From the NCBI GenBank assembly GCA_019913005.1, contig JAIOHL010000186.1, positions 1-57,861 of the forward strand: 57,861 bases of DNA, written 5' to 3'. Shown in pieces: positions 1 through 57,861 of this stretch; position 1 is the first letter of the stretch; each line of letters begins with the position of its first letter. The notes under the pieces are model-generated. The model saw nothing but the letters and a program-made list of their open reading frames with translations. It did no database searches and had not been told where the DNA came from. This stretch comes from Anaerolineae bacterium (lineage in GTDB: Bacteria > Chloroflexota > Anaerolineae > Aggregatilineales > J027). The position numbers and the translations under genes are program-made.

Positions 1-387
1 GAAACCACCATGTCCGTGCAAACCCTGACATGGCTGCCCAACCCTGATCCCTGTCAGCAGTTGAATTTTGAGGTATGGATTGATGGTCAATTGATGGGTC
101 AAACCAGTGAATCACGTTGGTTGTTGCCCGCCCCGCTGACCCACGATATTCAATGGCAAGTCATTACGATAGATGCACAAGGCAATCGAACCCCCGGCCC
201 AACATGGCGCGTCTATGCCCCTGTCGAAGGTTGGGCCAACACCCCACCCAACTTTGCAACTGCCCAAATGAAACCCGCCGATGAAAAATCGGTTTTACCC
301 ATATCTTGGTGGATATTGGGTCTATTATTTGCTAGCTTGGGTCTCATTGTGCTAGGGGGCATGGGCTGGCGCATGATCCGCCGCTAG
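1..387 (+). CDS. C-terminal part of a membrane-anchored, Fn3-like extracellular protein (5' truncated by window)
   Basis: The reading frame is open from base 1, and the first ATG (base 10) has no ribosome binding site, so this is probably the end of a longer gene entering from the left. The visible part has a beta-rich segment resembling a fibronectin-III or Ig-like module (alternating Trp and Tyr, ending in TWRVYAP around residue 70). A hydrophobic stretch follows (about residues 98-120, starting ISWWILGLLF), then a short Arg-rich tail. That is the layout of a protein anchored by a C-terminal transmembrane helix with its domains outside the cell. No enzymatic motif is visible and the function is unknown. 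It is followed by 111 bases and then htpG. Confidence 0.55.
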   Translation, partial: ETTMSVQTLTWLPNPDPCQQLNFEVWIDGQLMGQTSESRWLLPAPLTHDIQWQVITIDAQGNRTPGPTWRVYAPVEGWANTPPNFATAQMKPADEKSVLPISWWILGLLFASLGLIVLGGMGWRMIRR

Positions 388-498
388 AAAATCTGCTATA
401 AATTTTGCCCGCCTCCAACGTAATTCCTACACTCATGGGGTAAAGTGTTGTGCTGAAAAATTCCGAATGCAAATGTCAATTCAAGAGGTAGGATTTTT

Positions 499-2379
499 AT
501 GGCCGAGTCATTTACCTTTCAGGCGGAAATCCGCCAATTATTGTATACGCTGGTTCATTCTCTCTATACCGAACGTGAGATATTTCTGCGCGAACTCATC
601 TCGAACGCCTCCGATGCGCTCAATCGAATGCAGTTTGAATTATTGACCAACCGCGATGTACGGGATGTAGACGCCCAACTTGCTATCGAGATTGAAGCCA
701 ATGAAGAAGCGGGCACACTCACCATTCGAGATACGGGTGTCGGCATGACCCGCCAAGAACTGATCGAAAATCTTGGCACGATTTCCCAAAGCGGGGTGCG
801 GGCATTTTTGGAACAGGCCAAATCCACCAACGGGCAAATTGCGACGGATTTAATTGGACAGTTCGGTGTAGGTTTCTACAGCATTTTTATGGTCGCGGAT
901 GAGGTCGTCGTCAATACCCTGTCCTATCAACCGGATTCACTGGCTTATCGCTGGATTTCTCGTGGCGAAGAATCCTATGAAATCGAAGAAGGCGACAAGG
1001 ATGTTCGCGGCACGGAGGTCGTCCTCAAATTAAAAGACGACGCGAAGGACTTTTTGAAAGACTACACCCTCCGCAAAATCGTACAGACCCATTCCAATTA
1101 CATCGCCTTCCCCATCTATATCGGTGAGAGCGAAGAACCAGCCAATGCTCGTCAAGCGATCTGGCGGCGACCTGCCAGCGAGGTCAGCGATGAAGATTAC
1201 CACAATTTCTATCGCGCCCTGACGATGGATTTTGAAGCGCCATTGGCCCATATCCATACCTCCGCCGATGCCCCGGTGCAATACTATGCCCTGCTCTATC
1301 TACCCGCCAAAGCCGAACGTAATATGTTCAGCCTGCGCAAAGAACCCGGCTTGCAGTTGTATGCACGTAAAGTCCTGATTCAAGATTATTGCACCGATTT
1401 GCTGCCCGAATATCTCTATTTTGTGCAGGGTGCAGTAGATAGTGAAGACCTGCCGCTGAATGTCTCGCGTGAAACCGTACAGGCCAATAAGCTCATGGCC
1501 GGGTTAAAGAAGGCCATCACCGGACGTATTCTGCGTTATCTGAACGACCTCGCCAAAAATGATACCGAAAAATACGCCGCATTTTGGGCAGAATTTGGCC
1601 CATTTTTCAAACAGGGCATGATTGCCGACCCAGATAACCGTGATCGTCTACAGGCCCTCCTGCGTTTCTACAGCACCCGCAGTGAAGATTCCCTGACCAG
1701 CCTACAAGACTATGTGGAACGGATGCAGGAAGTCGAAAATCAGCAGGAGATCTATTATGTACTGGGGGATAGCAAATCCGTTGCCTCCCACAGTCCTCAC
1801 CTTGACCCCTTCCGTGAACGGGGTATCGAAGTGTTGTATTTCACCGAGACAGTAGACAGCTTTTTGATTAACTCGCTGTTTGAATTTAACGGCCACAAAC
1901 TCCGCAATGTGGATGATGAAAGCCTCGACCTATCCGAGATTGGCTCACCCCAAGAACCCGAAGCCGCCAATGAGCCACTCGAAGAGGATTCGCTGGAAGG
2001 TGTCCGCAGTCGCTTTGCCGATATTCTAGGGGATCGGGTGCAGTCCGTCCGCATTAGCAAGGTGTTGACGGGTAACAATCCGGCCCGCTTGGTATCCCCC
2101 GAAGGCACGCTTGACCGCCACACCCAGCGCGTCTATCGCATGTTGGAGCGTGATTATGAAGTTCCACGCAAGATTTTGGAACTCAACCCGCGCCATACCC
2201 TGATGCACAACTTAGCTAATTTGATGCAGGCCGATGCCGAAAATCCATTGGTCGAAGTCACCATCGAGCAAATTTACGAAAATGCGCTCTTGTTGGATGG
2301 CCTTCATCCCAATCCCGCCGAGATGGTCAGCCGGATTCAGGCACTTATGGAAGCCGCCACAAGTCGTCATTCCGATTAG
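499..2379 (+). CDS. htpG: Hsp90-family molecular chaperone HtpG
   Basis: Cytosolic ATP-dependent chaperone. At 626 residues it is full length for bacterial HtpG. The N-terminal GHKL ATPase domain shows the helix with catalytic Glu32 and Asn36 (ELISNASDAL), the DTGVGMT segment, and the lid/Gly-rich loop GQFGVGFYS. The middle domain has the conserved LPLNVSRE segment, and the C-terminal dimerisation domain reaches the end. There is no MEEVD tail, as expected in bacteria. The start is the ATG at 499, preceded by a GAGGTAGGA ribosome binding site. No CIRCE-type inverted repeat was seen in the 111-base upstream gap. The gene stands alone, with the convergent RNA ligase gene 48 bases downstream. 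Confidence 0.97.
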   Translation: MAESFTFQAEIRQLLYTLVHSLYTEREIFLRELISNASDALNRMQFELLTNRDVRDVDAQLAIEIEANEEAGTLTIRDTGVGMTRQELIENLGTISQSGVRAFLEQAKSTNGQIATDLIGQFGVGFYSIFMVADEVVVNTLSYQPDSLAYRWISRGEESYEIEEGDKDVRGTEVVLKLKDDAKDFLKDYTLRKIVQTHSNYIAFPIYIGESEEPANARQAIWRRPASEVSDEDYHNFYRALTMDFEAPLAHIHTSADAPVQYYALLYLPAKAERNMFSLRKEPGLQLYARKVLIQDYCTDLLPEYLYFVQGAVDSEDLPLNVSRETVQANKLMAGLKKAITGRILRYLNDLAKNDTEKYAAFWAEFGPFFKQGMIADPDNRDRLQALLRFYSTRSEDSLTSLQDYVERMQEVENQQEIYYVLGDSKSVASHSPHLDPFRERGIEVLYFTETVDSFLINSLFEFNGHKLRNVDDESLDLSEIGSPQEPEAANEPLEEDSLEGVRSRFADILGDRVQSVRISKVLTGNNPARLVSPEGTLDRHTQRVYRMLERDYEVPRKILELNPRHTLMHNLANLMQADAENPLVEVTIEQIYENALLLDGLHPNPAEMVSRIQALMEAATSRHSD

Positions 2380-2427
2380 AGGCTATTTCTTGAGAGGGCA
2401 GGTTTTTACAGCCTGCCCTTTTAGCAC

Positions 2428-3009
2428 CTACTCAGGCCACTTATAGCCAAAATCGCGGCGCTTGATTTTGACCATACGACCATCGGGGTGATGCCACACA
2501 ATCCCCTCAACTTTGTGTTCCCCTAACCACAGCTTCAACCCCTCAAAATCGCGGGGTGGCTCGGTTTCCCAGACCACAAACAGCGGATCGCCATGTCGTA
2601 TCAATTGATGCTGATTCAATTTATAGGGATTGCCCTGCACCTTTGGCCCAATTAATTCATACGTCCCCTCACGTTCTTCGGGTGATGTCGTCGCCAGCAA
2701 GTGATCCCACGCCTCCCAATGCCATTTATCATCGGGCTTATGGGCGTCAACTGCCAACCATCCGGGCCAATGACCTGTAATCGGGTCGGGGTCTTGGGCA
2801 GATACAAATCCTTCCGGTGGGTTCTTGCCCTTTTTAGCATCATAGCGTTTGTACAGCACCCCATCTTGAATCAGGCAGGAGGTCCCATCCCATTTAGGGG
2901 TGGGTGTCCCTTCGCCTTCAATAACCCACTCCGCCCCTTCAACCACTTCATCATAAACTAGCCGTGTGCCCTCATAGTCGCGTTTGAACAGTGAGACAAT
3001 TTTCTTCAC
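2428..3009 (-). CDS. compact RNA ligase / covalent nucleotidyltransferase, RLIG1 (DUF5565)-like
   Basis: The 193-residue protein carries the motifs of the ATP-dependent ligase superfamily in the right order. Motif I is KWDG with the presumed adenylated Lys39. A YELIGPKVQGNPY segment sits where motif IIIa lies. Motif IV is EGIVW (Glu168) and motif V is KIKRRDF (Lys181, Lys183). The KWDGT-x-C context and small size resemble the vertebrate RNA ligase RLIG1 (C12orf29, DUF5565) more than T4 Rnl1, T4 Rnl2 or DNA ligase; this assignment is from memory of the family. The start is GTG at 3009, with a GGAAAGGA ribosome binding site lying between the upstream propeller gene's stop and this start. The two genes are 15 bases apart and probably co-transcribed. 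Substrate and role are unknown; joining of broken RNA is an inference. Confidence 0.72.
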   Translation of the reverse strand: MKKIVSLFKRDYEGTRLVYDEVVEGAEWVIEGEGTPTPKWDGTSCLIQDGVLYKRYDAKKGKNPPEGFVSAQDPDPITGHWPGWLAVDAHKPDDKWHWEAWDHLLATTSPEEREGTYELIGPKVQGNPYKLNQHQLIRHGDPLFVVWETEPPRDFEGLKLWLGEHKVEGIVWHHPDGRMVKIKRRDFGYKWPE

Positions 3010-3024
3010 GAACCGTCCTTTCCG

Positions 3025-4332
3025 TTAGCGTTTAGCAAAAGTGAACATATACCCAAACAGTAATACACGCACATACGCGCCGTCGTCCCCCACCGAGGAT
3101 TGAACCATCGTCATTCCCTCCCCATATTCTTCAGATGAAAATCTAAACAACCTCAGGGGCATGTTCGACTCATTAGGCGGCAGCAAGGGTAACGCCGATA
3201 CCCCAAAATCAGGAGTATTAACGTTAAAATACACCACATAACTGCCATCAGGCGTCACCACACCCGCCCGCATCACATCATAAAGGCCAGTCACTTCATC
3301 AGCCGTCGAAGGCTGAGTAAAGCTGGTTTCATCGGGGACCCCACTAAAATCAATTAAGGTCATGACTTCCGCCGTATCCACGTGAATCGCATAAACTGGC
3401 TCCGCCGCCGCCGTATATTGTGGTGAAGAAGTCGCTACGACGAGATATTGACCGTCACCACTCCACCCTAGGCCCTTAAACTGCCAAAAATCACCTTGAT
3501 ACCATGATGGAACACCCGACTGGAGAAGTTCCGATAGGGTCGTAATCTGGCGAATGTCACCGCTTGCAGTATCCAAGATCAAAATACTTTGTACTAGGCT
3601 AGGATCAGCCGGGTTTAAGGCAAAAGCTATGAATTGACCATCGGGCGATAAAACCACACTACCACCCAGAACATCCCATCGAGAACTATAGAGAGCACTT
3701 CCATCCCCTTGCATCCAACTGGTCAAGTCAGACACTAACTCAGGTGTACCAACCTTTGCCAACCCATCCGTCAATACAATTCGCTGAAGGCTAATAGGTC
3801 GTGCCGATGAGGAAGCGTTATCCCAAAAAATACGGACGAAATACAAGGTATTTTCTGGCCCCCAAACTGAGAAATAATCTAGGTTGGCAGGATCCATGTC
3901 ATCGCTAATAAAATCTCCTTGAAGGTTGTCCTCGGTGAGATTCACGAGTTGCTGGGTTTCAAAATCAAACACCCACAGGTCGCTTTCCATAAAACGAAAC
4001 AGGTTCTCGTGAAAGGCCAAGTAACGGCTATCCGGCGACCATGTAAAATCAGTCATCCCGCGTAATGAACTATTGGTGGCAATACACGCTGTCGTGGCTG
4101 TGGCAATTTGGTAGCTACAAAGCGAGGCGTCGTCGGGCCATACCAATGTAGACCCATCTGGTGAAATCGTCATATACTGAGTATCGCCAACTTCATCTAA
4201 CCTTTGATACTCCACGAATTCCAAAATGGGTGGTGTAGCAGCAGGGCGAGAATGGGGGTCATTGGGTGTTACAGGGGTGAGTGTCGTGATGCTCGACAGG
4301 CCGACAAGCATCAACACAAGAGAGCGTAGCAT
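3025..4332 (-). CDS. secreted TolB/WD40-like beta-propeller protein (paralog 1)
   Basis: The protein is predicted to be exported: the N-terminus MLRSLVLMLVGLSS is followed by a Thr/Pro-rich stretch. The body carries repeated propeller blades of the PD40/TolB type, with the recurring signatures ISPDGS, WSPDSRYLAF, LSPDGQFIAF, WSGDGQYLVV and TPDGSYVVYF. The start at 4332 is preferred over the in-frame upstream Met at 4359. It has a GGAAGGG ribosome binding site, the paralog starts the same way, and the longer version would run into a terminator hairpin. No catalytic domain is attached, so it is probably a binding or scaffold protein. It lies just upstream of the RNA ligase gene on the same strand and is the second copy of a tandem duplication. 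Confidence 0.8.
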   Translation of the reverse strand: MLRSLVLMLVGLSSITTLTPVTPNDPHSRPAATPPILEFVEYQRLDEVGDTQYMTISPDGSTLVWPDDASLCSYQIATATTACIATNSSLRGMTDFTWSPDSRYLAFHENLFRFMESDLWVFDFETQQLVNLTEDNLQGDFISDDMDPANLDYFSVWGPENTLYFVRIFWDNASSSARPISLQRIVLTDGLAKVGTPELVSDLTSWMQGDGSALYSSRWDVLGGSVVLSPDGQFIAFALNPADPSLVQSILILDTASGDIRQITTLSELLQSGVPSWYQGDFWQFKGLGWSGDGQYLVVATSSPQYTAAAEPVYAIHVDTAEVMTLIDFSGVPDETSFTQPSTADEVTGLYDVMRAGVVTPDGSYVVYFNVNTPDFGVSALPLLPPNESNMPLRLFRFSSEEYGEGMTMVQSSVGDDGAYVRVLLFGYMFTFAKR

Positions 4333-4350
4333 GTTTTCCCTTCCTTGTCT

Positions 4351-4391
4351 AAAAAACAAAAAATGGCAACCTGCCCACTAGGATGCCATTT
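4351..4391 (-). terminator. Rho-independent terminator between the propeller paralogs
   Basis: Read on the minus strand, an 8-bp stem (AAATGGCA pairing with TGCCATTT) is followed by a T-rich run ending in TTTTTTG and further Ts. It lies downstream of paralog 2 (after the pseudogene scrap) and upstream of paralog 1. It is related in sequence to the hairpin at 5833-5881, which shows that the hairpin was part of the duplicated unit. Confidence 0.75.
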
Positions 4392-4449
4392 AGGGGGAAA
4401 AAGTTCCAAGTCACTATTGGGGAAGATTGCGACACTCCTGACTTGCCTG

Positions 4450-4497
4450 CCGCCGTGCCATCACAATCGAACTTGAACAGAGAAGGATATTCTTCAC
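4450..4497 (-). pseudogene. frameshifted 5' fragment of the RNA ligase gene, left by tandem duplication
   Basis: Immediately downstream of paralog 2, the minus strand carries a GGAAAGGA ribosome binding site and GTGAAGAA start followed by about 45 bases that align with the first codons of the intact RNA ligase gene at 3009. Shared stretches include CTGTTCAA and the GGCAC segment further on. One base is missing after codon 4, which shifts the frame. If the base is restored the peptide reads L-F-K-x-D-x-x-G-T, as in the intact gene (LFKRDYEGT). Homology fades below about 4450. The fragment cannot encode a ligase; it marks one end of the duplicated segment. Confidence 0.78.
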
Positions 4498-4512
4498 AAC
4501 TCATCCTTTCCA

Positions 4513-5820
4513 TTAACGTTTAGCAAAGGTATACATATACCCCAGCAGGAGTACCCGTACATATTCACCGTCATCCCCCGCTGTGGATTGAAACATCGGC
4601 ATGGACCCTGCAAATTCATTCAATGGATAATTAAACAACCTTAGCGGAGTATTTGAGTTATTGGGCGGTAGCAAAGGTAGCCCCGATACCCCCACATCTG
4701 AGCCATTGAGATTGAAATAGATCACATAGCTACCATCAGGTGTCATGGTTGCTGCCCGAATGAGATCATATCGCCCTGAGACCTGATCGGCGATGGAAGA
4801 AACCACAAAACTCTGTTGATCTGGCACGCCACTAAAGTCAATCAAGGTCATGGCCTCGCCGTTATTTATCTCTATAGCATAGGTCGGTTCAGCCGATGCT
4901 GCTTGGGTGGAAGAAATGGTGGTTGCCACCAAATATTGACCATCCCCACTCCAACCAAGGCCATTTAGCCAAAGGTAAGTCTCACTCCATGATGGAATGC
5001 CGAACTGAACTAAATCCGATAAAGTAGCGATTTGGTGTGCCTCGCCACTTACAACATCCACAATCCAGACACTTTGGTCTTTGCTCGGGTCAGATGGACG
5101 CACCAAAAAAGCCAGCTTTTGACCATCGGGGGATAGAGACACGCTACCGTCCAATACATCCGCCCTAGCGCCGTAGACAGCAAAAGGTTCGTCTTTTACA
5201 TAAGTCAAATCAGCCACCAATATGGGATCATTGGCGTTTTCCAGCCCATTCGCCAAAGTGAACCGATAGAGATTAAAGGGTACAGGGACATCTTGCCCAT
5301 AAGAGGTACGGAAGAAGTAGAGAATATCGTTTGCCCCCCAAACAGGCGCATAGTCCAACTCCAACGTAACACCGTCATCTGGAAGAGCATCGTCAATTAC
5401 ACCATCATCCGTTAGGTTGACCAACTGCCGCGTTTCAAAATCAAACACCCAGAGGTCACTTTCATAAAACCTTAGAAATAGATCCTCGTGAAAGGCAAGA
5501 TAACGGCTGTCTGGCGACCACGTGAAACCCGTCATCACACGCACTGTCACGTCACCAGTGGAGATACACTCGGTTGCTTCCGAAGCAATTTCATAAACGC
5601 AAAAGGCGGTGTCGTCGGGCCATACCAACTTCGACCCGTCCGGCGAAATCGTCATGTTACGAGTGTCCCCCAGTTCATCCAATTTTTGATATTCCACAAA
5701 CTCCAAGACTGGCGGCGTGGTTACTTGATGAGGGGCTGTCGGATTATTAGGGGTCAATGTAGGAATAAGGCTTGTTAAGCCGCACAAACTGGCTAACATC
5801 AATAGAAGTGAGCGTAGCAT
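4513..5820 (-). CDS. secreted TolB/WD40-like beta-propeller protein (paralog 2)
   Basis: 435 residues, alignable end to end with the neighbouring copy. Both have an MLRSL-type signal sequence, then FVEYQKLDELGDT and the blade signatures ISPDGSKLVWPDD, WSPDSRYLAFHED, SDLWVFDFET, LSPDGQKLAF and TPDGSYVIYF. By eye roughly 60 percent of residues match paralog 1, so the duplication is not recent. The start at 5820 has the same GGAAGGG ribosome binding site as the copy. No enzymatic residues are recognisable. It is probably an exported propeller with a binding role. It is followed by the RNA ligase scrap and a terminator, while paralog 1 is followed by the intact ligase gene. Confidence 0.8.
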   Translation of the reverse strand: MLRSLLLMLASLCGLTSLIPTLTPNNPTAPHQVTTPPVLEFVEYQKLDELGDTRNMTISPDGSKLVWPDDTAFCVYEIASEATECISTGDVTVRVMTGFTWSPDSRYLAFHEDLFLRFYESDLWVFDFETRQLVNLTDDGVIDDALPDDGVTLELDYAPVWGANDILYFFRTSYGQDVPVPFNLYRFTLANGLENANDPILVADLTYVKDEPFAVYGARADVLDGSVSLSPDGQKLAFLVRPSDPSKDQSVWIVDVVSGEAHQIATLSDLVQFGIPSWSETYLWLNGLGWSGDGQYLVATTISSTQAASAEPTYAIEINNGEAMTLIDFSGVPDQQSFVVSSIADQVSGRYDLIRAATMTPDGSYVIYFNLNGSDVGVSGLPLLPPNNSNTPLRLFNYPLNEFAGSMPMFQSTAGDDGEYVRVLLLGYMYTFAKR

Positions 5821-5832
5821 AGTTTCCCTTCC

Positions 5833-5881
5833 TCAAAAACAAAAAGTGGCATTCCCATCTGCTCTATAAGGATGCCACTTT
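5833..5881 (-). terminator. Rho-independent terminator after the rlmB-type gene
   Basis: On the minus strand a 10-bp perfect stem (AAAGTGGCAT with ATGCCACTTT) is followed by TTGTTTTTG. It lies 35 bases downstream of the stop of the SpoU methyltransferase gene and upstream of propeller paralog 2. Confidence 0.8.
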
Positions 5882-5915
5882 GTGATGAAAAGTTCCAATG
5901 AGGCTTTTGACGGAT

Positions 5916-6692
5916 TTATTCAGCGGCTTGTGGCTGCTTCCATCCCTGCCATCCTCGTGCCTGCCATGCCGCATAGACCGCCACTGCCCCCACTGTCGCC
6001 ACGTTCAGGCTTTCAACCGAACCACGCATCGGCAGTGTCACCAGCAAATCACACGTCTCCCGCACCAATCGGCGCAGCCCTTCCCCCTCACTGCCCAATA
6101 CCAACCCCAAACTCATATCCAAATCCACCTTATCGAGCGGCTTGACGTTCGGGCCAATATCAAGACCGACCAACCAGACATTTTCTTCCTGCAATTTTTT
6201 CATCGTGTTGACCAAGTTTGTGACCTGTGACACCCGCAAATGCTCTACCGCACCCGATGAAGCTGCTACCACTGCCGGAGTCACCGCCACACTGCGTTTG
6301 ACCTGCATAATCACGCCATGCACCCCCACCGCATCCGCCACCCGCAGCAGCACCCCAACGTTTTGTGGGTCTTTGAGCAAATCCAGCAGCAGGATAAATG
6401 GCTTTTCATCGCGCTGCTTGGCGACCTCAAAAATATCTTCTAGCTCAACATAGGGATAGCCCGCTGTCCGCAAAACCACCCCTTGATGATTGCCCTCGTT
6501 CGTTGCCAAATCATCCACAATCCGACGAGGCACACGGCGCACTTCTACCCCTTTGGCCTGTGCTGTGTTGATGATGTCGGTGATGATATTTTTCTCTTCT
6601 GTCCCCTCAGCAATCAGCACCTGCTGAAACTGCCGCCGTCCTGCCCGCAAAGTTTCTAACACGGGCCAACGTCCATAAATGAAATCTGACAT
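5916..6692 (-). CDS. rlmB: SpoU/TrmH-family rRNA 2'-O-methyltransferase (RlmB type)
   Basis: Predicted SAM-dependent methyltransferase of the SPOUT (trefoil-knot) fold that methylates the 2'-OH of a 23S rRNA guanosine (position 2251 in E. coli). An N-terminal L30e-like substrate-binding domain starts at FIYGRWPVLETL. The SpoU domain has the three class motifs: LDLLKDPQNVGVLLR, then LGSEGEGLRRLV, then the knot segment ending SVESLNVATVGAVAVY. About 258 residues is normal for the family. The ATG at 6692 is chosen because the longer frame would need a TTG at 6710 and the family begins near xxFIYGRxPV. A close paralog such as TrmH acting on another site cannot be excluded. Confidence 0.88.
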   Translation of the reverse strand: MSDFIYGRWPVLETLRAGRRQFQQVLIAEGTEEKNIITDIINTAQAKGVEVRRVPRRIVDDLATNEGNHQGVVLRTAGYPYVELEDIFEVAKQRDEKPFILLLDLLKDPQNVGVLLRVADAVGVHGVIMQVKRSVAVTPAVVAASSGAVEHLRVSQVTNLVNTMKKLQEENVWLVGLDIGPNVKPLDKVDLDMSLGLVLGSEGEGLRRLVRETCDLLVTLPMRGSVESLNVATVGAVAVYAAWQARGWQGWKQPQAAE

Positions 6693-6842
6693 GTCGAAAT
6701 TACGCTCCAAACCGCTGCATGTGTGGTTGTCTATATGTTTGTTTTAAAGTAACCCCGCCGAACCAGTGACGATTCAGGGGTCTATTCCCCGGCACATTCT
6801 ATCTTACAGGAGATTAACCGCATCTGAGAATCCCGACCATGC

Positions 6843-6870
6843 TTGTCCCTGCCCAAACGCTTGTTATAAT
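6843..6870 (+). promoter_or_regulatory. putative sigma-70 promoter of the DUF1295 gene
   Basis: A perfect TATAAT lies at 6865-6870, with a TTGTCC (4 of 6 to TTGACA) at 6843-6848 and a 16-base spacer. It lies 28 bases upstream of the start codon of the next gene. Confidence 0.5.
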
Positions 6871-6897
6871 GCCTTCATCTGAGTGGAGAGGATGCCT

Positions 6898-7686
6898 ATG
6901 TCTTTTTTCGAGATTTTTGCACTCGGCGGCTTGGTCATTGGGGTCTATGTCACCCTGCTGTGGCTCGTCAGTCTAGTCATCAAAAATGCCAGCATCATTG
7001 ATATTTTCTGGGGATTAGGCTTTGTACTGGCGACCAGTGTCTATTTCCTATCCAGCAATGATGGCTACACAGGTCGTCAATTCTTGGTGTTGGCCCTTGT
7101 CTCCATTTGGGGTATTCGGCTCTCTGCCCATATTGGCCGACGCAACATCGGCAAGGGTGAAGATTTCCGCTATGCCAATTGGCGGCGTCAATATGCCGAA
7201 AAATGGTGGTGGCGCAGCTATTTGCAGGTATTCCTCCTGCAAGGTGTAATTCTGTGGCTCATCTCAACCCCGCTCCTTGCCGCGCAATATCACGACACTC
7301 CCGACCACTTCACTATTTTGGACTTCTTAGGGCTGCTGGTCTGGGGCATCGGTTTTTTCTTTGAGGCAGCAGGTGATTGGCAGTTGATGGTCTTTAAAGC
7401 CGACCCTGCCAACAAAGGCAAGGTACTCAACACTGGCCTATGGCACTATACCCGCCATCCCAATTATTTCGGTGATGCGACCCTGTGGTGGGGTTATTTT
7501 CTAATCGCCCTCACCACCCCCTACGGCTTTTTGACGATTTACGCGCCAGCTTTCATGACTTTCTTGCTGATGAAAGTTTCCGGTGTGGCGATGCTCGAAA
7601 AAACGTTGGTCGAAACCAAGCCACAATACCGCGATTATGTGCAGGCCACCAATGCGTTCTTCCCCGGCCCACCCCGCACATCTTGA
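6898..7686 (+). CDS. DUF1295 / steroid 5-alpha-reductase-fold integral membrane protein
   Basis: Multi-pass membrane protein of about 262 residues with six or more hydrophobic helices. It carries the C-terminal signature of the DUF1295 / isoprenylcysteine-methyltransferase-like group: LNTGLWHYTRHPNYFGD, then an ETKPQYRDYV near the end. Members are related to steroid reductases and to phospholipid or isoprenoid methyltransferases, but most bacterial DUF1295 proteins have no assigned reaction. The third possible start (ATG at 6898) is preferred because the GGAGAGG ribosome binding site at 6885-6891 is six bases away from it and too close to the ATG at 6892. It is monocistronic; the promoter of the following tRNA overlaps its stop codon. 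Confidence 0.82.
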   Translation: MSFFEIFALGGLVIGVYVTLLWLVSLVIKNASIIDIFWGLGFVLATSVYFLSSNDGYTGRQFLVLALVSIWGIRLSAHIGRRNIGKGEDFRYANWRRQYAEKWWWRSYLQVFLLQGVILWLISTPLLAAQYHDTPDHFTILDFLGLLVWGIGFFFEAAGDWQLMVFKADPANKGKVLNTGLWHYTRHPNYFGDATLWWGYFLIALTTPYGFLTIYAPAFMTFLLMKVSGVAMLEKTLVETKPQYRDYVQATNAFFPGPPRTS

Positions 7687-7712
7687 CAGGCGGCGCGGCA
7701 GACTGATACAAT
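7683..7712 (+). promoter_or_regulatory. strong sigma-70 promoter of tRNA-Ala
   Basis: A perfect TTGACA (7683-7688) and TACAAT (7707-7712) are separated by 18 bases, with the tRNA beginning 12 bases after the -10 box. The -35 box overlaps the stop codon of the preceding gene. Confidence 0.8.
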
Positions 7713-7723
7713 CCTAAATAAAT

Positions 7724-7796
<73 letters not shown>

Positions 7797-7954
7797 CAAT
7801 TCATCACCCCAAATGCTTCTCCCGCTCTATATCTAACACCTATAACCTCATCCTCAATCTGTTGATATTGGTCTAAACCAACCCTATCTATATACTTAAA
7901 AAGCGCTGCACTAAATATCGCCGTCTATTAGCTTAACGGATAGGGCCTCGAAAG

Positions 7955-9892
7955 TTGATTAATAAACTACAATCTCCAAAAAATCTTGCTTGGCATGATG
8001 TTCGAATTGATGGTGGGTTTTGGGGCGAACGGCAGGCCACCAACCGCGAACGGACGATTCCAGCCGTCTATCATCAGACCAAAATCACCGGGCGGCTCGA
8101 TGCTTGGAAACTCGACTGGGAGCCGGGAAAACAACCTGAACCGCACATTTTTTGGGACTCGGATACAGCCAAATGGATGGAAGCTGTCGGCTATAGTCTG
8201 GCGACCCATCCTAACCCCGAATTCGAGCGACAGGTAGATGAAGTCATCAACCTGATTGAGAAAGCCCAGTTACCGGATGGTTATGCTAATAGTCATTTCA
8301 TAGCGGTTGAGCCAGAAAATCGCTGGCGCAATCTCCGTGACCAACATGAGTTGTACTGCGCTGGTCATCTGATTGAAGCAGCGGTCACCTATTCCCATGC
8401 GACAGGCAAGCGCAAATTGCTCGACATCTTATGCCGCTATGCCGATCATATTGACTCAACTTTTGGCCCTAACGATAGACAAAAACGCGGCTATCCCGGT
8501 CATCCTGAATTAGAGTTGGCACTGGTAAGGTTATTCCGCGCAACGGGCGAACAGCGTTATCTCAATCTATCCAAATATTTCATTGACGAGCGTGGACAGC
8601 AGCCCCATTACTATCACCAAGAAGCGCTTGAACGTGGCGAAGATCCCCTCAACTTTTGGGCCAAGACTTTTGCCTACTACCAAGCCCATCAGCCGATCCG
8701 CGAGCAAACAACCTTGACCGGGCACTCCGTCCGTGCGCTCTATCTATACTCTGGAGTCGCCGACATTGCCCTAGAAACGGGGGATGATGTGTTACTGGAC
8801 GTTTTGCACACCTTGTGGGACAACCTGACTCAGCACATGTTATACATTACGGGCGGGGTGGGATCAACACACACGAACGAAGGGTTCTCTTTCGCCTATG
8901 ACCTCCCGAATGAGATGGCCTATAGCGAAACGTGCGCTTCGATTGCATTGATATACTGGGCACAGCGTATGTTCTGCCTTGACCCCGACAGCCGTTATTT
9001 GGATGTGATAGAACGGGCTTTGTACAACGCGATGCTGAGTGGGGTATCCTATGAAGGGTCGCTTTTTTTCCAAGCCAACCCGCTGTCGTCGTACCCAAAT
9101 GTGAGTCCCTATGGGCATTGGAACAGCGTCATGACTGGCCCCCACCACCATCGCACCGAATGGTTTGATGTCGCCTGCTGCCCCTCGAATCTGGCGCGGC
9201 TAGTAGCATCCGTTGGCGGATATTTCTACTCCGTGACTCCAACAAGAGTGTATGTTCATCTCTACAATCAAAATCGTTCTCAAGTATTGGTTGGTGGAAA
9301 CCCAGTACAAATTGAACAACAAACGGACTATCCTTGGAATGGCGATGTCCATCTCACCATCACAACGGCACGCCCGACACGCTTTGAATTGGCACTGCGC
9401 ATCCCACACTGGTGTCATGATTTTCGTATCGGACTCAACGGCGTTGGCATATCAAGAGAACCTGAACGCGGCTATGTCGTCATTGAGCGGGAGTGGCAGA
9501 CGGGGGACACGGTGACGGTTACATTTGCGATGTCCATTGAACGGATAGTGTCGCATCCACAGGTGCGCCAAGATGCTGGCCGTGTCGCACTCCAACGTGG
9601 GCCGATTATTTACTGTCTGGAAGAAGTGGATAATGGCGCAGCACTGGCAAACGTCTCTTTGCCATCTGACGCTCAACTGACCTATGACTTTGACAGTAAC
9701 CTGTTTGGTGGCGTCGGGACAATCAGTGGTGACGCACTCCGGGCCGATCCTGCTCAATGGGGCGGCGAATTATACTTAGCGGAATCCGTGCGAAAAATTC
9801 CCCCGACGCCTTTTACCTTTAAAGCGATTCCGTACTGTTTTTGGGCAAATCGTCAACTCGGCGAGATGCGTGTTTGGCTGCTTAAATCATAA
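7955..9892 (+). CDS. GH127-family glycoside hydrolase (beta-L-arabinofuranosidase type)
   Basis: Predicted retaining hydrolase that releases beta-L-arabinofuranose from plant arabino-oligosaccharides or glycoproteins. The family's zinc/cysteine site is visible. Glu325 and Cys327 (SETCAS) and the pair Cys408-Cys409 (ACCPSN) match the Glu-x-Cys plus Cys-Cys arrangement of HypBA1, in which the first Cys of the pair is the nucleophile. The N-terminal (alpha/alpha)6 barrel opens with DGGFWGERQ, and the C-terminal half is beta-rich. At 645 residues it is full length. No signal peptide is seen, so it acts inside the cell. The start is TTG at 7955 with only a weak ribosome binding site; no better in-frame start was found. 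It stands alone between tRNA-Ala and a likely terminator. Confidence 0.9.
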   Translation: MINKLQSPKNLAWHDVRIDGGFWGERQATNRERTIPAVYHQTKITGRLDAWKLDWEPGKQPEPHIFWDSDTAKWMEAVGYSLATHPNPEFERQVDEVINLIEKAQLPDGYANSHFIAVEPENRWRNLRDQHELYCAGHLIEAAVTYSHATGKRKLLDILCRYADHIDSTFGPNDRQKRGYPGHPELELALVRLFRATGEQRYLNLSKYFIDERGQQPHYYHQEALERGEDPLNFWAKTFAYYQAHQPIREQTTLTGHSVRALYLYSGVADIALETGDDVLLDVLHTLWDNLTQHMLYITGGVGSTHTNEGFSFAYDLPNEMAYSETCASIALIYWAQRMFCLDPDSRYLDVIERALYNAMLSGVSYEGSLFFQANPLSSYPNVSPYGHWNSVMTGPHHHRTEWFDVACCPSNLARLVASVGGYFYSVTPTRVYVHLYNQNRSQVLVGGNPVQIEQQTDYPWNGDVHLTITTARPTRFELALRIPHWCHDFRIGLNGVGISREPERGYVVIEREWQTGDTVTVTFAMSIERIVSHPQVRQDAGRVALQRGPIIYCLEEVDNGAALANVSLPSDAQLTYDFDSNLFGGVGTISGDALRADPAQWGGELYLAESVRKIPPTPFTFKAIPYCFWANRQLGEMRVWLLKS

Positions 9893-10211
9893 AGTGGTGT
9901 TCATGCGGACAGAAGATTAAGCCCACATAATTCCACAGAATCAACGGCAGGCGCTCGGTCCAATTTCTCAGCCTGCCGAACGTACATTTTAAGTATTTGC
10001 TAAAGCTCTCAACACTTCATCAAGTAACAATTCCTTGCATTGGTGGGAATAATTCAAAGGATTTTTCAAATAACCATTGGGTTAAGCCATTTTAGGGGCA
10101 AAACTCCACTCTGTCTTTAGTAACAGGTAAGTATGGGTCATGATATAATGGTAGTTTTAATAACGGATTGATCTTTATTGCACGCCTTCGTAGCCGGGAA
10201 ACATAACCAAA
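9893..10211 (+). other. 319-base intergenic region with a hairpin and an extended -10 promoter
   Basis: The region contains an 8-bp perfect inverted repeat (CGGCAGGC at 9945-9952 with GCCTGCCG at 9971-9978) some 50 bases after the GH127 stop. It could end that transcript, although the T-run after it is weak. An extended -10 element TGATATAAT at 10141-10149 lies 62 bases ahead of the next start codon. No small gene or RNA was recognised in the rest. Confidence 0.45.
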
Positions 10212-11261
10212 ATGCAAATGTTACGTGTAAATCCCTTAACTGATTTAGCTTGGAAAAACCTTGTTCACAGTCACGACTTGGGAAGCGTTTTTCATTCAAT
10301 TGATTGGATCGAGTCTGTCAGCGAGTGTTATGGATTCCAACCAACCGCCTATATTTTGCTTAATGGATCAGAAACACCCATAGCGGGTCTCCACTTATGC
10401 AACATTACGGACATTCGCGGTCATCGGCTCGTATCCTTCCCCTTCTGCGATTTTACCGACCCCATCGTCGCCGATTCGAAGGCTTGGCAAACCTTGAGTG
10501 ACTCTGTATTCGCCGACAATGTGCCATTTCATATCCGCTGCCTTCACAACGAAATCCCCCTCGATGACCCGCGCCTATCCGTTACCAAGCAAACCATGTG
10601 GCATGGGTTAAATGTGGAGACAGATTTGGATACCCTCTGGCACAATATTGATTCGTCCGCGCGTCGTGCCGTCAAAAAAGCACAGCGCATAGGGGTAACG
10701 GTACGCCCTGCCGAGACCTTAAGCGACTGGCGTGCATTTTTCACCCTTCATTTGAGAATACGAAAATCGAAGTATCAACTGCTCGCCCAACCGTTTGCCT
10801 TTTTCGAAGCCTTAAAGGTCAGATTTGTGGATAAAGGGCGCGGCGTGCTGCTTCTAGCGGAACTAGACGGGCAAGTCATTGGCTCAGTGCTTTATTTGGG
10901 ATGGAAGGACACACTTACCTACAAATTCAGCGCCTCCGACTTCGACTTTTTGGATAAGCGCCCCACCGATTTGCTGGTATGGGAAGGGATTCGATATGCG
11001 AAGGAAAATGGGTACAGTTTTATGGACTTTGGGGCCAGCGATCTCGACCAAGAAGGGTTAATCCGCTATAAACGCAAATTTGCCGACAATGAAAAACTGA
11101 TTTCCTTCCTCAAATATACGCCGACAGGTTATGTTGACCACCCACGAGACAAAGAGACCAGTTCAACGCTTGGTCATTTAACAGACCTGCTAACTCACCC
11201 CCAAGTCCCGGATTCTGTAACTGAAAATGCGGGCAAGTTGCTTTATCGCTATTTCGTTTAA
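10212..11261 (+). CDS. FemAB-like / GNAT-fold aminoacyl- or acyltransferase
   Basis: 349-residue cytosolic protein with the double-GNAT layout of the FemAB group (lipid II aminoacyltransferases and the FemAB-like proteins of exopolysaccharide or protein-sorting loci). The N-terminal half has HSIDWIESVSECYGFQP and a segment on substrate approach. The C-terminal GNAT half (about residues 145-290) has SSARRAVKKAQRIGV and then GVLLLAELDGQVIGSVLYL. Near the end are KRPTDLLVWEGIRYA and MDFGASD, typical of the acetyltransferase-6 (FemAB) domain. The substrate cannot be told from the sequence; peptidoglycan, polysaccharide and small molecule are all possible. The start may be ATG 10212 or 10218, and the ribosome binding site is weak. 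Zinc dehydrogenase and thioesterase genes follow on the same strand. Confidence 0.7.
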   Translation: MQMLRVNPLTDLAWKNLVHSHDLGSVFHSIDWIESVSECYGFQPTAYILLNGSETPIAGLHLCNITDIRGHRLVSFPFCDFTDPIVADSKAWQTLSDSVFADNVPFHIRCLHNEIPLDDPRLSVTKQTMWHGLNVETDLDTLWHNIDSSARRAVKKAQRIGVTVRPAETLSDWRAFFTLHLRIRKSKYQLLAQPFAFFEALKVRFVDKGRGVLLLAELDGQVIGSVLYLGWKDTLTYKFSASDFDFLDKRPTDLLVWEGIRYAKENGYSFMDFGASDLDQEGLIRYKRKFADNEKLISFLKYTPTGYVDHPRDKETSSTLGHLTDLLTHPQVPDSVTENAGKLLYRYFV

Positions 11262-11330
11262 GGTTTTTCTGAGATTACATTAGAAATGAAATATCAAAGT
11301 TAGATTTTTTAGGGCCTTTTAGCTAATTTA

Positions 11331-12458
11331 ATGAAAACCAAAGCAGCCTTACTTTATCAAATGGAATTGCCAGCCCCCTATAGCGCCAGCAGGCCGCTTA
11401 AAATTGAAGATGTACAGCTTGATGCCCCCGGTATGGGCGAAGTCCTCGTCGAAATAGCGGCGGCAGGATTATGCCATAGTGATCTTTCGGTGATTGATGG
11501 TTCACGTCCTCGGGTCATGCCAATGGTAATGGGGCATGAAGCAGCAGGGATCGTGCGCGAAGTTGGGCCAGCCGTGACCGAATTCCGTGACGGCGATCAT
11601 GTGGTGTTTAGTTTTGTCCCTTCCTGCGGCACTTGTATCTACTGCGCCACCGGACGCGCCGCCCTCTGTGAAAATGGGGCACGCGCCAATGTTGCTGGAA
11701 CGCTACTGTCCGGCGCACGTCGTTTTACTAACCATCACCATCAAGCCTGCCACCATCATCTAGGAGTGTCGGCTTTCACGCAATTCACCGTTGTCGCTCA
11801 AGAAAGCCTCGTTAAGATTGACTCCACAATTCCTTTGGACATAGCGGCTTTGTTTGGTTGTGCCGTCCTCACGGGGGTTGGGGCGGTTGTCAACACAGCT
11901 AGAGTCAAACCGGGAAGTTCTGTTGTAGTATTTGGCATGGGGGGTGTTGGCCTGAGTACCGTGATGGGTGCGGCGGCGGCTGGGGCATATCCAGTCATCG
12001 CCGTAGATGTAATTCCCGACAAACTACTATTGGCCCAGAAAATTGGCGCATCCCATACCATCAATGCTGCCGTTGATAACCCCATACAGGCAATCCGCGA
12101 GATCACAAAAGGCGGCGCGGCCTATTCTTTCGAATGTGTCGGCAAAGAGCGAGTGTTGCTGCAAGCCTATGAAGCCACTGGGCGCGGCGGCATGACCGTC
12201 ACAATGGGCTTACCTCATCCAAGCAAGCAGTTCAGCATTTCGGCGGTGAGCATGGTCGTTGAGGAACGCACCATCAAAGGCTCCTATATGGGGTCGGCTG
12301 TCCCCCGCCGTGACATTCCGCGCTTTATTCAGATGTATCAAGCAGGCCATCTTCCCGTCGAGCAACTCCTCACCCATACCCTGTCTATAGACGAAATCAA
12401 CATGGGGTTTGATCGCCTAGCCAAAGCTGAAGCGGTGCGACAGATCATTACTTTTTAG
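11331..12458 (+). CDS. zinc-dependent medium-chain alcohol dehydrogenase (class III-like)
   Basis: NAD(P)-dependent oxidoreductase of 375 residues. Catalytic zinc ligands are Cys48 and the GHE motif (His69, Glu70). The structural zinc lobe is Cys99-x2-Cys102-x2-Cys105-x7-Cys113. The Rossmann fold has VFGMGGVGLSTVMGAAAAGA. Length and the large central insertion place it with class III/AdhC-type enzymes (formaldehyde/S-hydroxymethyl-glutathione, benzyl alcohol and related dehydrogenases); the true substrate is unknown. One oddity is a His cluster (NHHHQACHHHLG, about residues 137-148) in the loop before the second half of the catalytic domain. The gene is followed after 10 bases by a hot-dog thioesterase, so the pair is probably co-transcribed and may act on an aldehyde or acyl intermediate. 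Confidence 0.88.
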   Translation: MKTKAALLYQMELPAPYSASRPLKIEDVQLDAPGMGEVLVEIAAAGLCHSDLSVIDGSRPRVMPMVMGHEAAGIVREVGPAVTEFRDGDHVVFSFVPSCGTCIYCATGRAALCENGARANVAGTLLSGARRFTNHHHQACHHHLGVSAFTQFTVVAQESLVKIDSTIPLDIAALFGCAVLTGVGAVVNTARVKPGSSVVVFGMGGVGLSTVMGAAAAGAYPVIAVDVIPDKLLLAQKIGASHTINAAVDNPIQAIREITKGGAAYSFECVGKERVLLQAYEATGRGGMTVTMGLPHPSKQFSISAVSMVVEERTIKGSYMGSAVPRRDIPRFIQMYQAGHLPVEQLLTHTLSIDEINMGFDRLAKAEAVRQIITF

Positions 12459-12468
12459 GCACAACCCT

Positions 12469-12909
12469 ATGTCAGAAACACCCAGACCCTCACGCCATGA
12501 ATTTCCACACTATCTCACCATCCCCACGCGCTGGATGGATAATGACATCTACGGACATGTCAACAACGCCCTCTACTATGGCTTTTTTGATACCGTAATC
12601 AACCACTTTCTCATCAACGAGGGTGGCCTAGATATCCACGCTGGCGGAATCATAGGATTAGCAGTGGAAACCCAATGTCGGTTCTTCCAGCCGATTAGCT
12701 TCCCCGATGTTGTGGATGCAGGCTTGAGAATCGCTCGCTTGGGCACCAGCAGTGTGCGATATGAAGTTGGTCTATTCCGGCAGGGCGACGAGGCGATTGC
12801 CGCGTTTGGTTATTTTGTGCATGTCTTTGTAGATCGAGAGTCGCGCCGACCTGCGTCCATCCCAGTACCTATCCGAGCCGCTTTTTCGCGCATCTCAGCG
12901 CAGTCTTAA
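12469..12909 (+). CDS. hot-dog fold acyl-CoA thioesterase (4HBT/YbgC family)
   Basis: 146 residues, the usual size for single hot-dog thioesterases that hydrolyse acyl-CoA to the free acid. The active-site region of the 4-hydroxybenzoyl-CoA thioesterase family is clear near the N-terminus: RWMDNDIYGHVNNALY, with the catalytic Asp in the DND and the conserved GHVNN. The middle strand pattern VETQCRFFQPI and the late SVRYEVGLF fit the fold. It starts 10 bases after the dehydrogenase stop, suggesting one operon, and it overlaps the convergent ThuA-like gene by four bases at the 3' end. The acyl substrate is unknown. Confidence 0.85.
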   Translation: MSETPRPSRHEFPHYLTIPTRWMDNDIYGHVNNALYYGFFDTVINHFLINEGGLDIHAGGIIGLAVETQCRFFQPISFPDVVDAGLRIARLGTSSVRYEVGLFRQGDEAIAAFGYFVHVFVDRESRRPASIPVPIRAAFSRISAQS

Positions 12910-13556
12910 TTCGCAGTCCACTGGATACCCTGCTTCAGCAATTTAGAGAAGTTTTCGTCCTGCCACGCCACTGGGTCATCTCCCAATTGCAGACAAAATA
13001 CCCGACTGGCTTTATATTGACGTGTCCATGCAATCGTCCTCATGCTTTTGGGATGGGAGGTAGTCAACAGCAGATGATTAGCATCACCCTCGGCGTTCGG
13101 CATACCATAGGTCTCATCCGTAATCGTCCAATTTTCCAAACCCGCCGTAATCGGATGTTGCGTATCTACAATCTGTAATGGAATCGCTTCATGATGGGCA
13201 TAATGCGTTAATTGGCGATTGTTGATCCCGACAATCTCATCCCATACCTGCCACGTTGGAAAGCACAGCAACGCATGATGCAGCATCACGATTCCCTGTG
13301 GCCCATTTCCAAGCGATTCCATGACCGACTGCACAGTATCTTGCTGACCGGGTGGCGGGCCAATATCCACCAATTCCCGCTTGAGATGGGTATAAAAAAC
13401 CAGCACATCATAGCCCGCCCGTGCCTCTGGTGATGAGTTCACAAAATCCGCCATATGCTGAATATAGGCATCAATACCTGTCATGTTCCAAAACAACTGA
13501 TGGAACGCCACCACGTTAAAATGATGCCCACCCGTAATCACTGCTACTTTTATCAT
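12906..13556 (-). CDS. ThuA-like domain protein (class I glutamine amidotransferase-like fold)
   Basis: 216 residues matching the ThuA domain, named from trehalose-utilisation loci and common beside glycoside hydrolases and sugar oxidoreductases. Visible family features are VAVITGGHHFN at the N-terminus, YDVLVFYTH, the GIVMLHHAL segment at the position of the nucleophile elbow, and TDETYGM with a late HPKSMRTIAWTR. A Cys nucleophile is not found in the elbow (MLHHALL), so glutamine hydrolysis is unlikely; that is usual for ThuA proteins. It is transcribed divergently from the GH88/105 gene, with 73 bases between, and is probably linked to sugar metabolism. The exact reaction is unknown. Confidence 0.82.
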   Translation of the reverse strand: MIKVAVITGGHHFNVVAFHQLFWNMTGIDAYIQHMADFVNSSPEARAGYDVLVFYTHLKRELVDIGPPPGQQDTVQSVMESLGNGPQGIVMLHHALLCFPTWQVWDEIVGINNRQLTHYAHHEAIPLQIVDTQHPITAGLENWTITDETYGMPNAEGDANHLLLTTSHPKSMRTIAWTRQYKASRVFCLQLGDDPVAWQDENFSKLLKQGIQWTAN

Positions 13557-13629
13557 AAGTGTCTATACCCCAAAGCGTATCCCCTGTCCGGCTGAACATG
13601 GTATGCTCTAGCAAATTTTATGAAACCAG

Positions 13630-14598
13630 ATGAGATATTATCCCATGCTTGCTCATGACGAAAAAATCCAAAAAGTAAAACTAGCGATGCTGGCAATGCA
13701 GCGCCGTCCATGGGAACAGGGGATCGCCGCCCAAGCCCTTTTGGAACTCGGCGACTATAACACCATGATTTTGTTGGCGAAAGACTCGGCCTATCTCCAA
13801 ATTCCCGATGGTCGCCTTGCTATGCCCGATGTCGCCCATGCCGTTACCGACCCTGCTGTGAATGGCACAGCCGTTTTAAAAGCGGCTGAATTGACCGGGG
13901 ATGCGGAACTTGCATTGTCAGCCCAACGTATGGCTGATTATCTATTGCACACCGCCCCACGTACCCCTGATGGCATCTTGCACCACAACACTCCTGCACC
14001 CGAACTTTGGATTGACTCCGCATATATGGCCCCGCCGTTCCTTGCCGCCGCTGGTTATCCCGCCGAAGCCGTCCAGCAGCTAAAAGGGCTAAAACGTTAT
14101 CTCTGGCATCCCGAAAAACAGCTTTTTTCGCATATCTGGCACGATGGCAAAAAGACCTTCACCCGCGAGGATTTTTGGGGAGTCGGCAACGGGTGGGCCG
14201 CTGCTGGTATGATGCGCGTCATCGCCGCCCTACCCTCATCTATGAAAGACGAACGGCAATGGCTAATCGAGAGCCTGCGCCAAGTCCTCGATGGCTGTTT
14301 GGCGTATCGGCGGACGGACGGGTTATTTCATAATGTCATGGATCAACCCCAAACCTTTGTTGAGACCAATTTAGCCCAAATGCTGGCTTACTCCATCTAT
14401 CGGGGGCTGCAATTCGGTATACTCGATGCCAGCTATCAATCTCATGCCGATGTTATGCGTGCCGCCGTCCATCAGCAGGTGGATGCCTATGGTTTTGTGA
14501 ATCCCGTCTGTGGTGCGCCTAATTTTGACCGTCCGGGGGTCGCCACCGAAGGCCAAGCCTTTTTCTTGTTGATGGAAGCCGCCTACTTCGCCCAATAA
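13630..14598 (+). CDS. GH88/GH105-family glycoside hydrolase (unsaturated uronyl / rhamnogalacturonyl hydrolase type)
   Basis: The 322-residue protein has the (alpha/alpha)6-barrel pattern of YteR-like hydrolases, which remove the unsaturated uronic acid left by pectin or ulvan lyases by hydrating its double bond. Evidence: AMQRRPWEQGIAAQALLELG at the N-terminus, WIDSAYMAPPFLA carrying the conserved catalytic-region Asp, DFWGVGNGWAAAGMM, and a C-terminal GVATEGQAFFLLME. There is no signal peptide, so it would act on imported oligosaccharides. The start may be ATG 13630 or 13645; neither has a strong ribosome binding site. It is followed after 15 bases by the VOC protein and stands near GH127 and ThuA genes, which together suggest plant cell-wall sugar use. 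Confidence 0.84.
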   Translation: MRYYPMLAHDEKIQKVKLAMLAMQRRPWEQGIAAQALLELGDYNTMILLAKDSAYLQIPDGRLAMPDVAHAVTDPAVNGTAVLKAAELTGDAELALSAQRMADYLLHTAPRTPDGILHHNTPAPELWIDSAYMAPPFLAAAGYPAEAVQQLKGLKRYLWHPEKQLFSHIWHDGKKTFTREDFWGVGNGWAAAGMMRVIAALPSSMKDERQWLIESLRQVLDGCLAYRRTDGLFHNVMDQPQTFVETNLAQMLAYSIYRGLQFGILDASYQSHADVMRAAVHQQVDAYGFVNPVCGAPNFDRPGVATEGQAFFLLMEAAYFAQ

Positions 14599-14613
14599 AC
14601 AAAGGAGTTCATT

Positions 14614-15561
14614 ATGCCTGTGTCTGGTATCGAGCAAAAAACCGTGATCCAAATAGGTGTTATCGTCCGCGATATTGAACGCACCGCCGCCCACTACACG
14701 GAGATTTTAGGCCTACCCACGCCCGCCACCATCCTGTTACATGATGACCCCCATGCCAATTATCATGGTCAAGAGACCCACGTCCAAACCAAAATCTGTT
14801 GTATCCAAATGGGTCAGGTGCAATTTGAACTGCTGCAACCCCTGAATACTCCCAACGCATGGCATAATTTTCTAGATCAGCATGGCGAAGGCATTCACCA
14901 TATCGCGTTTTTCCCTTCGCCCACCGAAAAAGCCGCCGCATCGTTTGCCGAATATGGCTATGAAATCATCCAACAAAGCTACTTTGGTGAGCGTGCCGGG
15001 ATGTATACCTATCTCGATACCGACAAAGACATGGCGGTGGTCATAGAATTATTGGAGCATTTCAGCGGCAACCGGGCATTTAGCTCACCCCCTGTTAGCC
15101 CCGATCAAGGCATCGGCACGGATACGGTGTGTCAGGTTGGCATTATGGTGCGCGATATTGAAAAAACGGCTCAACGCATCTCGGATGTTTTGGGTCTGCC
15201 CAAACCGCCCATTTTCAGCACCCCCGGCTATGATATCGTGAAAACCACCTATAACGGTCAACCCTGTGACGCCACCGCTAAACTCTGCTTTTTTAGTGTC
15301 GGCCAGCTTCAGATTGAACTGATTGAACCGGATGAGAAGCCGAGCGTCTGGCGTGATTTTCTCAATCAACATGGCGAACGGGCGCATCATATCGCGTTCC
15401 CGGTTAAAGACACTAAGCGTGTCACCGATTTTCTGAACCAACACGGTATCCCAATTACGCAGCAGGGATATTATGGTGATCTCAGCGGCATGTATACCTA
15501 CCTTGCCAGTGAGGAAAAACTGGGCACGGCAGTTGAACTTTTGGAAAACTTCCCCAAGTAA
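14614..15561 (+). CDS. two-domain VOC (glyoxalase/bleomycin-resistance fold) protein
   Basis: 315 residues built from two homologous VOC domains, about residues 10-150 and 168-312. Each opens with IGVIVRDIERTA or VGIMVRDIEKTA, has FLDQHGEGIHHIAF or FLNQHGERAHHIAF, and ends in GMYTYLDTD or GMYTYLASE followed by VELLE. The His in HHIAF and the Glu in the last strand are usual metal ligands in this fold. VOC enzymes include dioxygenases, epimerases and lyases; the repeat of the methylmalonyl-CoA-epimerase-like motif HGEGxHHIAF is suggestive but not decisive. A clear AAAGGAG ribosome binding site precedes the ATG. It is probably co-transcribed with the GH88/105 gene and may act on a sugar-derived product. 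Confidence 0.82.
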   Translation: MPVSGIEQKTVIQIGVIVRDIERTAAHYTEILGLPTPATILLHDDPHANYHGQETHVQTKICCIQMGQVQFELLQPLNTPNAWHNFLDQHGEGIHHIAFFPSPTEKAAASFAEYGYEIIQQSYFGERAGMYTYLDTDKDMAVVIELLEHFSGNRAFSSPPVSPDQGIGTDTVCQVGIMVRDIEKTAQRISDVLGLPKPPIFSTPGYDIVKTTYNGQPCDATAKLCFFSVGQLQIELIEPDEKPSVWRDFLNQHGERAHHIAFPVKDTKRVTDFLNQHGIPITQQGYYGDLSGMYTYLASEEKLGTAVELLENFPK

Positions 15562-15583
15562 TGGATGCCATCGCGTCATCTCA

Positions 15584-15610
15584 AAAAAGAGCCACCTTTA
15601 GGCTCTTTTT
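15584..15610. terminator. bidirectional Rho-independent terminator
   Basis: A 10-bp perfect stem AAAAAGAGCC / GGCTCTTTTT has an A-run on one side and a T-run on the other. It serves both the VOC gene (plus) and the DUF4132-type gene (minus). The stop codon of the minus-strand gene lies inside the loop. Confidence 0.88.
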
Positions 15611-18126
15611 ATTTGTGCCAAAATTGAAGGGTCTTTGATTTTGTCGTCGGAGACCAGTAACAAAATTTTGCTGATAACTTCACTCGCTTTGGTGTCATAA
15701 CCGTCGGCGAAAGGCAAAAATAGTTTTTCATGGTTTTTGCCCCACCGATCTGGCACAATACATAGATAATTGCCCGGCTCGATATGGATAACCGCGCTAC
15801 CCAAATGCACCCGATATTTTGCTAATTTCCCTGTGATATAGGCGAAATGTCCCTCTACTGTTACCCCCGGCAATCCTAGTTCATCCAACAAAGTGGTGAT
15901 CAATTCACCCCGACGCTGATAACTTTCGGGTGATAATGCTCCTGCGTTGTCGCGTTCCCATTGCGCCACTGAGACAATCAAATCGGCATCCCGCATCACC
16001 TCCGAAAAAATCAGCGGTGGGACATTTTCAAGCGGTATCATAGATTCTTCATCATGTTGCCAATCTCGCAGCGAAGGGCGCTCGGATGACTGAAAGTAAA
16101 TACGGTCAGTCGTAATTGGTGTCTCCCCGCCAAGATAATGGTAAGCGTCTGGTAGCTCAAAGACGGCTCGCATCCCACGAAATACCTTATAAGGCACAAC
16201 CACGTCCCCGGATGTGACCCGCCACCCCCTAGTGCCAAACAACTTCCCCGCAATTCGTGCATCCAAAACATGGCCCGCAAAACGATTTGAAAAGGTATAG
16301 GTCTCTTGTTCGGCTGGGGTAAGCAGATACAATTCCCGAAACACCTGTTTAAAAGGCTGCACTATGCGGCGATGCACAATTTCGCGCTGCCAAGCCGCAA
16401 GGCTCTCGGCCTGATACAGATGATAGGGATGAGCCAACATGACTGGGACATCAATTGGAAAAAACTGGCCGTGTAAATCCCGAACTGCGAATTCGTCGGA
16501 TTCTAGCAAGCCAATCGTGCCATTCTCAAATCTCAACAAGAGCTTTCCTAGAAAAGAGCACCCTATCGAAAGACTTAGAAAGTTTTGAAGTTGATCTGGC
16601 TCAATCCATTCCCCGCTTGCCAACAAGGTTTCTAGTTCATTACGCAACCGACTGGCCTGAGCGCGAATTTGGCTAACGGCCTCCTTTACTTCGAGATATT
16701 CCACCGTTCCCCGCACCGCCAGTGGCACAGATTTTAGGGTGCGTTCCCCCTTGCGAACAACAACACTCGTATCGGCACCATCTAGATTGAGCGTTACACA
16801 ATATTCACCAATTTGCCATGTGCGCCCTGCTGGGGCAATCTCCTGACCAATTTTAGCTTCCATCGCCCATTCAAGCCGGTGAACATTCTCGTAACCAGCC
16901 ACCTGCGCCAGATTTGCCAATCCGGTCTGTGCGGCGGCGGCATGGGTAAGGCGGCGGCGCTGACCAAATTGTTTGGCACTCGCGGCGGATGTTTTCAGGG
17001 CGACGTATCGCTCCATTATTTTTTCATCACCGCGTTCCAGTGGCAGCAATCCATAAGCCTTCATAGCGATTTGGCTATCATGATTCATGCCTTTTTTAAC
17101 TTTGTCTGTGTTCAACCCGACTATAGCTTCCAATAGCGTCAACGTATTTTTGATACCAGCCCCGGATTGCCGCAAGAATTTAAAGATTTCTGCCAATCGC
17201 TGGACTGTAAAACCAGCTAACACTCCCTGCACGGCCCAAAAATCCAATAGTCCACTCGCTGGGTCAATGGAATTGGGAATATCCTGATGCCTATACCCCT
17301 CCGTTTCAAATTCCTGCTCGGCAAGTTGAAAAGCCAACTCAATCACGGGTATCGCGTCTTGCCAACCAAGTGCCTCAGCCAGCAGGATGCGGGCATGGGT
17401 GGCTACAGGGAATAAGGCCATTAGGGTTTCGCGCGGGAATTGTTTTAGGGTCTGGATCAGTTCGGTGCGTTCCGCTTCGGTTGTAGGTTCAACTGCCTCT
17501 GCCCCTGCCAAATGCCGAACCGCTTGTTCGGGCGTAGCCCAGCCATAAACGTCCGTAAGTTTACCTAGTTGATATTCCAAATGATATTGTGCGGCTAGGA
17601 GCAAATAGCGACTCCCATAGAGATGTGCAATACCTATCAATCTTTGTTGTTTGTCCGTAGTCGAAATATCTTGTGCCCATTCCCATCCCAGTCGGTCAGC
17701 ATATTGGAGGAATCTGGCGCGATATTCTGGCAAAATCACATTTCTTGTTGAATGATGGAATATTTGAAAACCAATATTGTATTGATCGCGCCTTATATCT
17801 AGTGCAACTAGGATATGCGGCATCTGGTCAATCGCCGCGCAAAAAAGTTCATAGGTCAATCGTCCATGCTGTTCCAAATAATTCAATAGCTGAATCCAGC
17901 GACCAACATCGTAAAATGATGGTTGACTGGCAGAGAAATAAACCTTGCCGGGTGGATTCAATTCACCTTTGATAAAACGAGTGATCAAATCCAGTTGTTC
18001 AGTGGAACTGGGCAAAGCCAGCAATGATTCAAGGCATTCTGCGACATGGGAATAAATCCGGCGTGTATCCTTCTGTCCCTCTACTAATCCTTTTTGAAGG
18101 CACTTTTCAATATCAGCTAGAAACAT
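15598..18126 (-). CDS. DUF4132/DUF5724-type protein with C-terminal DUF7737-like domain
   Basis: Large (842 residues) protein of unknown function. The last third carries the highly conserved block I associate with the DUF4132 (MolR-related) and DUF7737 families: AWQREIVHRRIVQPFKQVFR, LYLLTPAEQ, SNRFAGHVL, VPPLIFSEVMRDADLIVSVA, then LGSAVIHIEPGNYLCIVPD and DDKIKDPSILAQI at the very end. The N-terminal half is helical and without recognisable motifs. Some family members are considerably longer, so this may be a shorter version. No signal peptide or membrane segment is seen, so it is cytosolic. It starts 3 bases after the stop of the 149-residue gene, whose last codons contain its GGAGGT ribosome binding site, so the two are tightly coupled. 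Confidence 0.7.
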   Translation of the reverse strand: MFLADIEKCLQKGLVEGQKDTRRIYSHVAECLESLLALPSSTEQLDLITRFIKGELNPPGKVYFSASQPSFYDVGRWIQLLNYLEQHGRLTYELFCAAIDQMPHILVALDIRRDQYNIGFQIFHHSTRNVILPEYRARFLQYADRLGWEWAQDISTTDKQQRLIGIAHLYGSRYLLLAAQYHLEYQLGKLTDVYGWATPEQAVRHLAGAEAVEPTTEAERTELIQTLKQFPRETLMALFPVATHARILLAEALGWQDAIPVIELAFQLAEQEFETEGYRHQDIPNSIDPASGLLDFWAVQGVLAGFTVQRLAEIFKFLRQSGAGIKNTLTLLEAIVGLNTDKVKKGMNHDSQIAMKAYGLLPLERGDEKIMERYVALKTSAASAKQFGQRRRLTHAAAAQTGLANLAQVAGYENVHRLEWAMEAKIGQEIAPAGRTWQIGEYCVTLNLDGADTSVVVRKGERTLKSVPLAVRGTVEYLEVKEAVSQIRAQASRLRNELETLLASGEWIEPDQLQNFLSLSIGCSFLGKLLLRFENGTIGLLESDEFAVRDLHGQFFPIDVPVMLAHPYHLYQAESLAAWQREIVHRRIVQPFKQVFRELYLLTPAEQETYTFSNRFAGHVLDARIAGKLFGTRGWRVTSGDVVVPYKVFRGMRAVFELPDAYHYLGGETPITTDRIYFQSSERPSLRDWQHDEESMIPLENVPPLIFSEVMRDADLIVSVAQWERDNAGALSPESYQRRGELITTLLDELGLPGVTVEGHFAYITGKLAKYRVHLGSAVIHIEPGNYLCIVPDRWGKNHEKLFLPFADGYDTKASEVISKILLLVSDDKIKDPSILAQIKRA

Positions 18127-18129
18127 AAT

Positions 18130-18579
18130 TCAACCTCCGCGTAGGGGAGTCAAACGCAAAAAGGTAATTTTGCTGGTTGGCTCAAGTTTCAATACCTCAT
18201 CCAACCTCTCAACTTGGCGTCTATCTAACACAATCATATAAGTTTGATTTTCAAAAGCGCTGATTGCCTTAGCGACTTCAGCCGCTAGATCAAGCTCCGG
18301 AAGTTCAGCGATTTTGTTAGAGGGATAACGAATTGCGCCTGTTTGGGCTTGCTGTCGAACTTGTGCATCGGTCAGATAATGCCTATCGAAAGTCTGCCTT
18401 GCCTGCTCGACATCTAATTTGTGATGCAGAATCAGATCACGGATTTGTTCTTCCACACCACGCTGAATCAGTTCTGCCGTAGTGATTTCTTCGTTTAACA
18501 ACTCCAACACCACATCCGGCAACTGCGCCTCGTTAGATCGCCCCCCTATAACCCGATGTCGAATCTCTACACTCAACAT
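18130..18579 (-). CDS. 149-aa protein with a C-terminal Gly-Gly tail, candidate beta-grasp (ubiquitin/MoaD-like) partner of the DUF4132 protein
   Basis: Not a recognised named family. The protein opens with a predicted strand (LSVEIRHRVIG) and a strand-helix segment (EEITTAELIQRGVEEQI), then an Arg/Gln-rich helical insertion (about 50-105). It closes with YMIVLDRRQVERLDEV and KITFLRLTPLRGG, ending exactly at Gly148-Gly149. Strand, short helix, strand and a PLxGG end at the extreme C-terminus resemble ThiS/MoaD and ubiquitin-like beta-grasp proteins, whose terminal Gly-Gly is activated by E1-type enzymes. This is inferred from pattern only. One caution: the Gly codons GGA GGT also form the ribosome binding site of the next gene, so they could be kept for that reason. 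No E1, JAB protease or E2 is in the window. Confidence 0.6.
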   Translation of the reverse strand: MLSVEIRHRVIGGRSNEAQLPDVVLELLNEEITTAELIQRGVEEQIRDLILHHKLDVEQARQTFDRHYLTDAQVRQQAQTGAIRYPSNKIAELPELDLAAEVAKAISAFENQTYMIVLDRRQVERLDEVLKLEPTSKITFLRLTPLRGG

Positions 18580-18654
18580 AAAATTCCCCTTTCGATTTTT
18601 TGCCCTTTGTTTTCAAAATAGCACAAAAGTTCTTTTAATTAAAGTGGCTAACAA

Positions 18655-18682
18655 AAAATACCCCTGTTTCGAGGGGTATTTT
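18655..18682 (-). terminator. Rho-independent terminator of the carboxyltransferase operon
   Basis: A 10-bp stem AAAATACCCC / GGGGTATTTT with a short loop is T-rich on the minus strand. It lies 22 bases after the stop of the acyl-CoA carboxyltransferase gene and separates it from the 149-aa/DUF4132 pair. Confidence 0.82.
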
Positions 18683-18704
18683 CAAAATACTGAATAAACT
18701 GTTT

Positions 18705-20315
18705 TTACAATGGGATATTGCCGTGTTTTTTCATCGGGTTGGTATCGCGTTTATTGGAGAGCATTTCCAGCGCATTGATGACACGGGGGCGCGTCTCGCT
18801 CGGCATAATCACATCATCAATAAACCCGCGTGCCGCCGCCACATAGGGATTGGCAAATTTCTCGCGGTATTCATTGACCAAGCGCGTCTTGACCGCCTGC
18901 ATCTCTTCTTCACCACCCCGTTCCATCGCTTCCTGCAATTCGCGCCGGAAGATAATATTGACCGCGCCATCCGGCCCCATCACCGCGATTTCGGCTGTCG
19001 GCCACGCTAGATTCAAATCCCCACGAATATGTTTGGACGACATCACACAGTACGCCCCACCATAGGCTTTGCGGGTGACAATGGTAATTTTGGGCACAGT
19101 CGCTTCGCAGTAGGCATACAACAGCTTCGCCCCAGAACGTATAATCCCGCCATATTCCTGTTTCGTACCGGGCATAAAACCGGGCACATCTTCCAGCGTC
19201 AAAATCGGAATATTGAAGCAGTCACAGAATCGGATAAACCGAGCCGCTTTTTCACTGGCGTCAATATCCAACACCCCGGCCAATACTGCTGGCTGATTAG
19301 CGATAATCCCAATGCTGTGCCCACCCATCCGCGCAAACCCGACCACAATATTAGCGGCGAAATGGGGCTGAATCTCAAAAAATCGTGCGTCGTCCACCAA
19401 ATAATGAATCACTTCTTTGATGTCATACGGCTTATTGGGGTTATCTGGCACAATCGTATCGAGAGCCTCCTCTGTGCGCAGCGGGTCATCTTTCGAGGGT
19501 TGGAACTGCGGGTCTTCCATATTATTCTGCGGTAGATAACTCAATAATTCCTGCACCAAAAACAGGGCGTCGTCTTCATTTTCTGCCACCAAATGCGCCA
19601 CACCGGAAACACTGGCATGAGTATTCGCCCCACCTAGTTCCTCTTTGGTGACATCCTCTTTGGTGACGGCCTTGACTACATCCGGCCCGGTCACGAACAT
19701 ATACGAAGTGTTTTTGACCATGATAATGAAGTCGGTTAGGGCCGGGCTATAGACCGCCCCACCCGCACATGGCCCCATAATGACACTAATCTGAGGAATG
19801 ACCCCGCTTGCCATCGTATTACGCAGAAAAATATCCGCATACCCGCCGAGGCTTATCACGCCTTCTTGGATACGTGCCCCACCGGAATCGTTCAGGCCGA
19901 TCACTGGCGCACCCGTTTTCATTGCCATATCCATCATCTTGCAGATTTTTTCGGCATGGACTTCGCTGAGACTGCCACCCATCACCGTAAAATCCTGCGA
20001 AAACACATATACCAATCGTCCGTTGACTGTACCCCAGCCCGTCACCACACTATCCCCCACAAATTCTTTATCGGGTTCATCCATGCCAAAATTACGTTCG
20101 CGGTGAATCACAAACGGGTCAAGTTCACGGAAAGAACCGGGGTCAAGCAGCATCTCCAGCCGTTCGCGGGCGGTTAATTTTCCACCTTCGTACTGTGCAT
20201 CAATGCGTTTTTTGCCCCCACCCTGCAAACTACGGGCACGCATAATACTAAGCGTATCCAATAACTCATTTCCCGAATTTTCAGCGATCATAGGAGGCTT
20301 AGTCGTATTCGTCAT
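18705..20315 (-). CDS. acyl-CoA carboxylase carboxyltransferase (beta) subunit, propionyl-CoA type
   Basis: 536 residues, standard length for PccB/methylmalonyl-CoA carboxyltransferase 12S-type subunits. It transfers a carboxyl group from carboxybiotin to an acyl-CoA such as propionyl-CoA. Both crotonase-fold halves show the oxyanion-hole motifs: [12 protein letters not shown] and [13 protein letters not shown] in the first, and [19 protein letters not shown] with [11 protein letters not shown] in the second. The C-terminus KKHGNIPL is typical. No biotin carboxylase or biotin carrier gene is in the window, so the partner subunits are elsewhere. The start overlaps the stop of the preceding small membrane protein gene by four bases, indicating translational coupling in a TPR - membrane protein - carboxyltransferase operon. 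Confidence 0.92.
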
Positions 20316-20743
20316 AAGTTTATTTCTCCAACATCGGTAGATTCTTGAAAAGCACGGCGAACTTTTGGACGACGCAGCAGCACAAGATTCAATATTAAAC
20401 CCAATCCTGCCAAAACGACCAAAAACGCGAACCGCTGATAGTCATAGGGATTCGCGGCAAACACCGCAAACCACCCCGTGCTAAATAGAGTGTAAATCAG
20501 GAGCACAGGCCAAAACACCCGCCATGACCATAAGTGACGCCGCCATAGGGCTATTGTCAAAAGTGAGAAAATGATACCCCAAATGGCGCTGATACTCACA
20601 TACAACCATAGGGGTGGTTCTGTGTGCAAATCGTGGTAAAGACGAGGGTTGCCGGCAACCACCCCGACACGCCCCCAACTGCGCCCCGCCAAAATTCCTG
20701 CTTCCAGAATGAGCAACCGCAACGCAAACGGGCGCTTTTTCAT
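20312..20743 (-). CDS. small multi-pass membrane protein of unknown function
   Basis: 143 residues with four likely hydrophobic helices (about residues 7-25, 47-66, 75-96 and 104-122). A basic N-terminus (MKKRPFALR) and basic C-terminal loop ([10 protein letters not shown]) suggest both ends inside the cell. No family was recognised. The gene lies 15 bases downstream of the TPR gene and overlaps the carboxyltransferase start by four bases, so it is probably translated with them. The context offers no clear function. Confidence 0.68.
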
Positions 20744-20758
20744 AGGCTTTTTATAAAC

Positions 20759-22909
20759 TTAAATCAGGAGTGCAAGTTCATTCGCTGTTGGATCCCCCAA
20801 CCGTTTATAAAGGCGATGGGCCTCCTCATAGTGGCTTCTGGCCTCCTCCTGTTCTTCCTTGCGTGTATAAACATCAGCCAGCACCCGCACCGCTTCGGCC
20901 TGTCCCCGCCGAAACCCCATCTTTTTGCTGCTGGATTCCGATTCCTTAGCAAGGCTCTCAGCCTCATCCAATAGCCCTTGTTTCATCATCAAGGCAGCAC
21001 GGCGAATTTGTGTCCGTACTATATTTTCCGGGTCTTGAACAGCCTGGCTTTCAGCAAGGGCCTGATTCAACAATTCCTCCGCATGGACTAAATCATCTTG
21101 GGCCAAATACAGGGCGGCCCAATTACTTTTAATGACAGCCTGCCAGCGGGGGGAATGAGCGGTTTCGACTGTCCCCAGTGCCTGTTTAAAGAGTGTGCTG
21201 GCCGTCCCGCGATCATGTTTGACAAAATAGGCCCACGCCAGATTATTCGTCTGGATAGCGATCAGCAGCGGATCATTGATTTCACGGCTGATTTGTAGGG
21301 CTTTTTCAAGGGTTTCAATCGCCACTGGAACTTTCCCCGACAGCACATAAAACCATCCCAAATTGCCCAATCGCAACCCCTCGGCTTGCCGATCCCGCCG
21401 ATCTCGTGCAATCTGGATAGATTCTTCATAAAAGGATCGGGCCGTTTCCAAATCGCCCAAATCGGTATAGAGATTGGCGGCATTGGAGAGCACCAACCCC
21501 CGTGTCACTCGGTCATCTACATTACTCAACAACTTCTGGGCATTTTCAAAATCAGTCAACGCTCCATTAAATTCACCATTCATCCGGCGCACATTGCCAA
21601 TATCGCACAACACTCGCGCCGCGCTTGCAAACTCTCCCGCATTTTCGAACAGCGCCAATGCCTCTTGATACGTCTTCAGCGCGACCTCCCGTTCTAGGTG
21701 GGAGGTGTAAACCGATGCCAACAACTGCAAGGCCTCGGCCCGTTTCACTGGATTTTTTTCGCTGTCGGTCTGGGTCAACACCGTTTGGAAAGTGGCGATT
21801 GCCTCTTCAATTGCCCCACTACGTTGCTGGGCACGCCCCAATGCCAACAGCAGGCCTGCTTTTTCAGTCGTATCCGATAAAACCCCGTCCTCAAAATAGC
21901 GCAGTCCCTCTTGCAGTTTGACGGCAGCCTCTTCATTACGTTTTAAACCTTGCAAGGCCAGTCCCTGTCGGCCCACCGCCAAAGCCGCACTTTTGGCATC
22001 ATGTAGTTCATTGGCATGAAGATGAGCACGTTCAGCCTGCGTCAAGGCTTGAGTGTAGTCCCCCAAGCGTTGATAGACCTGCCCCAGACTGAGCGCCAGT
22101 TGTAAGAAAAATTCAGGCTGCTGTTGTCCGGTGCGCCGTGCCAATTCTTCAGCTTTTTCATAGCGCTGCATCGCATCCAGATAGTGACCCTCTTGGATGT
22201 CAGCACCTGCCAAATCCATCATCCAACGCAGCACCAAACGATTCCGGCCCGTTTGATAGCTCATGTGCAGGCCTTGTTCGAGCCATTTTCGCCCACCTGC
22301 CCGATCTCCCATCGCCAACATCGCCTCACCCAACCGCCCCGACACACCTGCCACCAAAACTGGACTTTGTGCCTTTTGTGCGATCTGAAAAGCCTCTCTC
22401 AGCAAGTGCGTCGCATACGAGGGGTTGCTCTGTTCGATATAATCCCGTGCTAAGTTTTCCAGAGCCAAGACAATCGTGGCAGCATCCCCAGTTGGTCGGG
22501 CCACATCCAGTGCTTGTTGATGATAGGTTTGCGCCTGTGCCCAATCCTTTTGAGCAGCATATAACTCACCGAGGTTGCTCAAACTTCGGGCAATCAACAC
22601 CGACTGATGCTGTTTACGCGCCGCCTCAAGAGCCTCCCGTAAAAACTGTTCGCCTTGTTCATATTGGCGTGACTGCACCAATAATGCCCCAATACCACTC
22701 AGGAAAAACTGCTCGGCCCGCGCATCGTTATATTGTCGAGCCAGTGCCAATCCTTGTTGATAATATTGCATTGCCTGTTCAGTTGCGCCCTGTTCTTGGG
22801 CCGTTGTTCCGGCTTCTGAAAGGCGGTTCATTTCTTGCTCATGGGGATGAAAATAGGGCTGCGGCTTTTGTTCGGGCCGCCCCCGAAAGCGCGAAGTAAA
22901 TTTTTGCAT
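20759..22909 (-). CDS. tetratricopeptide-repeat protein
   Basis: A 716-residue soluble protein made almost entirely of TPR units from about residue 25 to the end. Repeats of the 34-40-residue pattern recur throughout, for example AMQYYQQGLALARQYND, ARSLSNLGELYAAQKDWAQA, ALTDFENAQKLLSN, ARSFYEESIQIARDRRD and ARSHYEEAHRLYKRLGDP. The spacing is of the TPR_12/GPSM2-like (about 40 residue) type. There is no signal peptide, transmembrane helix, kinase or DNA-binding domain. It probably serves as a protein-interaction scaffold. It is first in the minus-strand operon with the small membrane protein and acyl-CoA carboxyltransferase; a role with either is possible but not shown. Confidence 0.88.
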   Translation of the reverse strand: MQKFTSRFRGRPEQKPQPYFHPHEQEMNRLSEAGTTAQEQGATEQAMQYYQQGLALARQYNDARAEQFFLSGIGALLVQSRQYEQGEQFLREALEAARKQHQSVLIARSLSNLGELYAAQKDWAQAQTYHQQALDVARPTGDAATIVLALENLARDYIEQSNPSYATHLLREAFQIAQKAQSPVLVAGVSGRLGEAMLAMGDRAGGRKWLEQGLHMSYQTGRNRLVLRWMMDLAGADIQEGHYLDAMQRYEKAEELARRTGQQQPEFFLQLALSLGQVYQRLGDYTQALTQAERAHLHANELHDAKSAALAVGRQGLALQGLKRNEEAAVKLQEGLRYFEDGVLSDTTEKAGLLLALGRAQQRSGAIEEAIATFQTVLTQTDSEKNPVKRAEALQLLASVYTSHLEREVALKTYQEALALFENAGEFASAARVLCDIGNVRRMNGEFNGALTDFENAQKLLSNVDDRVTRGLVLSNAANLYTDLGDLETARSFYEESIQIARDRRDRQAEGLRLGNLGWFYVLSGKVPVAIETLEKALQISREINDPLLIAIQTNNLAWAYFVKHDRGTASTLFKQALGTVETAHSPRWQAVIKSNWAALYLAQDDLVHAEELLNQALAESQAVQDPENIVRTQIRRAALMMKQGLLDEAESLAKESESSSKKMGFRRGQAEAVRVLADVYTRKEEQEEARSHYEEAHRLYKRLGDPTANELALLI

Positions 22910-23000
22910 CAGATGTACTTTCTTTTAGGCTAACCCATGCCGGGTCGCGTGCTGCTTACCATTATACGAGCCGACTCCCGTTATGTCGCTATAAATAATC

Positions 23001-24290
23001 CTAGATTACCTTCCACATCAACGGCACCAGCATCTCCCATTCCGACAAGCCCCCGTGCAGGCTTTGGGCGGTCAATGGACGCAGGTGATCACCTAGCCGA
23101 TAGTTTAGACGCGGCACAAGAATCAAATCTCCTAAGCGGTGGATGGATTCGATATAGGGTGTCTCCGGCCCAAATAATCCACTTTGAATGGCAGCCTCCG
23201 GTTCAATCCATGTCAGGCACTCACTAAAATGGCGTTCAATCGTATCCATCACCTGCTGTCTATAGCCATCACGCAGGTACAAATAGCCCAAGCGTGTCTC
23301 ACCGCCTAATCCGCCTCGACTGGCATTCCAAATCGGGGCGGCACGTTCATCTTGGTGCAGCATGATGTTTTCCGATACGTTATGATGCCCATGATCGGCC
23401 ACGATCATCACCAAAGTTTGTCCATCTTGCACGTTGGGGCTGTTCAAAATGACGTGTATATCCGACAACTGCCGTTTAATCTCGCGGGTCAGCCATTCAT
23501 GATGTGAGCCGTGCATATGTGACAAAGTATCTACTGCCTCCCAATATATATGCACATAACACCGCTTGCCTGCTGTTGCTTCTAATACCTGATGAATCCG
23601 CAACCATGTGTCACTGTAGCCGCCGTGTATAATCCGCTCCTCCACGCCCCGATAAATAATCTGCGATAGGTTCGAGCCTTGAATGCCATCCGTTACAATC
23701 ACCCGACTGGGGATATGCGCCCCGGTCAAAATTTCCCCAAAAGTTGCCCCCGGAATAAACGTTTCTGGCAGAATCCCCCATTCCAACAGGGTATCTTTCT
23801 TTTTGGAGGCAGCAGGCCGATAGTGCAACATGTGCGACAGCGCCCCCACTTCACGTAAATACAGCCGCGTCGCCATCAATCCATGCCCGATTGGGCCACG
23901 CCCAGTCCAAAGGGTTGGCAAGGCGGTGCAGGTGGTGGATGGTGCGGTCGAGGTTAAGGGCACTGGCCCGCGTCCATCCGTCAGACGAGCAACCGTTTCT
24001 TGTAACTCAACATCTTGTTCAATCGCTTGTTTCAGGCGCAAATATCCCAATCCATCCGATAAAAACACCACCACCCGCTGAATAGTGTCCAGCGAATGCC
24101 CACCCCAGATCATGGCATCGAGTGGGGCATCGCCGGGCAGCTTCACCCCTAACACTTGCGCGACAGTATGCGGAATATTGCGAATTGAAAGGCCGTCATA
24201 ATAGGGAAATATTACTTCTTCAGCCCATCTCGCAGGCAGTTCCAGTGGACGGTGTTGGCGGATACGGGACTCTAAAAAATCAGCAATCAC
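23001..24290 (-). CDS. alkaline-phosphatase superfamily hydrolase (type I phosphodiesterase / nucleotide pyrophosphatase-like)
   Basis: 429-residue enzyme of the metal-dependent alkaline phosphatase superfamily. The first metal-binding Asp is in VVVFLSDGLGYL (Asp79). The nucleophile region STAPSTTCTALPTLWTG offers the Thr/Ser nucleophile in the position used by nucleotide pyrophosphatases. Later metal ligands are in YWEAVDTLSHMHG and MIVADHGHH. No export signal was seen, so it may be cytosolic. The substrate (phosphodiester, pyrophosphate or phosphonate) cannot be deduced. The gene is divergent from frr, with 165 bases between, and has its own promoter region. Confidence 0.86.
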   Translation of the reverse strand: MIADFLESRIRQHRPLELPARWAEEVIFPYYDGLSIRNIPHTVAQVLGVKLPGDAPLDAMIWGGHSLDTIQRVVVFLSDGLGYLRLKQAIEQDVELQETVARLTDGRGPVPLTSTAPSTTCTALPTLWTGRGPIGHGLMATRLYLREVGALSHMLHYRPAASKKKDTLLEWGILPETFIPGATFGEILTGAHIPSRVIVTDGIQGSNLSQIIYRGVEERIIHGGYSDTWLRIHQVLEATAGKRCYVHIYWEAVDTLSHMHGSHHEWLTREIKRQLSDIHVILNSPNVQDGQTLVMIVADHGHHNVSENIMLHQDERAAPIWNASRGGLGGETRLGYLYLRDGYRQQVMDTIERHFSECLTWIEPEAAIQSGLFGPETPYIESIHRLGDLILVPRLNYRLGDHLRPLTAQSLHGGLSEWEMLVPLMWKVI

Positions 24291-24365
24291 AATCTTTCTC
24301 CTTATAGTGCAGAATAATTATAACGGACTGGGCTGCGCTTTTCTCACTCAACTGGTGTATACGGT

Positions 24366-24394
24366 TTGACAAGTGCCGCTGAATCAGCAACAAT
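24366..24394 (+). promoter_or_regulatory. putative promoter of frr-uppS
   Basis: A perfect TTGACA (24366-24371) is followed after 17 bases by AACAAT (24389-24394), which keeps the key A2 and T6 of the -10 box. It lies about 60 bases ahead of the frr start, in the divergent gap to the phosphatase gene. Confidence 0.42.
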
Positions 24395-24455
24395 TTACAT
24401 GTTACAATTTGGTTTAAATTACACTTTATAACTCTATCGCTTGGAGTAATCGGCC

Positions 24456-25013
24456 ATGATGAACGATGTCCTAAAAGACGCTGAAGAGCGCATGAAATCA
24501 ACCCTTCATGTCTTGGAACACGACCTTGCTTCCATGCGTACAGGGCGTGCCTCCACCGCGCTGGTTGAAAAACTCGAAATTGAATATTACGGTACCCCCA
24601 CCCCTCTGTTTCAACTCGCCAGCTTGAGCGTCCCAGAACCACAAACCATTTCAATTCGTCCCTTTGACCGCACCACCACCAATATTATCGAAAAGGCCAT
24701 CCTTGCTTCAGACTTAGGCTTGACACCCAACAACGACGGCACTAACATTCGGCTCAACATTCCTCCGCTCACCCAAGAACGCCGTAAAGACCTTGTAAAA
24801 ATGATGCATAAACGTCTTGAAGAAGCCAAGGTCTCGACCCGCAATATTCGGCGTGGAGCAATGGAAGACCTAAAAGAGCTTGAGAAAGAAAAATTGATCT
24901 CCGAAGACGATTTGCACAATGGTCAAGAACGCCTCGAAAAATTGACCACACGGCATATCGAACAAGTAGACGAGATAGGCAAACGCAAAGAAGCCGAAAT
25001 CATGCAGGTCTAG
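24456..25013 (+). CDS. frr: ribosome recycling factor
   Basis: 185 residues, full length. With EF-G it splits the post-termination ribosome. The conserved ends and middle are present: an N-terminal helix followed by LRTGRAS-type SMRTGRASTALVEKL, EYYGTPTPLFQLAS, then ISIRPFD, NNDGTNIRLNIPPLTQERR and the C-terminal helix. A GGAG ribosome binding site precedes ATG 24456; the adjacent second ATG could also serve. In many bacteria frr follows pyrH and tsf; here it begins the cluster, with uppS 43 bases after it. Confidence 0.97.
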   Translation: MMNDVLKDAEERMKSTLHVLEHDLASMRTGRASTALVEKLEIEYYGTPTPLFQLASLSVPEPQTISIRPFDRTTTNIIEKAILASDLGLTPNNDGTNIRLNIPPLTQERRKDLVKMMHKRLEEAKVSTRNIRRGAMEDLKELEKEKLISEDDLHNGQERLEKLTTRHIEQVDEIGKRKEAEIMQV

Positions 25014-25056
25014 GGCCTAGCTCCCCGGTTTTTATCCCATAAAGGTAGCTGCAATT

Positions 25057-25779
25057 ATGATGAATTTTGAGCCAGAACTCCCCGCAAATATCCCCTATCA
25101 TGTCGGGATTATTATGGATGGGAATGGGCGTTGGGCCAAACAACGCGGCCTCCCACGTACCGAAGGACATCGGCATGGGGTCGAAAATTTGCGCGGTGTC
25201 CTTGAGGCTTGTGGCGATTTGGGGATAAAAATTCTCACGATCTACGCCTTTTCAACTGAAAATTGGGGTCGCCCGCCAGCCGAGGTACGTTTTTTGCTCA
25301 GTATCATTGATTACTTCATTGACCGTGAATTGAACGCTCTGCATGAAAAAGGCGTCAAGCTGCGCCATATTGGTAAGCTGGATGGACTCAATCCCCGTCT
25401 GAAAAAACGTATTCATGAAGCACTCGAACTCACCCGCAATAATGAGGCCATCACACTCAATATCGCCTTTAACTATGGCGGACGCGATGATATTGTTCAA
25501 GCCGTTCGCCAGATTATGCGCGAGGGTGTTGCCCCTGAAGCCGTCACGGAAGACCTCATCAGCCAGCATCTTTACACGGCAGGCCAACCCGACCCTGATT
25601 TAATCATCCGCACAGGTGGAGACATGCGCCTCAGCAATTTCTTAATGTGGCAGGCCGCCTATTCGGAATTTTATTCGACGCCGACCTTCTGGCCCGACTT
25701 TAACCGCATCGAACTTCTGCGGGCCATCGAATATTACGGCGCACGTGATCGCCGCTTTGGGTTGGTCAAAGAACCCTAA
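25057..25779 (+). CDS. uppS: isoprenyl transferase (undecaprenyl diphosphate synthase type)
   Basis: 240-residue cis-prenyltransferase that adds isopentenyl units to farnesyl diphosphate to make the lipid carrier for peptidoglycan and polysaccharide synthesis. The catalytic motif HVGIIMDGNGRWAKQRG (Asp21) is intact, as are YAFSTENWGRP and the C-terminal PDLIIRTGGDMRLSNFL with WQAAYSEFY. The cdsA and dxr genes that often follow are absent; a terminator ends the unit directly. Supply of undecaprenyl phosphate fits the polyprenyl-phosphate sugar transferase at 31553-33058. Confidence 0.96.
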   Translation: MMNFEPELPANIPYHVGIIMDGNGRWAKQRGLPRTEGHRHGVENLRGVLEACGDLGIKILTIYAFSTENWGRPPAEVRFLLSIIDYFIDRELNALHEKGVKLRHIGKLDGLNPRLKKRIHEALELTRNNEAITLNIAFNYGGRDDIVQAVRQIMREGVAPEAVTEDLISQHLYTAGQPDPDLIIRTGGDMRLSNFLMWQAAYSEFYSTPTFWPDFNRIELLRAIEYYGARDRRFGLVKEP

Positions 25780-25794
25780 AATTAAATTGAGACT

Positions 25795-25823
25795 AGGCCG
25801 AGTGTTTCGGCCTTTTTATTTTT
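25795..25823 (+). terminator. Rho-independent terminator after uppS
   Basis: The stem AGGCCGA / TTCGGCCT is followed by TTTTATTTTT, 16 bases after the uppS stop. Confidence 0.88.
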
Positions 25824-25839
25824 ACAGGAGTGTCCCCCC

Positions 25840-26919
25840 ATGCCTTCTGCTGCTTTAATGACGATTGAACGCCATATCCTTGAGGCCCAAAAAGAAGCCG
25901 CGCCCCAAGCGACGGGTGTTCTCACCCAATTGCTCTATGACATCGCTCTCTCTGCCAAAATTATTGCCCGCGAAACGACCCGCGCTGGTTTGGTGAATAT
26001 TCTCGGCTCGGCGGATACCAAAAATGTCTATGGTGAGCAACAGCAAAAACTCGATATTTTTGCCAACGATGTTATTTTTAAAATGAATGACCATACTGGG
26101 CGATTGTGTGTGATGGCTTCGGAGGAAAATGAAGACATCATCCCTATTCCTGAGCGCTTTGAATGCGGTAAGTATGTCTTGGTCTATGACCCCCTCGACG
26201 GCTCATCCAATGTAGATGTCAATGTCAGCGTCGGCACGATCTTTGGCATCTTCCGCAAAATATCCAACGGCCCACGCGGGGCGCTGGAAGATGTGCTGCA
26301 AGCGGGTCGGTCAATCGCAGCAGCAGGGTATATCGTCTATGGCCCCAGCACCATGATGGTTTACACCGTTGGCGATGGGGTTCACGGTTTCACCCTCGAT
26401 CCCAGTGTCGGTGAATTTATCCTTAGCCACGAGAACATCAAAATCCCCGCCAAATCCAAATATTACAGCGTCAATCAGGGCAACGAGAAATATTGGACAC
26501 CCGGCGTGCGGCATTATGTCAAATGGCTGCAAGGCATTTATGGCGAAGGCAGCAAGCCCCTGTCGCAGCGCTATATCGGCTCACTAGTGGCGGATTTTCA
26601 TCGTAATATGCTCAACGGCGGTGTCTATGTTTATCCCGGTGATTTGAATGACCCCAACGACCCCTGTGGCAAATTGCGCCTATTATTCGAGGCCATTCCG
26701 TTGGGCTATATTGCCGAGCAAGCGGGTGGCGCGGCCTCCGATGGGGACATGCCTGTTTTGGATATTGTGCCCCATAAATTACAGCAGCGTGTCCCGTTGT
26801 TTATCGGCAATTCCGAATTAGTCAACAAAGCCAATCAATTTATCCGCGATTATGACCGCGAGTGGTTGGAGATTTATCGTACCCATCGTGACCAACAGAA
26901 ATTGGTGAATCGTGAATAA
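25840..26919 (+). CDS. fbp: class I fructose-1,6-bisphosphatase
   Basis: 359 residues. It hydrolyses fructose 1,6-bisphosphate to fructose 6-phosphate in gluconeogenesis or the Calvin cycle. The metal site [10 protein letters not shown] (Asp117, Asp120) is present, preceded by MASEENEDI with the Glu pair, and followed by SVGTIFGIF. Substrate-binding segments [12 protein letters not shown] and GGVYVYPGD are also intact, with the class I ending LYEA-type [17 protein letters not shown]. Length and motif set exclude the GlpX class II type. A CAGGAG ribosome binding site lies 14 bases ahead of the ATG, directly after the uppS terminator, so it may be made from read-through or a promoter inside that gap. 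Confidence 0.95.
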
Positions 26920-27138
26920 TCGCATGAAAAAGTCTTGCCCTGCCAAACAGAGTGTGATATATTGTGATTTATGGGTGGTCTAGTAGTGTAACCCTATCCC
27001 CAGCAATTATCGTTTCTACACTGTTTGTGGACTAATTGAAAAACACACACCTGACCTACATGGTCCTATTCTTGGCATTTATCAGCACTCTACCACTGTG
27101 TCCTTTACCATTCACCCTACTATAACAGGTAAACTTTC

Positions 27139-28404
27139 ATGGATATAGCAGAATTAGAACGGATGACCCTTGTCGAACTGCGAACGATTGCACGTGAAGC
27201 AGAAATCGCCGGGTACAGCCGCCTCAAGAAAGAAGAATTAATCCTCCGCATCCTCCGCGACAAAGCTGAAAAACAAGGCCATCAACTGCGTGGTGGGATT
27301 TTAGAAATCATTGAAGATGGCATCGGCTTTTTGCGCTCATCCAGCTATCTTCCCGGCTCAGATGACATCTATGTCAGCCAAACGCAAATTCGACGTTTTA
27401 ATTTGCGCACGGGCGATATGGTCATTGGGCAAATTCGGCCACCCAAAGATTCCGAGAAATATTACGGCCTACTGCGTGTTGAAGCCGTCAATGGCATGGA
27501 TCCCGAACTCATTAAGAATCGGCCCAATTTTGAAAATTTGACGCCCATTTTCCCCCTAGAACGTTTTAATCTGGAAACGAACGGGCGTATTCTTTCCACT
27601 CGCTTGCTCAACCTGATCGCCCCCATTGGTAAAGGCCAGCGTGGTCTATTTGTGAGTCCGCCCAAAGCAGGTAAAACCACCGTACTGAAAGAAGTGGCAA
27701 ACGCCATCAGCACCAACTATCCCGGTGTCCATTTGATGGTCGTCTTGATTGGTGAGCGTCCCGAAGAAGTCACCGATATGGATCGTTCGGTAGATGCCGA
27801 AGTGGTCAGCAGCACCTTTGACGATTTGGCCCAAAGCCATGTGCGAGTAGCAGAAATGGCCCTCGCCCGTGCCAAGCGCCTTGTCGAAAGTGGCCGCGAT
27901 GTAGCGATTTTATTGGACAGTATCACCCGTCTGGCGCGTGCCTACAATCTCGTCGTCCCACCAAGTGGTCGCACCCTTACCGGTGGTCTTGACCCCTCCG
28001 CCCTCTATCCACCCAAACGTTTCTTCGGGGCCGCCCGTAACGTTGAAGAAGGCGGCAGCTTAACGATTGTGGCGACGTGTTTGGTCAAGACAGGCAGCCG
28101 CATGGACGACGTGATTTACGAAGAATTTAAGGGCACGGGTAACATGGAACTCCATCTGGCCCGTGAACTCCAAGAGCGCCGCGTTTTCCCGGCTTTCGAT
28201 ATTCTGCAATCCTCCACCCGTCGTGAAGAACTGCTGCTTGGGCCAGACATCACCCAACGAGTATGGACCATGCGCCGCATGTTCGACATGATGGTCAAAG
28301 AGGACGGCGACGAAAGTGTCGAAGCCACCGAACGCCTGCTCAGTCAACTCCGCCGCACCGAGAACAACGAAGAATTCCTCGAAGGCTTGATGGTCGGTAG
28401 CTAA
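27139..28404 (+). CDS. rho: transcription termination factor Rho
   Basis: 421 residues. Hexameric RNA-dependent ATPase that ends transcription. The N-terminal Rho-N helix bundle is present ([18 protein letters not shown]). The cold-shock-like RNA-binding domain follows ([15 protein letters not shown] and [18 protein letters not shown]), then Walker A PPKAGKTT (residues 174-181) and Walker [17 protein letters not shown]. The Q/R loops are complete ([15 protein letters not shown] and [27 protein letters not shown]). The start ATG has a modest ACAGGTAA ribosome binding site. The 219-base gap upstream is long for this region; rho genes are often autoregulated through their leaders, but nothing specific was identified there. 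Confidence 0.97.
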
Positions 28405-28416
28405 TTTGAAATGAAT

Positions 28417-28447
28417 GTGTCCATGCTGACAAAATCAACATGGACAC
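28417..28447 (+). terminator. stem-loop after rho (possible terminator)
   Basis: A 9-bp perfect stem GTGTCCATG / CATGGACAC with a 13-base loop begins 12 bases after the rho stop. The following TGGTTTATT is only partly T-rich, so termination there may be incomplete. Confidence 0.5.
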
Positions 28448-28467
28448 TGGTTTATTCAATTCATTGC

Positions 28468-29352
28468 CTAGTTGGTGTTCGGCGCGATAACTTCAATTAA
28501 CTCGATTCGGCCTTCCCCACCTTCAACCACCTCTTCAAGCATCAGACCTACCCCGGCGGCATAATATTTGTTTTCGGCTTTGCCCGGTTCCAGAGGTGTC
28601 CATTCTTTCGTCACTAGCACATTTTCAAATGAACCATACGCGATGGTGACCGATTCAGTTAGGCTAATGACTTCCGCCATATCTTCGGCCTCGCCGACAT
28701 AATATTCCTGCCGATAACTCTCGCCGATTTCAGGTTGGGCCTGCATGACAATGCCGGGAAGTGCCCCATCCACACCCGCTTCCCATGCACCATTGGAATT
28801 GACCGCAACACCGTTCTCATATTCATGGGTGTCTTCGCCCATATACCAAACATTGCCGTCCTTGTCTTGGGCGTACCAATCAAACGTATCCTCGATCATT
28901 TCGCCATCCAGCCATACCGTGTCCTGCACGATCACACAGGTGATTCCCATGACCACGCGCGTTTCATCCAACACCTTGACCTCGATGCGCTCCAATCCAT
29001 CTTCAGTTTCACCTTCATACACCCACGCCGTGCCGGGGACGAGAGGGAAATAGGGATTATCTACGCCCTGCACAAAATTAGCCGGGTCAATATTGGGCGA
29101 ATAGACTTCATCCTCAGCCGCGTCATCTTCCCCTGCTTCATCTTCACAATCCTCATCATCCTCGTCCTCGTCTTCGTCGGCATCATCGTCATCACCTGTT
29201 TCATCTTCGTCCTCACACCCCTCGTCTTGAGCCAGCACCGACATGGGAAAATCGAACTTGACCGCCCCCACAAATAACAATCCGACCACCAGCACTATCA
29301 ACAGCCCAAACACCGACCACAGCGATTTACGATTGGCAAACATAGTTTTCAT
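28468..29352 (-). CDS. secreted or membrane-anchored protein with a long acidic tract
   Basis: 294 residues. A hydrophobic N-terminal segment (about 11-31) ending near SVLAQ suggests export. Residues 43-82 are almost entirely Asp and Glu with two Cys, a likely calcium- or cation-binding or repelling stretch. The remainder is a beta-rich domain beginning NPYFPLVPGTAWVYEG and containing DTFDWYAQDKDGNVWYMGED, a pattern seen in uncharacterised secreted proteins. The function is unknown. It lies 159 bases downstream of the histidine kinase gene on the same strand, separated by a dispersed repeat, and may be a target of that two-component system (inference). Confidence 0.78.
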   Translation of the reverse strand: MKTMFANRKSLWSVFGLLIVLVVGLLFVGAVKFDFPMSVLAQDEGCEDEDETGDDDDADEDEDEDDEDCEDEAGEDDAAEDEVYSPNIDPANFVQGVDNPYFPLVPGTAWVYEGETEDGLERIEVKVLDETRVVMGITCVIVQDTVWLDGEMIEDTFDWYAQDKDGNVWYMGEDTHEYENGVAVNSNGAWEAGVDGALPGIVMQAQPEIGESYRQEYYVGEAEDMAEVISLTESVTIAYGSFENVLVTKEWTPLEPGKAENKYYAAGVGLMLEEVVEGGEGRIELIEVIAPNTN

Positions 29353-29455
29353 TCCTCCTCATGAAATTGAGTAAACATGATCTACTCCATATTTTCACAG
29401 GCGAAAGTTAATCTGAGTTTAAACCAGTGGAGAAGCCACAGCAGAAGGGGAATTA

Positions 29456-29489
29456 GCCTAAATTGAGCGCGGCGGATTTATCCCCGCGT
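29456..29489 (+). repeat. 34-base dispersed palindromic repeat, copy 1
   Basis: 31 of 34 bases match the copy at 49202-49235. The core GCGGCGGATTTATCCCCGCG is a near-perfect palindrome around GGATTTATCC. Both copies are intergenic. Confidence 0.72.
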
Positions 29490-29511
29490 ACAAAATGGAC
29501 ATCCTTGAAAA

Positions 29512-30867
29512 TCACTTGGAGGTCGGCAAACGAATCGAAATCGTCGTGCCCACATTTAATTCACTATGGACTTCAATTTGACCACCATGTGCATCCATAA
29601 TGGCTTTGGTAAGTGGCAGGCCCAAGCCGAAACCGCCTGTCGTACTGGTGCGGGCGCTGTCGGCACGATAAAACCGCTCAAATAAATGGGGCAGATGCTT
29701 GGCCGCGATTCCAATTCCCGTATCCGTAATCGTTATCTTGATACTTTCCGCCTGCCGGACTGCCTCAAGCCTGATTTTCCCATCGGCTGGGGTATATTTA
29801 ATGGCGTTATCCATCAAATTTGCGATTGCCTGCCGAATTTTATCAGCATCGCCGGACAAGGTTAAATCGCCCTCTGTGAAAACGACTAACTGAATCGCTT
29901 TTTCATCCAGCATCACCTGATACTGGTTTCTCAAATCATGCAGTACATCGCCAATATCACATAGCGCAAAATTCATCAATCCCTGCTGTTCGGCCCGTGC
30001 CAGCGTCAGCAGTTGTTCCACCAAGCGGGTCATCCGATCCACGTCCCCTTCCATCGCCCGCATCATAGCCAGCAGTTCAGTGGCTTCGCGGGGTCGAGAC
30101 CGGGCAAGGCTCAACTGCATTTTGAGCATCCCCAGCGGTGTGCGTAACTCATGCGAGGCGTCAGTGGTTAATTGGCGCTCCCGTTGAAAAGCGCGATCTA
30201 GCCGACCTAACATCGCATTAAACGTCTGTGCCAACTCCCCGATTTCATCATCTGGCAAATTCATCTCAATCCGGCGGCTCAAATCCTCGGCATTAATCCG
30301 GCGGGCCGTCGCGGTGATTTGCGTCACCGGAGCGAGTGCCCGATTTGCCAGAAATAACCCACCCCCCGCTGAAAGCAGCAGCATAATTGGAATGGCGATA
30401 GCAAAACCCCCGGCGACCTGCTGAAGAAAAACGCGACTGTCATCCACCGAGTACGCCAGCACAATATCGGTTTCATCCAGCGGCACGATATACAAACGCA
30501 CATTTTCTTCGCCGCCGAGTGTCACATCCCGAAAAACCCCCTGTGCGGGTAAATCATCGGGCAAATCGAAATTTCGCGCCTCGCCTGTCCGAAAGTGTAA
30601 CTCGCCCTGACCATCCAAAATCCACACCGAAATTTCGCGCCGATTGAGTTGTGCGATAACATCATCTGGCACGGCATAAGTATCATTTTGGATCTCCACT
30701 ACTGACCGCAGTTGAGCGCCACTGAGTCGCAGAGTATCTTCAATTTGGTTATCTTGTTGATTTTTGAGGAACAGCAGGAGGATAACTGCGAAGGTCAGTA
30801 ATAAGACGGCCTCCAGCACGACTGTCCATAGCACCAAGCGCACGCGCAAACGGGCCATCTTAGGCAT
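29512..30867 (-). CDS. two-component sensor histidine kinase
   Basis: About 451 residues from the ATG at 30867, which overlaps the response-regulator stop by eight bases; the longer frame from 30894 is less likely. Layout: transmembrane helix (about 10-32), extracytoplasmic sensor segment of about 130 residues, second transmembrane helix (PIMLLLSAGGGLFLANRAL), HAMP domain, dimerisation helix with the phosphoacceptor His near residue 239 (TDASHELRTPLGML), and an ATPase domain. The ATPase has N box (NLMDNAIKYTP), G1 (DTGIGIA) and G2 (GGFGLGLPL). It resembles the OmpR-partner HK family (BaeS/CusS-like). The signal is unknown. It pairs with the upstream regulator. Confidence 0.93.
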   Translation of the reverse strand: MPKMARLRVRLVLWTVVLEAVLLLTFAVILLLFLKNQQDNQIEDTLRLSGAQLRSVVEIQNDTYAVPDDVIAQLNRREISVWILDGQGELHFRTGEARNFDLPDDLPAQGVFRDVTLGGEENVRLYIVPLDETDIVLAYSVDDSRVFLQQVAGGFAIAIPIMLLLSAGGGLFLANRALAPVTQITATARRINAEDLSRRIEMNLPDDEIGELAQTFNAMLGRLDRAFQRERQLTTDASHELRTPLGMLKMQLSLARSRPREATELLAMMRAMEGDVDRMTRLVEQLLTLARAEQQGLMNFALCDIGDVLHDLRNQYQVMLDEKAIQLVVFTEGDLTLSGDADKIRQAIANLMDNAIKYTPADGKIRLEAVRQAESIKITITDTGIGIAAKHLPHLFERFYRADSARTSTTGGFGLGLPLTKAIMDAHGGQIEVHSELNVGTTISIRLPTSK

Positions 30868-31534
30868 GATCTGAAATCCGATACCCCAAGCCACGCACCG
30901 TTTGAAGGAGTTTTACCTCATGTCCATCATCAATTTTCTTCCGCAGGGCATGAACATACACCTCAATCAGTTTGGATTCCGAACTAAAATCCATATCCCA
31001 AACTTTTTCGATAATCTGTTCCCGCGAAAGGATTTGGTGGGGATGGCGCATCAGGGTTTCGAGCAGGGCATATTCTTTGGCGGAGAGGGGAATCGTCACC
31101 CCGCCGCGTGTGGCTTGTTTGGTCGCGGTGTTAAGTCGTAAATCACCTACCACCAATTCCGGGGTTTTACTTGGCCCACTCCGCCGACTCAGGGCACGCA
31201 GTCGGGCCGTCACTTCTTCAACTGCAAACGGCTTGACCAGATAATCGTCCGCCCCGCTGTCCAACCCCAGCACCTTATCAGTTAAGGTATCACGGGCCGT
31301 CAGCATCAAAATGGGCATCATATAACCCTGCCGCCGTAGTGTTTGGCAAACTTCAAAACCGCCCATCCCCGGCAGCATAATATCCAGCAAAATCAAATCA
31401 TAGGCCGCGCTTTGGACCCATTCCAATACTTCAAGTCCATTGCTGACCACATCAACGGCATAGGCATCTTCTTCTAGCCCCTGCCGAAGCAGCGCTGCCA
31501 TACGGGGTTCATCTTCGACCACCAACACGCGCAT
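30860..31534 (-). CDS. OmpR-family response regulator
   Basis: 224 residues. The receiver domain (1-115) has the acidic pair Glu7-Asp8, phosphoacceptor Asp51 in LILLDIMLPG, the Thr in MLTARD and the Lys in YLVKPF. The C-terminal winged helix has LSAKEYALLETLMRHP, SREQIIEKVWD and a late VHALRKKID with VRGLGYRI. It is a DNA-binding activator or repressor controlled by the overlapping kinase. It begins 18 bases after the sugar-transferase gene, so regulation is embedded in the polysaccharide operon. Confidence 0.95.
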   Translation of the reverse strand: MRVLVVEDEPRMAALLRQGLEEDAYAVDVVSNGLEVLEWVQSAAYDLILLDIMLPGMGGFEVCQTLRRQGYMMPILMLTARDTLTDKVLGLDSGADDYLVKPFAVEEVTARLRALSRRSGPSKTPELVVGDLRLNTATKQATRGGVTIPLSAKEYALLETLMRHPHQILSREQIIEKVWDMDFSSESKLIEVYVHALRKKIDDGHEVKLLQTVRGLGYRISDHA

Positions 31535-31552
31535 GGGTCAACCCCGGAAAGA

Positions 31553-33058
31553 CTAATACGCCCCGATTCTAAACAACACCTTGGGCGCGGTTTGCAGCAA
31601 AATCTGTAAATCGAGCGTCAGCGACCAATTTTCAATGTAATAAATATCGAGCAGGCACATCTCATCAAACGGCACTTCACTCCGTCCGCTGATCTGCCAC
31701 AACCCCGTCATCCCCGGTTGCACTTTGAGGCGTTGATGCTGCCATGTTTCGTACAACGCGACTTCCCGTGCCAATTGTGGACGCGGCCCGACGAGACTCA
31801 TTTCGCCCTTCAGCACATTAAAAATATTCGGCAGTTCATCCAAGCTGGCCCGCCGCAAAAATCGCCCCACACCGGTAACACGCGGGTCATTTATTATTTT
31901 GGGCCGCCGCATATCCTCATTCGTCTCGCGCATCAATTTTTCCCACATCGCGTCCGCCCCTTCAACCATCGAGCGAAATTTAATCATGCGGAAGGGCTTG
32001 CCATTCAAGCCGATGCGTTCTTGCGTAAAAAATGGCGCTCCGGCGGTATCTAGGCGAATCGCCAGCGCGATCAGGCCAATAATCGGCAGCACAAACGGCA
32101 GTCCCAACACCACAACCGTCACGTCCAATGTCCGTTTAATCACCCGATTGGCGGGATGGAATTTGACTTCGCGGTGCAGCCCCAGCAGCGGAATCCCACC
32201 CAGATTTTCAACCTGCACCTGCGACAAATTCAGTTGATAAAGGTCGGGCACCGTCCGCACTTCAATTTTGCGCCGTTCACACTCTTTGACGATGTTTACA
32301 ATTTGGCGATGCTGCTCCCACGGCAAGGTGACAATCACCAAATCCACTACTTCCTCGTCTAGCACCGACGGCAAATTCGTAATCGCCCCGAACGATGTTA
32401 CCCGTCCCAAATCACCCCGATGAGGGTCATCATCCACAAACCCAATCGCCCGATAGCCGAGATCAGGTCGTGCCACCAATGTTCGCAGCACCGCCAGCGC
32501 CAAATCCCCCGCGCCGACAATCAACACCCGTTCCACCCCGATACCACGTTTTTGCAATCGCCGGATGACATTTCGCAGCAGCAGCCGCGAAAAACCCAGC
32601 AGCGCAATCGTCAGGATCACCGCCTGTACAATCATCAACCGTGAAAAAACCAATGGCCGCAGCAAAAAACTGAGGGCCATAATCACAATCGCACCATTGG
32701 TCGCCGCGTTGCCAATGGAAAACAATTCATTTGTCCACGTGCGTCCGCGCCGATTTTCATATAACCCCGCGCCTTGATTAGCAATGAGTACCCACACCAT
32801 AAAAATCAGCGCATACGGGACATACGGCCCAAATGGAGCGCTGTTGACCTCATCCACTGGCTCAAAAAGCTGCACGGTGTAGCGCAAATAGTAGGACAGG
32901 AAAAAGGAGAGGACAATCAACCCCGCGTCCATTAACAAAAGCCGCCATCCCGTCCAGCGATAATAACTGGTGAGGCGGCGGTCACGGCGAACGCTGATAG
33001 ATTCCTGCGCCGTTTTGGGCGACAAATTGAGGGGGGCGTCTGTTTTCGACGTTGCCAT
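31553..33058 (-). CDS. polyprenyl-phosphate sugar phosphotransferase for exopolysaccharide synthesis (WbaP/WcaJ type)
   Basis: 501-residue membrane enzyme that moves a sugar-1-phosphate onto undecaprenyl phosphate, the first membrane step of exopolysaccharide or O-antigen assembly. The N-terminal half has four to five membrane helices followed by a nucleotide-binding (CoA-binding-3-like) domain with VLIVGAGDLALAVLRTL. The C-terminal catalytic domain starts KRTLDVTVVVLGLP and includes GKPFRMIKFRSMV, RRASLDELPNIFNVLKGEMS and VGPRPQLAREV, all diagnostic of the bacterial sugar-transferase family. It is 3 bases downstream of the GT4 gene. Confidence 0.93.
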   Translation of the reverse strand: MATSKTDAPLNLSPKTAQESISVRRDRRLTSYYRWTGWRLLLMDAGLIVLSFFLSYYLRYTVQLFEPVDEVNSAPFGPYVPYALIFMVWVLIANQGAGLYENRRGRTWTNELFSIGNAATNGAIVIMALSFLLRPLVFSRLMIVQAVILTIALLGFSRLLLRNVIRRLQKRGIGVERVLIVGAGDLALAVLRTLVARPDLGYRAIGFVDDDPHRGDLGRVTSFGAITNLPSVLDEEVVDLVIVTLPWEQHRQIVNIVKECERRKIEVRTVPDLYQLNLSQVQVENLGGIPLLGLHREVKFHPANRVIKRTLDVTVVVLGLPFVLPIIGLIALAIRLDTAGAPFFTQERIGLNGKPFRMIKFRSMVEGADAMWEKLMRETNEDMRRPKIINDPRVTGVGRFLRRASLDELPNIFNVLKGEMSLVGPRPQLAREVALYETWQHQRLKVQPGMTGLWQISGRSEVPFDEMCLLDIYYIENWSLTLDLQILLQTAPKVLFRIGAY

Positions 33059-33061
33059 TGT

Positions 33062-34186
33062 TTACCGACTTAAAACTTGTTGATAACTTTCAAGTGTTTG
33101 TTGGGCGGTGCGTTCCCATGAAAAATTGGCGGCCCATGTTTGCCCCAATCGGCTACGTTCGACCCGCCATTCCGCATCATGAATCATGCGCGACAAGGCT
33201 TGTGTCCATGCGCTTTCATCATCCGATGGCAGCAGCACACCCGCCTCCCCTGCCGCTTCTGGCAGTGATGACGTATTGGAGGCAATCACAGGTGTCCCAC
33301 ACGCCATCGCCTCGACAATGGGTATTCCAAACCCCTCAAACAGGGTTGGATAGACGAATGCTTCAGCGGCGTTATACCACCATACCAATGCTTCCGCGTC
33401 CACAAAACCGGGCACATGCACTGTATCCGCCAATTGATGTTGCGTTATTGTCGCAAATATTTCGTCGTACATCCAGCCCTTACCCCCACCCAAAATCAGA
33501 TGCACCGCTTCCCGATCACTTCGGGGCAGTTGGGCATAGGCCCGCAGCAGCATCGGCAGATTTTTCCGGGGTTCGAGCGTGCCCAAAAAGAAGAAAAATC
33601 GCTCCGGTAGATTATGCTTCCGTCTAAATGCTGCCACTTCATCCGGCGGCAGCAGGCAAAAATCATGCGAGATTCCCGGCACGGCAACATCAATTTTTGC
33701 ACGTGGGATACCCATCAATTCAACCAGATCATGGGCGGTGCTTTCCGAAATGGCAATCACCCGTGCCGCTCGTTCACACGTAGACCGGGTAAGGAGTTGT
33801 AGATACTTGCGCCTCGCCCCCGAAAGTACCTGCGGGTAGCGGATAAAACTCAAATCATAGACCGTTACCACAAACGGACAGGGTACAAAACGCGGCGCGA
33901 CAAATGCCATCGCGTGATACAAATCTGGCTTGATCTGCCACAGTGCAAAGGGTTGCACCACCTGTTCCCAAACAATCCGCCGTTTGGGGTCATCCGTATT
34001 AAACATCCCCCGCCGCTCTTCCAATTCTGTTTGCAAGGGATGATTCAGCAGCACTGTATAACGCAGCGTCTCATCCAGCGCAGGCAGATTCGACAGTACA
34101 CCATAGATGTAGCGATGAATCCCCGCCGAACGATACCCCGCCCCGCGCCCCAACAAATGGGCGTTAATTGCAATATGGTTTATCAA
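33062..34186 (-). CDS. glycosyltransferase family 4 (GT-B fold)
   Basis: 374 residues, retaining sugar-nucleotide glycosyltransferase. The C-terminal nucleotide-binding half has [35 protein letters not shown], then the E-x7-E motif [20 protein letters not shown] and [12 protein letters not shown]. The N-terminal acceptor domain begins [19 protein letters not shown]. It is cytosolic or peripherally attached to the membrane. The gene lies between the solute-binding protein and the sugar transferase with tiny gaps, so it probably extends the lipid-linked oligosaccharide that the latter starts. Donor sugar unknown; mannose is common in this group. Confidence 0.9.
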
Positions 34187-34200
34187 GTGTCATACATCCA

Positions 34201-36414
34201 CTAATTGCTGTACACCCGATACGAAATCGTGAGCAAGTTTCCCGCGAGAGTATCTACGCGCATTACGCCACGCCGTCCCTCCGCTGTAATGAACCCGATC
34301 ATTGATCCTGTCCCGATCATATTGGCGGGCAGAATATAGTTAATCACCACATTCGGATCTATCGCCGCGTAATCTATCGCCTCATACGATCCCGCATAGA
34401 TCACCCCAAAGCGTGCATTGTTCTGGCCTTCAATCTGCGCCCCTGTCCAAATCAAATCGGCTGTCCCGCCTGCGAGGTCATAGGCTGTCCCAACCGGCAG
34501 TTGCACAAAATCAATTCGGCTCATAATGGGCCGATCCGCAGTGTAGGTCAAGGGAAATATATTGTTGTTCTCATTGCTCTCCAATACCGAATTGGTCGCA
34601 TCTACGGTGAGGCTGGTGGTATAAACACCTGTACTCTGTACCGTCCCACTGAGCGTCACAATCGCCGATTGCCCCGCACCCAAGCCTGTTGAACCTGCCG
34701 TGATGGTCGTATTCCCCGGCTGCAAAATCATCGCCACCGAGAACGATCCGGCAGCCACCGTTCCCAAGTTTCGTACCGTCACCTGCAAAGTAAAGGGCTG
34801 CCCCGGTGCGATTTGTGGCGGATTTAATACAATCCCTTCAATCGTCAAGTCTATACCTTCGACCAACTGCCCCGGCACAACACCCGGACTGGTATTAGGT
34901 TGAACAATGGGTAACTGACTAAGCAAATTACTGGGGTCGAACACCTCCACAATATCCGCCGCAACCCACACCGTCTCGCCCTCATGGTTAATGACCAACC
35001 AAGTCGCGCCGGGATTAACCCCAATCACCGTTGCTGTGTCACCCAATTGCAGTTGATCCACAATTTCATATTCCGTACCCGGCCCAGCGCGTAAATTCAC
35101 CACATCCTGTGGCACGGTTAAGGTCACTTCGTTGGGTGTAGGTGAGGGGCTAGGCGTAATGCTGGGTGTCGGCGATGGTGATGGCGTATAGGTCAGCGTT
35201 CCAGCCAAACCTACCACCCGCACATCCACTGCGACCAAATCGTCATCCCCTAGCCGGACATTGTTGGCAAACCGCGCCATCAACTGCGGCCCGCCCAATT
35301 CACCAATCGTATAGACGGTAACGGCCCGCGAAAAATCGCCTCCACCATACACATTCGGCTCTAGCCGGCCCTGTACGGCGTAAATGGTTGGGGTTTGCAG
35401 TAATCCTTCGCGCAGGTCGGTGATGTCCACGCCCGTTTGCTCAATCTGGCGGCGCAGAATCCACACCGCATCATACGCAGCCGCTTCCACCCCGGTTGGG
35501 ATACTGTTAAAACTCGTCACATAGTCCACCAGAAAGGCTCGCCCCAATTCGGTTGGCGTAGTATATGACCATGAAGTTGCCCCCATCATGCCGCGTGCCA
35601 ATGAAATCGGAATCGCCCCGGAATGTACGCCTTCTTGGGCATCTCGATACACAAACGAACCCGTAAATCCCGCCTCGCGCAGTTTCAATATGAGCGATCC
35701 AGCGTCTGCGGCTGGCCCCCAAAACACTACTGCCGCAGGCTGATTTTGCATAATCTGTGAAACATTCGCCGTCAGATTGCTGTTATCAATCTCTTGAATT
35801 TTCGCAGTCGGGGTCAGCCCCCGAGCAACCAAAATTCCTTCAAAATTCAGTAGGGCTTCGGTTGAATCCACATCAGTTTGAATCAAGGCAATCTTAGTAA
35901 CGCCGCGCTCCTCAATCAATATCGTCGCCAGCGCCTCATTATAAAACCGATCCGCCGCCCGCACCCGCATAATATTGTCACGGCTATCCTGTTCAGTTAA
36001 CCCATCCGCCGTCGCCAATGTCAGCACAGGCACGGGAGCTTGCGACAAAACCTCCAAATTAGGCAGCGCCAACCGATTATCCACTGGGCCAATAATGGCG
36101 ATTGCCCCTTGTGAAACCAACGAGTTCACTGCATCCGGCACGCCTTCGGGCGCAAACGGCGGACGATTGGGATACACCACTTGCAAGCGATAGAGTGTTC
36201 CATCTGGGCCGATAACGCCGCCTTCTCGATTTATCTGGTCAATCGCCAACCGTACCCCAAAATCGCCTGTCGAGCCGGGGGTTTGAAGAAATCCAATATT
36301 CAGCGTTTCAATCGCCTGCTTTGGGGTGGAGGCGCTGGTTAATCCCATCACACTGACGACCAACAGCAGGGTCAACAGAGGGATAATTAGGATATTTTTT
36401 CTCAAGGGGTGCAT
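34201..36414 (-). CDS. multi-domain exported protein: type-1 solute-binding domain + SH3-like + CARDB
   Basis: About 737 residues. After a signal sequence (LRKNILIIPLLTLLLVVSVMG) comes a leucine-type periplasmic-binding domain to about residue 400 (NIGFLQTPGSTGDFGVRLAI, AIDQINREGG, FWGPAADAGSLI). A Ser/Thr/Pro linker follows, then a bacterial SH3 domain (VVNLRAGPGTEYEIVDQLQLG), a CARDB-type Ig domain (QIAPGQPFTLQVTVRNLG, SNENNNIFPL) and a C-terminal beta domain. No permease or ATPase lies nearby, so it may sense or bind rather than transport. At the start, the GGAGG directly abuts ATG 36414 and is better spaced for TTG 36405. It heads the polysaccharide/two-component operon. Confidence 0.83.
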   Translation of the reverse strand: MHPLRKNILIIPLLTLLLVVSVMGLTSASTPKQAIETLNIGFLQTPGSTGDFGVRLAIDQINREGGVIGPDGTLYRLQVVYPNRPPFAPEGVPDAVNSLVSQGAIAIIGPVDNRLALPNLEVLSQAPVPVLTLATADGLTEQDSRDNIMRVRAADRFYNEALATILIEERGVTKIALIQTDVDSTEALLNFEGILVARGLTPTAKIQEIDNSNLTANVSQIMQNQPAAVVFWGPAADAGSLILKLREAGFTGSFVYRDAQEGVHSGAIPISLARGMMGATSWSYTTPTELGRAFLVDYVTSFNSIPTGVEAAAYDAVWILRRQIEQTGVDITDLREGLLQTPTIYAVQGRLEPNVYGGGDFSRAVTVYTIGELGGPQLMARFANNVRLGDDDLVAVDVRVVGLAGTLTYTPSPSPTPSITPSPSPTPNEVTLTVPQDVVNLRAGPGTEYEIVDQLQLGDTATVIGVNPGATWLVINHEGETVWVAADIVEVFDPSNLLSQLPIVQPNTSPGVVPGQLVEGIDLTIEGIVLNPPQIAPGQPFTLQVTVRNLGTVAAGSFSVAMILQPGNTTITAGSTGLGAGQSAIVTLSGTVQSTGVYTTSLTVDATNSVLESNENNNIFPLTYTADRPIMSRIDFVQLPVGTAYDLAGGTADLIWTGAQIEGQNNARFGVIYAGSYEAIDYAAIDPNVVINYILPANMIGTGSMIGFITAEGRRGVMRVDTLAGNLLTISYRVYSN

Positions 36415-36547
36415 CCTCCAGCAGTTGCTGTATATCATGTACTGAGATAATAGTACCGTCCCTAAAAAATCCGGCAAGCACGCGCCCCTTGTGTTTCTCT
36501 CCAAACAGAGGATAATCGGCGCTGTTTTGCAACTTCGGAGGAAGCCT

Positions 36548-37789
36548 ATGCGTGCCCTAACAGCGATTTTCGGCTTGATGCTGGCTATTTTAGCAGCTCA
36601 CAATCCTGTTTTGGCACGCCCAAAAGACGATGCCCCATCGCGGGTCAATCAGCAGGAAGTCGTCAATTTGCGTGTATGGTGGCCGGACGTGCTGCTTTCC
36701 GAAAACGCCGCCAGCACCCTCGAAAATCAATTCAACAGCTTCCGCAGTGCCTATGTCAATGTCAATCTCGATCTGCGCTACCTCGAATATCAGCCGATTG
36801 ATACCATCCGCCGCCTGACCCTGACCCGTGATGTCGCCCCGGATGCCCTGCCCGATCTAACCCTGATGCGCTATGAAGAAATGATTGCTGCCGTCAACAG
36901 TGGTTTGTTGCAGCCTGTCGAAGGATTATTGCCCCCCTCTACTCTAAACGACCTCACCGACAATGTGTTGGAAATGGGTCAGGTGGCTGGCGAATTCTAT
37001 GGCATTCCGTATCTGCTTTCCATTGACCACATGCTCTACACAGGGGATGCTTCAACCCCGCCCCGTAATTTCAGTGATTTTTTGGAGCAAGACACCCCGC
37101 TCTTGTTTGCCGCCAAACCAGCCACCAGCCAAGTAATCAATGAGCTACTATTAATCCAATATTTGGCTGAGGGGGGGTACTTAGTAGATCAGGAAAACAA
37201 CCCCACCCTTGATGAAGAGGCTATGCTGACAGTGCTTGAATTTTATTCCACCGCCGTCCAATTAGAACCCTTTAGGCAGCCGCTCGAAGATACCCTACAA
37301 CTTCAAACCCTTGCCGATTATCGCTCCCAATTATCAGGGGATGATCCCGTGCTGGCCCTGCTCAATTCCACCGACTATCTACTCTATCGTAATCGTTTTG
37401 CCGGGGATGCCAAAATTGTGCCACCGCTTACTGCCGATGGTCAATCATTTACGTTGCTCGATGGTTGGATGTGGGTGTTATTGGCCGATGACGCGACTCG
37501 CCAAATTCAAGCGCGGAATTTTCTGACGTGGATGATGAACTCGGATAACCTAACCGATACTGCCCTTGCCCTCAATATGCTCCCCGGTCAGCAGCGGGCC
37601 TTGCGGGTCATGGCCGAAGACAGCGACCTGCTCGTGTTAAGCGACCTGATCAACGCGGCCTATTTTCTCCCCCCGGCCCAACGCCAAAACGTTGCGGCGG
37701 TTGCCCTTCAAGTCGCTTTTGAATCCGTCTTGCAAGGCACTACCCCGCGTGCCGCCGCCGAAATCGCCATGGCAACACTGGGGAATTAG
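36548..37789 (+). CDS. exported extracellular solute-binding protein (family 1 / maltose-type)
   Basis: About 413 residues with a signal peptide (MRALTAIFGLMLAILAAHNP then LA). The ATG at 36548 is chosen because a GGAGGA ribosome binding site precedes it and the signal sequence begins there. The mature part starts VVNLRVWWPD and includes LPDLTLMRYEEMIAAVNSGL, GEFYGIPYLLSIDHMLY and YLVDQENNPTLDEEA, the alternating pattern of sugar-type substrate-binding proteins. It is divergent from the multi-domain binding protein, with 133 bases between, and has no permease in the window, so ligand and transport partner are unknown. Its 3' end overlaps the convergent SerB-like gene by four bases. Confidence 0.83.
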   Translation: MRALTAIFGLMLAILAAHNPVLARPKDDAPSRVNQQEVVNLRVWWPDVLLSENAASTLENQFNSFRSAYVNVNLDLRYLEYQPIDTIRRLTLTRDVAPDALPDLTLMRYEEMIAAVNSGLLQPVEGLLPPSTLNDLTDNVLEMGQVAGEFYGIPYLLSIDHMLYTGDASTPPRNFSDFLEQDTPLLFAAKPATSQVINELLLIQYLAEGGYLVDQENNPTLDEEAMLTVLEFYSTAVQLEPFRQPLEDTLQLQTLADYRSQLSGDDPVLALLNSTDYLLYRNRFAGDAKIVPPLTADGQSFTLLDGWMWVLLADDATRQIQARNFLTWMMNSDNLTDTALALNMLPGQQRALRVMAEDSDLLVLSDLINAAYFLPPAQRQNVAAVALQVAFESVLQGTTPRAAAEIAMATLGN

Positions 37790-38634
37790 ACGGTCATGGC
37801 CTCAAATTCTTTATAGAACGCCGCCTTTAACTCCGCATCCCGGAATTTAACACTGCTGGTCTGACACAACCGCAGGCCGCGTGTATACACTTCTTCATGG
37901 GGCGTCCCGGCCACCACATGAAATCCGGATGCCCCAGCGACCAATGGCAATACGGGTGCTAGGGTGTTGGGATAGATAAACACATCGGCGTCGCGTTCCA
38001 CTTTTTCGCGCACGACCACCCCGCCAAACCCGACAAACAAATCAACGCCGTTGCCAAGTGTTGCCAAATCGCTGGCTCCATCCCCCACCAGCAAGCGCCG
38101 TCCAAACAAATTTCCCGACAACTGTCGCACGATTTCCGGTTTTCCTGCTGAGACAGTCAATGGCCCTTCTTCATAGGCCAGATACCGCTGTTTTTGCTGC
38201 GAGGCTTGGTCATAATAGCGCCACCATTCCCCCGACAATTCGTTGTATTCCAGCGAAACGGCCCGAATATGCTCCGATTTAACCCCCAAACGTGTGCCAA
38301 ATCCATTCACCGCGTCCGCCAGCCCACCGCTGATAATAAAGACATGCTTTTTCAAGAATTGCAGGGTGTTAATGACTTCCTGTGCATCTGGCACCAGATT
38401 TTCCCAATACAACTGCTCGACCACCGCCAATTGACCCCGTGTGGGATTAATGGCCTTCAACCGCTTGCCATACACTTCCGCCAGATCAAGTTCACCGTTC
38501 ATCGCCTTTTCGGTCAACACCCCAACGCGCATCTCTTTACCCTTCATCCGGGCCAATTCATCAATACCCTCTATGGTGGTCAGGGTGCTGTCGCAATCGA
38601 AAAACACGAGGTCAGTGGTTGTCCATCGCAGCAT
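37786..38634 (-). CDS. HAD-family phosphatase, phosphoserine phosphatase-like
   Basis: 282 residues. HAD motif I is DCDST (Asp13 nucleophile, Asp15 acid/base), followed by the SerB-like TIEGIDELARMKG. Motif II is FIISGGLAD. A Lys is at GKPEIVRQL and motif III is LLVGDGASDLATL. The cap-region layout matches HAD-IB/SerB proteins that dephosphorylate phosphoserine. The C-terminal extension of about 60 residues (FHVVAGTPHEEVYTRG and onward) is not part of the usual SerB domain and has no recognised role. Other small phosphomonoesters are possible substrates. The gene is convergent with the binding-protein gene. Confidence 0.85.
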   Translation of the reverse strand: MLRWTTTDLVFFDCDSTLTTIEGIDELARMKGKEMRVGVLTEKAMNGELDLAEVYGKRLKAINPTRGQLAVVEQLYWENLVPDAQEVINTLQFLKKHVFIISGGLADAVNGFGTRLGVKSEHIRAVSLEYNELSGEWWRYYDQASQQKQRYLAYEEGPLTVSAGKPEIVRQLSGNLFGRRLLVGDGASDLATLGNGVDLFVGFGGVVVREKVERDADVFIYPNTLAPVLPLVAGASGFHVVAGTPHEEVYTRGLRLCQTSSVKFRDAELKAAFYKEFEAMTV

Positions 38635-38973
38635 AGGGTTATCTCGCTATTTTCAGAAGATTACTATGAATCTCGGCCTATTTAGACTCAGCACGGCGGC
38701 TTTAGCCACGTGTGATAGTGCTGAGATTCGGCGCAGTTTGGGTAGTCGGCGAACATTGTTATTCTACAACAGGCCCGCGTCCTGATAACAGGTGATTTTG
38801 ACCAAAAACAAGGAAAATAACCTCTCTTGGCTATGCTAATCGGGAGACAAACCACTGAACTGATCCGTACTAAGTTTGGCTCGGCCTATCATATACTCAT
38901 CAATCTCAACCTTAGTATGCCCATCCTTTACATGCTATAATCTCGCCGATTCGCCCGAAAGGAATTCTACCGA
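38635..38973 (+). other. 339-base intergenic region with inverted repeat and extended -10 promoter
   Basis: A perfect 8-bp inverted repeat CTCAGCAC (38687-38694) / GTGCTGAG (38718-38725) encloses 23 bases. It has no T-run, so it could be an operator or a short RNA hairpin. An extended -10 TGCTATAAT ends at 38941, with a weak TTAGTA 18 bases upstream of the hexamer. A GAAAGGA ribosome binding site then precedes the GT2 gene. No small gene was recognised. Confidence 0.45.
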
Positions 38974-39945
38974 ATGCCCACAAAACAATATCCCTACGAC
39001 CTGTCCGTCGTACTGCCCGTCTATAATGAAGAAGATAACATCAAAGTAGTCCATGAAGAACTCGAAGGTGTGTTGTCCGGCATGAACCTTCGCTACGAAA
39101 TCATCTATGTGGACGATGGCAGCCGCGACAAAAGTGCTGAACGCCTCGCCGAAATCGCCCATCAATCCTCGCATGTCAAAGTGGTTTTCCTGCGCCGCAA
39201 TTTTGGTCAAACCGCCGCGATTCAAGCCGGTATTGACCAAGCCACTGGCGCGATTATCACCCTGATGGACTCCGACATGCAAAACGACCCCCACGAAATC
39301 CCCCGCATGAAAGCCCGCATGGATGAGGGTTTCGATCTGGTGAGTGGGTGGCGCAAAAATCGCAAAGATAAAATGGTTACCCGCCGCCTGCCCTCCATCG
39401 CTGCCAATTGGCTGATTTCCAAAGTGACCAAAGTCCATCTGCACGATTACGGCTGCACGCTCAAGATGTACCGCCGCGAGGTCTTGGATCATGTCCGGCT
39501 GTATGGCGAGATGCACCGTTTTATCCCCGTCTTGGCGTTTGGGGCTGGCGCAAAAATTGATGAAATGGTCGTCAATCACCGCGCCCGTCTGCATGGCAAA
39601 AGCAAATATGGCCTGTGGCGGACGGCGAAAGTCGCCCTCGACCTCATGACCGTGACCTTCCTCATCAAATTTAACACCCGCCCCATGTATATTTTTGGCG
39701 GCGCGGGCTTCATTTTTGGTGGTCTCGGTACACTCTCGCTTATGGCGATGCTGCTGGACACCCTCATCACCGGGGATGCCCTTGTCTCCACACCCCTACC
39801 CTTTTTCGGGATTGTGCTGCTCGTCGCCAGCGTCCAATGTGTGCTGCTCGGCCTGATTATCGAAATGTTGATGCGTACCTACTACGAATCACAAGGCAAA
39901 GGCCCATACACCATCCGTTCCGTCATTGCCCCTGAAAATCAATAA
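38974..39945 (+). CDS. membrane GT2 glycosyltransferase (polyprenyl-phosphate sugar synthase type)
   Basis: 323 residues. The GT-A domain has VVLPVYNEEDNIKVV, the UDP/metal pattern YVDDGSRDKS and LMDSDMQNDPHEIP, and the acceptor region with GWRKNRKD. The C-terminal part has two transmembrane hairpin helices (PMYIFGGAGFIFGGLGTL and FGIVLLVASVQCVLLGLI), as in ArnC/DPM1/GtrB enzymes that load a sugar onto a polyprenyl phosphate at the inner membrane. A GAAAGGA ribosome binding site precedes the ATG. It stands alone after the inverted-repeat region and ends with a hairpin at 39960. Confidence 0.92.
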   Translation: MPTKQYPYDLSVVLPVYNEEDNIKVVHEELEGVLSGMNLRYEIIYVDDGSRDKSAERLAEIAHQSSHVKVVFLRRNFGQTAAIQAGIDQATGAIITLMDSDMQNDPHEIPRMKARMDEGFDLVSGWRKNRKDKMVTRRLPSIAANWLISKVTKVHLHDYGCTLKMYRREVLDHVRLYGEMHRFIPVLAFGAGAKIDEMVVNHRARLHGKSKYGLWRTAKVALDLMTVTFLIKFNTRPMYIFGGAGFIFGGLGTLSLMAMLLDTLITGDALVSTPLPFFGIVLLVASVQCVLLGLIIEMLMRTYYESQGKGPYTIRSVIAPENQ

Positions 39946-39959
39946 GCGACAAAACATCA

Positions 39960-39984
39960 GGGCGAGTCTCACATAGGCTCGCCC
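39960..39984 (+). terminator. stem-loop after the GT2 gene (possible terminator)
   Basis: A 7-bp perfect stem GGGCGAG / CTCGCCC with an 11-base loop lies 14 bases after the stop. No T-run follows, so it may act only as an end-stabilising or Rho-assisted hairpin. Confidence 0.4.
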
Positions 39985-40088
39985 CAGTACCATAACCCTA
40001 CGAAAATTCCTGATTCTGCCATAAACAGAAGGATACCCCTTGTAATCCCCTACAGAAATTCAGCCTCCCAGATGCCAGAACATCCGAA

Positions 40089-40928
40089 TTAATACGAGCG
40101 TACACAGCGAAAACCAACCCAGTTGGCATCAACAACGGGATTGTCCCATTTGCGGCCAGCAGCACGAAGGATGTTATTGCCAGCGATGAGGAACGAACCG
40201 CCCCGCATCACACGGTAACTATTCTTATCGTTGTTATCTTCTCTATTCTCAGTCGAATCATATGGCAGATACAGCGAACTAACCCATTCCAATACATTGC
40301 CGCTCAAATCATAGGCCCCGATCCATGATATCCCGCCTGCTTTACTGCCAACATCGGCTGCTTGATTATTAGAATTGCCCGAATAGACCACATTTTCCAC
40401 AACAAATTCATTACCCCATGGAAAAATCAAATTATCCGGCCCCCGCGCTGCATATTCCCATTCTGCTTCTGTTGGTAAACGACCATCTCGCTGTCCACAA
40501 AAATCGCGGGCCTCAAACCATGTAACGCTCACACGCGGACGGCGTTCACCCATGATTTCATTCGCATTGGCAGCTACGCCCCCCAATCGTGCAAAATCGC
40601 CTTGTGTCACTTCATATTTGTCAATCCAAAATGGCTCATCAAAACAGATTTCGGTTACAGGAGTTTCGTTTGCATCTTCGTCGGCGCTGCCCATGCCAAA
40701 ACACCCCACAGGCACTTGCACCATCGTTACTCCCTCAAAGTCTTGCTCAATTGGCGTCCAGTCTGCATTGCGTTCCACTTTTTGAAAGACAGGGTCACTT
40801 TGCACCGTGGCCGTTTGGGTTACAGATTCAGTTTTTGGAGATGCCTGATTTTTCTTGGCTTCTTTACCGCAGGCGGTGAGCGAAATCGTCAATACAATGA
40901 ATGTGAAATAGAGACGTTTTAAGAACAT
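40089..40928 (-). CDS. lipoprotein with formylglycine-generating-enzyme (FGE/SUMF1-like) domain
   Basis: 279 residues. A lipoprotein signal ends in the lipobox LTAC with lipidation at Cys20, so the protein is membrane-tethered outside the cell. After a Lys/Ser/Thr-rich linker, the FGE-sulfatase fold is shown by FEGVTMVQVPVGCFGMG, ITEI-type TEICFDEPFWIDKYEVTQGDFARL, VSVTWFEARDFCGQ, GRLPTEAEWEYAARG, WEWV-type GNVLEWVSSLY and the ending VMRGGSFL with VGFRCVRSY. True formylglycine enzymes use two Cys near the C-terminus for copper; the Cys in GFRCVRSY is present but the second is not evident. It is therefore more likely a structural or binding member. No sulfatase is nearby. Confidence 0.85.
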   Translation of the reverse strand: MFLKRLYFTFIVLTISLTACGKEAKKNQASPKTESVTQTATVQSDPVFQKVERNADWTPIEQDFEGVTMVQVPVGCFGMGSADEDANETPVTEICFDEPFWIDKYEVTQGDFARLGGVAANANEIMGERRPRVSVTWFEARDFCGQRDGRLPTEAEWEYAARGPDNLIFPWGNEFVVENVVYSGNSNNQAADVGSKAGGISWIGAYDLSGNVLEWVSSLYLPYDSTENREDNNDKNSYRVMRGGSFLIAGNNILRAAGRKWDNPVVDANWVGFRCVRSY

Positions 40929-41177
40929 AGACTGTAAACCTCCTCCAAAGTAAGAGTAATAAACCCAATCTAAAGTGTAGTTAAAAGATGGACTTATTAC
41001 GATCTAATTGTCAGCAATTAATGATTACTTTACTCATATAATTCGTAATTCTTACAAAAAAATAGGCTAGAAGAAGCCATCGTAGTGAAAATTTGGCTTA
41101 AGACTTTCGTCCGCCGAAAATTTGTGCTACGCTTCACATAATGACATTTTCAATTTGAGGAGTTTCTGGGACACGCG

Positions 41178-42536
41178 ATGCGGCGCAGAGACAGACAAAA
41201 TGAACTGGTAGTAGCGGTGGTCGTCGTGGGCGCGATGGCAATGGCGCTGGCTTTTGGCATTATTTTGACGCTGGGTAGCCAAAACGACGACAAAGAAAAC
41301 GACGCCACCACTCGAACCGCTACCATTACCAACACCCGCGCTCCCATGAATGTGCCGACTACCGATAGTGTTTCGGTTCTCAATGAAACCGAGACCGCGC
41401 TTGCCATTACCCTAACCGCTGTCTCCAATAACCTCAATGGCAGCGAAACCACGCCTGCCCCAACCGCCATCGCACAAGATGAATCCCCTGAACCGACTCA
41501 TACGCCATCGCCCACCATCACCAATTCACCCGAACCCTCCGCAACCCCAAGCGAAACGCCGGAGGAAACCGAAACGGCTGAGACGACCCAAACACCGACA
41601 CCGACTTCGACCCGTCGTCCATCGGTAGAGCCAACTGACCGACCAACGACCAATCCATCCCGTACTCCGTCAGCAACAAATTCGCCGACCTCGGCCTCAA
41701 TCCCGACGAAACGCATTTCGGCAAGTCCTACCTCTACCGCAACCAATACTCGTACTCCGACGGCAACGGCAACTTTTACAGCCACACCGAGTCCAACCCG
41801 CACTATCCGACCATCACAGACCCCCACCGTGACGATTACGCCGAGTTCGACACGCACGCCTCCGCCTACCAGTACACCAACCACGACGCGCACGCCCCGA
41901 CCACCTGTACCTCCACCCGCTACCCGGCGACCCACATCAACTCAGACGTTGACCATTACGCCGTTCCCCTCCGCGACGATCACGCCAACCGTGTTGACCG
42001 CCACACCGACGGCCTGTACCCCACCCAAAGATTGGGAGCCGTATATCGTAGAAGTTGGCGATACGTTGTTTGAAATCGCACGGAGTGTCGGTCTGCGTAC
42101 CGATGTCTTGCGCGAGGCCAACTGCCTGACGGGGTCAAATATCCAAGCGGGCCAGACCCTCTATATTCCGCCAAATACGGGCCTTGTGAACACGACCCCC
42201 GGCGTTCCAGCCGCGATTGGCTGCGACTTCCCAAGCGTGGTGATTACCGAACCCCGCCCGGGTCAACTGTTTATCCGTACCTTTGAAGTGCGCGGTCTTG
42301 CCGATTTTCCGAATTTTGGCCGCTATGAATTACAAATCCGTCCCGCCGATGCAGCAACAGATGCCTTTACGACCCTATTGCAAAATACCTCACCTGCCCC
42401 ATTTGAGGGCGTGTTGGGTCAAATTGATCCGAGCCGCTATTCACCCGGCAATTATTGGATACGTCTGATGATTTATAGCAATCAGGGTTATGAATTATCC
42501 TTCTGCGCCATCCAAATCACCCTATCCCGCCCTTAA
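41178..42536 (+). CDS. membrane-anchored LysM protein with long Thr/Pro-rich linker
   Basis: 452 residues. A single transmembrane helix near the N-terminus (about 9-33, ELVVAVVVVGAMAMALAF) is followed by roughly 220 residues dominated by Thr, Pro and Ser. Then comes one LysM module (YIVEVGDTLFEIARSVG to GQTLYIPP) and a C-terminal Ig-like domain. LysM binds N-acetylglucosamine-containing polymers such as peptidoglycan, so this protein probably reaches through the envelope. The linker is low complexity with short repeats, a likely site of length variation. It overlaps the convergent 182-aa gene by 15 bases at the 3' end. Confidence 0.85.
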   Translation: MRRRDRQNELVVAVVVVGAMAMALAFGIILTLGSQNDDKENDATTRTATITNTRAPMNVPTTDSVSVLNETETALAITLTAVSNNLNGSETTPAPTAIAQDESPEPTHTPSPTITNSPEPSATPSETPEETETAETTQTPTPTSTRRPSVEPTDRPTTNPSRTPSATNSPTSASIPTKRISASPTSTATNTRTPTATATFTATPSPTRTIRPSQTPTVTITPSSTRTPPPTSTPTTTRTPRPPVPPPATRRPTSTQTLTITPFPSATITPTVLTATPTACTPPKDWEPYIVEVGDTLFEIARSVGLRTDVLREANCLTGSNIQAGQTLYIPPNTGLVNTTPGVPAAIGCDFPSVVITEPRPGQLFIRTFEVRGLADFPNFGRYELQIRPADAATDAFTTLLQNTSPAPFEGVLGQIDPSRYSPGNYWIRLMIYSNQGYELSFCAIQITLSRP

Positions 42537-43070
42537 TTTTAGGCGTAGATTGGGCCAAGAATATCCATAGGCGATAGTCAACCATGCCTCACGCATAAGA
42601 GTCGTTTGATCGCCAATGATTTCCGGGCATCCCAAGTGATTATCATAGTTCTGGTCAAAACAAATGATGATTTCTCTTGCCGGGAATAACTCAAATAACC
42701 CTTTCAGAAAACGAACCAATGTTATGTCTTGTGGATTAGCTTTATAAATCTGATCCACAAGATCGCTGCTACCAAATCCAATCGACTCCCAGTGAGGCAG
42801 GCCGATATCACGGGCTATTTTGCGATACTGCTGTTCCATCAGCACACCACCATAATCGTCATAGATGTCGTGGCTCGGATCAACCTCGAATACCAAAAAT
42901 TCCTGCTGACGACTTTCAGGCAAATTGAAAAGACTATTGAAGGAATGTCGGTCTAATATCTCCCCGATACTCAAAGCCCAGCCAACCTTCCGCCCCAATT
43001 CCAGCAACAGTCGAATGGTCTCGGTTCGATCATCTTTTAATTCAATCGCCCCATAGAAAAATAGTGTCAT
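42522..43070 (-). CDS. conserved-looking protein of unknown function, translationally coupled to the MutS-like gene
   Basis: 182 residues, not recognised. It is soluble, rich in aromatic and acidic residues, with no signal peptide or membrane helix. Notable segments are LLELGRKVGWALSIGEIL, FEVDPSHDIYDDYGG, and REIIICFDQNYDNHLG. The start ATG overlaps the stop of the MutS-like gene by four bases (ATGA), which implies coupled translation and perhaps a shared role. The 3' end overlaps the convergent LysM gene. Nothing in the sequence indicates a catalytic activity. Confidence 0.68.
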   Translation of the reverse strand: MTLFFYGAIELKDDRTETIRLLLELGRKVGWALSIGEILDRHSFNSLFNLPESRQQEFLVFEVDPSHDIYDDYGGVLMEQQYRKIARDIGLPHWESIGFGSSDLVDQIYKANPQDITLVRFLKGLFELFPAREIIICFDQNYDNHLGCPEIIGDQTTLMREAWLTIAYGYSWPNLRLKLRAG

Positions 43071-44881
43071 TTTTCAAGCGCCGCACTTTCCACAGGCAGC
43101 CCCTCCATCGCCATAATCCGCAGAGCATTCGTCGTCGGCGATGGGCCGGAGCGCAGCCGATAATCAAACACCATGCGCCCGTCGTGTATATCTTCGCGGA
43201 AATGATAATTCGAGATGTGTGGGTTTTCGTCCGCCAGCTTAATCAATTCGAGGTCATGCGTCGCAATCAACCCCAACCCATGCCCGTTCGCCAACGCCTG
43301 AATATAAGATCGGCTGCCGATCAAGCGTTCGCGGTTATTTGTCCCTCTAAAAATTTCGTCAATCAGGAAAAACAGCGGCAATGGGTCATCCTCCCGCAGC
43401 GCATCCAACAACGCCTTGAGCCGCTTGACCTCCGCATAAAAATACGAGATGCCATCATTTAACGAATCCGTCACCCGGATGCAGCTAAACAACCGGAACA
43501 ACCCGATTTCCAGCGCCCCCGCACATACCACCCCGCCCGCATAGGCGAGGCACAAATTCACCCCCAGCGTCCGCAAAAACGAGCTTTTCCCGGCCATGTT
43601 CGATCCCGTAATCACCACCACCTGTCCAACCTGCCCCAGCGCAAAATCGTTACTGACGCGGTGGTCATGGGGAATCAGCGGGTGTCCAATCGCCTGTGCC
43701 TTAAAAACGGCCTTCGCGCTGATTTGCGGAAACGTATAGGCCGGATTCAAATAAGCGAAATTTGCCAGCGAACAGACCGCCTCTAATTCAAACCACACCT
43801 CCAACCACGCCGGTAATTTTTCCGCCAACTCCGCTTTTTGCCGATTCAAACGGTGCGCGAAATACACATCCCATGGAATGACGGCATTCAACATCGTCCA
43901 CAAAATCGGGTTCTGTCGCAATCCCGCCGCCGACACCACCCATGTCACCTTGCGCAGTTGATGGGAGGGCTGGGCCTCAATCACCGGATGGCATAATTCC
44001 CGCAGATGATTTTTCCCCCCATACGGATACCGTTCGACATAATGCAGCACGGCCCCCAACTTCCGCAGCGCATCTTCCAACGTCAGTGCCCGTTGAAACA
44101 GCACCCCAATTTCCTGCATCTGGCTCAGAAAAATCGCCGCATAAATAAACCACGTCACTAACCAGAATGGCGGCAAAATCCCAAACGAATAGAGCGCGAA
44201 CAAAATCATATTGACCGGAGCGAGTGCCCCTAAAATTAGTAAAATTGTGCGGAGCGACTTGGTATCCGACTGCTCCTCTAGCCACCCCAAAATGCGCTGC
44301 CCCTCACGCTGTTCCCGTAAATCGCGGGCCGCCAACACCGCCTGTAAAATCAACTTGCCCCGAAAAATCGGCATCGAGATGAGTTCGCGCACCAATGCCT
44401 GTCGTTTCTCAACCGTTGATAAATCTGGCCTTTCATTCAACAGCCACTCATGCAATCGTTGACCCCCGCCATGTGAAGCCGCCGTATTGAGCAACCGATG
44501 CACTTGCAGCAAATCAAGATCAATTTCAAGCGGGTGTGCCGTCTGCCCTCCATTCGGCAGTTTTTCCCAATCCAAATCCATCCGTGCGATTTGGCCCGTT
44601 TTCCAATGGCGCCATGCCTGTGTGCGTTCCGCCGCCCGTCGAATCCGACTATGCAAAGCCACCAACCCGCTGAAAACGGCAATCGTGACCAGCAAGCTAA
44701 TCCAAAAAACCAACAGGCCTGCCACAAAATACAGCACTACCGTCAACAAAAAACCCACCGCGATACTCAACAACCGCAGCGTAGCAAAACGATCCGCCGC
44801 CGCATTCAATTCTTTAAGGGTCGCATCCAGCCGCCGTGTCTGTCGCTGAAGCCCCTCGCGCCGCCTCTCCCGTGTAATCAA
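43067..44881 (-). CDS. membrane-associated MutS-family ATPase
   Basis: 604 residues. Two N-terminal hydrophobic helices (about 37-78, LLSIAVGFLLTVVLYF and LLVFWISLLVTIAVF) replace the mismatch-reading domain. Two more hydrophobic segments occur in the middle (ILLILGALAPVNMILFALY, FWLVTWFIYAAIF). The C-terminal MutS ATPase domain is complete: Walker A TGSNMAGKSSFLRTLG, SYFYAEVKRL, Walker B FFLIDEIFRGTNNRERLIGS and the ATHDLEL switch. The mismatch-binding FxE motif is absent, so ordinary mismatch repair is unlikely; related MutS-like proteins of this layout have no settled function. It starts with TTG at 44881 behind an AAGGA ribosome binding site. Confidence 0.85.
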   Translation of the reverse strand: MITRERRREGLQRQTRRLDATLKELNAAADRFATLRLLSIAVGFLLTVVLYFVAGLLVFWISLLVTIAVFSGLVALHSRIRRAAERTQAWRHWKTGQIARMDLDWEKLPNGGQTAHPLEIDLDLLQVHRLLNTAASHGGGQRLHEWLLNERPDLSTVEKRQALVRELISMPIFRGKLILQAVLAARDLREQREGQRILGWLEEQSDTKSLRTILLILGALAPVNMILFALYSFGILPPFWLVTWFIYAAIFLSQMQEIGVLFQRALTLEDALRKLGAVLHYVERYPYGGKNHLRELCHPVIEAQPSHQLRKVTWVVSAAGLRQNPILWTMLNAVIPWDVYFAHRLNRQKAELAEKLPAWLEVWFELEAVCSLANFAYLNPAYTFPQISAKAVFKAQAIGHPLIPHDHRVSNDFALGQVGQVVVITGSNMAGKSSFLRTLGVNLCLAYAGGVVCAGALEIGLFRLFSCIRVTDSLNDGISYFYAEVKRLKALLDALREDDPLPLFFLIDEIFRGTNNRERLIGSRSYIQALANGHGLGLIATHDLELIKLADENPHISNYHFREDIHDGRMVFDYRLRSGPSPTTNALRIMAMEGLPVESAALEK

Positions 44882-44915
44882 ATCCCTATCCTTTACAGTT
44901 GGTCGTCAGATTCAT

Positions 44916-44953
44916 CTCCCCTCGCCACGTTGGAGAGGGGGTCGGGGGTGAGG
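44916..44953 (+). repeat. intergenic hairpin repeat of the CCCCTC/GAGGGG class
   Basis: CCCCTC (44918-44923) pairs with GAGGGG (44935-44940), followed by a G-rich GTCGGGGGTGAGG. The composition resembles short palindromic repeats that are common between genes in several bacterial phyla. Only one copy is visible here, so the repeat call rests on recollection of the type. Confidence 0.4.
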
Positions 44954-45104
44954 TAAATTTCTTACGAAAAATAACCCACCCCGCTAGTATACCCGCATAA
45001 AATTGTTGTCTCATGAGGCCTGTTGTACAATGGGGGGTGAAGTCTATATATTCTTATATTCTTCCTCTTGCCATCATTCAAAAAATTACACGGGTAGGGG
45101 CGCT

Positions 45105-47348
45105 ATGGCTCAAGATCGCGTTAAACAACTTTTGCAGCAGGGCATTGCCGCCGCTAAAGCCGGTCAAAAAGATCAGGCCCGCCAAATTTTGCAGCAGGCC
45201 GTCAAGATTGACCCGCGTAACGAAACCATCTGGCTCTGGTTGAGCAGCGTGGCGAAAGATGACAAAGAACGTATCTTTTGCCTTAAACAAATTTTGAGCA
45301 TTAATCCACAAAGTGAACTCGCCATCAAAGGTTTACAGGCATTGGGGGTTGCCCCCGAACAGCAAGCCGCCCAACCGCCTACCGTTCCGGTCATCTCCTC
45401 CGAAAAATTAAACAAAATCCAAGCCTCGGTGGATGAATTTCTCCGCACCTACAACCCCGAACCCAGCACCATTTTGGAAATCGAATGGGTGCAGAAAAAC
45501 AAGCGGCGTTATGGCGAATCCACCGCCCGGACGGTGCGCCGCTCGGCCTATGTCATCGCCGCCGGGGTTGCCGCCCTGTTGATTGTTGCCGTCGTCGCCA
45601 TCGCCCTAACCATTGACTTGACCCGTGAGAGAGAAGCTGACGTTCGCGCTTCTGCCACCCCCAGTCACACCCCCACCAATACCGCGACGGCCACCCCCGG
45701 TATTCCCAACACGCCCACGCCGGATTCCGTTGATCCCGAAACACCCGTCCCCGTTCCTCAAGATTTGCCCGTCGGCAATATCTATGGCGGCACACCCACT
45801 GCCGTCTACCCGGAGTTTAACAACTCGATTAATTTCCAGATGCAAACGGCGGTAGCCTATTATTCCGTTGGCGATTATGACCATCTCGCCACCATCTCTG
45901 CCAATGAACGCACCGCCCAACCCAGCGCCTGTTTCCCTGAAACCTATTATTACGAGGCCATTGCATTGGCGGAACAAGGCGGACGGTTTAATTTACAACA
46001 GGCCCGCGAATTATTAGAAGACGCCCTTGATCGTGAGCGTGTCCCCAACTTTGCCACCTGCGAAGACTCACCCCTGCTCAATACGGGTCTCTGCGTAGTG
46101 GATTATTATCAGGCGATTGCCGACCCCGCTTCCCCCGATGCCAGTCTGCTCGATGACGGCGCCCAGCAGTGCAGCCAAGCGCTTGAGGCTGATAGTCGGC
46201 TCGAAAAAGCCTATAATATGCTGGCCCGCATTTATCTGGTACAGGCATCCCAACTCGGTCTCACCCAATCCTACAACCGCGCCATCAGCGTGCTGACACA
46301 GGGCTTGGAGATTTATCCTGCCAGCGTCAATTTGCTGCTGACCCGTGCCGAGGTTGAACTATCACGTGGTAATGCCGAAGAAGCATTAGTCTATCTGGCT
46401 CGTGCCCAAACCGTTGACCCCGCCGCCGAAAAAGTGCTGCGCTTGCGTGCTGAGGCCTATCTCAGTCTCGCCAGTCTCGCCAGTGGTCAAGAACGCCTCC
46501 TACGTTATGGTCGCGCGGCCATCGCTGCTGAAGAGTATTTGTTGTTCTATGCGGGTGACCCCGATGGCTACATTTTATTGGCGGAGGCCCGTTTGCAAGA
46601 AGGCAACGTAGATCGCGCCATCTTCACCATCAACCGCGTCATAGAGAACGCCGATGACCTACCCGAAACTGAGCAGCCCGCCATTATCGAAGCCTATGCC
46701 CTCCGCGCCAGCATTTACCAACAGCGTCTCAATTGGCCCGCTGCCTTCGATGATCTAGACACCCTAATCTCATTTGAGCCGGATAATCTGACATGGGTCG
46801 AACTGCACGCCCAAGCTGCTCGTGAACTGCGCCGCTATCCCGTCCTGTTGAGTGATCTTGATACCCTGCTAACCGAAAATCCCACCCGCAGTGATTTGAT
46901 TCTGCAAAAGGCCCAAATCCTCAGCCAGACGTGCCAATATACATCCAGTGACATCGAATGCGATTTCCCCTCCGTTCTGAATGACCTGCTGACACCCGAT
47001 TTTGTAGCGACTCTCACGCCCGATCAGCAGGCCCAAGCTCGCATCTATCGTGCCGAAGCCGAATTTGCCCAGTTGTTGGAAAACACCACCATCAGCGCCT
47101 CTAACCGCCGGACGGCCCTGCAAGCGCTCCGTCAAACGGTGCAATCCGCCCTTGCCACACGCGAGACTGCCGAAGATTATTATTTATTGGCGCGGGTGCT
47201 GAATGAATTAGAGGAACCAGAGCAGGCCCTTGAAGCCTATTCGTGGATTGTCTACTGGAATCAATTTTACGAATATCCCTTTGGTCGGGATGCCGAACGC
47301 GCCGCCCTCAACCTCCGCAACCAATTGGAGGATGCAAGGGCATCTTAG
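45105..47348 (+). CDS. TPR-repeat protein with a single transmembrane helix
   Basis: About 747 residues from ATG 45105, which has a GGGTAGGGG ribosome binding site. The longer frame from 45003 lacks one and has an atypical Cys/Ser/His-rich start. An N-terminal TPR pair (RVKQLLQQGIAAAKAGQKDQ and RQILQQAVKIDPRN) is cytosolic. A transmembrane helix at about 155-180 (SAYVIAAGVAALLIVAVV) is followed by a Thr/Pro linker. A long outer TPR array then runs to the end (YNRAISVLTQGLEIYPAS, EEALVYLARAQTVDPAA). It is a scaffold with TPRs on both sides of the membrane. The AT-richer homing-repeat gene starts 4 bases after its stop. Confidence 0.85.
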   Translation: MAQDRVKQLLQQGIAAAKAGQKDQARQILQQAVKIDPRNETIWLWLSSVAKDDKERIFCLKQILSINPQSELAIKGLQALGVAPEQQAAQPPTVPVISSEKLNKIQASVDEFLRTYNPEPSTILEIEWVQKNKRRYGESTARTVRRSAYVIAAGVAALLIVAVVAIALTIDLTREREADVRASATPSHTPTNTATATPGIPNTPTPDSVDPETPVPVPQDLPVGNIYGGTPTAVYPEFNNSINFQMQTAVAYYSVGDYDHLATISANERTAQPSACFPETYYYEAIALAEQGGRFNLQQARELLEDALDRERVPNFATCEDSPLLNTGLCVVDYYQAIADPASPDASLLDDGAQQCSQALEADSRLEKAYNMLARIYLVQASQLGLTQSYNRAISVLTQGLEIYPASVNLLLTRAEVELSRGNAEEALVYLARAQTVDPAAEKVLRLRAEAYLSLASLASGQERLLRYGRAAIAAEEYLLFYAGDPDGYILLAEARLQEGNVDRAIFTINRVIENADDLPETEQPAIIEAYALRASIYQQRLNWPAAFDDLDTLISFEPDNLTWVELHAQAARELRRYPVLLSDLDTLLTENPTRSDLILQKAQILSQTCQYTSSDIECDFPSVLNDLLTPDFVATLTPDQQAQARIYRAEAEFAQLLENTTISASNRRTALQALRQTVQSALATRETAEDYYLLARVLNELEEPEQALEAYSWIVYWNQFYEYPFGRDAERAALNLRNQLEDARAS

Positions 47349-47351
47349 GAT

Positions 47352-48191
47352 ATGTCAAAATACTCTAGGGAAGATATTGTTGATGCTGCGAAGAAAGCAG
47401 TAAAACAAAACGACGGCATACTATCCAGATCAGATTTTCAGCGGTTAACTGGCATTAACCAATCCCATATTTATGCGCTTTTCCCAGAAGGTGGATGGTC
47501 TGAGGTCTTAGAGCTTGCTGGCATAGCCCAACATCCAAAACATAATGTACCCCTTTCAGACGAGGAAATCCTGATCGCTTATCACCGTGTTGCATCCGAT
47601 ATTGGAAATATTCCAACTTGGTCAATATTTCAGTCTAAGGCGAATATCTCGAAAAGCACGGTTCAACAACGTTTTGGTGGGAAGAGTGGCATATTGCAGC
47701 GGTATCTTCTCTGGTTATCACAAAACTCACCTGATTCACCCCTTGTAGGAATCGTTCAAGATCAGCTAGGACAGGGGGTGGCTGAACAAATGATTTCGCC
47801 GAATACAACTAAGCCAAATTCTTCCTTGCCCAGATGGTCTATAAAAAAGAATGAAATTGAATATGGAGAACCGATCAATTTTCGCGGCCTCCAACATGCC
47901 CCTATAAATGAGATAGGAGTAGTTTATCTCTTTGGAATGATTAGTCATGAAATAGGATATATGGTCGAAGCAATGCGAACAGCATATCCTGATTGTGAGG
48001 CAAAACGTCGCATTAGCTCAGGACGATGGCAACGTGTCTTAATTGAGTTTGAGTATCAAAGTTCCAATTTCCACCAGCACGGACATGATCCACAAAAGTG
48101 TGACTTGATTATTTGCTGGGAACACAATTGGGTGAATTGTCCTTTGGAAGTATTGGAACTTCGTTCGTTAATTCAAAACCTTAAGGGCTAA
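47352..48191 (+). CDS. homing-endonuclease-associated-repeat protein with a possible nuclease C-terminal domain
   Basis: 279 residues. Two helical DNA-binding-like repeats of the homing-endonuclease-associated (HNH-repeat) type occupy about 5-58 (REDIVDAAKKAVKQNDG to GGWSEVLELAG) and 67-122 (SDEEILIAYHRVASDIGN to YLLWL). The C-terminal domain (about 172-270) has PINFRGLQHAPINEIGVVY, then YPDCEAKRR (Asp214), VLIEFEY (Glu232, Glu234), HGHDPQKCDLIICWEHNW (Asp251, Glu257). The Asp/Glu spacing recalls PD-(D/E)XK-type folds, but the Lys is not in place; this is inference. The base composition is visibly AT-richer than the neighbours, suggesting horizontal arrival. It begins 4 bases after the TPR gene, with an AGGA site. 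Confidence 0.7.
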   Translation: MSKYSREDIVDAAKKAVKQNDGILSRSDFQRLTGINQSHIYALFPEGGWSEVLELAGIAQHPKHNVPLSDEEILIAYHRVASDIGNIPTWSIFQSKANISKSTVQQRFGGKSGILQRYLLWLSQNSPDSPLVGIVQDQLGQGVAEQMISPNTTKPNSSLPRWSIKKNEIEYGEPINFRGLQHAPINEIGVVYLFGMISHEIGYMVEAMRTAYPDCEAKRRISSGRWQRVLIEFEYQSSNFHQHGHDPQKCDLIICWEHNWVNCPLEVLELRSLIQNLKG

Positions 48192-48204
48192 CTTGAAAAT
48201 TTAT

Positions 48205-49050
48205 TTAATTTACTTTTTTCCAAGCCCGCCGCGCTTTAATCTGCCAGATAAGTCCTTTGTCAACAGAAAATTCGGCGGCCAATTTTGTTAACCTTTCGCC
48301 TTCAGCCAATCGCCGTCGAATTTCCCGCACCTGCTCAACCGTCAATTTCACATTCGGATGATTGACCCCACTTCTATCCTCATAAGATGCAATCGCTTCA
48401 TCAATCTGGCTCTGCCGCCGCTGTCCCATCAAAGGTCGTAATTGTTGCATCCACTCAATCGCCGGAGTTCCCTTTTTGACAACGGCGTAATGCTGCTTCC
48501 AATGCGGTTTAGAGTTAGATGGTGTATATGGCCCTCTAACTTTCACGCCCCACATTTTAGCGACTTTCTCAAGAATATCTCTATCGGTCATTTGTATTTG
48601 GATTCTTGGTTGATTACGTGTGCTGGGCGGCCCTTGCAGAAAAGACCCTTCACCTTCCAACAGGCCTGCCAACCAATAAATTGTCAGACAGTCATCCATA
48701 GGATTATTCTCAAAAACCGCTTTCCCTTGACATGCCACCTCAATTTGTAATCTTCTGCGTTCTCCCATTAAAGGGTAAAGAATCTGCATCAGCTTGACGG
48801 CATTCGTACCTGCCACAATAACCTTATAGGTATCGTTCCAATTCGGATTCTGTCTTTTATCTACAGCAAAATAGGTCACACCAAAAACACGCGCAACCCG
48901 AACGGTAATATCCCTATCTTTAGATTGGATTGATATTCTCGGATTATTAGGCGCACTTGGGGAAGGTTTCATAAATGACCCTTCACCCTCCAATAATCCT
49001 GCCACCCAATACAAATCTTTGGAATCTGATATTCTTGGCCCACTCGCCAT
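48205..49050 (-). CDS. free-standing LAGLIDADG homing endonuclease, two-motif type
   Basis: 281 residues. The two LAGLIDADG helices are VAGLLEGEGSF (residues 16-26) and LAGLLEGEGSF (127-137), 111 residues apart, each ending in the acidic residue that binds the catalytic metal. The halves are clear duplicates of each other (NNPRISIQSKDRDI versus NQPRIQIQMTDRDI; LYPLMGERRR versus LRPLMGQRRQ), so a single chain forms a pseudo-dimer that cuts a long asymmetric site. A C-terminal helix-turn-helix (KLTVEQVREIRRRLAEG to IWQIKARRAW) adds DNA binding. It is not inside an intron or intein. It starts 261 bases from the 3' end of tmRNA, with an AAAGGA site. Confidence 0.88.
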   Translation of the reverse strand: MASGPRISDSKDLYWVAGLLEGEGSFMKPSPSAPNNPRISIQSKDRDITVRVARVFGVTYFAVDKRQNPNWNDTYKVIVAGTNAVKLMQILYPLMGERRRLQIEVACQGKAVFENNPMDDCLTIYWLAGLLEGEGSFLQGPPSTRNQPRIQIQMTDRDILEKVAKMWGVKVRGPYTPSNSKPHWKQHYAVVKKGTPAIEWMQQLRPLMGQRRQSQIDEAIASYEDRSGVNHPNVKLTVEQVREIRRRLAEGERLTKLAAEFSVDKGLIWQIKARRAWKKVN

Positions 49051-49201
49051 ATTATATAATCCTTTCAGAGCTAATTGCTACCTGCGATTGGTTTCTGCGC
49101 TCTGGGTGTTCACAGCACTCAGAGTGCCCTTTTCAAAATCTGATAATGAGCCTATACCGCTTTTCCCTCTTTGTCAATCGAATGCAAACGGCAACATTTC
49201 C

Positions 49202-49235
49202 GCCTAATTTCAGTGCGGCGGATTTATCCCCGCGT
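49202..49235 (+). repeat. 34-base dispersed palindromic repeat, copy 2
   Basis: Three mismatches in 34 to the copy at 29456-29489. The shared core GCGGCGGATTTATCCCCGCG forms a hairpin. It lies between the LAGLIDADG gene and the tmRNA terminator. Confidence 0.72.
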
Positions 49236-49260
49236 GCCCCAATAATCACCCTATCCCCAA

Positions 49261-49300
49261 AAAGCAAATAGCCCCACTAAGAATGCTTGGTGGGGCTATT
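49261..49300 (-). terminator. Rho-independent terminator of ssrA
   Basis: On the minus strand an 11-bp stem AATAGCCCCAC / GTGGGGCTATT is followed by TGCTTTTT, 11 bases after the tmRNA 3' end. Confidence 0.85.
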
Positions 49301-49310
49301 ACAAAACTGA

Positions 49311-49700
49311 TGGAAGCGCCGATCTTCGCGGATCGGGTCTGCAAGGACCGCCCCCGCATGTCTACAAGTTTAGTTGACCTATTGCATTCGCTGTCAGTAG
49401 CCCGAGCCAACGCGGTATGCTGACAACTAACCGATGCTTTCTTTGGCGGCTCGTATCGGTGTCAAGCCTACCGCACACTATCTTTGGTGACGCCCGCCAA
49501 TCCACCCGGATAGAGACGGATGGGGCAGACGGCTAACCTTCTATGGGTTAGCTGCTTAGGTCAAGCCGGGTTAAGCGGCGAGAGCGTAAGCAGTGTTGGT
49601 GTTATTGGCACCTAATTTTTTGCCCATTGTTAACGCGGCACTAGGCTCCGCGACTTGCAACACGAGAACTAGCCTCTCACATCGAAACTATTTCGCTCCC
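49311..49700 (-). ncRNA. ssrA: transfer-messenger RNA (tmRNA)
   Basis: One-piece tmRNA of about 390 bases that rescues stalled ribosomes with SmpB. The 5' end GGGAGCG pairs with the 3' end CGCTTCC, discriminator A; CCA is not encoded. The 5' region AAATAGTTTCGA is typical. The tag reading frame is at 49571-49609 on the minus strand and encodes ANNTNTAYALAA followed by TAA; Ala-Ala at the end is the usual proteolysis signal. The T-arm is unusual: the stem CCGAT/ATCGG encloses CCGCGAAG rather than a TTCGAAT-type loop. A -10 box TATAAT lies 12 bases upstream (49713-49718, minus). Confidence 0.94.
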
Positions 49701-50019
49701 CTGTGTAAAATTATTATAACAGACATTTATCAAAAATCTATTGGAAAATTCGGCGATCACCTGTTGTAATCCGGCCTTGCCAACAGCATAGCAAAAATTG
49801 TATCACCTAACGGACAAATATGGCTCTCTTCCATAACCGATGACACCACTTGACAAGTGCATACCGTTTCACTGCCGGAGCTAATCTCTTTTCTATACCC
49901 TCCATAACAACGGATTATCGTATTTCAATAGTATCCGCCAATTCACCGGATACCTCTGCTTCACTTCACACCACAATCGCAGTATAATAAGCCTAATCGT
50001 TGTCTGGTGAGGAGAAATT
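49701..50019. promoter_or_regulatory. divergent promoter region of ssrA and thpR
   Basis: On the minus strand TATAAT at 49718-49713 serves ssrA; its -35 is unclear. On the plus strand TTCACT (49960-49965) and a perfect TATAAT (49983-49988) with a 17-base spacer serve thpR-rsfS, followed by the GAGGAGA ribosome binding site. No gene was recognised in the 240 bases between. Confidence 0.65.
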
Positions 50020-50616
50020 GTGTCGGATACCTATCGGCTGTTCATTGCCATTGAACTCCCCCCTGCCCCTTCTACCCTCCGCCCTTCCTTGCAGAGTACG
50101 CTAAAAGCGCTGCAACAAGCCATTCCCGCCAATACTGTCAAATGGGTTCAGCCAGACAATATGCACCTAACCCTAAAATTTTTGGGGGATGTCCCTACAG
50201 GGCAAATCAGCGCCATCGAAAGTGGCTTGCAGGCCGCCATTACGGGCCATTCGCCATTCACGATTGAAGTTGCCAATCTTGGTTGCTTCCCGAACTTTTC
50301 GCGTCCGAATGTCCTGTGGATTGGCTTAAATTCGCCAAATAATCACCTGCGCCGCCTGCGGGACAGCATTGAGCAGCAAATCGCCCCACTCGGTTATCCC
50401 ACCGAAGACCGCGAATTTAGCCCGCATCTGACATTAGGGCGGGTCAAGCGCGACCTAGCCAAGCCTATCATCGGCAAAATTGGTCAGGCCGTGCAGGGCA
50501 TCTCTGTGAGCAAATTGGGTGATTGGCCTTGTGAATCTGTGCGGCTCATGCGCAGTGAATTACGACCTGAAGGCCCAGTTTATACATGTATTGCAGAAAA
50601 GAGGCTAAATAACTAG
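50020..50616 (+). CDS. thpR: RNA 2',3'-cyclic phosphodiesterase (2H family)
   Basis: 198 residues, full length for ThpR/LigT. It opens 2',3'-cyclic phosphates and can join tRNA halves through a 2'-5' bond in vitro. The two catalytic HxTx motifs are present: HLTL at His49-Thr51 and HLTL at His136-Thr138, framed by RLFIAIELP at the N-terminus and SRPNVLWIGL in the centre. The start is GTG at 50020 with a good GAGGAGA ribosome binding site. The stop is immediately followed by the rsfS ATG, so the two genes form one unit. Confidence 0.93.
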   Translation: MSDTYRLFIAIELPPAPSTLRPSLQSTLKALQQAIPANTVKWVQPDNMHLTLKFLGDVPTGQISAIESGLQAAITGHSPFTIEVANLGCFPNFSRPNVLWIGLNSPNNHLRRLRDSIEQQIAPLGYPTEDREFSPHLTLGRVKRDLAKPIIGKIGQAVQGISVSKLGDWPCESVRLMRSELRPEGPVYTCIAEKRLNN

Positions 50617-50991
50617 ATGAGTGAGAACCAAAACAACGCACAGATGACTACCCTCGATTATGCCCGCGCCGTCGTAGACATCATCTCCGATGTCAAAGGC
50701 GAGGACGTGGTGCTGCTCGATTTACGTGATGTGACCGTCATCACCGATTTTTTCATCATCTGTACGGGTAACAGTGACCGCCAACTGAAGGCGATTATCG
50801 AGAAAATCAGCCAAGGCATGAAGGAAAAACATGACCTGCGGGGTGCTCGCATCGAAGGCAATCCAGAAGGCGGCTGGGTGTTGGTGGATTATGGGGATAT
50901 TGTCGTCCACGTCTTCACGGAAGATCAGCGGGACTATTATGATCTTGAAGGACTGTGGAGCAAAGGGAAAGTGCTGCTGCGCGTAAAATAA
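50617..50991 (+). CDS. rsfS: ribosomal silencing factor RsfS
   Basis: 124 residues. It binds ribosomal protein uL14 and blocks joining of the subunits when growth slows. Family signature: DVVLLDLRDVTVITDFFIICTGNSDRQLKAI in parts, then GNPEGGWVLVDYGDIVVHVF and the ending YYDLEGLWSKGKVLL. The ATG directly follows the thpR stop. A strong terminator follows. Its place next to the rRNA operon is probably incidental, since rsfS often travels with nadD. Confidence 0.95.
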   Translation: MSENQNNAQMTTLDYARAVVDIISDVKGEDVVLLDLRDVTVITDFFIICTGNSDRQLKAIIEKISQGMKEKHDLRGARIEGNPEGGWVLVDYGDIVVHVFTEDQRDYYDLEGLWSKGKVLLRVK

Positions 50992-51019
50992 GCGCATTTC
51001 AACTTGACGATTAATGTGG

Positions 51020-51046
51020 CCCGCTGGAGTAATCGGCGGGTTTTTT
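51020..51046 (+). terminator. Rho-independent terminator after rsfS
   Basis: CCCGCTGG pairs with TCGGCGGG (two G-U pairs) around loop AGTAA, followed by six Ts. No clear terminator was seen for the rRNA operon arriving from the other side. Confidence 0.85.
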
Positions 51047-51125
51047 AGTTTTTATCTGTTGGGGTATATAAACTGGTGGGAAGGAGGGGAAGCGGGAGGA
51101 AGAAGAAGACAGGGATGCGAGTGAG

Positions 51126-51239
<114 letters not shown>

Positions 51240-51339
51240 CCGCACACGTCACGACTCCTGTTGTTACTTCTACTTCCCCCCGCGCCTCCCAACCCGTGTC
51301 ATGCACAGGATTGCGTGGTGGGGAAAGCCCTGAATAGTC

Positions 51340-54305
<2,966 letters not shown>

Positions 54306-54640
54306 CCTCACCCCAGCCGTGCGCTTTCGCCATCACCGGGTGATCCGGAGAAATCGAGTCTCGTGATCTTCCACCTGGACTTCTTCGACTTTATGTTCTT
54401 GTTCTCTGTGTCGTTTCTTCTTGACTATTCTTTTGTTAATGTGCGTTCCCCCACCGGAGAACTCCATCATCCGTTGACCCTCACCCAGCCCTGCTTGTTT
54501 CAAGCAACCGCTGGTTGGAGTTTGAACCGATGATCGGGGTTGAGCCTTAGGTTTTTCTCATGGCTAGCAATCGGCTTGCCATCTCGCACCACCCATCCCA
54601 CCGGTTGCCCGCTGGCTGTGTGTGCCCAACCAAACGCTCA
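54306..54640 (-). other. 16S-23S spacer between tRNA-Ala and 23S, with boxA-like module
   Basis: On the minus strand the boxA-like GCACATTAACAA (54444-54433) is followed after 12 bases by GAAGAAACGACA (54420-54409). The same pair occurs in the rRNA leader. Nearer the tRNA there is an imperfect inverted repeat around AACCGCTGGTT. No protein gene seen. Confidence 0.6.
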
Positions 54641-54713
54641 TGGAGACAAGGGGATTCGAACCCCTGACCTACGCCGTGCAAAGGCGTCGCTCTCCCATCT
54701 GAGCTATGTCCCC
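54641..54713 (-). tRNA. tRNA-Ala(TGC)
   Basis: Cloverleaf of 73 bases with acceptor GGGGACA/TGTCTCC, anticodon stem ACGCC/GGCGT and loop TTTGCAC giving TGC, and T-arm AGGGG-TTCGAAT-CCCCT. Located in the rRNA spacer as usual. Confidence 0.96.
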
Positions 54714-54716
54714 GTG

Positions 54717-54790
54717 TGGGAATGAGAGGACTCGAACCTCTGACCTCCCGCTTATCAGGCGGACGCTCTAACCAACTGAGCTACATTCCC
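54717..54790 (-). tRNA. tRNA-Ile(GAT)
   Basis: 74 bases. Acceptor GGGAATG/CATTCCC, anticodon loop CTGATAA giving GAT, T-arm AGAGG-TTCGAGT-CCTCT. Three bases separate it from tRNA-Ala. Confidence 0.96.
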
Positions 54791-54952
54791 CCCACCTTCA
54801 CCCCCAATGCGTGACCTGAAATGTCTCACCCGACAGTTTGGCAGACCTTTGTTTGGATACGGTGTATCCGCTTTTTCGGTGATCTTGCGATCAACCCGGA
54901 AGTCTTTGACTCCCCTTGTCAGAGTATCTTCGCAGATACTCCACACACTCTT

Positions 54953-56452
<1,500 letters not shown>

Positions 56453-56768
56453 GATTGTTCTTTCCCTTAACATCCCCATAGGGATGTGGCTTTCAAAGGA
56501 TTTTCATCGTCCTTCATTCTGTCGTTTCTTCGACCTTTTCAGGTCACGCATCGATTGTTAAGGTGCTCCGCAACAAAAAACCGACTCGGTGCTCCACCAG
56601 TCGGTCACAGACACTAAATTCGGTTGTGCATCCCTATGCCTCAACTACGTGCGTCTGTTACCTCCTGATTTGTCATTCGTTAGCATAGCTGCTTTTGCTA
56701 TCCCCAACGTCTCTTCCCTTGTCTTGCGGTACATCCCCTAATTTACCATGTGCCATTCAGACGCGCAA
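56453..56768 (-). promoter_or_regulatory. rRNA operon promoter and leader
   Basis: Minus strand, in order. TTGCGC at 56768-56763 and TAAATT at 56745-56740 with a 17-base spacer form a promoter. A terminator-type hairpin lies at 56605-56580 (listed separately). The boxA-like GCACCTTAACAA is at 56566-56555 and GAAGAAACGACA at 56531-56520. Hairpins GACCTGAAAAGGTC and CATCCC/GGGATG follow, before 16S begins. The module boxA plus GAAGAAACGACA is repeated before 23S. Confidence 0.7.
56575..56605 (-). terminator. terminator-type hairpin inside the rRNA leader
   Basis: On the minus strand the perfect 7-bp stem ACCGACT / AGTCGGT (12-base loop) is followed by TTTTTTGTTG. It lies between the promoter and boxA, about 120 bases upstream of 16S, and fulfils all textbook criteria for an intrinsic terminator. 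Confidence 0.72.
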
Positions 56769-56877
56769 GGGTGATTTTCAAATTTTTTTAAAACTCGCCC
56801 CCAACATGGGAACTTCCCGCCTTCCGCATACGTCCTAACATCAATCAAAATAGCAATTTAAGAGGGAGTCAGAGCTT

Positions 56878-57861
56878 GTGAAAAAGTCCATTTTAAAACG
56901 CAAATCGCTGATACTCACATCCATCGCCACAATTCTCAGCCTTGTTACACTCTACCTGCCCAGCACAAACGCATCTGAAATAAATCAGACACCGTATCTA
57001 GCCCGTCAGACTGATATACCTGCTCAGGTGAGCCTCACCGTCTACAACGCAGGCACAGCCCTTGTGATTGATCGCCGTACCTTTGAACTTAAACAGGGTC
57101 TCAACGAAATCCAGTTCACCGATGTCGCCGCCCAGATTGACCCCACCTCGGTCAATTTCAAAAGTGTCACCGATCCCAATACCTATGTCGTCGAACAAAA
57201 CTATCGTTACGATTTGGTTGGCTCAAGTGCCCTGCTCCAACGTTACATTGATGAACAAATCCGCGTCGTCACCGCCGATGGCACCACTTACGAAGGCCGC
57301 CTCCTCAATGGCAGTAATGAGATTATCCTCATGACCGAAGCCGAAGAGGTCGTGGTCGTCAACTATACCAACATCCGTGACATCCAGTTCCCTCAACTGC
57401 CCGATGGTCTCATCACCCGCCCCACCCTTGTCTGGTTGGTCGAATCCAGCATAGAGGGCCCGCAGGAAGTCGAAGTGACCTATCTGACTGGTGGTGTTTC
57501 TTGGCAGGCTGATTACAATGTCATCCTCAATGCCGATGAATCTACCCTCGATCTCACGGGCTGGGTCACACTCAACAATACCAGTGGTGCCACTTTCTCC
57601 GATGCTCAACTCAAACTCGTCGCCGGTGACATCAACCGTGTTTATGGTTATGATACAGAATTGATATTCACAGATGGAGCTGTGAATCAACGGGGTCAAA
57701 ACGCTGCTGGCGAGGTTGAACAGCGGGACTTTTTTGAATACAAGCTGTATGAAGTGGCACGGCGTGTCACCATCCAGAACAACGAAACCAAGCAGATTGA
57801 GTTCGTCACCGGGACAGCCATCCCCGCCACCAAATTCTATGTCTTCGATGCCCTCACCGAC
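56878..57861 (+). CDS. DUF4139-type exported protein (3' truncated by window)
   Basis: A 328-codon open frame continues past the right edge. It starts at GTG 56878 behind AGAGGGAG, with a signal peptide (KKSILKRKSLILTSIATILS followed by LVTLYLPS). The mature part begins VSLTVYNAGTALVIDRR and NEIQFTDVAAQIDPTSV. It later has VTYLTGGVSWQADYNVIL and DLTGWVTLNNTSGATFSDAQL, which are hallmarks of DUF4139 proteins (conserved, mostly secreted beta-rich proteins, some with MuiA-like relatives). Function unknown. It is divergent from the rRNA operon. Confidence 0.8.
   Translation, partial: MKKSILKRKSLILTSIATILSLVTLYLPSTNASEINQTPYLARQTDIPAQVSLTVYNAGTALVIDRRTFELKQGLNEIQFTDVAAQIDPTSVNFKSVTDPNTYVVEQNYRYDLVGSSALLQRYIDEQIRVVTADGTTYEGRLLNGSNEIILMTEAEEVVVVNYTNIRDIQFPQLPDGLITRPTLVWLVESSIEGPQEVEVTYLTGGVSWQADYNVILNADESTLDLTGWVTLNNTSGATFSDAQLKLVAGDINRVYGYDTELIFTDGAVNQRGQNAAGEVEQRDFFEYKLYEVARRVTIQNNETKQIEFVTGTAIPATKFYVFDALTD

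Follow-up and report, generated by a model that had tools for sequence, protein, structure and literature searches.

A small protein that ends like ubiquitin, encoded next to a large protein of the DUF4132/DUF7737 type in the window (the whole Anaerolineae stretch of 57,861 nucleotides that was analysed), raises the question of whether its terminal Gly-Gly is a working carrier tail and, if so, what the neighbouring protein does with it.

The two genes and their products

The earlier note, made from the letters, had described a 149-residue protein ending exactly in Gly-Gly and coupled over 3 bases to a large DUF4132/DUF7737-type protein. Indeed, the open reading frame ends in ITFLRLTPLRGG followed by a TGA stop, the partner gene starts 3 bases past it (Table 1), and the Pfam matches of the partner were to DUFs only: DUF4132 (E 1.4e-33), DUF7737 (E 6.9e-32) and the end of DUF5724 (E 1.3e-13). 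When the surroundings of the pair were scanned for promoters and terminators, the sites were no more numerous than in shuffles.

Table 1. Positions of the pair and its principal features in the window.
Feature	Position	Strand	Basis
149-aa predicted ubiquitin-like (beta-grasp) protein, ending TPLRGG	18130..18579	-	open reading frame; without Pfam family; fold model
GGA GGT codons of the C-terminal Gly-Gly, forming the GGAGG ribosome site of the partner gene	18133..18138	-	codons compared over 106 genes
DUF4132/DUF7737 partner protein, 842 aa	15598..18126	-	Pfam matches
DUF4132 domain of partner, residues 462-635	16222..16743	-	Pfam; invariant R597, E598, Y600, R615, W635
DUF7737 domain of partner, residues 737-839	15610..15918	-	Pfam
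Codon of partner Cys789, motif E-P-G-N-Y-L-C-I-V-P	15760..15762	-	covaries with terminal glycine of the small protein

The predicted model of the small protein (mean pLDDT 76, pTM 0.66) has the order b-b-a-(insert)-a-b-b-b. Its top structural neighbour was the human MoaD-type 5mpo_B (Z 9.4, 80/84 residues, rmsd 2.8), followed by ubiquitins at a Z of about 8, values to be read beside the aligner's own note that models without a clear match typically give a best Z of 7 to 8. The Foldseek E-value was just 0.05, and the assignment is made at the level of fold: with moderate confidence, the protein is predicted to be a beta-grasp with a long helical insertion, nearest to MoaD and ubiquitin, which bears out what the earlier note had read from the pattern of strands and helix.

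The window protein had no Pfam match at E 10, and the Deinococcus and Bacteroides members had none at E 0.1. In scans of six members at E 10, DUF3509 was touched by one (E 0.0026), DUF1572 by another (E 0.039) and the MoaD or ThiS models by none, which leaves room for distant kinship. Sequence searches of the PDB returned no convincing match for the small protein or the partner, and the partner profile likewise had none there. The small protein is a member of an unannotated family, found with the same type of partner across phyla.

Conservation of the terminal glycines

In an alignment of 58 rows, found by a pattern containing GG and sharing 22-48% identity with the window protein where they come from other genera, the invariant positions were F140, R142, L143, P145, L146, G148 and G149. 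A tail-blind search was made with a profile lacking the last three residues, and so free of GG bias. In it, 22 of 27 usable relatives ended exactly in GG and the other five in Trp; left out of the 27 were the centre genomes L166, L175, L185, L189 and L199, chosen for having GG, L180, a fragment with internal stops, and L186-L188, weak matches short of the tail. The earlier note had counted homologs lacking Gly-Gly, or running on past it, against a functional tail. Most relatives end exactly there, but some are extended (GGA, GGAP, GGAV, GGSA, GGCR, GGW), and in one clade of Bacteroidota the second glycine is gone although the partner is retained.

The earlier note had also cautioned that GGA GGT doubles as the ribosome site of the downstream gene, which alone could conserve the glycines, and the first half of this caution stands. 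The two codons do form a GGAGG site for the partner gene, and GGAGG was found in 34 of 63 GG genes with a possible partner start within 20 nt vs 8 of 39 others (Fisher p 9e-4), so the ribosome site does shape the glycine codons. However, GG was kept without such overlap in 12 genes whose first possible partner start lies 21-60 nt away and in 5 with the partner gene upstream; the first glycine codon was GGC or GGT in 16 of these 17, nearly all of which (L059 excepted) come from the set chosen by the GG pattern. It was also GGC or GGT in 8 of the 22 GG-ending tail-blind relatives. That Gly-Gly is kept solely as a ribosome site, an artefact of the next gene, is rejected by the non-SD codons, the reversed gene order and the tail-blind counts, and we give that explanation almost no credence. 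Selection on Gly-Gly at the level of the protein, and for more than a ribosome site, is supported.

Covariation of the tail with partner Cys789

Among 101 non-redundant pairs, partner Cys789 was present in 92 of 93 with a GG-ending small protein (87/88 ending exactly so, 5/5 with one or two extra residues) and in the one fusion, and was absent from all seven Trp-tailed pairs, where position 789 is Ala, Ser or Asn. Column 789 was the sole one of 406 tested that separated the GG and Trp classes without overlap, and in L011, with the tail GGW, it was the only changed column among 29 near-invariant ones. One locus, L135, has GG beside a cysteine-less partner copy; two further L135 copies carry the cysteine. 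The Trp-tailed pairs probably form two lineages: their rows were joined in 0 of 200 bootstrap trees, although the AU test fails to reject a single origin (p 0.105). Only two changes along the tree underlie the joint loss of tail and cysteine.

Since the glycine end and Cys789 are kept or lost together, we infer that the tail reaches that cysteine, and it probably reacts there too; the covariation suggests a new kind of ubiquitin-like chemistry. Our leading reading, held at somewhat less than an even chance, is a two-protein enzyme system. The carrier would be the 149-aa MoaD/ubiquitin-like beta-grasp protein, whose flexible tail with its free glycine carboxylate would enter an active site in the DUF4132/DUF7737 protein and engage the conserved C789 there; a thioester, or another acyl-sulfur intermediate, would be the likeliest form. 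The partner would charge, modify or transfer the carrier without adjoining E1, E2 or JAB genes. That the two proteins touch, that they bond covalently, how the tail is activated and what the pair is for are all inferred in this scheme; against it, the partner yielded no identified ATP-binding site.

The Trp-tailed pairs survive, and their function therefore cannot need glycine-cysteine chemistry. Their survival with Ala, Ser or Asn at 789 would also suit a non-covalent regulatory subunit, the tail docking in a C789-lined pocket with no glycine chemistry and a Trp tail fitting a remodelled pocket in some lineages. Partner column 491, which holds Tyr, Trp or His among Trp-tailed pairs and mostly Leu or Ala elsewhere, points the same way, as does the one-frame fusion in L068, if it is not a sequencing error. 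However, a near-invariant cysteine and Gly-Gly would exceed the usual needs of packing, in a small protein whose remainder tolerates 22-48% identity, and we consider docking without chemistry unlikely. For C789 itself, simple packing against the tail is an alternative role.

Distribution and genomic context

The small protein and the same partner occur in Chloroflexota, Deinococcota, Cyanobacteriota, Planctomycetota, Actinomycetota, Pseudomonadota, Bacteroidota and others. Co-occurrence across genomes, which the earlier note had proposed as a check, proved close: DUF7737 was detected in 50 of 57 genomes with the small protein (all those with an accepted match, minus centre genomes and the weak G054, G1246, G1270 and G1303) vs 1 of 103 without it, the latter being the first ones listed in the searches and not a random draw. 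Six genomes (five of one genus, plus G541) have a relative and lack both DUF7737 and GG; against a strict tie between tail and partner, G1469 has a relative ending in AGG and no DUF7737. For two Cys-bearing partner genes, L244 and L245, no small protein was detected within the fetched 4.5 and 5.5 kb. In L068 both proteins are fused in one frame; the letters there differ little from the usual layout, and the fusion may stem from an error in sequencing.

Clustering of frames over 80 loci gave no recurrent third gene beside the pair, since none of the further families exceeded 8 loci; the commonest two of them, read by eye, were a sensor-kinase-like protein and an ABC transporter. The pair had been described as without an obvious link to E1, JAB or E2 genes, and none was found among these recurrent families, in a clustering from which a rare or unlinked gene of this kind could escape. 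Nor was a linked MoaE found, the partner beside the small protein being DUF4132/DUF7737 instead. Among viral contigs the small protein had no relatives, and a pattern for the Bacteroides partner matched none of them. DUF4132 matched nothing in phage records, and defence-system models at E 0.01 matched neither the two window proteins nor the two Deinococcus proteins.

These distributions bear on two further explanations. The small protein could be a sulfur carrier, on whose terminal glycine housekeeping MoeB or ThiF makes a thiocarboxylate and whose sulfur the partner uses, as MoaE uses MoaD. MoaD and ThiS are among its nearest folds, their tails resemble the family tail PLVGG/PLAGG, the two-protein layout is like that of MoaD/MoaE, and Cys789 could accept or relay sulfur. 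Yet no sulfur-metabolism family recurs beside the pair in the 80 loci, and Trp-tailed pairs would be unable to carry sulfur in this way. In D. radiodurans moeB is named, but moeA and moeB are not co-regulated with the small-protein gene in the available text of PMC8533742. Sulfur carriage is, in our judgement, improbable.

A general modifier, ubiquitin- or SAMP-like, which housekeeping enzymes attach to many targets and which the partner serves as ligase or regulator, would share the GG tail and beta-grasp fold and might account for the short extensions past GG in some members. The 157 proteins reported to co-purify with the Deinococcus member would fit as well, although C-terminal and N-terminal tags alike recovered them (PMC9650054). 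However, GG is missing in 6 of 7 genomes with a relative but without DUF7737, a sign that the tail belongs with the partner rather than with general machinery, and no E1/E2/JAB-like family recurs in the 80 loci. We regard this explanation as less probable still.

The Deinococcus member

DR_A0165 (SEP068184) of Deinococcus radiodurans has already been knocked out and studied, and is described as a Deinococcus-only peptide whose model resembles MoaD and SAMP1 (PMC9650054); the present family, in contrast, spans many phyla. We take it as a family member by its position between a thioredoxin gene and a DUF4132 gene, as in L153, where the small-protein gene lies between such genes and ends in LTALAGG. 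In the available text of the report the downstream gene is mentioned only as a neighbour, and the word 'ubiquitin' has 0 occurrences in its main text. The report states that there is no RDRM site there, contrary to the L153 sequence, which carries the Deinococcus RDRM site, as printed in PMC8533742, 63-82 bases ahead of the gene.

Upstream of the family genes, SOS/LexA-type CTG-N10-CAG was found in 4 of 102 stretches (0.039) vs 0.047 in background windows, and two stricter patterns, CTGT-N8-ACAG and GAAC-N4-GTTC, each in 1 of 102 vs 0.002, with no clear enrichment in a scan so weak that its RDRM pattern (0/102) missed even the Deinococcus site. The Deinococcus member, and it only, suggests a role for the pair in stress response. 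By a bolder extension, which is possible but on the unlikely side, DUF4132/DUF7737 would be a new enzyme class that alone activates or charges a dedicated ubiquitin-like protein via an invariant cysteine. It would do E1/E2-like work with an unrelated protein, be common among bacteria and, in at least one genus, be induced when DNA is damaged or under oxidative stress.

Comparison with known systems

An unannotated, putatively ubiquitin-like family is now joined to a large, widespread domain of unknown function; the covariation of tail and cysteine is a residue-level reason to suspect that an active site is where the two come together, and a stress peptide reported as Deinococcus-only becomes a model for a system of many phyla.

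MoaD and ThiS are beta-grasp small proteins with a C-terminal Gly-Gly that work with a larger partner. MoaD/MoaE and ThiS give the best structural match of the small protein, which has a GG tail like theirs; unlike them, the present family has a long helical insertion, no Pfam match, a DUF4132/DUF7737 partner and no recurrent cofactor gene family. MolR/YehI-type proteins of E. coli have the DUF4132 domain in common with the partner (E. coli matches PF13569), whereas DUF7737 was found in 0 of 14 control genomes, E. coli included. We know of no ubiquitin-like partner of these MolR/YehI-type proteins.

The ubiquitin-type bacterial operons with E1, E2 and JAB genes were described by Iyer, Burroughs and Aravind in 2006 (PMC1779556), where a word search of the available text gave no mention of MolR. 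Unlike those operons as set out there, the present pair has no E1, E2 or JAB among its recurrent neighbours by clustering; like them, it combines the predicted fold with a GG end, short C-terminal extensions in some members and a conserved partner cysteine.

Gene pair and predicted fold

The small-protein gene is followed after 3 bases by the partner gene on the minus strand of the window. The carboxyl transferase and TPR genes that lie upstream adjoin the pair in just 3 of 80 clustered loci, all near kin of the window. A second pair is carried on another contig of the same genome (L009/L010), with a small-protein tail of MFIRLVPLVGG and a partner of 1,627 aa.

Genes of the pair and their upstream neighbours in the window
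Feature	Position	Strand	Evidence
Small-protein gene, 149 aa, ending ITFLRLTPLRGG	18130-18579	minus	sequence
Partner gene, 842 aa, DUF4132 and DUF7737 domains	15598-18126	minus	domain matches
Carboxyl transferase gene (acyl-CoA carboxylase type, PF01039), upstream of pair	18705-20315	minus	
Large TPR protein gene, upstream of pair	20759-22909	minus	

The 149-aa protein had no Pfam match at E 10. Structure prediction from 58 alignment rows gave a model (mean pLDDT 76, pTM 0.66) with a loose tail and the element order b-b-a-(helical insert)-a-b-b-b. The top Foldseek matches were MoaD proteins (E 0.05; 5mpo_B, probability 0.97). A second structural aligner placed 5mpo_B at Z 9.4 (80/84 residues, rmsd 2.8) and ubiquitins at Z near 8, on a scale where, by the aligner's own note, a top value of 7 to 8 is nothing unusual. 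The beta-grasp fold with a helical insertion, proposed in the earlier note, was thus borne out with moderate confidence by the predicted model and its MoaD and ubiquitin matches; this support is at the level of fold and says nothing firm on function.

Distribution and association with the partner

With the small-protein profile, matches were obtained in 9/298 genomes at class level (one of them weak) and in 22/400 at phylum level. A tail-blind profile, lacking the last three residues, matched 8/296 genomes in a phylum search centred on a Saprospiraceae genome, 5/194 in one centred on a cyanobacterium, 8/217 in one centred on a Streptomyces (3 weak and discounted), 10/216 in one centred on a planctomycete and 3/145 in an order search centred on a Pseudomonas, each count including the centre genome. 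The distribution was patchy inside every group searched.

A scan of public genomes with a GG-containing pattern matched 175 stretches, which yielded 112 relatives and 80 retained loci. A DUF4132-type frame was present in 73 of the 80 by its own profile and in 76 by similarity clustering, and no third gene family recurred beside the pair in more than 8 loci in that clustering. The proposed coupling held across genomes: of 57 that encode the small protein, 50 also gave a DUF7737 match, against 0 of 23 and 1 of 80 that lack it. The sole DUF7737 gene in a genome lacking the small protein lies near a contig start and retains the cysteine discussed below. Seven genomes had a relative and no DUF7737, with tails FMRLYQR (five, one genus), VGD (one) and AGG (one).

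A diverged relative with neither Gly-Gly nor a DUF7737 match was seen in five genomes of one genus (L040-L044, L067:8682-9146); in the one context read, L067 (genome G377), it adjoins a gene judged by eye to be RecF-like. Tandem DUF4132-type partner genes accompany one small protein each at L094:8403-13580 and L135:2076-7926.

Retention of the terminal Gly-Gly

The earlier note had cautioned that GGAGGT, as the ribosome binding site of the downstream gene, could alone conserve the two glycines. Among 106 non-redundant small-protein genes, drawn from loci of which 80 had been preselected by the GG-containing pattern, 102 encoded GG and 4 did not. GGAGG codons were used in 34/63 GG genes with a possible partner start within 20 nt versus 8/39 others (p 9e-4), and GGC or GGT was the first glycine codon in 18/63 versus 27/39; the group of 39 is mixed, with 8 genes showing no partner frame and some partner frames cut or broken, so that the true start may be near in some (L021, L054, L109, flanks).

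Gly-Gly was nevertheless kept where the partner is distant or reversed. All 17 clear cases without overlap encoded GG, and 16 of them used GGC or GGT first; in 12 the earliest possible partner start is at a distance of 21-60 nt, and in 5 the partner lies upstream (including L059, which was not pattern-selected). The tail-blind search gave 36 places, or 27 after removal of 5 centre genomes, 1 fragment and 3 weak matches. An exact GG end was found in 22 of the 27 (8 with GGC or GGT first); the other five end in G-x-Y-W, every one from the Bacteroidota search. The ribosome-site explanation therefore stands for codon choice and fails for the residues: the site shapes the glycine codons near a partner start, and the glycines themselves are retained for the protein. 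The terminal Gly-Gly is under selection at the protein level.

Gly-Gly is not always terminal, a finding that the earlier note had named as counting against its reading: tails of GGAV, GGAP, GGA, GGSA, GGCR and GGW exist. The Bacteroides finegoldii small protein has the tail SGRLW and adjoins an intact DUF5724/DUF4132/DUF7737 gene. In one genome both proteins lie in a single frame (L068:5086-8643) with GD replacing GG at the joint; the letters are near the usual layout, and this fusion could be a sequencing error.

Covariation of the tail with Cys789

Cys789 of the partner was invariant in a 50-row alignment, as were many polar residues. Across 101 non-redundant pairs, 87 of the 88 whose small protein stops exactly at GG have this cysteine, and so do the fusion and all five pairs whose tail runs one or two residues past GG. 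All seven Trp-ended pairs lacked it (Ser in four, Ala in two, Asn in one); the GG end and Cys789 are absent together. Fisher p for the association was 5e-10, a statistic that ignores kinship between pairs. The lone GG exception, L135, has Leu at 789 in the nearest partner copy and cysteine in two further copies.

Column 789 was the only one of 406 tested that parted the GG and Trp classes without overlap. In the Chloroflexota pair L011 (tail GGW), it was the only one changed among 29 near-invariant partner columns. Bacteroidota partners were changed at 789 and W579, some with a single further change at L824 or I835; W579 is variable among Deinococcus members with a GG tail as well. The Trp label requires two changes on trees, and Trp-tailed rows were joined in 0/200 bootstrap trees; a single origin was not rejected (AU p 0.105). 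At partner column 491, Trp-tailed pairs have Tyr, Trp or His, and most GG pairs have Leu or Ala; this position possibly marks the pocket receiving the Trp.

Related proteins outside the pairs were also compared. An Acetobacter DUF4132 protein with no small partner in its locus has Phe at the 789 position. Burkholderia DUF4132 proteins have Ala aligned there, in a poorly aligned region, and their upstream gene was judged by eye to be unlike the small protein. A third copy in genome G586 has lost both GG and the cysteine and looks decayed. Beside two Cys-bearing partner genes no small protein was detected in the 4.5 and 5.5 kb examined; those genomes hold other copies.

Proposed mechanism and relation to published work

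We infer that the two proteins may form a carrier and enzyme pair, in which the small-protein tail would work at C789 of the partner, probably through an acyl-sulfur bond. In the open-licence full-text literature three papers mention DUF4132, and none was found that combines it with ubiquitin-like proteins; nor, judged by titles and the opening of abstracts, did the literature on bacterial ubiquitin-like systems yield a report on this pair. Among the 25 of 28 publications listed for DUF5724, DUF7737 or the Deinococcus gene tags, all looked unrelated by title apart from PMC9650054 and PMC8533742; an earlier comparative-genomics mention outside the open-licence literature is possible.

The D. 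radiodurans record L153 encodes a 134-residue small protein (L153:2270-2674; tail LTALAGG) followed by a DUF4132 gene, with a thioredoxin gene as the small-protein gene's upstream neighbour. From its gene names and its match to the DR_A0164-DR_A0165-DR_A0166 layout described in PMC9650054, this pair is taken to be DR_A0165-DR_A0166; DR_A0165 (SEP068184) was equated with the L153 small protein by name and layout rather than by sequence comparison, and the peptide search described there covered 8-100 residues only, versus the 134 encoded.

PMC8533742 places drA0165-drA0166 under DdrO and describes the DRA0166 protein as mitomycin C-induced and IrrE-dependent. The RDRM operator printed there was found in L153 (stretch 1714-2674), 63-82 bases upstream of the start of the small protein, in contradiction to PMC9650054, which reports none. 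According to PMC9650054, SEP068184 is up after radiation and H2O2, its deletion gives higher H2O2 survival, it binds thioredoxin in pull-downs, and the authors found it in Deinococcus only. Their model of SEP068184 resembles MoaD and SAMP1.
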